From the NCBI GenBank assembly GCA_016787285.1, contig JAEUUV010000138.1:1-35316 (forward strand): a stretch of DNA of 35,316 nt, in the 5' to 3' direction. Below, piece after piece: positions 1 to 35,316 of the stretch (its first letter is position 1; every line of letters starts with the position of its first letter). The notes under the pieces are model-generated. The model worked only from the letters and a program-made list of their open reading frames with translations, had not been told where the DNA came from and did no database searches. A program made the translations under genes and the position numbers. This DNA comes from Saprospiraceae bacterium (GTDB lineage: Bacteria > Bacteroidota > Bacteroidia > Chitinophagales > Saprospiraceae).

Positions 1-992
1 CCGTCGCCGCCCTGAATGAAGCAATACTCCTGGTGCGGGTACTTGCCGAAATGCTCGTTGATAATAGTGCGGGCACGGTTCATAATGGCCGGCAAGGCTT
101 CCCATTGGGCGTCGTAGCCCTGGCCTTTTTGCCAGAAAAAACGCATGATGGTGCCGTCGTCGGAGGTGATTTTGCGGTGGGTATAGTCCGGATCGGCAGC
201 CCACATAAAGTCGTGTACATTGGGCGCCTTGAAGTGCCAGGTGAGATTTTTCCCTGATGGGCGTTCCACGACGGCGCCTTCGGGTTCGTAGCCGTAGCCG
301 ATTTCGAGCGGGTTTTGCAGGTAGCCGCCTGCCGCTACTACGTAGTCCTTATCTATACGGATTTTAACATCATAATCGCCCCAGACGCCGTAAAACTCGC
401 GGGCGATGTAGGGGTTGGCGTGCCAGCCCTGGTAGTCGTACTCGCAAAGTTTGGGATACCACTGGGCCATGGAATAGTCAATGCCTTCGCTGTTCTGGCG
501 CCCCGAACGGCGAATCTGCAGCGGCACCTGCGCTTCCCATTTCATCTCCAGCACGCATGTGCTATGGGGCAGGATCGGCTCCGCCAAGGTCACCTCCAGA
601 ATGGTTTCGTTGGTTTCAAAGTCGGTTTTTTTGCCATTTTGGGTAAGCGACTCGACTTTGATCCAGCCTTGTTCCTTTGGCTTCAATTTCTGGATACGGT
701 CTGCCACCCGCCGGTCGGGATCGGCAATGGTGCGGGAACGCACATCCATCATGCTGCCCGGCTGGAAGGCATTAAGGTATAGGTGGTAAAACACGTTGTA
801 GAGCGTGTCGGGGCTGTTGTTGGTGTACGTCAGGCGCTGGGTACCGTCGTACCGGTGTTTGTCGGTATCCATGTCAATGGACATCTCGTAGTTGACCTGC
901 TGTTGCCAGCGTTCCGGCTGCGCGAACACGCTGTAGACCGGAAAACACATGGAAATCAGGATACCCTGGAAGAGTAGTGGCAGTTTTTGCAT
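1..992 (-). CDS. M1 family metallopeptidase, N-terminal part (cut by window edge)
   Basis: The reading frame is open to the left edge, so only about the first 330 residues are present. It starts at an ATG at 992 with a signal peptide (MQKLPLLFQG... to VFAQ, about 25 residues), so the product should be exported. The next part matches the N-terminal beta domain of M1 zinc aminopeptidases (tricorn/LTA4-hydrolase type), including YTNNSPDTLYNVFYHLYLNAF. The last visible residues, YCFIQGGDG, are the start of the conserved GGMEY substrate-binding motif of this family; the zinc site HExxH lies outside the window. By family it removes N-terminal residues from peptides in the periplasm or at the cell surface. 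Bacteroidota carry several such paralogues, so no gene symbol is given. The family call is strong; substrate and intactness cannot be judged. Confidence 0.88.
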   Translation of the reverse strand, partial: MQKLPLLFQGILISMCFPVYSVFAQPERWQQQVNYEMSIDMDTDKHRYDGTQRLTYTNNSPDTLYNVFYHLYLNAFQPGSMMDVRSRTIADPDRRVADRIQKLKPKEQGWIKVESLTQNGKKTDFETNETILEVTLAEPILPHSTCVLEMKWEAQVPLQIRRSGRQNSEGIDYSMAQWYPKLCEYDYQGWHANPYIAREFYGVWGDYDVKIRIDKDYVVAAGGYLQNPLEIGYGYEPEGAVVERPSGKNLTWHFKAPNVHDFMWAADPDYTHRKITSDDGTIMRFFWQKGQGYDAQWEALPAIMNRARTIINEHFGKYPHQEYCFIQGGD

Positions 993-1094
993 CTTAAAAA
1001 CAGTTTTGGGCAATAATACAGCGCAACAAACACCCGGCATGGATTTTTTGGAAAAACGTTCCTGCAGGATCACCGAGCTCAGGTTTTGCCGCCC

Positions 1095-1102
1095 TATCTT
1101 TG
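1095..1102 (+). promoter_or_regulatory. Bacteroidota -7 box (TATCTTTG) for the DUF6580 gene
   Basis: TATCTTTG fits the Bacteroidota -7 consensus TAnnTTTG and lies 29 bases before the ATG at 1132. It is followed by GCGCC, as at other promoters in this window. No TTTG lies at the usual -33 spacing. Confidence 0.55.
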
Positions 1103-1131
1103 CGCCGTTCAAGTTGACCAATTCCATCGTT

Positions 1132-1677
1132 ATGAAATACCGCATTGCCCTTGTCCTCATAATACTTGCCGCACTTTCCCGCTTGCTGCCGCACCCGCAC
1201 AATTTTACGCCCATAGCCGCCATCGGTTTGTTCGGCGCCGCTACGTTCGATCGCCGCTGGCTGATGCTTGGAGCGCCGTTTGCCGCGTTATTTGTGAGTG
1301 ATTTGCTGCTGAACAACATCGTGTACAGCCAGTACTACGAAGGATTTACCTGGATTACCTCCGGCTGGATTTACCTGGCATTTGCTTTGATCATTCTGCT
1401 TGGCCGGGTAATGTTGCACCAACGGGTTTCCGTGAAAAATGTGGCGGCAGCCAGCCTGAGCGCTTCCGTGGTGTTTTTCTTAGTGTCCAATTTCAGCACC
1501 TGGGCCGAAACCACACTTTACCCCAAAACCTTCGACGGCCTCATGCTTTGCTATGCAGCGGGGCTACCGTTTTTCGGCAATACCGTACTGGGCGACCTGT
1601 TCTTTTCCGCCGTGCTGTTCGGCGGCTACGCCTGGGCCATGCGCAGTACCCTCATCCGGGCAGGCTCACCCAACTAA
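1132..1677 (+). CDS. DUF6580 family membrane protein (putative transporter)
   Basis: A 181-residue hydrophobic protein starting MKYRIALVLIILAALSRLLPHPHNFTP. The stretch SRLLPHPHNFTPIAAIGLFG is the signature start of DUF6580 proteins, which are annotated as putative transport proteins distantly related to ECF-type membrane components. About five membrane segments are visible, at residues 4-16, 25-40, 44-62, 78-95 and 107-125, plus a C-terminal pair around 140-170. The ATG at 1132 is preferred over an in-frame ATG at 949, because 949 overlaps the divergent peptidase start and precedes the -7 box at 1095. The substrate is unknown. The stop codon leads directly into the repeat leader of the thioesterase gene, so the two genes may be co-transcribed. 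Confidence 0.8.
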   Translation: MKYRIALVLIILAALSRLLPHPHNFTPIAAIGLFGAATFDRRWLMLGAPFAALFVSDLLLNNIVYSQYYEGFTWITSGWIYLAFALIILLGRVMLHQRVSVKNVAAASLSASVVFFLVSNFSTWAETTLYPKTFDGLMLCYAAGLPFFGNTVLGDLFFSAVLFGGYAWAMRSTLIRAGSPN

Positions 1678-1730
1678 CCAGTCAACCAATTATCCAGTCA
1701 ACCAATCAACCAGCCAACCAATCAGCCGCC
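1676..1730 (+). repeat. 8-base-period leader in front of the thioesterase
   Basis: Six 8-base units follow each other without gaps from the DUF6580 stop codon: AACCAGTC, AACCAATT, ATCCAGTC, AACCAATC, AACCAGCC and AACCAATC (1676-1723). AGCCGCC follows, then the ATG at 1731. The leader is nearly free of G and has no Shine-Dalgarno sequence. Similar leaders with the unit AATCACTC precede the genes starting at 11927 (+) and 29181 (-). Confidence 0.85.
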
Positions 1731-2267
1731 ATGCCTACGCGTTCGCTCGAACCTAAAAAAGTATCCGAGAGCCACACGGTTATGACCGAAATGATCATGC
1801 CGAACGATACCAATCCGATGGGCAACCTGATGGGCGGATACCTGATGCGCTGGATGGACATTGTGGCCGCGATTTGTGCCGGCAGGCACTGCGAATCGCA
1901 TGTAGTGACCGCTGCGGTGGATCATATTTCCTTTCAAAAGCCGATCCGCCTCGGGGAGGTCATCACGCTTGAGGCCAGTGTAACACGTGCGTTCAATACT
2001 TCGGTGGAAATCTACGTCGAGGTGTTTGCCAACGACGTAAAAGGCCAGAATCCCCGGCGCTGCAACCACGCGTATTTCACATTTGTAGCGCTTGATGATT
2101 CGCGGAAAACCCCCGTGGAGGTGCCGCCGGTGTTGCCGCTGTCGAGCGAAGAACAGTCGTTGTACGAAAGTGCTGCGCGTAGGCGTGAGATTCGGCTTAT
2201 TCTTTCGGGCCGCATCAAAGCAAAGGACGCCACCGATTTGCGCAAGTTTTTTGCCGATCTGGATTAG
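1731..2267 (+). CDS. acyl-CoA thioesterase (hotdog fold)
   Basis: This 178-residue protein hydrolyses acyl-CoA to free acid and CoA in the cytoplasm, judging by family. The hotdog signature is clear near the N-terminus: MIMPNDTNPMGNLMGGYLMRWMD at about residues 20-42, matching the PxDTNxxGxxxGGxxMxxMD motif of YciA/ACOT-type enzymes. It is followed by VTAAVDHISFQKPIRLGEVI, which forms the central beta sheet. The length is typical for a single-hotdog enzyme of this group with a short C-terminal helix. The ATG at 1731 follows the 8-base repeat leader; a longer frame from 1548 would overlap the DUF6580 gene and is rejected. The gene ends three bases from the stop of the convergent oxidase gene. 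Chain-length preference cannot be read from sequence. Confidence 0.9.
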   Translation: MPTRSLEPKKVSESHTVMTEMIMPNDTNPMGNLMGGYLMRWMDIVAAICAGRHCESHVVTAAVDHISFQKPIRLGEVITLEASVTRAFNTSVEIYVEVFANDVKGQNPRRCNHAYFTFVALDDSRKTPVEVPPVLPLSSEEQSLYESAARRREIRLILSGRIKAKDATDLRKFFADLD

Positions 2268-2270
2268 CGG

Positions 2271-3539
2271 TCAGGACACCTGCGTCAGTTCGGAGTTATG
2301 TACTTCCTCCAGATTTTTACAGCCGGCAAGCCCCATCGTGAGTTCAAAATCAGCCATCCAGTTTGCCAGCAATTCCTCGACGCCGGCTTGCCCGTTCAGC
2401 GCCAGTGCGTAACAATACGGACGCCCGATACCCACTGCATTTGCCCCCAATGCCAGCGCCTTGAACACATCGGCGCCGCTGCGAAATCCGCTGTCAATCA
2501 GTAGCGGTACTTTTCCGCGCACAACCTCAGCGATACCGGGCAGCGCCTCGATAGTCCCGATGGCGCCGTCCACCTGGCGCCCGCCGTGGTTGGAAATGTA
2601 AATGCCGTCCACGCCGTAATCCAGGGCTTTTCGGGCATCGTCGGGGTGCAGGATTCCTTTCAGAATGATGGGCAAATCGGTGTGTTTTCGCAAAAATGGC
2701 AGGTCCGACCAGGTGATATTCGGTCGGGAGTAGATACTGATGAAGGTGCGCACGGCTCGCAAGCCGGCGCCGCTGCGCAGGTTGGCAAGGAAGGAGCCGG
2801 GAAAATTTCGTGTTGCAGCAAGCAGGGTCTGAATGGCGCTCCAGGTAATTTTGGTTTTGGTTTTCGGGGAGGAGTCGGTCTGATCCATGATTCTTCGAAA
2901 AACCGGGTCGGACGTGTACTGAGCGACTCCCATGCCCTTCAAAAACGGCAGGGACGCCAGGTCAAGGTCGCGGGTGCGCCAGCCCAGCATGGTCGTGTCG
3001 AGCGTCACCACAATACCGGAGCAGCCGCAGGCTTTGGCGCGCTGCAAAAAACTGACCACGAGTTCGTCGGAACGACTCCAGTACAGTTGGAAAAAACGCG
3101 ACGCGTCCTCCATTGCAGCCGCGCAGGTCTCCATGGGAACCGAAGCCTGATTGGAAAAAACGTATGGAATCCCAAACCGGGCCGCAGCGCGTGCTACCGC
3201 CAAATCTGCCTGCGAGTGAGCCATTTGCAAAACTCCGATCGGGGCGAGGAAGAACGGCGCCGGCATTGATTTTCCGAACAAATCAGTTGTAGTGTCGCGC
3301 TGTTCCACATTCCGCAACATACGTGGCACAATGCGCCAGCGGTCAAACCCGGCTGCATTTGCAGCCATAGCAGTTTCCCTGCCTGCCCCGCCGGCGATGT
3401 AGGCCCAGGCTTCGGGGTGCATTTTATCGCGGGCTTCCTGCTCAAGGCGTGCAAAGTCAACCGGCAAGGCCGGTCGGATACCTGCTGCACCATCCAGGTA
3501 GATCGTGCGCTGGCGGTCGAGGGCGTTAATTTTTTTCAT
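2271..3539 (-). CDS. FMN-dependent alpha-hydroxy-acid oxidase (lactate 2-monooxygenase-like)
   Basis: A 422-residue flavoenzyme of the glycolate oxidase/lactate dehydrogenase family, which oxidises 2-hydroxy acids such as L-lactate with FMN. Visible motifs are the N-terminal AWAYIAGGAG, the FMN-binding APIGVLQMAH, the FQLYW active-site strand, the lysine in ILKGI, the catalytic histidine and substrate arginine in ISNHGGRQ, and the phosphate-binding stretch DSGFRSGADVFKALALGANAVGIGRPY. The stretch LDTTMLGWRTRDLD resembles lactate 2-monooxygenases more than LldD dehydrogenases, so an oxygen-using enzyme is possible. The start at 3539 (MKKINALDRQR) is chosen because the longer frame to 3647 adds residues unlike the family. 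No signal peptide is visible. The exact substrate and electron acceptor are inferred. Confidence 0.85.
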   Translation of the reverse strand: MKKINALDRQRTIYLDGAAGIRPALPVDFARLEQEARDKMHPEAWAYIAGGAGRETAMAANAAGFDRWRIVPRMLRNVEQRDTTTDLFGKSMPAPFFLAPIGVLQMAHSQADLAVARAAARFGIPYVFSNQASVPMETCAAAMEDASRFFQLYWSRSDELVVSFLQRAKACGCSGIVVTLDTTMLGWRTRDLDLASLPFLKGMGVAQYTSDPVFRRIMDQTDSSPKTKTKITWSAIQTLLAATRNFPGSFLANLRSGAGLRAVRTFISIYSRPNITWSDLPFLRKHTDLPIILKGILHPDDARKALDYGVDGIYISNHGGRQVDGAIGTIEALPGIAEVVRGKVPLLIDSGFRSGADVFKALALGANAVGIGRPYCYALALNGQAGVEELLANWMADFELTMGLAGCKNLEEVHNSELTQVS

Positions 3540-3629
3540 GGCAATCAACCAAAAAGTGTTTCGTATTGCGTTATGCAGTAGTTTAACCGTCAAAAAAACC
3601 GCCTCAAATATCTGAAAATCAATCCAATC

Positions 3630-3662
3630 ATTGTAATTCCCAAGCAAGGCCGCTTACCTTTG
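3630..3662 (+). promoter_or_regulatory. Promoter of rlpA
   Basis: A -7 box TACCTTTG (3655-3662) is preceded by ATTG (3630-3633) with a 21-base spacer, close to the Bacteroidota consensus TTTG-N19-TAnnTTTG. The rlpA start codon lies 32 bases downstream. Confidence 0.65.
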
Positions 3663-3694
3663 CTCACGATTCTTAACAACAAAACTACAGTACG

Positions 3695-4582
3695 ATGCGC
3701 CAAACCTTGATCCTCCTCGCCGGCATTCTTGCCTTTTTTGCCACTCCGCTCACTTTTGCAAATGCCCAAAGTACTCAGGAAGAGTTCGGTAAATGCGGGT
3801 ACTACGCCGATGCCCTGCACGGCCGAAAAACTTCCAGCGGCGAGCCTTACGACAAAGGCCAACTTACCTGCGCGCACAAGTCATTGCCCTTTGGCACCAA
3901 CCTTCGGGTGACACGCATGGACAATAAAAAATCCGTAGTAGTGCGCGTAAACGACCGCGGACCGTTCATGGACGGCTATGTGGTGGATATCTCCCGCAAA
4001 GCAGCCGAAGCCATTGGGCTTATCCGCGACGGTGTGACCAAAGTCAAAATCGAAATTGTGGATCAGGCACCGGCAACGGCACAACCGGTTACCTACTCCG
4101 CCAAAACACTGCCGGCCAACCTGGAACCTGTGACGTATTCCACGTCGTCGCGTGTTTCCTCTGCTTCTGCAGCAACTACCCAGTTGGTCAAGGGCAAAAA
4201 AACAACAGAAAAACAACCTGCTCTCGTCACACCGGCAACCTACAGCACCGTAAGCCCGACCCCGCAGCCGATACCCGCGGAAACGAACACCTCGAAAGCA
4301 CAAATTTCCGAGTTGTACCAGGTTGAACTGAAGACTGTGAAAAGCAAAGGTTTTGGGCTTCAGATGGCCGTGCTTACGACTTCCGAGTTTCTGTTTCAGG
4401 AAATCAACAAACTGCAAACGAACTGGCCGGGCAAGGTAATTGTAAACCACGAGGAGGCCGGAACTGCCACCACATTCAAACTTATCGTAGGCCCGTTTGC
4501 TACACGCAAAGAGGCCGAAGCGCAGCAGAAAAAAGCCGGGACAAAAGGCTACAAAAAAGCCTTTGTGGTGGAGTTTGAGTGA
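3695..4582 (+). CDS. rlpA: RlpA-like protein with SPOR domain
   Basis: A 295-residue exported protein. A signal peptide (residues 1-25, ending FANAQS) is followed by a double-psi beta-barrel with the RlpA motifs GYYADALHGRKTSSGEPY, CAHKSLPFGTNLRV and VRVNDRGPF (about residues 33-125). A low-complexity Thr/Pro/Ala linker (about 130-205) leads to a C-terminal SPOR domain (about 215-295). RlpA proteins are septal lytic transglycosylases in Pseudomonas, and SPOR domains bind denuded glycan at the division site, so a role in periplasmic cell-wall turnover is likely. It lacks the lipobox of the proteobacterial protein. It has its own promoter upstream and a strong hairpin downstream, so it is probably monocistronic. 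Enzymatic activity in this phylum is not established. Confidence 0.88.
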   Translation: MRQTLILLAGILAFFATPLTFANAQSTQEEFGKCGYYADALHGRKTSSGEPYDKGQLTCAHKSLPFGTNLRVTRMDNKKSVVVRVNDRGPFMDGYVVDISRKAAEAIGLIRDGVTKVKIEIVDQAPATAQPVTYSAKTLPANLEPVTYSTSSRVSSASAATTQLVKGKKTTEKQPALVTPATYSTVSPTPQPIPAETNTSKAQISELYQVELKTVKSKGFGLQMAVLTTSEFLFQEINKLQTNWPGKVIVNHEEAGTATTFKLIVGPFATRKEAEAQQKKAGTKGYKKAFVVEFE

Positions 4583-4610
4583 TTTTGATGGTCTATTTAT
4601 AGGAAAAAAT

Positions 4611-4647
4611 GTAGCGGCGGATGGCTTTCATGGTCATCCGCCGCTAC
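4611..4647. terminator. Bidirectional hairpin terminator between rlpA and pfkA
   Basis: A perfect 13-base-pair stem, GTAGCGGCGGATG (4611-4623) with CATCCGCCGCTAC (4635-4647), has an 11-base loop. It is flanked by A-rich sequence on the left and GTTTTG on the right. It lies between two convergent genes and can serve both strands. Confidence 0.8.
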
Positions 4648-4682
4648 GTTTTGAAGCAAGTCCGAAAACTCCTGCGGAGCGA

Positions 4683-5669
4683 TTACTGCGCCAGAATATG
4701 CGCCATGCGCAAAAGGTCTTTTCCGAAGGTTTTGCTTTTTGAAATGGCTTCCTTGAATGGCGTGTAGTGGATGTTGTTGTTTTTTATTCCAACCATCACC
4801 CCGGATTTTCCTTGCAACAAGGCTTCAACCGCCCCGAAACCAAGGATGCTGGCCAGAACCCGATCAAATGCCGAAGGCGACCCGCCCCGTTGCAGGTGGC
4901 CGATGACCGTGACCTTGATGTCGTCGAATACGTCAATCTTTTCCTCCACCTGACGGGCAATGTCATACACCGTGCCCATTTGATTGCCTTCTGCTACCAG
5001 CACGATACTGAAAAGTTTAGACCGCTTGGCGCCGCGTTTGAGCAGTTTGACCAACTCCTCGATGTTGGATTCTTCTTCAGGAATCAGCACCCCGCCTGCG
5101 CCGCCGGCAATAGCCGTATGCAGGGCGATATAGCCGGAGTGCCGGCCCATTACCTCCACAAAAAACAGGCGGTTGTGCGAATCGGCGGTGTCGCGGATTT
5201 TGTCCACAGCCTGCACGGCCGTGTTGACTGCTGTGTCAAACCCGATGGTGAAATCCGTCCCGTACAGGTCATTGTCAATTGTGCCTGGAATGCCGACAAT
5301 CGGGATATCGGGGTACTCCTCCATGAATTTGCTCGCTCCGGTAAACGTCCCGTTTCCACCGATGGCGACCAGGGCGTCTATATCATTGTAAATCAAATTT
5401 TCATAAGCCAGTTTCCGTCCTTCCGGCTCCAGAAAACGTTTGCTTCTGGCTGTTTTGAGCACTGTTCCGCCGCGGTGGATGATGTTACTCACGTCCGAGG
5501 TTTCGAGGCGTTTGACACTACCGTCTATCATACCTTCGTACCCGCGGGCAATTCCGTACACGTGCAAATCATTATTCAGAGCGTTCCGAACGATGGCCCG
5601 TATGGCTGCGTTCATTCCCGGAGCATCGCCACCGGACGTGAATACCGCTATGCGTTTTATTTCCTTCAT
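4683..5669 (-). CDS. pfkA: 6-phosphofructokinase
   Basis: A 328-residue enzyme that phosphorylates fructose 6-phosphate to fructose 1,6-bisphosphate, the committed step of glycolysis. Family landmarks are FTSGGDAPGMN (residues 10-20), PGTIDND (128-134, with the catalytic aspartate 132), the substrate motif MGRHSG, the allosteric-site region RGAKRSK and QRGGSPSAFDR. The length is standard for bacterial ATP-dependent PFK. One oddity is that the nucleotide-loop motif reads GGNGT (104-108), where the canonical enzyme has GGDGS/T; in E. coli this aspartate helps bind magnesium. The following glycine, which marks ATP rather than pyrophosphate use, is kept. The gene follows the BadF-type kinase gene by 34 bases and is probably co-transcribed with it. 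Confidence 0.95.
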   Translation of the reverse strand: MKEIKRIAVFTSGGDAPGMNAAIRAIVRNALNNDLHVYGIARGYEGMIDGSVKRLETSDVSNIIHRGGTVLKTARSKRFLEPEGRKLAYENLIYNDIDALVAIGGNGTFTGASKFMEEYPDIPIVGIPGTIDNDLYGTDFTIGFDTAVNTAVQAVDKIRDTADSHNRLFFVEVMGRHSGYIALHTAIAGGAGGVLIPEEESNIEELVKLLKRGAKRSKLFSIVLVAEGNQMGTVYDIARQVEEKIDVFDDIKVTVIGHLQRGGSPSAFDRVLASILGFGAVEALLQGKSGVMVGIKNNNIHYTPFKEAISKSKTFGKDLLRMAHILAQ

Positions 5670-5703
5670 CTTGTTTTTGAATCAGTTACTAAATTTTGGG
5701 AAA

Positions 5704-6549
5704 TCAAATTTGTGGCGGCAAATGGTACTCTGCCAGGGAGTAAATAGGCTTCCGCACGACTTCGCCGAGTTGAAGTTTGCGCGCCTCCAGGCACTCGGCC
5801 AGCAACTCCCGAAAATGGTAGGCTATCGAACCCACAAAATGTACGGGCACCGAAAGATGACCGCTGTATTTACGCACGTGGTGGTCGAGAAATGCGCCAA
5901 AAGATTCCTTGACCAACTGTTGAATAAAGGGATGCGTGCTATGTTCGCCCAGAAAACGGGTGAAGGTAGCCAGATAAGTATTCGCCCCGCGTTCGTATAT
6001 CCGGTCTTTGATCGCGTCAGGTCCTTCCGGATGTTCGGCATCAAATGCTGCCTTCAAATCGGAAGGCAGTTCGCGGTAAAACCAGGCCCGAAGCAACGCT
6101 TTGCCAAGGTGCGTGCCGCTACCTTCATCGCCGAGCAGCCAGCCCAGGGAAACTACATTGTCCAGAATTTTCCGGCCATCGTAATAGCAACTGTTCGAAC
6201 CGGTACCCAGAATACACGCGATGCCCGGACTTCTTTTGCAGGTAGCCCGGGCGGCGCCAAGCAAATCATGCTCCACTTCAACCTGTGCATTCGGAAATAC
6301 ATGCCGCAAGGCTTTTGCCACGATTTCCGCACGATGCTCATCGTGCACGCCGGTTCCATAAAACCACACATGCTCCACTGTAGTCGCTTCCACTTTCGGA
6401 ATCAGTTGCTCTTCCAGAATTTCTTCTATTTCGTGTGTAGAGTGGAAAAACGGACTAAACCCCACGGTATTTTCCAGTTGATGGTCGCGTCCCCCGCGTA
6501 CAAGCAGCCAGTCGCATTTCGTAGAACCGCAATCAGCAATGATTACCAT
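5704..6549 (-). CDS. BadF/BadG-type sugar kinase (N-acetylglucosamine kinase-like)
   Basis: A 281-residue member of the ASKHA (actin/hexokinase/Hsp70) fold. Phosphate-1 motif DCGSTKCDWLL is at residues 6-16, and phosphate-2 motif ILGTGSNSCYYDG and the adenosine-side LGWLLGDEGSGTHLGK follow in the expected order. Proteins of this size in Bacteroidota are annotated as N-acetylglucosamine kinase or BadF/BadG/BcrA/BcrD ATPase; the small size and missing iron-sulfur ligands favour a sugar kinase. The start at 6549 (MVIIADCGST) is chosen because the ASKHA fold begins there and the frame from 6702 runs through the promoter region. It probably heads an operon with pfkA, which fits feeding amino sugars into glycolysis. 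The substrate is inferred. Confidence 0.82.
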   Translation of the reverse strand: MVIIADCGSTKCDWLLVRGGRDHQLENTVGFSPFFHSTHEIEEILEEQLIPKVEATTVEHVWFYGTGVHDEHRAEIVAKALRHVFPNAQVEVEHDLLGAARATCKRSPGIACILGTGSNSCYYDGRKILDNVVSLGWLLGDEGSGTHLGKALLRAWFYRELPSDLKAAFDAEHPEGPDAIKDRIYERGANTYLATFTRFLGEHSTHPFIQQLVKESFGAFLDHHVRKYSGHLSVPVHFVGSIAYHFRELLAECLEARKLQLGEVVRKPIYSLAEYHLPPQI

Positions 6550-6609
6550 TTGTAAATCAGTCTTTTTTAGTAAAAAAGTGTGTAAAACATACACGAAGTT
6601 CAAGTGGGG

Positions 6610-6617
6610 CAAAAATA
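6610..6617 (-). promoter_or_regulatory. Possible -7 box for the BadF kinase-pfkA operon
   Basis: On the minus strand this reads TATTTTTG, matching TAnnTTTG, about 60 bases before the start at 6549. No clear -33 element is seen. Confidence 0.4.
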
Positions 6618-6767
6618 GCCAGCAATGCGATAAAACGGCGATACCGTTCAAGTATTTGTGCAGTAATTCGAGGTTTAAAAATTTTTTGTTTGACTTAAAC
6701 AAAACTTTTTGTTTTTCTTTGTGCCCTGTTCAAATCAACTCAGTTCCTCACTGTAAATTTTCAGGTC

Positions 6768-7601
6768 ATGGCACAACCACGTTACACCCACACGGCTATG
6801 TACTCCCGAAAAGCCCGCGCCACGCGCGAAAACGACAACCTGATGCACGAACCGCTACTTTGGCGGTGCCTGCTACTGGCTGCACTTACCTATTTGGTCT
6901 GGAGCGAAAAGATTGCCATAGTGCTCGACTTCGGTTCGGATCGCCCGATTGAACGTGCTTCGGCACATACTCCACGAAGCGTGCGAACTTCCCTGTTATC
7001 CGACATGACGCCCGTCGGGTCAGCCGCAAAATCGGCCCGGTTGAAATCATCCGTAGAACTGCCGGCGGGTTCTAAAGGGCATATCACGTACGTAGTTGAT
7101 CCGGGTTTTGCCGAACGGAACGGCACGGACAAACATCTTGCACAGGAATCAATTGCGTTGTGCCGGGAGTATGTGCAACGCTTTGCGCCGGTTGCCGTCG
7201 CCGAGATGGAAAAATATGGTATTCCTGCGAGTATCATTCTGGCTCAGGGCCTCCTCGAAAGCAATGCCGGAGCAAGCAAACTGGCCCGTACCATTAGCAA
7301 CCACTTTGGTATCAAATGCTTTTCAAACAAGTGCAAAAACGGTCACTGCGCCAATTACACGGACAACTCGCACAAGGATTTTTTTGTACGTTACGGCAAT
7401 GCCTGGGCAAGTTACCGGGCGCACAGCCTGCTGCTGAAAAGCAACCGCCGGTACAGCAGCTTGTTCGAACTGGCCCCCAAGGACTACAAGGGCTGGGCAA
7501 GGGGCCTTGAACGTGCCGGCTATGCGACCGACAAGCAATACGCAGAAAAGGTCATCGCACTCGTGCAAAACCTGGGTTTGCACCAATACGACGAACCCTG
7601 A
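6768..7601 (+). CDS. Membrane-anchored glucosaminidase domain protein (GH73-like)
   Basis: A 277-residue protein with one membrane segment (residues 30-45, LWRCLLLAALTYLVW), a linker to about residue 125, and a C-terminal mannosyl-glycoprotein endo-beta-N-acetylglucosaminidase domain (about 135-272). The motif YGIPASIILAQGLLESNAGAS contains the expected catalytic glutamate (E164), and NHFGIKC and the YGNAWASYRAHSLLL region follow as in FlgJ and other GH73 enzymes. It should cut the glycan chain of peptidoglycan on the periplasmic side. The ATG at 6768 is used; an in-frame ATG at 6798 is a possible alternative. A strong hairpin follows the stop codon. The domain is certain; the cellular role (growth, division or remodelling) is not known. 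Confidence 0.85.
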   Translation: MAQPRYTHTAMYSRKARATRENDNLMHEPLLWRCLLLAALTYLVWSEKIAIVLDFGSDRPIERASAHTPRSVRTSLLSDMTPVGSAAKSARLKSSVELPAGSKGHITYVVDPGFAERNGTDKHLAQESIALCREYVQRFAPVAVAEMEKYGIPASIILAQGLLESNAGASKLARTISNHFGIKCFSNKCKNGHCANYTDNSHKDFFVRYGNAWASYRAHSLLLKSNRRYSSLFELAPKDYKGWARGLERAGYATDKQYAEKVIALVQNLGLHQYDEP

Positions 7602-7629
7602 TGCACAGAACCGGGCCACAATTAAGAGA

Positions 7630-7683
7630 GGCTGTTTGAGTTTTTGCCGGGTATACTAACCCGACAATTAAACTCAAACAGCC
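7630..7683. terminator. Hairpin terminator between the glucosaminidase and secG
   Basis: A 14-base-pair perfect stem, GGCTGTTTGAGTTT (7630-7643) with its complement at 7670-7683, encloses a second small stem CGGGT/ACCCG (7648-7652 and 7659-7663). The two neighbouring genes converge on it. On the minus strand the stem follows TTTTTTGGGG; on the plus strand no T run follows, so termination on that strand may be weaker. Confidence 0.65.
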
Positions 7684-7732
7684 CCCCAAAAAATGAGAAA
7701 CGCAAACCTGCCGGCAGAACTTACAACGGAAG

Positions 7733-7978
7733 TTATTGAGCCGTCGTCACACTGGAATTCACAACCAGCACCGCCGCCACGCACAACACGAGCAGAGCGC
7801 CTGCCAATACCCAGGTGGCTTTTTCAATAAATTCGGTGGAGCGGGCCGCTCCGAACAACTGCTGTGCCTGTCCGCCCAGCGTCGGGTCAATACCGCCACC
7901 TTTGGGATTTTGGACCAAAATCGAAGCCATCAGAAGTACACTTACCAGGGCAATCAAAACTGCTAACGTAGATAACAT
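7733..7978 (-). CDS. secG: Preprotein translocase subunit SecG
   Basis: An 81-residue inner-membrane protein with two hydrophobic segments (residues 3-22 and about 57-75). They are separated by the SecG signature LVQNPKGGG followed by a Gly/Gln-rich loop and LFGAARSTEFIEKATW. SecG assists SecYE and SecA in moving proteins across the inner membrane. It is the last gene of the guaA-lptE-TPR-secG run, starting six bases after the TPR gene stops. In many Bacteroidota lptE, a TPR-like gene and secG are followed by groES-groEL; here a hairpin follows instead. Confidence 0.93.
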   Translation of the reverse strand: MLSTLAVLIALVSVLLMASILVQNPKGGGIDPTLGGQAQQLFGAARSTEFIEKATWVLAGALLVLCVAAVLVVNSSVTTAQ

Positions 7979-7984
7979 TGTAGT

Positions 7985-8851
7985 CTATTTTTTTAATTTT
8001 TCAATTTCGGCGGCAAAGTACGCGCTTTTATCCGGAAACGCCAAACACAGGCGTTCGTACATGTCAACCGCCTTTTCGCGGTATCCTTGTTGCACATAAA
8101 TCTTTGCAAGCGTTTCCGATACGATGGTCTTGCTTTCCGTAACGCTTCGTTCGGCCAGGGTTTGCGGAGTACCGGTATCTTTTTCCACACTGCCGGCCAC
8201 TGCTTCCGCTTCTTCTAAAACTGCCGGCGCTTCCGGTTCCTTTTCCCCGGCCACCTCCATCCTAAGTTCTGTGACGGAGGGGATTGACTCAAGTGCAGGC
8301 GGCTGAAACTGGCTTATCCAGGTACTGAAACTCGCCTGTGGGGGCATTGCAGGAGGGTTTTCATCCAGTGGTAAAGGCGCCTTCGGGGGCGCTTCTTTTC
8401 GCACCGACGGAATTTCAGGTTCAGCCGGAGTACTACCGGCAGTGTATATGCGCTGACTGGCTGCCGCGGTTTCCGCAATGGCTTCTGCTTTCAGCGACTC
8501 CGCAACTTCATCCGTTTTTGCCAGTGGTTTTTTGGCCTCCAGTTCGCGTTGCACGGTTTCGATCGGGCGCAACTCAAGCACCACCTCTTCGTGCTCTGCT
8601 TTTACCGGGGCCAGTACCCTGGGGGCGAGCAACACGTACAGGCGCGTTCGATCCAGACTGTAAGCCGATGCCGATGCGAGGTTGCGTTCAAAATCCGGGT
8701 GCTTTTCGTCCAGCCCGGACTTAATCGCCAACAGATACCGCAGGTTATGTGCATAAGGATAGGTCAGCGCAATGGTTTTTAACTCCTCGTAGGAGATGGT
8801 TGCCAGCAAATCCGGGTTGCTCAGGTATTTCAGAAATCGATCTTGCGTCAT
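7985..8851 (-). CDS. Conserved TPR-like hypothetical protein between lptE and secG
   Basis: A 288-residue soluble protein with no signal peptide. The N-terminal 95 residues ([24 protein letters not shown]...) are helical and conserved-looking. The middle (about 110-225) is a low-complexity Glu/Ala/Pro-rich linker. The last 50 residues contain one tetratricopeptide-like repeat, [30 protein letters not shown]. Such proteins occupy this position between lptE and secG in many Bacteroidota and have no known function; the arrangement suggests a link with envelope biogenesis, but this is only inference. It starts 24 bases after the lptE stop and is surely in the same operon. Confidence 0.8.
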
Positions 8852-8875
8852 GTTCCTCCAAGGTTGTGGTGTAAT

Positions 8876-9415
8876 TCACCAATTGTTGAAAGCCGCATTA
8901 AAAATATCCTCCAGCAGTTGATCCCCGATCTGCCGGATGAGTTCATTTTGTACGGAAAGCAGGTCGCGGTCGGTGCCGAACTCGGCAAAGTGGCTGAATG
9001 TCCGCTCTGCCGGCCATCCGCCTTCCACACGTTCAAGATTGACGGTATAGTTAATCTGCATCCGAATCTCCAGGCGGTTCAGCGACACCGTTTCGCCCGG
9101 CTTGGGGGCTACCGGCACCACGCGAAAGTCGGTAATTCTGCCTGTAAATTGCGCATCCGGTGAGTCGCTGTTCAATTTTAGCGGTGTTTCCGTACGCACT
9201 TTGTCTTTCAGGCGCTCCGTGAAATCAACCGCCAGAGTTGGCGGTGCATTCACAGCCGTGACCTCAAAGTTTCGTACAAAAAAAGTCTTGATATTCGGAT
9301 CAATCGAAATTCCCTTGAGCGAATAACATCCGGAAGCGAACATGCTCGCAACGAACAGCAGAGCCGGAAGAACTCGACTCGAAAGTGTGGAAGAACGACT
9401 CATCGGAATTGGCAT
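8876..9415 (-). CDS. lptE: LptE family LPS-assembly lipoprotein
   Basis: A 179-residue lipoprotein. The signal sequence ends in a lipobox, MFASGC, with the acylated cysteine at residue 30, followed by YSLKGISIDPNIKTFFVRNFE, the typical start of Bacteroidota LptE proteins (G-x-S-I-P/D...KT-x-x-V..F). LptE plugs the LptD barrel in the outer membrane and guides lipopolysaccharide insertion. Two starts are possible, 9415 (MPIPMSRS) and 9403 (MSRSST); both give a proper signal peptide. The guaA stop lies 42 bases upstream. The family is clear from the lipobox, the start motif and the lptE-TPR-secG context. Confidence 0.87.
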   Translation of the reverse strand: MPIPMSRSSTLSSRVLPALLFVASMFASGCYSLKGISIDPNIKTFFVRNFEVTAVNAPPTLAVDFTERLKDKVRTETPLKLNSDSPDAQFTGRITDFRVVPVAPKPGETVSLNRLEIRMQINYTVNLERVEGGWPAERTFSHFAEFGTDRDLLSVQNELIRQIGDQLLEDIFNAAFNNW

Positions 9416-9457
9416 AAGTAAGTTTTCAAAAAATAGCGGCCTGACCACCGGATTGAA

Positions 9458-10996
9458 TTACTCCCACTCTATCGTGGCCGGGGGTTTGGTACTGATGTCA
9501 AAAACTACCCGGTTGATGCCCTTCACGCTGTTGATGATTTCGCTGGATACCTCAGCCAGAAAATCGTAAGGCAGCCGGCTCCATTCGGCCGTCATGCCGT
9601 CGGTACTGTTCACCGCCCGCAGGGCAATGGTTTGTTCGTACGTGCGCTCATCGCCCATCACCCCTACCGACTGGATCGGCAGCAGGATGGTGCCCGCCTG
9701 CCACACCTGGTCGTACAAACCGTGCTCACGCAGTTTGTTGATGTAAATTGCATCCGCCTCTTGTAACAACCGCACTTTTTCCGGTGTAATATCGCCGAGA
9801 ATACGAATGCCAAGTCCCGGCCCCGGGAACGGATGCCGGTTCAGAATGTTGGTGGTGATACCTAATTCACGCCCCACACGCCGCACCTCGTCTTTGAAAA
9901 GCATACGAAGCGGCTCCACTATTTTCAGATGCAGTTTTTCCGGCAAACCACCCACATTATGGTGGCTTTTGATCGTCACCGAAGGCCCATGTACGCTGAC
10001 CGACTCGATGACGTCGGGGTAAATAGTGCCCTGACCAAGCCAGTGGCATTCGGAATGCGCCCGGGATTCTTCTTCAAAAACCTCAATAAACAGGCGCCCG
10101 ATAATCTTGCGTTTTTCCTCCGGGTTAGTCACCCCTTGCAATCCGTCGTAAAAGCGTTTTTTTGCATCCACGCCTTCCACATTCAGGCCCATGTGCCGGT
10201 ATGAATCCAGCACCGACTCAAATTCATCTTTGCGCAACAAGCCATTGTCCACAAAAAAACAGAACAGGCGGTCGCCGATAGCCCGGTGCAGCAGCGTGGC
10301 GGCAACCGTGGAATCCACTCCGCCGGAAAGTGCCATGATAACTTTTTCAGTACCGATCTGTTCGCGCAGGGCTGCGACGGTGTCTTCCACAAAATGGGCC
10401 GGCGTCCAGTCCCCCGTGCAGCCGCAAATGCCAAGGACAAAATTTTTCAAAAACTGAAAACCTTCGAGGCTGTGGTACACTTCCGGGTGAAACTGGATGC
10501 CGTAGAGCGGCGCCTGAAATCGCGCGGGTTTGGAACGGAATGCCGCCACGGGAATATTTTCGGTACCGGCCAGCACTTCAAAGCCCTCGGGCAACTGCAA
10601 AATGGTGTCTCCATGGCTCATCCAGACCTGTGAGTGCATGGATGTCTGGTCAAAAAACGGATCCGAGGTGTCGTGTTGGGCAAGTGTTGCTTTGCCGTAC
10701 TCGCGTTTTTCCGAACGCGCCACCGTGCCGCCATAGTAGTCGGCGGTGAGTTGCGCCCCGTAGCATATGCCCAAAACGGGAAGTTTGCCGGCTACCAGAT
10801 TCAGATCAAACCGGAGGGCATCGGGTTGTTTTACCGAAAACGGGCTGCCCGAGAGGATGATGCCCTTGGTGTCGGCAGTGCATTCGGGCATTTTGTTGTA
10901 CGGCACGATTTCGCAGTACACGTGCATCTCCCGCACGCGGCGGGCAATCAGTTGGGTGTATTGCGAACCAAAGTCTAGAATGAGAATTTTTTCCAT
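9458..10996 (-). CDS. guaA: GMP synthase (glutamine-hydrolysing)
   Basis: A 512-residue enzyme converting XMP, glutamine and ATP to GMP in purine synthesis. The class I amidotransferase domain (residues 1-195) has the nucleophile in GICYGAQ (C78) and the HPEV histidine-glutamate pair. The ATP-pyrophosphatase domain starts with the P-loop ALSGGVDST (about 225). The C-terminal dimerisation domain ends with the GuaA signature PPATIEWE. The start at 10996 ([12 protein letters not shown]) is the family start; an upstream ATG at 11017 would overlap the promoter box. It is the first gene of a run with lptE, the TPR gene and secG, linking purine and envelope genes in one transcript if no internal promoter exists. 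Confidence 0.97.
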
Positions 10997-11014
10997 GTGT
11001 TGTTCTGAAGGCCA

Positions 11015-11022
11015 CAAAGGTA
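11015..11022 (-). promoter_or_regulatory. -7 box (TACCTTTG) of the guaA operon
   Basis: The minus strand reads TACCTTTGTGGC, 18 bases before the guaA start codon, giving a very short leader. The same 12 bases occur at the rhodanese promoter (32513-32520). No -33 TTTG is seen. Confidence 0.6.
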
Positions 11023-11055
11023 GCGAATAAGTTGTCCGGGAAAATATCAGCGGCG

Positions 11056-11088
11056 TTTGGTTTTTTGAAACACCTTGATTTACCTTTG
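11056..11088 (+). promoter_or_regulatory. Promoter of rpsP
   Basis: TTTG (11056-11059), a 21-base spacer and TACCTTTG (11081-11088), followed by GCGCCCC, make this the best match in the window to the Bacteroidota consensus promoter. The leader to the ATG at 11168 is about 70 bases and contains the stretch CCGGTGCTATTTCC...GGAGCCGGG, which may fold. Confidence 0.7.
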
Positions 11089-11167
11089 CGCCCCTGAAAA
11101 GCCCGGTGCTATTTCCAATAAGGAGCCGGGCGAGATTTTATCTCTTAACTAAATTTTCATTTCAACC

Positions 11168-11782
11168 ATGGCAGTCAAACTGCGCCTTCAGCGTCGGGGC
11201 CGCGCCAAAGCGCCCTTTTACCACATCGTTGTTGCCGACGCCCGTTCGCCCCGCGACGGTCGTTTTATCGAAAAAATCGGCACGTACAACCCGCTTACCG
11301 TTCCCGCATCCATCGAACTTGACCGCCAACTGGCCTTCGACTGGCTCCAGAAAGGCGCTCAGCCAACCGATACCGTTCGCGCTATTTTGCGCTTCAAAGG
11401 TGTTTTGTACCAAAAACACCTCGCCGAAGGCGTGAAAAAAGGCGCTCTTACCGCCGAACAGGCCGAAGCCAAACTCAATGCCTGGATCGAGAAAAAAGAA
11501 GCCCGCATCACTGCACGCCGCGAAGAGTCGGCTGAAAAACACCGTCAGTACGTCGCTGCTGTGGACGGCAAACCCAAAGCCAAAGCTAAACCGGTGGTAG
11601 TAGAAGAGGCTGCCCCGGTAGTGGAAGAAACCGCTCCCGCGGTTGAAGAAATCGCTGTTGTGGAAGATGCCGCACCCGCCGTAGTTGCCGAGGCCACAGA
11701 GGCCGCACCGGCTGAAGATGCAGCACCGGCAGTAGAAGCCGAAAGCACTGAAACAACTTCGGAAGAAAATACAGAAGCATAA
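11168..11782 (+). CDS. rpsP: 30S ribosomal protein S16 with long acidic C-terminal tail
   Basis: The first 85 residues are a complete S16: [44 protein letters not shown] is nearly consensus. S16 is a core protein of the small ribosomal subunit. The protein is 204 residues long instead of about 80-90. The extra part consists of a basic Lys/Ala helix (about 95-140) and an Ala/Val/Glu/Pro-rich tail of about 65 residues ([16 protein letters not shown] and similar), expected to be disordered and very acidic. Tails of this kind are seen in other Bacteroidota S16 proteins; their function is unknown. The gene is flanked by its own promoter and a strong terminator, so it is a single-gene unit here. 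Confidence 0.95.
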
Positions 11783-11833
11783 ACTGAACTTTGGCAGGAG
11801 TTGCTACTTTTGCCACATATTTTACGGGTAAAT

Positions 11834-11876
11834 AAAGACCTGGCAAAGCCTTTTGTTGCTTTGCCAGGTCTTTTTT
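11834..11876 (+). terminator. Rho-independent terminator of rpsP
   Basis: A perfect 15-base-pair stem, AAAGACCTGGCAAAG (11834-11848) with its complement at 11859-11873, has a 10-base loop and is followed by a run of T. This is the strongest terminator in the window. Confidence 0.9.
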
Positions 11877-11889
11877 CAAAAAAGCCCCC

Positions 11890-11926
11890 AATCACTCATC
11901 ACGCAATCACTCAAACACTCCTTGCT
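11890..11926 (+). repeat. 8-base-period leader in front of the 464-residue protein
   Basis: AATCACTC (11890-11897), ATCACGC (11898-11904), AATCACTC (11905-11912) and AAACACTC (11913-11920) are followed by CTTGCT and the ATG at 11927. It has almost no G. The same unit AATCACTC lies in front of sucC, and a related unit in front of the thioesterase. Confidence 0.8.
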
Positions 11927-13321
11927 ATGCAACCCTTGGATGAAAAATACTACGACCGCCTGAACGAAATCGCACACGCCATACAGGAATCCCCCGCGCT
12001 CGCTCAATACCTCGAAGAAGAGGAAGATGAGTCATACAACGAACTCCGCCAGGAGTTTGAACCGATGTTGTCCCAAATCCACCACGAAGTTGCCGCCAAT
12101 GCTCCCCTGCAATTGGTTACATTCGAAAAGACCCTACTCGAACCGGCTTTTGAAGGACTGTACTTACCCAGGATTCTCGGATATGCCGTTTTGCGCAGCG
12201 AGATCAACGACCAATACCGGTATGTACGCCCCAATGACCATTTCAAGGATATTCTCTTAGCCATCTGCCAAAGCGTACATTTTGAGCAATTGAAGAAACG
12301 AATCGGTCAAAGCATTCAGGTGGGTTTTGCCTTGAGCAGCGACATCTGGATCACCAATCTGATGAGCCAGATTGAAAACAAACGCATTCGTTATTTCCTC
12401 CAACAGCAAAAAAACGACCGTTTCCGCGATCAAAAGGACCGGCAGGAATTGTACACCCGATACTCCAAACAGTTCCGCAACGAGCTGTATTACTCCGCCG
12501 ATTTTCCCAAAACACGCGGCGAAATGAAGGCGAATTTCTCCGCTCTTCGCCAGTTTCTCCTGAAGCGCTTCGAAGTCGGCGGCGACAATGCCAGCCTGAA
12601 GGAACAAATCCGCGATTTCCTCGCCAACAAAGACTTTCAGAATTCCGAGGAGTACGTGGAAATGCTCGCGATTCTCGGCAATTTTATGCCCCTCACCGAG
12701 GCGGAACAAACCGAGTACAGCGCACATTTTGCCCGCGAACGCAAGTCATTTCCCAACTTCGACACGAAGTACCTGACATTCCTTGCCGAACTATACCAGA
12801 CCATTGCGAACATGAGCGCCGAGCACGACGAGCGTATGGTCAAAATGCTCGACCTCAAAGTTTCGGACAAAATTTCGGACTTGTACCGGATTGCAACCAA
12901 GGTGCACAGCCTTGGCTACGTACACCCTGATGTAATTGATGCCGTGCAGGAATTTTATAACAGCCACGAAGGCTTGTCCATCGAAAGTAAATGCCTGCGT
13001 CTGATCATCCTCAACTACTTCGGTCGCCTGATGAACGGACTCACGGAGCGTGAGTATGCCGATTACTTCGAACTGAACAAGATTTTTAACGTGTACATGC
13101 ACATTTTCGGCAACTCGGAGTTCAATCAGGCTGTCGAGAAAATCTCCATGCAGTACGTCCAAAAACTGCTTAAACTGTACACCGACAAACGCGGAAAAGA
13201 CTACCAGGATATCAAAAAATTTGTGTCCACCCAATTCCTCGACATGGGCTTCCTCGACGACAAGGAAATTGTGGGGATGTTCAAAACCCGCCGCAAACGG
13301 CGCAAATCGGACGAAGCCTGA
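11927..13321 (+). CDS. Uncharacterised protein, 464 residues
   Basis: I do not recognise a characterised family. The protein is soluble, with no signal peptide or membrane segment, rich in charged residues and apparently all helical. An acidic patch EEEEDES lies near residue 30, and a strongly basic tail (KTRRKRRKSDEA) forms the C-terminus, which could bind nucleic acid or ribosomes. Aromatic and charged helices such as KRIRYFLQQQKNDRFRDQKDRQELY suggest coiled segments. The ATG at 11927 follows the repeat leader; the frame from 11801 would run through the rpsP terminator and is rejected. It stands between a terminator and lepB, so it is probably its own unit. No catalytic motif was seen. Confidence 0.75.
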   Translation: MQPLDEKYYDRLNEIAHAIQESPALAQYLEEEEDESYNELRQEFEPMLSQIHHEVAANAPLQLVTFEKTLLEPAFEGLYLPRILGYAVLRSEINDQYRYVRPNDHFKDILLAICQSVHFEQLKKRIGQSIQVGFALSSDIWITNLMSQIENKRIRYFLQQQKNDRFRDQKDRQELYTRYSKQFRNELYYSADFPKTRGEMKANFSALRQFLLKRFEVGGDNASLKEQIRDFLANKDFQNSEEYVEMLAILGNFMPLTEAEQTEYSAHFARERKSFPNFDTKYLTFLAELYQTIANMSAEHDERMVKMLDLKVSDKISDLYRIATKVHSLGYVHPDVIDAVQEFYNSHEGLSIESKCLRLIILNYFGRLMNGLTEREYADYFELNKIFNVYMHIFGNSEFNQAVEKISMQYVQKLLKLYTDKRGKDYQDIKKFVSTQFLDMGFLDDKEIVGMFKTRRKRRKSDEA

Positions 13322-13408
13322 ACCAGACAGGACATCCGGCAATCGGGAGTTAATCGGGCAAAAACACCAGCCCGTCTATGGGAAGTCGGGCACCTCTGTG
13401 CCGTCCGG

Positions 13409-13416
13409 TACATTCG
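13409..13416 (+). promoter_or_regulatory. Weak -7 box candidate for lepB
   Basis: TACATTCG followed by CCCC resembles TAnnTTTG with one change and has the C-rich downstream stretch seen at rpsP and sucC. It lies 51 bases before the lepB start. Confidence 0.3.
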
Positions 13417-13467
13417 CCCCGGTTTTTTTGGCTCCAATCCACCACACTCATTTTACAAACAAACACC

Positions 13468-15087
13468 ATGACGGTTCTGATTTTTTTGATTGTGCTGTAC
13501 TTCCTGCTCGGACTGAGCATGATGAAACTGTTCGAAAAAGCCGGTATTCCGGGCTGGAAAGCCCTTGTTCCCGGTTTGGCCGCTGTGGAGTGGTGTAAAA
13601 TGGTGGGACGAAAGCCGGCGTTCGCCGCTTGGCTGCTTTTCCCGGTAGTCAACCTGTTCATTTATGCCGGGCTGTGCATTGATATGGTGCGATCTTTTGG
13701 GAAACACGGTTTCTGGGATGCCGTTTTGTCGGTTGTGTATGCCCCGATCCCGTTCTTTCTCATCGGTCGTAATCCGAAAGACCGGTACAACGGCCCTATC
13801 CTCGATCAGGAACGGGAGTATCACCAGCAGGTACACGAGGCCACGGAACAAAACGACAAGGCTGCACTGCGCAAACTGGAAGCCACCAATCCGTTTAAAA
13901 AATCCCAACTCCGCGAATGGAGCGAGGCGATCATTTTTGCTGTATTTGCCGCCGCTTTCATCCGCATGTTCCTCATTGAGGCTTATGTAATTCCCACGTC
14001 TTCCATGGAAGGAAGTTTGAAAGTCGGCGACTACCTGTTCGTGAGCAAAGCGCACTACGGAATACGTACGCCGATGACGGTGCTGCAATTTCCCTTGATC
14101 CACAACCGATTCAGCAATAATGAGGGCCTGTTGGCCCGCGAATCCTACCTCCGAAACCCGTCTCTGCCCTACTTTCGACTACCTGCCATTGAACAGGTTG
14201 ACCACAATGAACCGGTTGTGTTCAATTTTCCCGCCGGCGACAGCGTCATCATCACCCCCAACCGCACGTACGACGTGTATCAATGGCGCCGCGAAATTGA
14301 TATGCTGCGCCGCCTGAACCGCCCTACCCCACCCATGCCCGAAGTCGTGGCACGGCCAATTGACAAAAAAGACCACTACATCAAACGCTGTATCGGGATG
14401 CCCGGCGACAGCCTGCAAATACGCGACGGTCAGGTGTACCTGAATGGCAAAGCGGCCACCAATCCGACCCACATGCAGTTTGCCTATTATATCAACACCC
14501 CCGCGGGCAACCTGAGCCTGAGCAAACTGGAGGAAATTGGCGTTAGCCTCAACGATGCTATCCCGATCGAAATGCCGACCGGCGAAATCCGGCGCTATTT
14601 CAACCTTGACGTACAACAAGTAGAAAAAGTTAAATCCTGGGGTGCTGATATCACGCTGGAACGGTTCGCTCCGGGCGCACGCCCGGGTTATGTATTCCCC
14701 AATGATGCCGAGCGATACGGGAACTGGTCGGTGGACAATTTCGGCCCGATTTACATCCCGAAACAGGGCACTACCGTGGAGTTGAGCCCGGCAAACCTGC
14801 CGTTCTACGAGCGCATTATTCGCGTGTACGAAGGCAACGACATGGTTATTCGCGACGGCAAGTATTTCATTAATGGCCAGGAAGCCACCACTTACACGTT
14901 CAAACAGGACTATTTCTGGATGATGGGCGACAACCGGCACAACTCCGAAGACTCCCGTATCTGGGGCTACGTGCCGGAAGATCACATCGTAGGCAAACCG
15001 CTTTTCATCTGGTTCTCCACCAAAAACGGGAATATCCGGGAGGGCATTAACTGGAGCCGGATTTTCCGCTCGGCCAACCAGATGTAA
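13468..15087 (+). CDS. lepB: Signal peptidase I with large insertions
   Basis: A 539-residue membrane protease that removes signal peptides from exported proteins. The N-terminal part has hydrophobic segments at about 2-18, 52-70 and 83-100, then another at 152-170 directly before the catalytic domain. The nucleophile is the serine before methionine in IPTSSMEGSLKVGDYLFVSK (S179), and the general base is the lysine of HYIKRCIGMPGD (K306). Box E, MGDNRHNSEDSRIWG, is near 486-500. The serine-lysine distance is about 127 residues against 55 in E. coli LepB, and another long insert (about 325-475) precedes box E. Enlarged LepB proteins are known in this phylum. An ATG at 13378 is rejected because it adds a non-family leader. 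Confidence 0.92.
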   Translation: MTVLIFLIVLYFLLGLSMMKLFEKAGIPGWKALVPGLAAVEWCKMVGRKPAFAAWLLFPVVNLFIYAGLCIDMVRSFGKHGFWDAVLSVVYAPIPFFLIGRNPKDRYNGPILDQEREYHQQVHEATEQNDKAALRKLEATNPFKKSQLREWSEAIIFAVFAAAFIRMFLIEAYVIPTSSMEGSLKVGDYLFVSKAHYGIRTPMTVLQFPLIHNRFSNNEGLLARESYLRNPSLPYFRLPAIEQVDHNEPVVFNFPAGDSVIITPNRTYDVYQWRREIDMLRRLNRPTPPMPEVVARPIDKKDHYIKRCIGMPGDSLQIRDGQVYLNGKAATNPTHMQFAYYINTPAGNLSLSKLEEIGVSLNDAIPIEMPTGEIRRYFNLDVQQVEKVKSWGADITLERFAPGARPGYVFPNDAERYGNWSVDNFGPIYIPKQGTTVELSPANLPFYERIIRVYEGNDMVIRDGKYFINGQEATTYTFKQDYFWMMGDNRHNSEDSRIWGYVPEDHIVGKPLFIWFSTKNGNIREGINWSRIFRSANQM

Positions 15088-15101
15088 TAGACTAAGGTTT
15101 T

Positions 15102-16406
15102 TCAGGCGCCGTTGTCTGCATCGTCTTCGATCAAATCCACAGGCAGGCGCTTGCTCGCTTTGGCCCCCAGTTCCCGAATTTTTTCCGCCCTGCCGACGAG
15201 TGTGTCTCCAGGTCGGGAACCACTTACGAGTTTGAGCATCGCTTCGTCGTACGCAGTGCGGGCGCCGTCGAGGCGGGTGCCAATGGTGCGCAGGTCTTCC
15301 ACAAAGTTCACGAACCTGTCGTAAAGCAGCCCGCTTTGCCGGGCAATCTCAAGCACGGAACGACTTTGTTTTTCCTGTTTCCAGATGTGGGCGACGGTAC
15401 GCATCGTGGCCAGCAGGCTGCCGGTGGTTACCAGCACAATATTGCGTTCGAGCGCATCCGTGAACAACTTGGGGTCGGCCTGGGCGGCCACCGTAAGCGC
15501 ACTTTCCAGCGGGATGAATAGTAGCAGGTAGTCCGGCGTGTTGATCTGGTACAGCATCTGGTAGTTTTTTCCGCTCAGGTCGTTGATGTGGCTTCGGATA
15601 CTGCCGATATGGGCGCGCAAATGTTGTTCGCGCAAGGCGGGATCCTCTTCGTTGAAGTAGCGCTCAAATGCCGTGAGCGAGACTTTGGCATCCACGATCA
15701 GGTGCTTGTTTTCCGGCAGTTGAATGATAAAATCGGGGCGTTTGGCAGCACCTTCCTCATCCCGCAAGGTTGTTTGGGTCAGAAAGTGGGCGCCTTTTTG
15801 AAGACCGGCTTTTTCCAGCAAAACCTCCAGTTGCAGTTCCCCCCAGTCGCCCTGCACTTTGCTTTGGCCCTTGAGCGCTGAAGCGAGGTTGTGAGCATCG
15901 CGGCTTAGTTGCAGGTTGAGGCCGTGTAATTGCTCGATTTCCTTTTTCAGACTCGATTTCTCCCGGGTTTCCTCCAAAAATTTGCGTTCGATGTTCTGCT
16001 CGAACTCCTGAATTTTTTCCCGCAACGGCGCCAACGTTTGTCTCAAGTGCTGGGCATTCTGTTCAGTAAACCGCTGGGATTTTTCCTCCAGCAGCCGGTT
16101 TGCCAGATTTTCAAATTCTGTTTTCAGGCGTTGCCCGATTTGCTCCGCCTCCGCTTTTTGGGTTTTGAGCATTTCCTGCAAATGCAGAATGGATTGGTCC
16201 CGGGCCGCAATCTGGCCGTGACAGTCCCGTATTTCCTGCTCTTTGGCAGCAATTTCAGCGCGGAGAGTCTTGTTTTGCTCCACAATCGTCCGGTGAAGTT
16301 CTGCAGAAACAGTTTCGCCCGCCAAGCTCTGCCCGCGGCGCGTGAAAAGTAGTACCAGTACAACGAGAGCAATTGCCCCAAAAAGCATCAGCAATGTGTT
16401 ATCCAT
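15102..16406 (-). CDS. rmuC: RmuC family DNA recombination protein
   Basis: A 434-residue protein with an N-terminal membrane anchor (residues 4-21), a long coiled coil (about 30-180, rich in Glu, Gln and Lys) and a C-terminal RmuC domain. The domain starts around GDWGELQLEVLLEKAGL and contains RPDFIIQLPENKHLIVDAKVSL, which looks like the D...DAK core of restriction-endonuclease-like nucleases. RmuC in E. coli limits recombination-associated inversion; its biochemical role is poorly defined. The start at 16406 (MDNTLLMLFG) gives the normal anchor; the frame to 16517 is rejected because it crosses the -7 box at 16436-16443. The gene ends 14 bases from the lepB stop. Confidence 0.93.
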   Translation of the reverse strand: MDNTLLMLFGAIALVVLVLLFTRRGQSLAGETVSAELHRTIVEQNKTLRAEIAAKEQEIRDCHGQIAARDQSILHLQEMLKTQKAEAEQIGQRLKTEFENLANRLLEEKSQRFTEQNAQHLRQTLAPLREKIQEFEQNIERKFLEETREKSSLKKEIEQLHGLNLQLSRDAHNLASALKGQSKVQGDWGELQLEVLLEKAGLQKGAHFLTQTTLRDEEGAAKRPDFIIQLPENKHLIVDAKVSLTAFERYFNEEDPALREQHLRAHIGSIRSHINDLSGKNYQMLYQINTPDYLLLFIPLESALTVAAQADPKLFTDALERNIVLVTTGSLLATMRTVAHIWKQEKQSRSVLEIARQSGLLYDRFVNFVEDLRTIGTRLDGARTAYDEAMLKLVSGSRPGDTLVGRAEKIRELGAKASKRLPVDLIEDDADNGA

Positions 16407-16435
16407 CTTCAAAACAGGTTTCGTTACCTGGAAAG

Positions 16436-16443
16436 CAAAGGTA
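16436..16443 (-). promoter_or_regulatory. -7 box (TACCTTTG) of rmuC
   Basis: The minus strand reads TACCTTTG, 29 bases before the rmuC start codon. No -33 TTTG at normal spacing was found. Confidence 0.55.
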
Positions 16444-16502
16444 GACGAATAGCAGACAAATTGTTTTGGATTCTTTTTTGAATTCCGATTGACAAACAAA
16501 AA

Positions 16503-16538
16503 GCCCCGGCATGACAACTTTGCTCGTCGTGCCGGGGC
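16503..16538 (-). terminator. Terminator of the first giant repeat-protein gene
   Basis: GCCCCGGCA (16503-16511) pairs with TGCCGGGGC (16530-16538), and the stem extends inward by a G-U pair and three more pairs. On the minus strand the stem is followed by TTTTTTGTTTG. It lies 22 bases after the stop codon of the giant gene. Confidence 0.85.
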
Positions 16539-16560
16539 AAAAAGTTAAGTGTAAAACAGG

Positions 16561-19500
16561 TTACCTGCTAATCGTCACGTCGCCGCTGAACACCTCCACT
16601 ACGCCGTCAATAAACTCCACCTCAATCATCCAGGCAAACACCGCCGGATTCATCGGCTGACCGCGGAATGTGCCGTCCCAACCTATGTTGGGGTTGTTCG
16701 GCTGAAAATCGTTCAACTGGAATACTGCTTCACCCCATCGGTTGAACAACTGCATGGTCTTGATATTTTTCACCGTGTTCGGCTTGGCAAATACCGTGAA
16801 AATGTCGTTCTCTCCGTCGCCATTGGGCGAAAACACATTCGGCACGTACAGATACCGGCGCCGATCCACGAACACAGTGATTTTGTCGTCGTCGCTACAA
16901 CCGCCCGTTGTCACCACCGTAACCGAGTACGTCGTCGTTACAAATGGTGCGATGCCCTGGGTGAAACACACCGTGCAGTCCGTCGTATCCAGCGGCGGCC
17001 CCCAAATAATGGACTGGATGCTGTCTGCCGGCACATTCGCCAGCACCTCCAGCGTTGCACTGTCGCCAATGGGTATGCTTTCCGGCCCGCTCAGTTCCAC
17101 CTCGAACGGCGGTGGCGCATTCACCACGATCGTTTCGGCTGCCTCACATCCGCTTGCGTCTTCCACCCGAATGTCGAACACACCCGAACTCAGGCCCGAA
17201 AATACATTCGAAACCTGTAGCCCGCCGCCGTTCAGCGAATACCGGTACGGCGGAATACCGCCCGAGGCCTGTACCGTGATGGTGCCGTCGCGGCGACCGA
17301 AACACGTAATGTTGGTGACCAAAAATGCAATTGTAACCGGTGCCGGCTCTGTGAGGGTTGCGGTAGCCGTTGCCGTGCAATTGTTGGCGTCCGTTACCGT
17401 CAGCGTGTAGGTGCCTGCCGTCAAACCGGTAGCCTGTACCGATGTGCTGCCTGACGACCATGCGTAGGTGTAAGGCGGAAGGCCTCCGCCCACAACCACC
17501 TGGGCTGTGCCGTCGTCACCGCCTTCGCAACTGATGCCGAAGCCGCCGTAGTCCGAGGTCGTCACCGCGCCGGGTACCGGCGGCAGCAACTGAACTATCG
17601 TCGCTTGAGCCGTGGCCGAGTATCCGGTGGACGCCGTGATAACCACGGTATAGGTTCCGGCAGGCAAGCCGCTCACCACTTGCGGGGTGTTCAGCGCATT
17701 CACAGAGCCGGTGGCCACCGAGTTGCCGCCCTGCCGCACATCGTACTGGAACGGCGGGATACCCAACGTGGCCGTCAGCGTCAGGGTACCCGTCGCGGAG
17801 GCGCAGGGAATATTCGAGCCGACCACGCTGACCTGCGCACCGCAGTTGGCCGGAGGCAGCAACGAAGTCGTCGTGATAACCGTGCTGTCGCAACCAAACT
17901 GGTTGGTCAGCACCACCGTTTGCACGCCTACCGATGCCGCATCGCAGGTCGTCAGGGAAATGTTGGTGGTGTTGCTCGGCAGCAATATCACTGTTTCGGT
18001 CACGATACTGTCGCAGCCGTACTGATTGGTCAGGTTGTACACAAACACACCGTCGTTGTTTGGATTGCAAGTCGTGGACTGTACCGAAACTGTGTTGCTC
18101 GGTAGCAATGAAACCGTAGTTACGATGGTGCTGTCGCAGCCCGCAGCGGTGACGAGCGTTTCGGAGAAAACACCTGCCATGGCCGGGTCGCAAGTCGTAG
18201 CCGTCAGCGGTGTGGGCGGAATCGGAACAAAACTCACCGTGGTCGTCACGATACTGTCGCAGCCGTACTGGTTGAAATAACCTTGCGCAAAAATGCCCAC
18301 ATTTGCCGGGTTGCAGGTTGTTTCCGCCACATCCGTAGTATTGCTCGGCAACAATGTGACAGTCGTCACGACGGTGCTGTCGCAGCCCGCAGCCGTAGTT
18401 AGTGTCTGCGAAAACACACCGGCAGCACCCGGATTACACGTTGTAGTGCTCACCGGTGTGGGCGGAATGGCAAAAAACGTAACTGTTGTGGTGACAATGC
18501 TGTCGCACCCGTACTGGTTGGTCAAATCCTGTACAAATGTGCCGACGTTTGCCGGGTTACAACTCTGCCCGGACAGTGCAGTGGTATTGCTCGGTAGCAG
18601 CGATACCGTCGTCACGACCGTGCTGTCGCATCCCGCTGCCGTGAGGAGCGTTTCGGAGAAAACTCCGGCCAGTGCCGGGTCGCAGGTGGTGGCTGTCAGC
18701 GGGGTTGGGGGTATGGCAAAAAACGACACCGTTGTGGTTATGATACTGTCGCAGCCATATTGGTTGCTCAGGTTTTGCACGAATGTGCCGATTTCAGCAG
18801 GGTTGCAACTTTGCTCATCAATGGATGTCGTGTTACTTGGCAACAGAGAAACAGTGGTCACGATCGTACTGTCACACCCGTATTGATTGGTCAGTACGTT
18901 CGTGAATACCCCGACCTGTGCCGGGTCGCAAGTGGTTAGCGCTACCGGCGTTTGGTTACTTGGCAACAGCGTTACCGTGGTCACAACCGTGCTGTCGCAG
19001 CCTTCGGCAGTGGTGTAGGTTTGGCTAAACACGCCCGCCGCTGCCGGATCGCAAGTCGTAAGCGGAACTTGTGTGATCGGAAGCCCGGCAAAGGAAACCG
19101 TTGTAATCACCACACTGTCGCAGCCAATAGACGAGACATAATTATCATAAAAAACGCCAATCTCTGCCGGATTGCAGGAGGCTGAAAACAGGAGCACCGT
19201 GTCGGACAGCGAGTAGTTCACCGTTAGGGTAACTGTACTGTCACAGCCATACTGGTTGGTGAGATTTTGCACAAAAACTCCGGTGAGTGCAGGATCGCAA
19301 CTGGTGCCGAACAGGTTGGTCGTACTGGTCGGATTCAGGTTTACCGTTGTGATGACCACACTGTCGCAGCCGTTCAATTGGCTGAAGGTTTGCGAAAACA
19401 CGCCCACCTGGGCTGGGTCGCAGGAGCCGGTGACGATCTGCGTGGTATCAATTTCGAATACGGTCAGTGTGGTAATAATCACGCTGTCGCAGCCAAAGAT

Positions 19501-21693
19501 GCTGTTCAGGCTGTCGTTGTACACGCCCGAAGTTGTTTGCAAGGCGCCACCCAGCAAAATGGATTCGCCTTCACAAATTTGAGCCGTTGCATTGACGGTG
19601 TAGTTCGGCTGCACCACGGCTGATGCACCGCCACTTATTACTGCCGTACAAGTTGGAGTAGAACCGTCGTTGGCACTTATCAGGGAGTAGTTGGTATTGG
19701 CTGCAGGCGTGAGCGTAACGGTATGCCCATTGGAGATGTCGGTGAGAGTATTATTTTGTGAACCGTTCGACCAGACTACGTCAAACGGCGCGTTTCCGGT
19801 CGTGCTGAATGTGAGGGTAATACTCTGCCCGGCACAAATTTGACCGCCGCCACTAAGGGCGACGGTAGGCAAGGGCGCCACCTGTACGGTCCGGCAAATC
19901 GGCGGGATACTGCCACAAGCATTTGAAACAGCCACACATACCTGTCCGCTGGACGCATTGGCAAAATTAACACTTATGGTATCGCCCGAACCGGTCAGCA
20001 CGGCGCCCGGGGGTACTGTCCAGTTGTAATTCGTGCCGAGTTGGAACGTGTCCAATGTAAACAAATAAGCGCCTCCATTGGCGCAAACAGCACCAGGCCC
20101 GCTCAACTGGGGCGGAGCGATAGGTTGTTGTACCACAATCGGCAAACACGCGGGGGCAGATGCACCACACGCGTTATTGGCTGTCACACAGAGTGGGCCG
20201 TTCAGGATAGTATCCCAGGTGATTTGAATGGAATTTGGAGGTATTGAAGTAAACGGAATACCGCCGGGAGTTGTCCAGACAAAAGATGTGGGAGGCGGCG
20301 CGCCGTTAGCCGTTACCGTGTAGATAACCGTTGAATCACCACAAGGGTTGGGATTGCCCGCAAGTGTTGGCGTTTGTGGTGTGGCAAAGTCGGCCAATAC
20401 GGTGACACAAGAGGTGTCTCTACAAAATACGCCTCCCCGGGCGTGTGTAACAATAAGGCAATACTGACCGGGTTGATTCACCTGCACAGTTGGTTGGTTG
20501 GAAAGCCCTACGATGCCGGGGCCGCTCCAGTTGTACAAGGTGATGCCGCCAAATGCTGCTGCGGAGTTGATTGGCGAAGCGCTCCCGTCCAGCGTTACCA
20601 CTTTGTTGCTGTCGCAATCCAACATTTTCGGCGTAGCTATGATTGCCATTGGTTCCATCAAAGCCAAATAAAAGTTGATGATACTGTCGCAACCTAAGTA
20701 GCCCTTACAAACATGCTGGTATCCGCCAGTAATGTTGTACTCTTCGCCACAAACTACATGGTTGTCTGGGGCGCATTTATTTATCTGAAATAACGGCGAA
20801 TTATATGTCGGAACAGGTTTAATCCGGCATGTAACCACACTGTCGCAGCCCTGGTACGTCTCGTATGTATTCACGTAGGTACCCGGCAGGTCGTAAAAGT
20901 TACCGGAGCACTCCACGGTTTCGCCCGCGCATTGGAGCACTTCGATCAGTGTTGCCTCCCGACGGCCAATCTCGATGTCCTGGCAATTTTCATTTGGGCA
21001 AGTAGTACTCATCACGCAAATCTGAGCAGGCCCTTGCTCCAGCCAGTTGATCGCAACCTGCTGTACGTTGGTAGATGGACCGACAAACGAGCCGGCACCC
21101 GGCGGGTTGATACTCCAGTTGCCTGGAATGTTACTCGTGTAGACTTGCGCGCCGGTTGGCAAACATACCAAGGGATTGAAATTTCCAATGATTGGATTGG
21201 AGCCGTTTATGGCGTAATCACAAATAGCCCCGGAACAACCATCAATCGTCATGTAATACGTTTGGCCGGGCACCAGATTATTTCCAGTGATCGTGTACAT
21301 ACCACCGGGACTCATGCCGGAAACGCAAGGCCCCTCAAAAGTGAAACTATTACAGTCCGTAGTTGACAATATTGCCGCCTGTAAACAACTACCCGAGGAA
21401 CATCCCAATACCTCAAATGTGAAGTTTACAGTCGTTGCATCTGCCACAAATGCAAACCAGTGGTTGTTCTCAATCGAACTGCACCAGGAAGGGGGCAAGG
21501 ATATCGGAGCATCCGGCGTTGTAGCCCCCATGTAACAATTCAACTCGGCGGGACTGGCCATCACACACGCATCCGCTGCATTTACCGAAGGCATTGGAAT
21601 AGGACACGGCGCTGTATTGCACTGCGCCTGTGCCTTTTCATGCAGCACTTGTGAAAAAACGATGATCAAACCAATTGTAAAAATTCGATTCAT
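16561..21693 (-). CDS. Giant T9SS type B surface protein with GCDS repeats (copy A)
   Basis: A 1,710-residue exported protein. A signal peptide (1-24, ending AQAQ) is followed by a Cys-rich N-terminal region, two PKD-like domains (around PNPCGDSTVIYTV and GAVCANGGAYLFTL), 13 tandem 41-residue repeats with the core GCDSxVxTTV (about 757-1289) and SprB-like repeats (CEGGDDGTAQV..., CFGRRDGTITVQASGGIPPYRYSL). The C-terminal gliding-motility-associated domain (YVPNVFSPNGDGENDIF... to the end) is the sorting signal of type B T9SS cargo. It is expected to be exported through T9SS and held on the cell surface, as an adhesin or gliding-related protein; the precise role is unknown. The start at 21693 aligns with the signal peptide of copy B; a frame to 21723 would need a TTG start. 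Copy B ends 36 bases upstream, so the two are likely co-transcribed. Confidence 0.9.
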   Translation of the reverse strand: MNRIFTIGLIIVFSQVLHEKAQAQCNTAPCPIPMPSVNAADACVMASPAELNCYMGATTPDAPISLPPSWCSSIENNHWFAFVADATTVNFTFEVLGCSSGSCLQAAILSTTDCNSFTFEGPCVSGMSPGGMYTITGNNLVPGQTYYMTIDGCSGAICDYAINGSNPIIGNFNPLVCLPTGAQVYTSNIPGNWSINPPGAGSFVGPSTNVQQVAINWLEQGPAQICVMSTTCPNENCQDIEIGRREATLIEVLQCAGETVECSGNFYDLPGTYVNTYETYQGCDSVVTCRIKPVPTYNSPLFQINKCAPDNHVVCGEEYNITGGYQHVCKGYLGCDSIINFYLALMEPMAIIATPKMLDCDSNKVVTLDGSASPINSAAAFGGITLYNWSGPGIVGLSNQPTVQVNQPGQYCLIVTHARGGVFCRDTSCVTVLADFATPQTPTLAGNPNPCGDSTVIYTVTANGAPPPTSFVWTTPGGIPFTSIPPNSIQITWDTILNGPLCVTANNACGASAPACLPIVVQQPIAPPQLSGPGAVCANGGAYLFTLDTFQLGTNYNWTVPPGAVLTGSGDTISVNFANASSGQVCVAVSNACGSIPPICRTVQVAPLPTVALSGGGQICAGQSITLTFSTTGNAPFDVVWSNGSQNNTLTDISNGHTVTLTPAANTNYSLISANDGSTPTCTAVISGGASAVVQPNYTVNATAQICEGESILLGGALQTTSGVYNDSLNSIFGCDSVIITTLTVFEIDTTQIVTGSCDPAQVGVFSQTFSQLNGCDSVVITTVNLNPTSTTNLFGTSCDPALTGVFVQNLTNQYGCDSTVTLTVNYSLSDTVLLFSASCNPAEIGVFYDNYVSSIGCDSVVITTVSFAGLPITQVPLTTCDPAAAGVFSQTYTTAEGCDSTVVTTVTLLPSNQTPVALTTCDPAQVGVFTNVLTNQYGCDSTIVTTVSLLPSNTTSIDEQSCNPAEIGTFVQNLSNQYGCDSIITTTVSFFAIPPTPLTATTCDPALAGVFSETLLTAAGCDSTVVTTVSLLPSNTTALSGQSCNPANVGTFVQDLTNQYGCDSIVTTTVTFFAIPPTPVSTTTCNPGAAGVFSQTLTTAAGCDSTVVTTVTLLPSNTTDVAETTCNPANVGIFAQGYFNQYGCDSIVTTTVSFVPIPPTPLTATTCDPAMAGVFSETLVTAAGCDSTIVTTVSLLPSNTVSVQSTTCNPNNDGVFVYNLTNQYGCDSIVTETVILLPSNTTNISLTTCDAASVGVQTVVLTNQFGCDSTVITTTSLLPPANCGAQVSVVGSNIPCASATGTLTLTATLGIPPFQYDVRQGGNSVATGSVNALNTPQVVSGLPAGTYTVVITASTGYSATAQATIVQLLPPVPGAVTTSDYGGFGISCEGGDDGTAQVVVGGGLPPYTYAWSSGSTSVQATGLTAGTYTLTVTDANNCTATATATLTEPAPVTIAFLVTNITCFGRRDGTITVQASGGIPPYRYSLNGGGLQVSNVFSGLSSGVFDIRVEDASGCEAAETIVVNAPPPFEVELSGPESIPIGDSATLEVLANVPADSIQSIIWGPPLDTTDCTVCFTQGIAPFVTTTYSVTVVTTGGCSDDDKITVFVDRRRYLYVPNVFSPNGDGENDIFTVFAKPNTVKNIKTMQLFNRWGEAVFQLNDFQPNNPNIGWDGTFRGQPMNPAVFAWMIEVEFIDGVVEVFSGDVTISR
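17827..19425 (-). repeat. Coding array of 13 x 123 bases in copy A
   Basis: Thirteen units of exactly 41 codons run without gaps. Each begins S/T-C-(D/N)-P, has GVF or GTF at positions 8-10 and GCDS at 19-22, so each unit carries two cysteines 18 residues apart. Units 6-12 alternate between a QYGCDS type followed by FFAIPPTP and an AAGCDS type followed by SLLPSNTT, giving a higher-order period of 246 bases. Confidence 0.9.
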
Positions 21694-21729
21694 AGTCATG
21701 CTTTGTTTAAAATATTTTCTCAAGAATAA

Positions 21730-24700
21730 TTACCTGCTGATGGTCACATCACCGCTGTACACTTCCACCACGCCGTCAATAAATTCCACCTCGATCATCC
21801 AGGCAAATACTGCCGGGTTCATCGGCTGGCCGCGGAAAGTACCGTCCCAACCGATGTTCGGGTTGTTCGGCTGAAAATCGTTCAACTGGAATACGGCTTC
21901 GCCCCAGCGGTTGAACAACTGCATGGTCTTGATATTCTTTACCGTGTTCGGTTTCGCAAATACTGTGAAAATGTCGTTCTCCCCATCCCCATTGGGGGAA
22001 AACACATTCGGCACATACAGATACCGGCGCCGATCCACGAATACGGTAATCTTGTCGTCGTCGCTGCAACCGCCCGTTGTCACCACCGTAACCGAGTACG
22101 TCGTCGTTACAAACGGCGCGATGCCCTGTGTGAAACAAACCGTGCAGTCCGTCGTGTCCAGCGGCGGCCCCCAAATGATGGACTGGATGCTGTCTGCCGG
22201 CACATTAGCCAGAATTTCCAGGGTCGCGCTGTCGCCGATGGCGATACTCTCGGGACCGTTCAGTTCCACCTCGAATGGCGGCGGCGCATTCACCACGATC
22301 GTTTCGAGGGCCTCACAGCCGCCGGCGTCTTCCACCCGGATGGCAAACACACCCGAACTAAGGCCGGTGAATACATTCGACGCCTGTAGCCCACCGTTGT
22401 TCAGCGAGTACCGGTAGGGCGGAATACCACCCGAGGCCTGCACCGTGATGGTACCGTCGCGGCGACCGAAACACGTAATATTGGTGACCAAAAATGCAAT
22501 CGAAACCGGTTCCGGCTCGGTCAGGGTCGCCGTGGCCGTGGCTGTGCAGTTGTTGGCGTCCGTAACCGTCAGCGTATAAGTGCCCGCCGTCAGGTTGCCG
22601 GCTTGTACCGACGTGCTGCCCGAGGACCACGCATAAGTGTAAGGCGGAAGGCCGCCGCTCACAGCCACCTGGGCTGTGCCGTCGCCGCCGCCTTCGCAAC
22701 TGATGCCGAAGCCCCCGTAGTCCGAGGTCGTCACTGCGCCGGGTTCCGGCGGCAGCAACTGCACCACCGTCGCCTGTGCCGTCGCCGAGTAGCCGGTGGA
22801 CGCCGTTATGACCACAGTGTAGGTGCCGGCGGGCAAGCCGCTTACCACATGCGGAGTGTTCAGCGCATTCACCGAGCCGGTAGCCACCGAATTAACGCCT
22901 TGCCGCACATCGTACTGGAACGGCGGGATACCCAGTGTGGCTGTCAGTGTCAGCGTGCCCGTCGTGGATGCACAGGGAATATTCGAACCCACCACGCTCA
23001 CCTGAGCGCCACAATTGGCCGGTGGCAGCAGCGAAGTGGTCGTGATGACCGTGCTGTCGCAACCAAACTGGTTGGTCAGCACCACCGTTTGAACGCCTAC
23101 CTGTGCAACATCACAAGTGCTCAGCGAAATATTGGTCGTATTGCTTGGCAGCAAAAGCACTGTTTCGGTTACGATACTGTCGCAGCCGTACTGGTTGGTC
23201 AAGTTGTACACAAACACCCCGTCGGCATTCGGGTCGCAGGTCGTGGATTGAACCGACACCGTGTTGCTCGGCAACAACGTCACCGTGGTTACAAGGGTAC
23301 TGTCGCAGCCTGCAGCGGTGACGAGTGTTTCTGAAAAAACACCAGCCATGGCCGGGTCGCAAGTAGTTGCCGTCAGCGGCGTAGGGGGGATGGCGAAGAA
23401 TGTCACTGTTGTAGTCACGATGCTGTCGCAGCCATACTGGTTGGTCAGGTCCTGGATAAAAGTACCAACTTCAGCGGGGTTGCAACTTTGGCCGGATAGC
23501 GAAGTCGTATTGCTTGGCAGCAAAGACACTGTGGTTACGAGTGTACTGTCACAGCCCGCTGCAGTGACCAGGGTTTGGGAAAACACACCTACCATTGCCG
23601 GATCGCAGGTAGTGGCCGTCAGCGGCGTAGGTGGTATAGCGAAGAACGACACCGTTGTGGTCACGATACTGTCACAGCCATACTGATTGGTCAAATTCTG
23701 AACGAATGTGCCGACCTCGGCTGGATTACAACTTTGGCCGGTCAGCGCTGTCGTGTTGCTCGGCAACAAGGAAACGGCCGTAATCACCGTGCTATCACAA
23801 CCGTTTTGATTGGTCAGAACCTGCATGAAGGTACCTACGTTAGCCGGATCGCAATCGGCGGCGGACAAATACGTTGTGTCGCTGGCCAACAAAGAAACGG
23901 TAGTCATCAAGACACTGTCGCAGCCGTCGGCGGTGACTAATGTCTGGAAAAACACGCCGGTAGCCCCCGGGTCACAGGATGCTGCCGTGAGTTGGGTGGT
24001 GTCGAGGTGGAAAAAGGAAATTGTGGTAAACACCGTGCTGTCACAACCGTTTTGGTTGGTCAAATCCTGTACAAAAACACCTACTTCCGACGGGTTGCAA
24101 CTCGCGCCAAACAACAATGTAGTATCGCTGGCAAGGAGTGTTACCGTGGTTATGATGATGCTGTCGCAGCCTTCGACCGACTGGAGTGTTTGACTAAATA
24201 CACCTACTCCTGCAGGATCGCATGTGGCGTCGGTCAGGTTGGTAGTGTAGGAATCCGAGTATGTCACAGTAGTGGTTACGATACTATCGCACCCCCACTG
24301 GTTGGTCAAATTTTGCACAAAAACTCCCACATTCGCCGGGTCGCAACTGGTTGTGAACAACGATATGGCATCGGAAGGTAACAGGTTTATTGAAGTAATT
24401 ACCACACTGTCGCAGCCGTTGGTTTGCGACAAAATCTCGGTGGTAGTGCCGACCAGTGCAGGATCACAGTTGGTGCCGATTACAACTATCGTAGTGTCAA
24501 CGACATTAACCGTAAGTGCGCTGATGATGACACTGTCGCAGCCATGCAAGGTGTTCAACGTATCATAATACACGCCGGACGTGGTTTGATTGGCCCCGCC
24601 AAGCAACATGGACTCGCCCTGGCAAATGACAAACGATTGGTTGGTTGTTGCCGGATTCCATACGGTTACCGTCTCGTTATCGTTGGATGCAGTTACGCAA

Positions 24701-26904
24701 GCATTCGGAGCAGTGTTGTCGGCCACAGATACGAGGCTGTATGTGGTAGTTTGCAACGGATTAACCGGAACAACATGCCCGTTGGAAATATTATTCAGCG
24801 TGGTGGTTTGATTCCCATCGAACCAGACGACATCAAATGGCCCGTTGCCGCTGAGTATAAAGGTCAGATCTACTGACTCGCTGAGGCAAATTTCGACGCT
24901 GCTACTCAAATCAACCGCAGGCGCCGGAGATACCTGTACATTTCGGCAAACAGGAGGAATGGAACCGCATACATTCGATGCCGTCACACATACCTGCCCG
25001 CTCGTTGCGTTTGTAAAATCCACGCTAATCGAATCACCGGAACCGGTGAAAACGGCGCCTGCCGGAACAACCCAGTTGTAATTAACCCCGGCTTGCTGAG
25101 TATCCAGTGTGAACAAGTAAGCACCGCCGTTGGTACACACGGTGGCCGGACCCGACATTTGAGGCGAGACAATTGGCTGAAGTACGGTAATCGGAATGCA
25201 AGCCGGGCTTGATGCGCCACAGGAGTTATTGGCTGTAACACAAAGCGTATCCAGCACCACATTTGTCCAGGTGATCTGGATAGAATCAAACCCGAGTGTT
25301 GTGATCGGGGTATTGTTTTTGGAGGTCCACACGAATGAGGTCGGCGGTGGATTACCGTTTGCGGTTGCGGTGTAAATAACGGTCGAGTCGCCGCATGGAT
25401 TCGGATTCCCGGAAATGATGGGCAGCGGAGGAATAGCACTATTTGCCAGTACCGTTATGCAGGTTGTATCGGCGCAATAAACCCCGCCTCGAGCATGTGT
25501 AACGGTGAGGCAATACTGGCCGGGCTGGTTCACTTGCACATCGGGTTGATTAAATGCGCCTACAATGCCGGGGCCGGTCCAATTGTACAGCGTGATGCCT
25601 CCCGGTGCGTTATTCGGCGGCGAAGCACTACCGATAATGGTCACCGTCAGGTTGCTGTCGCAGTCCAGAATATCCGCCGGAGCGATAATCGCCTGCGGTT
25701 CCATGATGGCTAAGTTGACATTCACGATGCTGTCGCAACCCAGATAATTTTCACAAACCTCGGAATGCAAGGCCGTCTCGAACAGGGTGTTATCACAAAT
25801 TTTGTACTCATTCGGACCGCAGAGATTTACAAATGAAAAGGGAGAAAAAGTGGTTGGAACCAACCGAATGGAACATCTCACAATACTGTCGCAGCCAAGA
25901 TCGGTTGTCAGGGTAACCGGGAAAGTACCGGGAGCGGAAAATTCCTGTCCGGCACATGATACACTGCCGGGCGGGCTTTGACATAAGTTATAAATTTCTG
26001 TAGTCGTGACGGTCGGGATCAACTTGATCTTACACGTCACTATGCTGTCGCAGCCGCTATCGGCTTTCAGAACGACCGGAAAATTGCCCGGTGCAGCAAA
26101 GGTTTTGCCGGCACAGGTAGTAGTTTTACCCTGACAGATGTAAGTTTCTTCATCCGTATAAACGACCTCTCCGATGTTGATATCAATGCATAACTCCGGA
26201 GCATTGGGGCATGTGGTGCCCTGAGCACAAACCTGAGCGGGACCGGATTGCTGCCAAACTATGGAGGCCTGTGTTTGGGCCGCGTTTACAGTCATCGTAC
26301 CAGCCGTTGGAGGGTTAAGTGTCCAGTTGGAAGGCGTGTTTGTGGTATACACACTTGGAACGGGAGAAGGCAAACAAACACCGGAAGTTGGTCCATTTAT
26401 GGTTGGGTTGACACCATTTATGGAATAATCGCACTGCGCGCCTGAGCTCCCATCTACACAGATATAATACGTTTCGCCGGGGATAAGCGGGGAAGCAACA
26501 AGCGTGGCAGACCCCCCGGAGGGAATATTTCCAATACACGGAGAGACAAACTGAAAGTTGATACAATCAGTTGTGGAAAGGACGGCAACCTGAATACCGT
26601 TGCCAACTGCACAGCCGTACACGTCAAATGTAAAGCTAGCACTGGTGGCATCGGCTACAAAAGCAAACCAGTGGTTGTTGTGAATTGCCGAACACCAAAA
26701 GGGCGGAAAAGAAACTGGCTGATCCTCCGTAGTGGCACCGAAATAACAATCCAGTGCAGCAGGGCTGGGATTTACGCACGCTTCCTGCGCATTGACAGAT
26801 GGCGTGGGCACTACGCATTGCGACGGATTGCATTGCGCAAAGCCTTGAGAAGGATTAAAAAAAATAAATATTCCTATCACCGTCAGGGGAAAAAATAATC
26901 TCAT
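21730..26904 (-). CDS. Giant T9SS type B surface protein with GCDS repeats (copy B)
   Basis: A 1,724-residue paralogue of copy A with the same order: signal peptide (1-24, ending GFAQ), Cys-rich region with extra QEFSAPGTFPVTL-type units, two PKD-like domains, twelve 41-residue GCDS repeats (about 812-1303), SprB-like repeats and the type B T9SS sorting domain. The N-terminal halves of the two copies differ clearly, while the last about 155 residues differ at a single position (VEVF versus VEVY). The ATG at 26904 is the only sensible start. The 238-base region upstream, shared with the divergent phosphatase gene, has no clear minus-strand promoter; CTGCTTTG at 26930-26937 is a weak -7 candidate. 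As with copy A, a surface role is inferred and no ligand is known. Confidence 0.9.
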   Translation of the reverse strand: MRLFFPLTVIGIFIFFNPSQGFAQCNPSQCVVPTPSVNAQEACVNPSPAALDCYFGATTEDQPVSFPPFWCSAIHNNHWFAFVADATSASFTFDVYGCAVGNGIQVAVLSTTDCINFQFVSPCIGNIPSGGSATLVASPLIPGETYYICVDGSSGAQCDYSINGVNPTINGPTSGVCLPSPVPSVYTTNTPSNWTLNPPTAGTMTVNAAQTQASIVWQQSGPAQVCAQGTTCPNAPELCIDINIGEVVYTDEETYICQGKTTTCAGKTFAAPGNFPVVLKADSGCDSIVTCKIKLIPTVTTTEIYNLCQSPPGSVSCAGQEFSAPGTFPVTLTTDLGCDSIVRCSIRLVPTTFSPFSFVNLCGPNEYKICDNTLFETALHSEVCENYLGCDSIVNVNLAIMEPQAIIAPADILDCDSNLTVTIIGSASPPNNAPGGITLYNWTGPGIVGAFNQPDVQVNQPGQYCLTVTHARGGVYCADTTCITVLANSAIPPLPIISGNPNPCGDSTVIYTATANGNPPPTSFVWTSKNNTPITTLGFDSIQITWTNVVLDTLCVTANNSCGASSPACIPITVLQPIVSPQMSGPATVCTNGGAYLFTLDTQQAGVNYNWVVPAGAVFTGSGDSISVDFTNATSGQVCVTASNVCGSIPPVCRNVQVSPAPAVDLSSSVEICLSESVDLTFILSGNGPFDVVWFDGNQTTTLNNISNGHVVPVNPLQTTTYSLVSVADNTAPNACVTASNDNETVTVWNPATTNQSFVICQGESMLLGGANQTTSGVYYDTLNTLHGCDSVIISALTVNVVDTTIVVIGTNCDPALVGTTTEILSQTNGCDSVVITSINLLPSDAISLFTTSCDPANVGVFVQNLTNQWGCDSIVTTTVTYSDSYTTNLTDATCDPAGVGVFSQTLQSVEGCDSIIITTVTLLASDTTLLFGASCNPSEVGVFVQDLTNQNGCDSTVFTTISFFHLDTTQLTAASCDPGATGVFFQTLVTADGCDSVLMTTVSLLASDTTYLSAADCDPANVGTFMQVLTNQNGCDSTVITAVSLLPSNTTALTGQSCNPAEVGTFVQNLTNQYGCDSIVTTTVSFFAIPPTPLTATTCDPAMVGVFSQTLVTAAGCDSTLVTTVSLLPSNTTSLSGQSCNPAEVGTFIQDLTNQYGCDSIVTTTVTFFAIPPTPLTATTCDPAMAGVFSETLVTAAGCDSTLVTTVTLLPSNTVSVQSTTCDPNADGVFVYNLTNQYGCDSIVTETVLLLPSNTTNISLSTCDVAQVGVQTVVLTNQFGCDSTVITTTSLLPPANCGAQVSVVGSNIPCASTTGTLTLTATLGIPPFQYDVRQGVNSVATGSVNALNTPHVVSGLPAGTYTVVITASTGYSATAQATVVQLLPPEPGAVTTSDYGGFGISCEGGGDGTAQVAVSGGLPPYTYAWSSGSTSVQAGNLTAGTYTLTVTDANNCTATATATLTEPEPVSIAFLVTNITCFGRRDGTITVQASGGIPPYRYSLNNGGLQASNVFTGLSSGVFAIRVEDAGGCEALETIVVNAPPPFEVELNGPESIAIGDSATLEILANVPADSIQSIIWGPPLDTTDCTVCFTQGIAPFVTTTYSVTVVTTGGCSDDDKITVFVDRRRYLYVPNVFSPNGDGENDIFTVFAKPNTVKNIKTMQLFNRWGEAVFQLNDFQPNNPNIGWDGTFRGQPMNPAVFAWMIEVEFIDGVVEVYSGDVTISR
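22996..24471 (-). repeat. Coding array of 12 x 123 bases in copy B
   Basis: Twelve 41-codon units with the same C-(D/N)-P ... GCDS pattern as in copy A. Only two QYGCDS/AAGCDS dimers (units 7-10) are present against three in copy A, while the N-terminal units are more diverged (QWGCDS, QNGCDS, ADGCDS). This suggests the dimer is the unit of recent gain or loss. Confidence 0.9.
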
Positions 26905-27114
26905 AACATTCTGATTTTAAGAACTGTAACAAAGCAGTTTTGTGATACAAGTATGTGTTTGTTTGCGTAAAAATAAGCCAAACCGGCAACATTCACCGTC
27001 TTTTAAACGGAGAAAGTTTCAGCCTCCAGATTTTTATGTTAAAAGGCACAAGCAGCTACAAAGTGCGAGATCAGAACCGGCTCCCCTTCGCTGCCTGTTG
27101 TTAAAAAGAAGGCA

Positions 27115-27122
27115 TAACTTTG
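27115..27122 (+). promoter_or_regulatory. -7 box (TAACTTTG) of the phosphatase-DUF4296 pair
   Basis: TAACTTTG followed by GCCCGC matches TAnnTTTG and lies 20 bases before the ATG at 27143. There is no good -33 element. Confidence 0.55.
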
Positions 27123-27142
27123 GCCCGCAAAATGTTTCAGCC

Positions 27143-27637
27143 ATGCGCTATTTGTTTTTGATTCGACATGCCAAATCCAGTTGGGATGCACCAAGCCTGC
27201 GCGATTTTGACCGACCGCTGAATGAGCGGGGGGGGCACGACGCTCCGCGCATGGCTAAACTACTTTTTCAAAAAAATATTCGCCCGGATTTGATCGTCAG
27301 CAGTCCGGCGAAACGCGCCCTCACGACCGCGCGCTTTTTCGCAGAAGGACTGGGCATCCCTCCGGATAGTATTGTTCAGAAAGCCGAGATTTACGACGCG
27401 TTCGCCACCGATATTTTGCAGATAATCCAGGAGCTCCCGGATCATGCACAAACCGTGTTTTTGTTTGGCCACAACCCCACCTTCACGGATGTGGCCAACC
27501 GGTTTGCAGATCAGTATATCGGTAATATCCCTACCTGTGGCGTTGTCTGCATTGAGTCAACCGCTCCCGGTTGGGCAGACTTCAATACCGCCAATGCACG
27601 TGTGATCGCTCAACTATTCCCAAAAGAAGTCCTGTGA
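27143..27637 (+). CDS. SixA-like histidine phosphatase
   Basis: A 164-residue cytoplasmic phosphatase of the phosphoglycerate-mutase branch. The catalytic RHG-type motif reads LIRHAKSSW (H9), followed by DFDRPLNERG, the arginine-serine pair in IVSSPAKRALTTA, and the second histidine in FLFGHNPTFTD. This pattern is that of SixA, which removes phosphate from phosphohistidine in phosphorelay or phosphotransferase proteins; the true substrate in Bacteroidota is not known. The start at 27143 puts the motif at the usual position; the frame from 26942 is rejected because it crosses the -7 box. The stop overlaps the GTG start of the next gene (GTGA), so the two are translationally coupled. Confidence 0.88.
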   Translation: MRYLFLIRHAKSSWDAPSLRDFDRPLNERGGHDAPRMAKLLFQKNIRPDLIVSSPAKRALTTARFFAEGLGIPPDSIVQKAEIYDAFATDILQIIQELPDHAQTVFLFGHNPTFTDVANRFADQYIGNIPTCGVVCIESTAPGWADFNTANARVIAQLFPKEVL

Positions 27638-27963
27638 AAACATACCGCTCCCTTTTCCTGACGGCAGTATGCGCTATTGCTCTGTCGGCTTGCCGGGAAG
27701 TACCCGAACAACCCACATTATCCGATGCAACTTTAGCCCGGATTATGGCCGATCTCCATGTTGCCGAAGCAGCAACAACCGGGCTGGGAGGCTATGAAAA
27801 AGACAGCCTGACACAGGTGTATTTCAAACAGGTATTTGAAATACACGGCATAAAAAAAGAAGAGTACGAAAGGAATATTCGCCTCATTGCACGGGACGAA
27901 CTGCACCTTGCCGAGGTCGCCGATTCAGCAATTGCACTACTTAAAATGAGACGCGAGGAGTAA
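27634..27963 (+). CDS. DUF4296 lipoprotein
   Basis: A 109-residue lipoprotein. The GTG at 27634 overlaps the stop of the phosphatase gene by four bases (GTGA) and gives a proper signal peptide, KTYRSLFLTAVCAIALSAC, with the acylated cysteine at residue 20. The mature part, LSDATLARIMADLHVAEAA..., is typical of DUF4296, a family restricted to Bacteroidota and of unknown function. A longer frame from 27571 lies inside the phosphatase gene and is rejected. The coupling suggests co-expression rather than a shared pathway. The protein is probably at the inner or outer membrane; the sorting direction cannot be told. Confidence 0.8.
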   Translation: MKTYRSLFLTAVCAIALSACREVPEQPTLSDATLARIMADLHVAEAATTGLGGYEKDSLTQVYFKQVFEIHGIKKEEYERNIRLIARDELHLAEVADSAIALLKMRREE

Positions 27964-27990
27964 GGAATTCCCTTTCAGACTCGCCCATCA

Positions 27991-29181
27991 TTACTTGAGC
28001 ACTTCCGCTACCAGATCTGCTGCTTCCTGGAATTCAACAGCGCCCATAACCTGCAAGCCCGACTCGTCAATAATTTTTTTGGCAATGTCGGCATTGGTGC
28101 CCTGCAGACGCACAATGACCGGCACGGGGATATTACCGATTGATTTGTAGGCATCCACCACGCCCTGCGCTACGCGGTCGCAACGCACGATTCCGCCAAA
28201 AATATTGATGAGGATTGCCTTCACATTCGGGTCTTTCAGGATGATGCGCATGGCGTTTTCCACCCGCTGGGCATCGGCAGTACCGCCCACATCAAGGAAG
28301 TTGGCAGGCTCGCCACCGGAAAGTTTGATCAGGTCCATCGTGGACATGGCCAGTCCGGCCCCATTGACCATGCAGCCGACGTTGCCGTCGAGTTTCACGT
28401 AGTTTAAATCGTAAGATCGGGCTTCCACATCCGTCGGATCCTCCTCATCGGTATCGCGCTGCGCTTCCAGATCGGTATGCCGGAACAGACCGTTTTCGTC
28501 GAGCGACACCTTGGAGTCCACAGCGATGATCTTGTCGTCGGAAGTCTTCAGACAAGGGTTAATTTCGAAAAGTGTGGCATCGCTGCCCACGTATGCCGCG
28601 TAGAGTTTTTGCACAAAAGCCACCATTTCCTTGTGTGCAGCCCCGCTCAAACCGAGGTTGAACGCCACTTTGGCCGCCTGGAACGGACGAAGACCGAGCA
28701 GCGGATCCACAAACTCGGTGAACACGCGGTCGGGCGTTTCTTCTGCCACCTTCTCGATATCCATACCACCGTCGGGCGAATAGATGATGACGTTGCCGCC
28801 ACGCCCGCGGTCGGTCAGGATGCTGATGTAAAATTCTTTCGGTTCCGTGGCGCCCGGGTAAAACACATCCTGTGCCACCAAAACCTTGCGCACGAGTTTA
28901 CCTTCCGGCGGTGTTTGCGGGGTTTTGAGCATCATGCCGAGAATCCGGCCAGCGATTTCACCGGCTTGTTCAGCACTTTTGGCCAATTTCACACCGCCGC
29001 CCTTGCCGCGCCCACCTGCATGAATTTGTGCCTTGACGACGCACCAGTCCGAGTTGTACAACTCCTTGAGTTTTATTGCAGCGTCTACAGCTTCCTGTGC
29101 CGTATGCGCCAGTATACCTTCCTGAATTTTTACACCGTAGGATTTAAGCAGCTCCTTGCCCTGATACTCGTGAAGATTCAT
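27991..29181 (-). CDS. sucC: Succinate-CoA ligase, beta subunit
   Basis: A 396-residue subunit that, with SucD, converts succinyl-CoA to succinate with formation of ATP or GTP in the citric acid cycle. The ATP-grasp N-terminus (MNLHEYQGKELLKSYGV) and the glycine-rich AGGRGKGGGVKLA are present, as are the magnesium-binding region LFEINPC and the C-terminal CoA-ligase part with NFLDVGGTA and NIFGGIVRCD. The length is standard. SucD is not adjacent in this window, so the subunits are encoded separately here. The start at 29181 is the family start; it follows a G-free repeat leader and a -7 box with a palindromic upstream region. Confidence 0.96.
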   Translation of the reverse strand: MNLHEYQGKELLKSYGVKIQEGILAHTAQEAVDAAIKLKELYNSDWCVVKAQIHAGGRGKGGGVKLAKSAEQAGEIAGRILGMMLKTPQTPPEGKLVRKVLVAQDVFYPGATEPKEFYISILTDRGRGGNVIIYSPDGGMDIEKVAEETPDRVFTEFVDPLLGLRPFQAAKVAFNLGLSGAAHKEMVAFVQKLYAAYVGSDATLFEINPCLKTSDDKIIAVDSKVSLDENGLFRHTDLEAQRDTDEEDPTDVEARSYDLNYVKLDGNVGCMVNGAGLAMSTMDLIKLSGGEPANFLDVGGTADAQRVENAMRIILKDPNVKAILINIFGGIVRCDRVAQGVVDAYKSIGNIPVPVIVRLQGTNADIAKKIIDESGLQVMGAVEFQEAADLVAEVLK

Positions 29182-29211
29182 TGAGTGATTGCGTGAATGA
29201 GTGAGTGATTG
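29182..29211 (-). repeat. 8-base-type leader in front of sucC
   Basis: Read on the minus strand: AATCACTC, ACTCATTC, ACGC, AATCACTC, then A and the ATG. It contains a single G. Two units are identical to those before the gene at 11927. Confidence 0.8.
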
Positions 29212-29223
29212 ACTGTCGGGGCG

Positions 29224-29268
29224 CAAAAGTACATTTACATGCCGGAAATTCCGGCCAGAACCGGAATT
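29224..29268 (-). promoter_or_regulatory. sucC promoter with palindromic CCGG cluster
   Basis: The minus strand carries TACTTTTG (29231-29224) followed by GCGCCCC, a good -7 box. The -33 position has no TTTG. Instead there is a 7-base perfect inverted repeat, GCCGGAA-A-TTCCGGC (29241-29255), and a third half-site CCGGAATT (29261-29268). The arrangement looks like an operator for a regulator acting at the promoter; the regulator is unknown. Confidence 0.5.
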
Positions 29269-29314
29269 CAATTTTTTCCAATGCAAACAAATATCGAAAT
29301 GAATCAAGCCGGGT

Positions 29315-30334
29315 TTATTGCCGAAACTCCGGGTTGTTCAAAAACCCCTGGTCGGTCAGGCTGTGCAAAAATGCCAGCATATCAGCGCGTTCGGAGGGCG
29401 TCAGGCCGAAAGGGCGTAGCAAATGGCTTTTGTTGGGATGATTTTTCCCGCCGGATTGGTAATGGTCAAGTACGGCATCGAGGGTAGGCAAACTCCCGTC
29501 GTGCATGTACGGCGCCGTTATAGCCACATGGCGCAGGGTGGGTATTTTGAATACTGCTAGGTCGCTTTCCCGACCGGTGAGGCGAAAGCGTCCGGGATCG
29601 GCATAGGTTTCGTAGAGGCCGTTGTTGGCAAAGTCCTGATTCGAGAACAGAAACCCGGAGTGGCATTTTCCGCAGCCCGTTTTTTCACTCTGAAACAGCT
29701 CGTAGCCGCGCTTGACCGATGCCGATACCGCATTGGTTTTGTTTTGAAAAAACCAATAGTCAAATGGTGAATTTCCGCTCACAAGGGTGCGTTCAAACGC
29801 CGCAATGGCGCGTGTAATCACAAAAGCATCTGGTTTCCGGTCGTAGGCTTTTTGCGCCTGTGCCACGTATTCAGGTATCCGGTTGAGGCGATCGGCTATT
29901 TCCAAAATATTGAAATCAAACTCGTTATGTTCCTGAATCGGCACCAGTACCTGCATTTCAAGAGTAGGCACCCCACCCTCCCGCAGCAGGCTGTTCAGGT
30001 AACCGACATTGGCCAGGGTCGGCGCGTTTCGGGTACCCGGGCGGCCTTCGATACCCGGAGTTTGCGGCAAACTGTCGGCAAATGCCAGGTGCGGACGATG
30101 GCACGTCGCGCAGGAAAGCGTGCTGTCGCGAGACAGGGCCGGATCAAAAAACAGCCGCTTGCCCAATTCCACACGCGAGCGCGTCAGAGAATTGTCCGTC
30201 GGGATTTCCATCGCCGGAAATCCCGACGGTACGGTCAGCGCGTATGCATCCGGGTCGGCTGTAGGCGGATCTTTGACGCAGCCGGCTAAAAGGGAAAAAG
30301 CAAAAATCCCGGGAATCAACCGGTAGAATGTCAT
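29315..30334 (-). CDS. MauG/MbnH-like di-heme cytochrome c peroxidase family lipoprotein
   Basis: A 339-residue lipoprotein (lipobox SLLAGC, cysteine 19) with two c-type heme sites, CATCH (75-79) and CGKCH (221-225). The family motifs LGKRLFFDPALSRDSTLSC, GRPGTRNAPTLANV and FKIPTLRHVAITAPYMHDGSLPTL are all present. The family includes bacterial cytochrome c peroxidase, MauG and MbnH; the last oxidises a tryptophan in MbnP to kynurenine. Because the preceding gene encodes an MbnP family protein, an MbnH-like role is the best guess, but peroxidase activity is not excluded and the second axial heme ligand cannot be fixed by eye. The ATG at 30334 is two bases after the mbnP-like stop; a GTG at 30340 would overlap it. 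Confidence 0.85.
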   Translation of the reverse strand: MTFYRLIPGIFAFSLLAGCVKDPPTADPDAYALTVPSGFPAMEIPTDNSLTRSRVELGKRLFFDPALSRDSTLSCATCHRPHLAFADSLPQTPGIEGRPGTRNAPTLANVGYLNSLLREGGVPTLEMQVLVPIQEHNEFDFNILEIADRLNRIPEYVAQAQKAYDRKPDAFVITRAIAAFERTLVSGNSPFDYWFFQNKTNAVSASVKRGYELFQSEKTGCGKCHSGFLFSNQDFANNGLYETYADPGRFRLTGRESDLAVFKIPTLRHVAITAPYMHDGSLPTLDAVLDHYQSGGKNHPNKSHLLRPFGLTPSERADMLAFLHSLTDQGFLNNPEFRQ

Positions 30335-30336
30335 GG

Positions 30337-31332
30337 TCACTCAATAATAACCAGTTGTTTACGTGCAATCAGCCGGGAGGCATCGTAAAACGCGTAGTGG
30401 TACAACCCGGGCGGCACATCAACCAGTTGAATATCCAGCACACCGGCGTGCGGCAGGTTCTCAAACCGGCGCAAAGGCTGCCCGAGCGTATTGGTTAACA
30501 CCACAACAAGCGGCCCCTGTGCCTTCAGGTCGTATCGAACGGAAGTAAGCGTACGTGCCGGGTTTGGGGAAGCCGAAATCTGCGCCGACTGAAGCGTCGG
30601 CATACCTGTACTGCTTGCCTGGCCGAATGCGATAAAGTTCTTGGTCGCTGCATTTTGCATCATAGTGGCATTGATCGGGCCGCTGCCATGCTGGGTCAGG
30701 TTGCCGCTCATATCCAGTTTGTCGAACAGGCGGGCATAGTCCAGTTTCAAATCCACTTGCAACACACCGCTTGCGAGTGTGCCTGTCCCGGTAAGTTCTA
30801 CTGTTTGATACAGGCTGTCGCCGAGGTTATGGTACTGGAAAATCGTTTCCGGAATGTTGTCGCCGTTTTTGTCCAGCAAGCCTTCGATTGCCATGAACCG
30901 GTATCCTGCCGTCCAGCCCCAGTGCATGGTGGGATTCTGGTTTGCCAGCGGATGCCCGGCGGGATATGCCGACGGATCGAGGTGGTTGTGCGCGGCATCC
31001 ACGCCGAGGTGCAGGGTCAGTCCCGTTATCTGCTCCACCGGCCAGATGCCCGCGCCGTATGTGCGGTTCGGCGTGTTGGCATTTACCAGCAGGTACACAT
31101 TGTTGAGCGGCAACTTGCTGCCGTCGGGCTTGTTCAGTTCGATCTCCGCGATGTAGAATTCCGCGCGGGTCAACAAGGCTTTTCGTCCGTCGGGAAGGGT
31201 AAAAATCGTGGAGTTGAGCGCCAGCGGTTCCGAGCCGACCCGATGGTCAAAACGAAAAACCACGTCGTTGTTTTGGGCAAAAACAGAGCCGGCCACCACT
31301 ATGAGGGCCGACAAAAGAACAGACTGTTTCAT
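30337..31332 (-). CDS. MbnP family protein with type A T9SS sorting domain
   Basis: A 331-residue exported protein with signal peptide 1-20 (ending SVFAQ). Residues 24-240 form an MbnP-type domain: VVFRFDHRVGSEPLALNSTIF, AEFYIAEIEL, a His-containing stretch GVDAAHNHLDPSAYPAGH and the conserved MHWGWTAGYRFMAIEG (W138, W140). The last 80 residues (SASPNPARTLTSVRYDL... to ARKQLVIIE) are a type A T9SS sorting domain, so the protein should reach the cell surface. MbnP of methanotrophs binds copper and carries a kynurenine made from tryptophan by MbnH. It lies between the heavy-metal-domain gene (six bases upstream) and the di-heme gene. Copper binding here is an inference from family and context. 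Confidence 0.85.
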   Translation of the reverse strand: MKQSVLLSALIVVAGSVFAQNNDVVFRFDHRVGSEPLALNSTIFTLPDGRKALLTRAEFYIAEIELNKPDGSKLPLNNVYLLVNANTPNRTYGAGIWPVEQITGLTLHLGVDAAHNHLDPSAYPAGHPLANQNPTMHWGWTAGYRFMAIEGLLDKNGDNIPETIFQYHNLGDSLYQTVELTGTGTLASGVLQVDLKLDYARLFDKLDMSGNLTQHGSGPINATMMQNAATKNFIAFGQASSTGMPTLQSAQISASPNPARTLTSVRYDLKAQGPLVVVLTNTLGQPLRRFENLPHAGVLDIQLVDVPPGLYHYAFYDASRLIARKQLVIIE

Positions 31333-31338
31333 GGTTGA

Positions 31339-31767
31339 TCAATTTTTAGGCACCTCGGGGTCTTCGCATGATTTGGCGGTACTCGGAGCACCGCTTCGGT
31401 CATATTTGCAGCAGCCGTGCAGGTCGTTGTACACGGCATCGGGGGCTTTGTAACCCACATTGTCGTAACCGGACTGTGCCACGGCTTTCTGGATTACATC
31501 GGCAGAGGTTTTAGCCGGGTCAAAAACGACCGTCAACTGGTCGGTATCTACATCCCAGTTGGCTTTGACCGCACCGGCGCCGAGGGCTGCTTTCTCGATA
31601 ATGCGCTGACACATACCGCAGTTTCCGAGGACGAGAAAAGTCTCCGTTTTTTCGGATTGAGCCGTTGTCGTTTTGGCAGATTTTTTAACCATGCCGGACT
31701 GAGCCTGCAATCCAAAGGTAAACAGGGCGGCAAAAATCAGGATCAATCGAACTCTCAGGTGTACCAT
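31339..31767 (-). CDS. Secreted heavy-metal-associated (HMA) domain protein
   Basis: A 142-residue protein with a signal peptide (1-23, ending LQAQS) and an HMA domain (about 42-108) whose metal site reads GNCGMCQ (C50 and C53), the CxxC of copper chaperones and P-type ATPase metal-binding domains. The C-terminal tail has further cysteines, HGCCKYD (C119, C120) and SCED (C134), which could also bind metal. It probably delivers or buffers copper(I) outside the cytoplasm, since it has an export signal. The start at 31767 gives the signal peptide; a frame to 31794 is possible but adds a poor N-terminus. Its stop is six bases before the MbnP-like start, which places it in the same operon. Confidence 0.83.
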   Translation of the reverse strand: MVHLRVRLILIFAALFTFGLQAQSGMVKKSAKTTTAQSEKTETFLVLGNCGMCQRIIEKAALGAGAVKANWDVDTDQLTVVFDPAKTSADVIQKAVAQSGYDNVGYKAPDAVYNDLHGCCKYDRSGAPSTAKSCEDPEVPKN

Positions 31768-31806
31768 GGCGTGTGCTTTTATTTTGGTGTGCAAAAATGC
31801 GGCTTT

Positions 31807-32121
31807 TCAGACGATTTGTGCACGCAGCCGGTTCCACGGGCCGGCGTTGTACGCCTCAACCCCGTTCTTTTTGAGCAAGCCGACCGCCGCACCACTGCGA
31901 GCGCCGCTTCGGCACACTGCGATGATCGGTACTTTTTTGTTTTTCAGCATAGCCAGTTTTGAGGCGATCTGGTCGAGCGGGATGTTGATGGAACCGGACA
32001 CATGGCCGGATTTAAATTCTTCCGGAGTGCGTACATCCACTACGACAGCACCGGCTGCGATTAAATTTTTGAAGTCAACATCAGAAGCACCGCCGAAGAG
32101 CGATTTCAGGAACTTGAGCAT
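31807..32121 (-). CDS. Single-domain rhodanese
   Basis: A 104-residue cytoplasmic protein with a complete rhodanese domain: VVDVRTPEEFKSGHVSGSINIPL and the active-site loop CRSGAR (cysteine 70). Rhodaneses carry sulfur as a persulfide on this cysteine and transfer it to thiols or cyanide. There is no signal peptide. It lies 41 bases after the other rhodanese and 39 bases before the HMA gene on the same strand, so all are likely one transcript. The six-residue loop type fits sulfur rather than phosphate or arsenate transfer. The partner is unknown. Confidence 0.88.
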   Translation of the reverse strand: MLKFLKSLFGGASDVDFKNLIAAGAVVVDVRTPEEFKSGHVSGSINIPLDQIASKLAMLKNKKVPIIAVCRSGARSGAAVGLLKKNGVEAYNAGPWNRLRAQIV

Positions 32122-32162
32122 AACGATCTTGTCAGGTTTTAATTGAACAGTTTTGGGTTGAA

Positions 32163-32447
32163 TTAGTTGGCGAGCATAATTTCCATATCGAACAGTCCGC
32201 CGCCGTTGTACAGGTCGGTCAGCCCTGCCTGTTTGAGCATTTGAACCGCAATCCCGCTACGGTTGCCGCTACGACAATACAGCACACGCGGAGCCGGCAG
32301 TGCGGCAATCTCCGCAACACGCTGCGACACTTCATCAAGCGGAATATTAATCGCGCCTTTGACGTGCCCCATTTGAAATTCTCCGGGAGTCCGTACGTCA
32401 ATCACGGCAGTTCCGGGCGTACGTACAATTTCTGATAAAGATGACAT
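32163..32447 (-). CDS. Single-domain rhodanese, first gene of the cluster
   Basis: A 94-residue rhodanese with AVIDVRTPGEFQMGHVKGAINIPLDEV and the loop CRSGNR (cysteine 58). It is a diverged paralogue of the next gene. The start at 32447 (MSSLSEIVRTPG) is chosen because the frame to 32504 reads into the leader of the promoter at 32513. It is the promoter-proximal gene of a probable operon rhodanese-rhodanese-HMA-MbnP-MbnH. A role in persulfide handling is known for the family; its link to the metal genes downstream is inferred from position only. Confidence 0.87.
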   Translation of the reverse strand: MSSLSEIVRTPGTAVIDVRTPGEFQMGHVKGAINIPLDEVSQRVAEIAALPAPRVLYCRSGNRSGIAVQMLKQAGLTDLYNGGGLFDMEIMLAN

Positions 32448-32512
32448 TGGTGATAAAAGTGTTGTTGCGTGAAAGAAAGGTGCAAAGGTTCTCCTTGTAA
32501 CCAATTACGCCA

Positions 32513-32558
32513 CAAAGGTACCGGCATGCTAAAACGAAAATCCGTGACTGATGTCACA
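32513..32558 (-). promoter_or_regulatory. Promoter and Crp/Fnr-type operator of the rhodanese-MbnP cluster
   Basis: The minus strand has TACCTTTG (32520-32513) as a -7 box. Centred 34 bases upstream is CCGTGAC-TGAT-GTCACA (32542-32558), a palindrome close to the Crp-type consensus TGTGA-N6-TCACA. If the box is centred at -7, the palindrome centre falls at about -41, the usual place for a class II activator site. No -33 TTTG is present, which fits an activator-dependent promoter. Confidence 0.6.
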
Positions 32559-32565
32559 TCAGCCC

Positions 32566-34182
32566 TTATTCCTGCACGATCGTCTTGACGGTCGCCTTTT
32601 CCGCTCCGGTTTCGAGCGTTACCAAATACGTTTGCCCGGCTGCTATGTGGTCAAGCCGCCGGGTAATGATGTTTTCTCCCACGAACAAGCCGGACACCTG
32701 TTCTTGCACAATGATCTTGCCGGTCATATCTCCAATAGTCAATTTTACCGACCCGGCTTTTTCAAGGTTAAATTTGATACCAAACACGCCGTTATTCGGG
32801 TTTGGAAACACCCGCATACGCAATGTCCCGACACTCTGCGGGTTCAAGTTGTGTATGGCGGTAGCCGTGTTTTTCACCACAAATACTTTGAAAATCATAC
32901 TGCTCGCGCTGCTTTCCACTCCAGTATTAATCCAGAAAATATTCGGCGCCGTGCTGGCGATGCCGCCGTAAATGTAGCCCGCGTGCACCGTATCGCCGGA
33001 GAGGTCATCCATTTTCAGTACACCATTGGGATATGCCGGAAGGTTTTCCAGTGCAATGAACTCCGCACCTGCTCCCAGCAAAGCAGGCATTTCCACAGGC
33101 AACTTGAACTCCGCCATAGTACCGTCGGCACGGCGAGTGACGCGTGCAATGGTTTTGACAAACGGCACGTCGTTGTCCTGAACCAGCGTGCCGAGACTGT
33201 CGTAGAATTGCGCAATTCCCCCGAAAAATACCGTGTGCATGGCGTTTTCCTGTGCCGAATACAAGGGCAAAACCGCACAATGGTAGTGGTTGTAGTACTG
33301 CGAAAAATCGTTGTTTACGACGTATCCACTGCTGTCAATGTTGACGCAGTTCAGAAACGGCAAATCAACCGTTGGCTGAAACACACCGGAAAAGGCGGTC
33401 AACCCCTCCTCCCCGTTTGGCATGATCTGAGCAGTAACGTTGTAGTCCCGGCGGTGCAAATTGATGGAATCGGTAGCCGGGGGAAAATGTGTCACTACCA
33501 GATTGCTTCCATCATCCGACAGGCCAAATGGCCGTATCTGATCAGTATATTTCTGCTCAAACCCCGGGCCATGGGCCGGCCCCATCGGATTGTAACGCCC
33601 CATGAATCGCTGCCCGCCCACCAAATACCAGGTGTCGTATATTTTGGATAAATGCCCGCCTGTCACGGAAAACTTTTCGTCTGTAATTTGCCGGAAATAA
33701 TTAGCGAAAGGCTGCCCGGAAACAACTGCTCCTATTACCGCAGGTACGTCAACCGCGGTCAATTTGTCGTACGTAACGTGGTCGCCCGCAGTGCCACTGT
33801 ACCCGTATCCGCCTGTGATGTACAAATAGCGCCCTTCCTGATGAAATTGCATATTGGTCGAACTCAATTGCTCTTGCATGGCTACCGGCAAAGATGTGAG
33901 CGGCGCCGACCATTCTTGCAGGTTTACCGGGTCAATGACGATCAGTTGGTTGTTGTGTCCGGCAATATCGAAAGTGGCAAACGGCTGCCGGCGGTGCAAG
34001 CCGTCGAGCCGACCTCCGAGAATGAGCCACTTGCCGTCGTGCCTGCCATACGCAAACGACTGCAGGCCACCGATTGCGGGCACGGTTACAGGCTCAAGGT
34101 AGATACTGAACGGAGTGGTCTGGGCCACCAGACTTGCAGAAATCAGCATAAAAACGGCAGCATAAAAAGTAAACCTTTTCAT
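32566..34182 (-). CDS. Beta-propeller-like secreted protein with type A T9SS sorting domain
   Basis: A 538-residue exported protein with a signal peptide (1-21, ending SLVAQ). The main part contains kelch-like motifs spaced along the chain: GRHDGKWLILGGRLDGLH, GRYLYITGGYGYSG, DTWYLVGGQRFMGRYN, MHTVFFGGIAQFYD and HAGYIYGGIAS, each with the Y/L-x-x-GG core, suggesting a beta-propeller. The C-terminal about 80 residues (MRVFPNPNNGVFGIKFNLE... to VKTIVQE) are a type A T9SS sorting domain. I do not know a function. The start at 34182 (MKRFTFYAAVF) gives a normal signal peptide; 34194 is an alternative ATG. Its promoter has the same palindrome as the rhodanese-MbnP cluster, so it may belong to the same regulon. 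Confidence 0.78.
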   Translation of the reverse strand: MKRFTFYAAVFMLISASLVAQTTPFSIYLEPVTVPAIGGLQSFAYGRHDGKWLILGGRLDGLHRRQPFATFDIAGHNNQLIVIDPVNLQEWSAPLTSLPVAMQEQLSSTNMQFHQEGRYLYITGGYGYSGTAGDHVTYDKLTAVDVPAVIGAVVSGQPFANYFRQITDEKFSVTGGHLSKIYDTWYLVGGQRFMGRYNPMGPAHGPGFEQKYTDQIRPFGLSDDGSNLVVTHFPPATDSINLHRRDYNVTAQIMPNGEEGLTAFSGVFQPTVDLPFLNCVNIDSSGYVVNNDFSQYYNHYHCAVLPLYSAQENAMHTVFFGGIAQFYDSLGTLVQDNDVPFVKTIARVTRRADGTMAEFKLPVEMPALLGAGAEFIALENLPAYPNGVLKMDDLSGDTVHAGYIYGGIASTAPNIFWINTGVESSASSMIFKVFVVKNTATAIHNLNPQSVGTLRMRVFPNPNNGVFGIKFNLEKAGSVKLTIGDMTGKIIVQEQVSGLFVGENIITRRLDHIAAGQTYLVTLETGAEKATVKTIVQE

Positions 34183-34231
34183 CGAACGAATCATATTGGC
34201 GACCAATGGTCAAATGAAAAATAAATTCGGG

Positions 34232-34276
34232 CAAAGTTCGTCCGGATGGCTTTTCAACACCGTGACAATTGTCACA
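34232..34276 (-). promoter_or_regulatory. Promoter and Crp/Fnr-type operator of the beta-propeller gene
   Basis: The minus strand has GAACTTTG (34239-34232), a -7 box lacking the TA. Centred 33 bases upstream is CCGTGAC-AATT-GTCACA (34260-34276), with both half-sites identical to those at 32542-32558. The poor -7 box and the missing -33 element suggest dependence on an activator. Confidence 0.55.
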
Positions 34277-34381
34277 AACACCGACATTTGATGAACAGGA
34301 CGAGCGCTCCTCCGATCCGTCGCAATTTGACGCTATTGTTAATTTACGCCAAACCGGTGCGCACGCACGCACGGGCTTTTC

Positions 34382-34389
34382 TACCTTTA
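34382..34389 (+). promoter_or_regulatory. -7-like box for the TonB-dependent receptor gene
   Basis: TACCTTTA followed by CGCCCC differs from the box plus downstream stretch at rpsP at two positions. It lies 40 bases before the ATG at 34430. Confidence 0.4.
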
Positions 34390-34429
34390 CGCCCCGCCAA
34401 AAGAAACACACTTTAACCACCTTTACGGA

Positions 34430-35316
34430 ATGATCCGACTTTTCCTGTTTTCCAACCTGTTTCTCCTCCTTGCACAAGGCATCACCGCGCAAACGGCTAC
34501 CCTCCGCGGCGCCGTAACCGATGCCGACAACAACGCTCCGGTAACCGACGCTGCCGTAGTGCTCACCGGCACAGGCATCTTCGCCGCTACCGACAACCGC
34601 GGCAAATTTGTACTCGAAAACCTGCCGGCCGGTTCGTACAACATCAGCGTCAGCCGTGCAGGCTACCTGCCCGGTGAGGCTGCCGCGACCCTGACCGACG
34701 GCCAGGAACTGCAACTCGCTATCACCCTGCGCCGCGACCCAACCAGCACTTCCGCCAACGCCGCAGATGTGCCGACGATCACCCTCGAAGAAGCCGAAGA
34801 ACAAGCCGACGGCATCGGTGAAATAGCCAACCTGTTGCACGCCTCGCGCGATGTATTTCAGAACGCTGCCAATTTCGGCTGGAGCGTATTCCGCTTTCGC
34901 GAACGCGGCTATGACTCCGAGAACTTTCCGTTGTTCTTGAACGGTATCAGCATCAACGACCCCGAGTCGGGCATCGCGTTTTTTGGCGAATTAGGCGGTA
35001 TGAACGACGTGCTGCGCAACCGCCAAAGTGTGATCGGCCTCGATCCGGCCGAATTCGCCTTTTCCGAAATCGGCGGCGCATCAATCATTGATACCCGGGC
35101 CAGTACGCAGCGCAAGCAAATCCGCGCGTCGTACGCCGTCAGCAACCGGACGTACAACCACCGCGTCATGCTCACTGCCAGTACGGGCCTCATGCCGGGG
35201 GGCTGGGCAGTGTCGCTTTCGGGCAGCCGGCGCTGGGCGCAGGAAGGCTGGCACGACGGCACGTTCTTCGACGGGTACTCGTACTTTTTGTCGGTAGACA
35301 AAATTATCAACGAACG
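34430..35316 (+). CDS. TonB-dependent receptor with carboxypeptidase-regulatory-like N-terminus (cut by window edge)
   Basis: The frame is open to the right edge, with 295 codons visible. The signal peptide (1-21, ending GITAQ) is followed by a carboxypeptidase-regulatory-like domain (about 22-100: LRGAVTDADNNAPVTDAAVVLTG and LENLPAGSYNISVSRAGY). A plug domain starts around EEADGIGEIANLLHASRDVF and contains FRFRERGYDSENFPLFLNGI. The barrel of such outer-membrane receptors would follow outside the window. They import siderophores, metals, vitamins or glycans with energy from TonB. The substrate cannot be told; the position next to metal-related genes is suggestive only, and it lies on the opposite strand with its own promoter-like box. 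Confidence 0.88.
   Translation, partial: MIRLFLFSNLFLLLAQGITAQTATLRGAVTDADNNAPVTDAAVVLTGTGIFAATDNRGKFVLENLPAGSYNISVSRAGYLPGEAAATLTDGQELQLAITLRRDPTSTSANAADVPTITLEEAEEQADGIGEIANLLHASRDVFQNAANFGWSVFRFRERGYDSENFPLFLNGISINDPESGIAFFGELGGMNDVLRNRQSVIGLDPAEFAFSEIGGASIIDTRASTQRKQIRASYAVSNRTYNHRVMLTASTGLMPGGWAVSLSGSRRWAQEGWHDGTFFDGYSYFLSVDKIINE

Follow-up and report, generated by a model that had tools for sequence, protein, structure and literature searches.

A Crp/Fnr-type palindrome at a fixed distance from the -7 box recurs before sulfur genes in Saprospiraceae

Two palindromes and the genes behind them

The window, meaning the whole 35,316-nt stretch analysed here (contig JAEUUV010000138.1 of a Saprospiraceae bacterium), carries two minus-strand units that are each preceded by a copy of the same palindrome (Table 1). 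Unit 1 encodes two rhodaneses, an HMA-like protein, an MbnP-family protein, and an MbnH-like di-haem protein, and is tightly packed, with intergenic gaps of 41, 36, 6, and 2 bases. Against NCBIfam models, the MbnP-family protein reaches 41.1 bits for TIGR04052 (below the cut-off of 140) and the MbnH-like protein 271.6 bits for TIGR04039 (below the cut-off of 362.85). The other unit consists of the gene for a protein that is secreted and carries a T9SS sorting tail; no relative of solved structure was found for this protein at E<=1.

Table 1. Operators, -7 boxes, and genes of the two units (lengths run from the first G of the core to the last G of TTTG)
Feature	Positions	Strand	Remarks
Operator 1, CCGTGACTGATGTCACA	32542..32558	palindrome	exact match; upstream of the rhodanese-rhodanese-HMA-MbnP-MbnH unit
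Operator 1 core, GTGAC-N4-GTCAC	32544-32557		45 nt to TTTG
Operator 2, CCGTGACAATTGTCACA	34260..34276	palindrome	exact match; upstream of the T9SS-tail gene
Operator 2 core, GTGAC-N4-GTCAC	34262-34275		44 nt to TTTG
-7 box of promoter 1, TACCTTTG	32513..32520	minus	predicted transcription start ~32508
-7 box of promoter 2, GAACTTTG	34232..34239	minus	predicted transcription start ~34227
Extra AnnTTTG box, CATTTTTG	31792-31799	minus	before the HMA-like gene
Extra AnnTTTG box, AACCTTTG	32483-32490	minus	before rhodanese 1
Rhodanese 1, first gene of unit 1	32163..32447	minus	PF00581, 55.3 bits
Rhodanese 2	31807..32121	minus	PF00581, 57.9 bits
HMA-like protein	31339..31770	minus	PF00403, 24.6 bits, slightly below cut-off 24.8
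MbnP-family protein	30337..31332	minus	PF20243, 108.3 bits, above cut-off
MbnH-like di-haem protein	29315..30334	minus	PF03150, 157.6 bits
T9SS-tail gene (the "propeller" of the sequence-only reading)	32566..34182	minus	PF18962, 32.7 bits; TIGR04183

An earlier reading of this DNA from the sequence alone had described CCGTGAC-N4-GTCACA at these two places, nearly equally spaced from a -7 box on the minus strand and in promoters without a -33 TTTG. All of this is borne out. The two copies are the only zero-mismatch matches to the 17-mer in the window, the lengths are 45 and 44 nt, and reading the sequence confirms that neither promoter has a -33 TTTG. Promoter 2 has a TTG that ends 15 nt before its -7 box. 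Unit 1 may have additional promoters at the two extra AnnTTTG boxes listed in Table 1. We discarded a role for operator 2 in serving the gene at 34430 on the plus strand, where the first TTTG lies 11 nt past the core, not 26-27 nt.

A third exact GTGAC-N4-GTCAC, absent from the sequence-only reading, is located at 18356-18369 within a very long minus-strand frame. The surrounding frame encodes repeats that read V-T-V-V-T and the site stands without promoter context; this core is probably a chance product of repetitive coding sequence. Two giant neighbouring frames occupy the minus strand at 16561-21723 (1720 aa) and 21730-26904 (1724 aa), and an identical 17-mer at 16909 and 22078 suggests a tandem pair of paralogues.

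Recurrence of the site and its promoter geometry

Across the 5,556,013 bases of the organism's own genome, GTGAC-N4-GTCAC occurs at 11 places, versus 3 for a reversed-pattern control. Being its own complement, the motif is reported twice at each place, once per strand. The genome scan proposed by the earlier reading favours that reading, in that matches inside genes are the minority: seven of the 11 cores precede genes and four lie inside long frames (C41:18356 and one each on contigs C56, C105, and C192). When half-sites of the form GTGAY/RTCAC were accepted and a TTTG was sought 15-45 nt later, 15 matches were obtained versus 2 controls. Nine of these have a length of 44-45 nt and one of 47 nt; the others measure 39, 48, 50, 51, and 59 nt, and the 59-nt case arises from an additional TTTG that follows one of those nine promoters.

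The ten own-genome promoters with lengths of 44-45 or 47 nt include those of the two window units. On contig C78, TauE and an MBL-rhodanese protein lie downstream, whereas the promoter on C106 leads a rhodanese with a lipoprotein-like start and that on C166 a YgaP-like membrane protein. One promoter on contig C112 is followed by genes for a SoxA/TsdA-like cytochrome, then a SoxB-like protein, then a DsrE protein, and another by an OprD-like porin and then a TonB receptor. On contig C266, a single palindrome (L023, 4690-4703) sits between divergent genes for carbonic anhydrase and DUF2490-DabA-DabB and has -7 boxes in both directions, at 45 nt one way and 47 nt the other. CO2 uptake through DabAB and carbonic anhydrase may belong to the sulfur regulon described below.

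A one-mismatch site with equal spacing precedes the gene for another YgaP-like protein on contig C123. Near-sites with this spacing and a TA box were also seen before a pyruvate:ferredoxin oxidoreductase subunit (one mismatch; L075, G000:C194:1279-1323) and a glutamate-synthase-like flavoprotein (two mismatches; L077, G000:C8:3140-3184), and these may be weak members or chance. Two-mismatch sites at the fixed spacing gave 59 matches versus 29 controls and were left out of the evidence.

We scanned 60 genomes, 37 from the genus (own genome included) and 23 from the order, for the strict pattern at a gap of 25-29. The genus genomes hold 84 matches to the strict architecture versus 5 controls, which upholds the conservation in relatives that the earlier reading had wanted checked, and the order genomes hold 5 versus 4. 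All 84 genus matches were read: the length is 45 nt in 59, 44 nt in 18 (that is, 44-45 nt in 77 of 84), and 43, 46, or 47 nt in seven. In 296 genomes of the phylum there are 44 matches, seven of them own, versus 18 controls, which puts the pattern close to background except in some families.

Named genomes were scanned for proteins of the type encoded on contig C78, which are discussed below as candidate regulators, and of 448 relatives 80 loci were kept; Saprospiraceae, Chitinophagaceae, and Flavobacterium are among their sources. These loci (763 kb) contain the strict core 39 times and the reversed control 0 times; 18 of the 80 loci overlap genus-genome stretches already counted, so these numbers and those for the genus come partly from the same DNA. 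When the relaxed core is used, TTTG most often follows at a gap of 26 (42 cases) or 27 (27 cases), with few cases elsewhere. GTGAY-N4-RTCAC is present in 53 of the 80 loci, 43 of which have a TTTG at a gap of 25-29, and is found nowhere in the other 27. The Crp gene has a palindrome near one of its ends in 44 of the 80 loci. Locus L261, from the cultured Sediminibacterium goheungense, combines Crp, TauE, and PDO genes with sites at the usual spacing. At several Niastella loci the palindrome still follows the Crp gene, with no TTTG at the expected place. The 27 loci without even the relaxed site include all 14 examined from the Flavobacterium range (one from a MAG), where TauE follows the Crp gene in both of the loci examined for neighbours. 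At locus L241, from a MAG titled Thermoanaerobaculia, a TauE gene follows a Crp gene of the C78 type whose product shares 86% identity with the own protein; this is probably a misbinned Saprospiraceae contig.

The recurrence of the palindrome is real. Chance repetition of a short palindrome, a reading with which the three control cores in the genome and the four of 11 real cores inside genes would agree, was rejected by the reversed-pattern controls in the genome, in the genus, and in the 80 C78-type loci. The genus-wide number of sites, their spacing, the -7 box, and the coherence of the targets also speak against it, and leave it a negligible probability.

Class II activation by Crp/Fnr proteins uses a site centred near -41.5. 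In Flavobacterium psychrophilum, according to PMC9723704, TAnnTTTG lies at -12 to -5; with the box placed likewise, as was done for the predicted starts in Table 1, the palindrome would be centred at -42.5 for a length of 45 nt and at -41.5 for 44 nt. Under that placement, the fixed distance to the -7 box predicts a class II position. When 84 distinct promoters of 45 nt were profiled, with GTGAY/RTCAC accepted, 96% had the A of the AnnTTTG box, even though the search did not demand it, and no -33 element emerged. One activator specificity acting from a class II position on both window units is supported as the best reading, because the position is fixed genome-wide and genus-wide and the A recurs unforced.

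A repressor that blocks polymerase at -41.5 and is released by sulfide is very improbable. Repressor sites usually tolerate several positions, whereas a single fixed distance, with the site replacing a missing -33 element, is what an activator needs. A repressor would have a precedent in the persulfide regulator BigR, which represses (PMC7315123). The few C78-type and C166-type genes that themselves sit behind a site fit either sign.

Target genes and candidate regulators

The genes downstream from these sites mostly concern sulfide and sulfane sulfur. They encode MBL-rhodanese proteins, SoxA/SoxB-like proteins, YeeE-type transporters, and type III sulfide:quinone reductase (SQR) with DsrC, along with rhodaneses, TauE, SulP, CydA, and, in the own genome, DabAB and carbonic anhydrase. 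The identities of first-gene families rest on Pfam and NCBIfam. A first gene matches a reference protein in 69 of the 84 genus promoters, a rate that, like others of its kind, is not independent because the reference list was enlarged with families first met behind sites. Using "PDO-like" as a label for an MBL domain plus two rhodanese stretches, the 69 comprise PDO-like (18), OprD-like (8), SoxA-like (8), YeeE/SoxT (7), rhodanese (4), type III SQR (3), periplasmic rhodanese (3), and DUF983 (3), which is not a known sulfur family. T9SS-tail protein, YgaP, Crp, Dps, CoA-disulfide-reductase-like, and SulP account for two each; SoxB-like, DUF2490, and carbonic anhydrase occur once each. The remaining 15 promoters have a first gene without a reference match, and the A of the -7 box is missing in seven of these versus one of the 69. 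A further 103 promoters were read from the 80 C78-type loci and 20 stretches chosen from the phylum matches; their first genes are PDO-like (28), TauE (21), Crp (9, one of them C166-type), SoxA-like (6), 13 others, and 26 without a match.

Among the proteins of solved structure, the PDO-like protein is nearest to the MBL-rhodanese proteins 3tp9 and 3r2u, then to MBL proteins and BpPRF, and it matches human-type ETHE1 (4chl) at 1.1e-14. It reaches no curated NCBIfam persulfide-dioxygenase cut-off; the MBL-rhodanese proteins probably oxidize persulfide. The best family for the SoxB-like protein is TIGR04486, at 240.7 bits and below the cut-off of 550, which makes it SoxB-like only. The SoxA-like protein falls below the cut-off of TIGR04484 (31.8 bits against 110) and exceeds that of the SoxA/TsdA domain PF21342 (40.3 bits). 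The type III SQR of genome G026 scores 643.4 bits for NF049943, above the cut-off of 525.

This collection is a sulfur regulon, and not one for metal, haem, or nitrosative stress. The sequence-only reading had named all four as functions that related genes might share, and only sulfur stood. Its proposal of a small regulon of two units also has to be given up in favour of a much larger one.

Among 51 matches to the T9SS-tail protein, 30 loci were read with one mismatch allowed, a gap of 26-28, and an A in the box. A site lies upstream in 10 of 21 loci with at least 56% identity (own included) versus 0 of 9 below 56%, and none of the 80 C78-type loci encodes a homologue. In genomes G020 and G028, a ferritin-like (Dps) gene is located between the site and the T9SS-tail gene. 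At loci L098 (G017), L136 (G028), and L138/L358 (G010), the T9SS-tail gene and an OprD-like porin gene are divergently oriented neighbours, and each promoter of these pairs has its own palindrome, with Dps preceding the T9SS-tail gene in G028. In another family (L325, G099:C5), a single site leads PDO-like, TauE, and a 48% T9SS-tail homologue in a row.

MbnP was considered as a conserved core of the regulon and rejected, with a site in 1 of the 30 MbnP loci read, the own one (1.5 kb flank; 30 of 35 matches had loci). MbnP-MbnH belongs to the regulon only through operon adjacency in one tight gene run. As speculation, MbnP-MbnH and the T9SS-tail protein might serve copper handling or haem-dependent modification of surface proteins under sulfide.

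Eight HTH_Crp_2 proteins are encoded in the own genome, and the likely regulators are two paralogues encoded beside sites, on contigs C78 and C166. Both have the cyclic-nucleotide-binding-like domain and the Crp-type helix-turn-helix of Crp/Fnr proteins, with all scores above cut-off (C78: PF00027 46.2 and PF13545 36.4 bits; C166: 31.1 and 40.3 bits). The C78 protein (186 aa) is cut by the contig end, and its gene shares a contig with the TauE and PDO-like promoters, from which two small frames on the minus strand separate it. The C166 gene ends at the site that precedes the YgaP-like gene. Crp genes of this kind also adjoin sites in other families, in genomes G056, G049, G169, G146, and G339.

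Of the eight proteins, these two alone carry the helix SREVISRL and a CA[LM][ST] motif, both of which are missing from the other six. Where they have A-[LM]-[ST], five of the six other paralogues have F-G-[ED], which we take to be the cyclic-nucleotide pocket, and one has L-G-Y; this replacement means that the pocket motif is lost in both. The two cysteines of CA[LIV]SxxC (C76 and C82) are present in 80 of 80 C78-type proteins, and A77, S79, and S-R-E-V and R-L of the helix are likewise invariant in them. The second cysteine varies among C166-type proteins, being one residue further in the own protein and absent in G005.

These features bear on two other regulators. Ordinary cAMP-CRP control of carbon genes, which the GTGA half-site and the protein family would fit, was rejected on the pocket motif; the targets are not carbon-catabolic either, and we give this reading next to no probability. 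An oxygen- or NO-sensing regulator of the FNR, DNR, or HcpR type, for which sulfur genes would be wanted at the oxic/anoxic boundary, is improbable. Half-sites are alike within the Crp/Fnr superfamily, bd oxidase is among the targets in some genomes, and the C194 near-site precedes a pyruvate:ferredoxin oxidoreductase subunit. Yet most of the matched first genes concern sulfur, and the target families scanned included none for nitrosative stress or denitrification. The FNR iron-sulfur cluster needs four cysteines, and an FNR iron-sulfur regulator was rejected because the alignment of eight C78-type proteins has only two invariant cysteine columns.

C78 orthologues with at least 69% identity occur in 20 of the 37 genus genomes, and a strict site is present in 19 of these 20 versus 9 of the 17 others (Mann-Whitney p 0.005 for site counts, from drafts of differing completeness and uncorrected for kinship). 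When any C78- or C166-type protein at E<=1e-30 is counted, strict sites occur in 27 of 32 genomes with such a protein versus 1 of 5 without (Fisher p 0.008, with the same limits of completeness and kinship). Genome G012 has a C78 orthologue (72%) yet no strict site. Strict sites accompany only non-C78 matches in G005, G006, G007, G009, G017, G026, and G031, and G021 has a non-C78 match only, with one site inside or near an unmatched gene. In the rest of the phylum, a C78-like protein is present in 11 of 11 genomes examined from 27 with sites, only site-bearing genomes having been taken.

The claim of the sequence-only reading that one activator controls both window units is supported as regards a common operator specificity; with two candidate paralogues, two activators that recognise the same DNA may be at work.

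Proposed mechanism and known systems

The site and the regulon are the firm part of our explanation. We consider it likely that the C78 and C166 proteins bind the palindrome as dimers at -41.5/-42.5 and activate. A Crp/Fnr dimer, of the C78 type, the paralogous C166 type, or both, would bind GTGAC-N4-GTCAC, tolerating GTGAY-N4-RTCAC, at promoters whose -7 box is of the AnnTTTG type and in which no -33 element is visible. From there it would recruit RNA polymerase by class II activation. The regulon would answer sulfide and sulfane sulfur through SQR, the MBL-rhodanese proteins (probably persulfide oxidation), rhodaneses and DsrE/DsrC as sulfur carriers, TauE, YeeE-type, and SulP transporters, and SoxA/SoxB-like proteins, with a bd oxidase joining them in some genomes. 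Two of its members would be the rhodanese-HMA-MbnP-MbnH unit and the T9SS-tail gene of the window.

The signal may be persulfide or polysulfide, sensed by the two conserved cysteines; this is a guess, drawn from the target genes and the cysteine conservation, that we hold to be about evenly balanced. Somewhat more doubtful is the full picture of a persulfide sensor of the Saprospiraceae/Chitinophagaceae range, its nucleotide pocket turned into a CA[LIV]SxxC thiol switch, that runs sulfide-to-sulfite oxidation and, in this genome, couples it to CO2 uptake, a T9SS-secreted protein, and an MbnP-MbnH pair. On that picture, these presumed polymer-degrading heterotrophs would be regulated sulfur oxidizers.

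A search of PubMed Central, which is mostly without subscription journals and so gives weak evidence of absence, found no paper on such a Crp/Fnr sulfide regulator among those listed. With a Crp/Fnr regulon of a single promoter geometry, Bacteroidota would have a regulator of sulfide oxidation open to experiment, and the regulon provides context for the T9SS-tail protein family and the MbnP-MbnH pair.

Several known systems resemble this one in part. The class II promoters of E. coli CRP share the fold family, the GTGA half-sites, and, as predicted here, a centre near -41.5, whereas here the pocket motif has become CA[LIV]SxxC, the -7 box is another one, and the targets are sulfur genes. FNR and HcpR/DNR belong to the same superfamily and use related half-sites, and the proteins described here differ from them in having two invariant cysteines and no nitrosative-stress target among the families scanned.

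Other parallels come from the sulfide responses described in PMC7315123. In Acinetobacter baumannii, FisR turns on SQR, PDO, and TauE, BigR governs yeeE-yedE-pdo2, and cydAB rises under sulfide (PMC7315123). In both Acinetobacter and Cupriavidus the SQR-PDO-TauE operon is activated by FisR, a sigma-54 activator, and BigR is a persulfide-sensing repressor that uses two cysteines (same source). The regulon proposed here would share with that of FisR an activator, a sulfide response, and SQR, persulfide dioxygenase (-like here), and TauE targets, and it differs in relying on a Crp/Fnr protein rather than a sigma-54 AAA+ protein, on AnnTTTG promoters, and on many scattered operons. With the BigR regulon it shares YeeE-type transporters and persulfide dioxygenase (-like here), although BigR is a repressor from another family and the regulator here is a probable activator. 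As far as that source goes, the target list overlaps the FisR and BigR regulons, under a different protein family.
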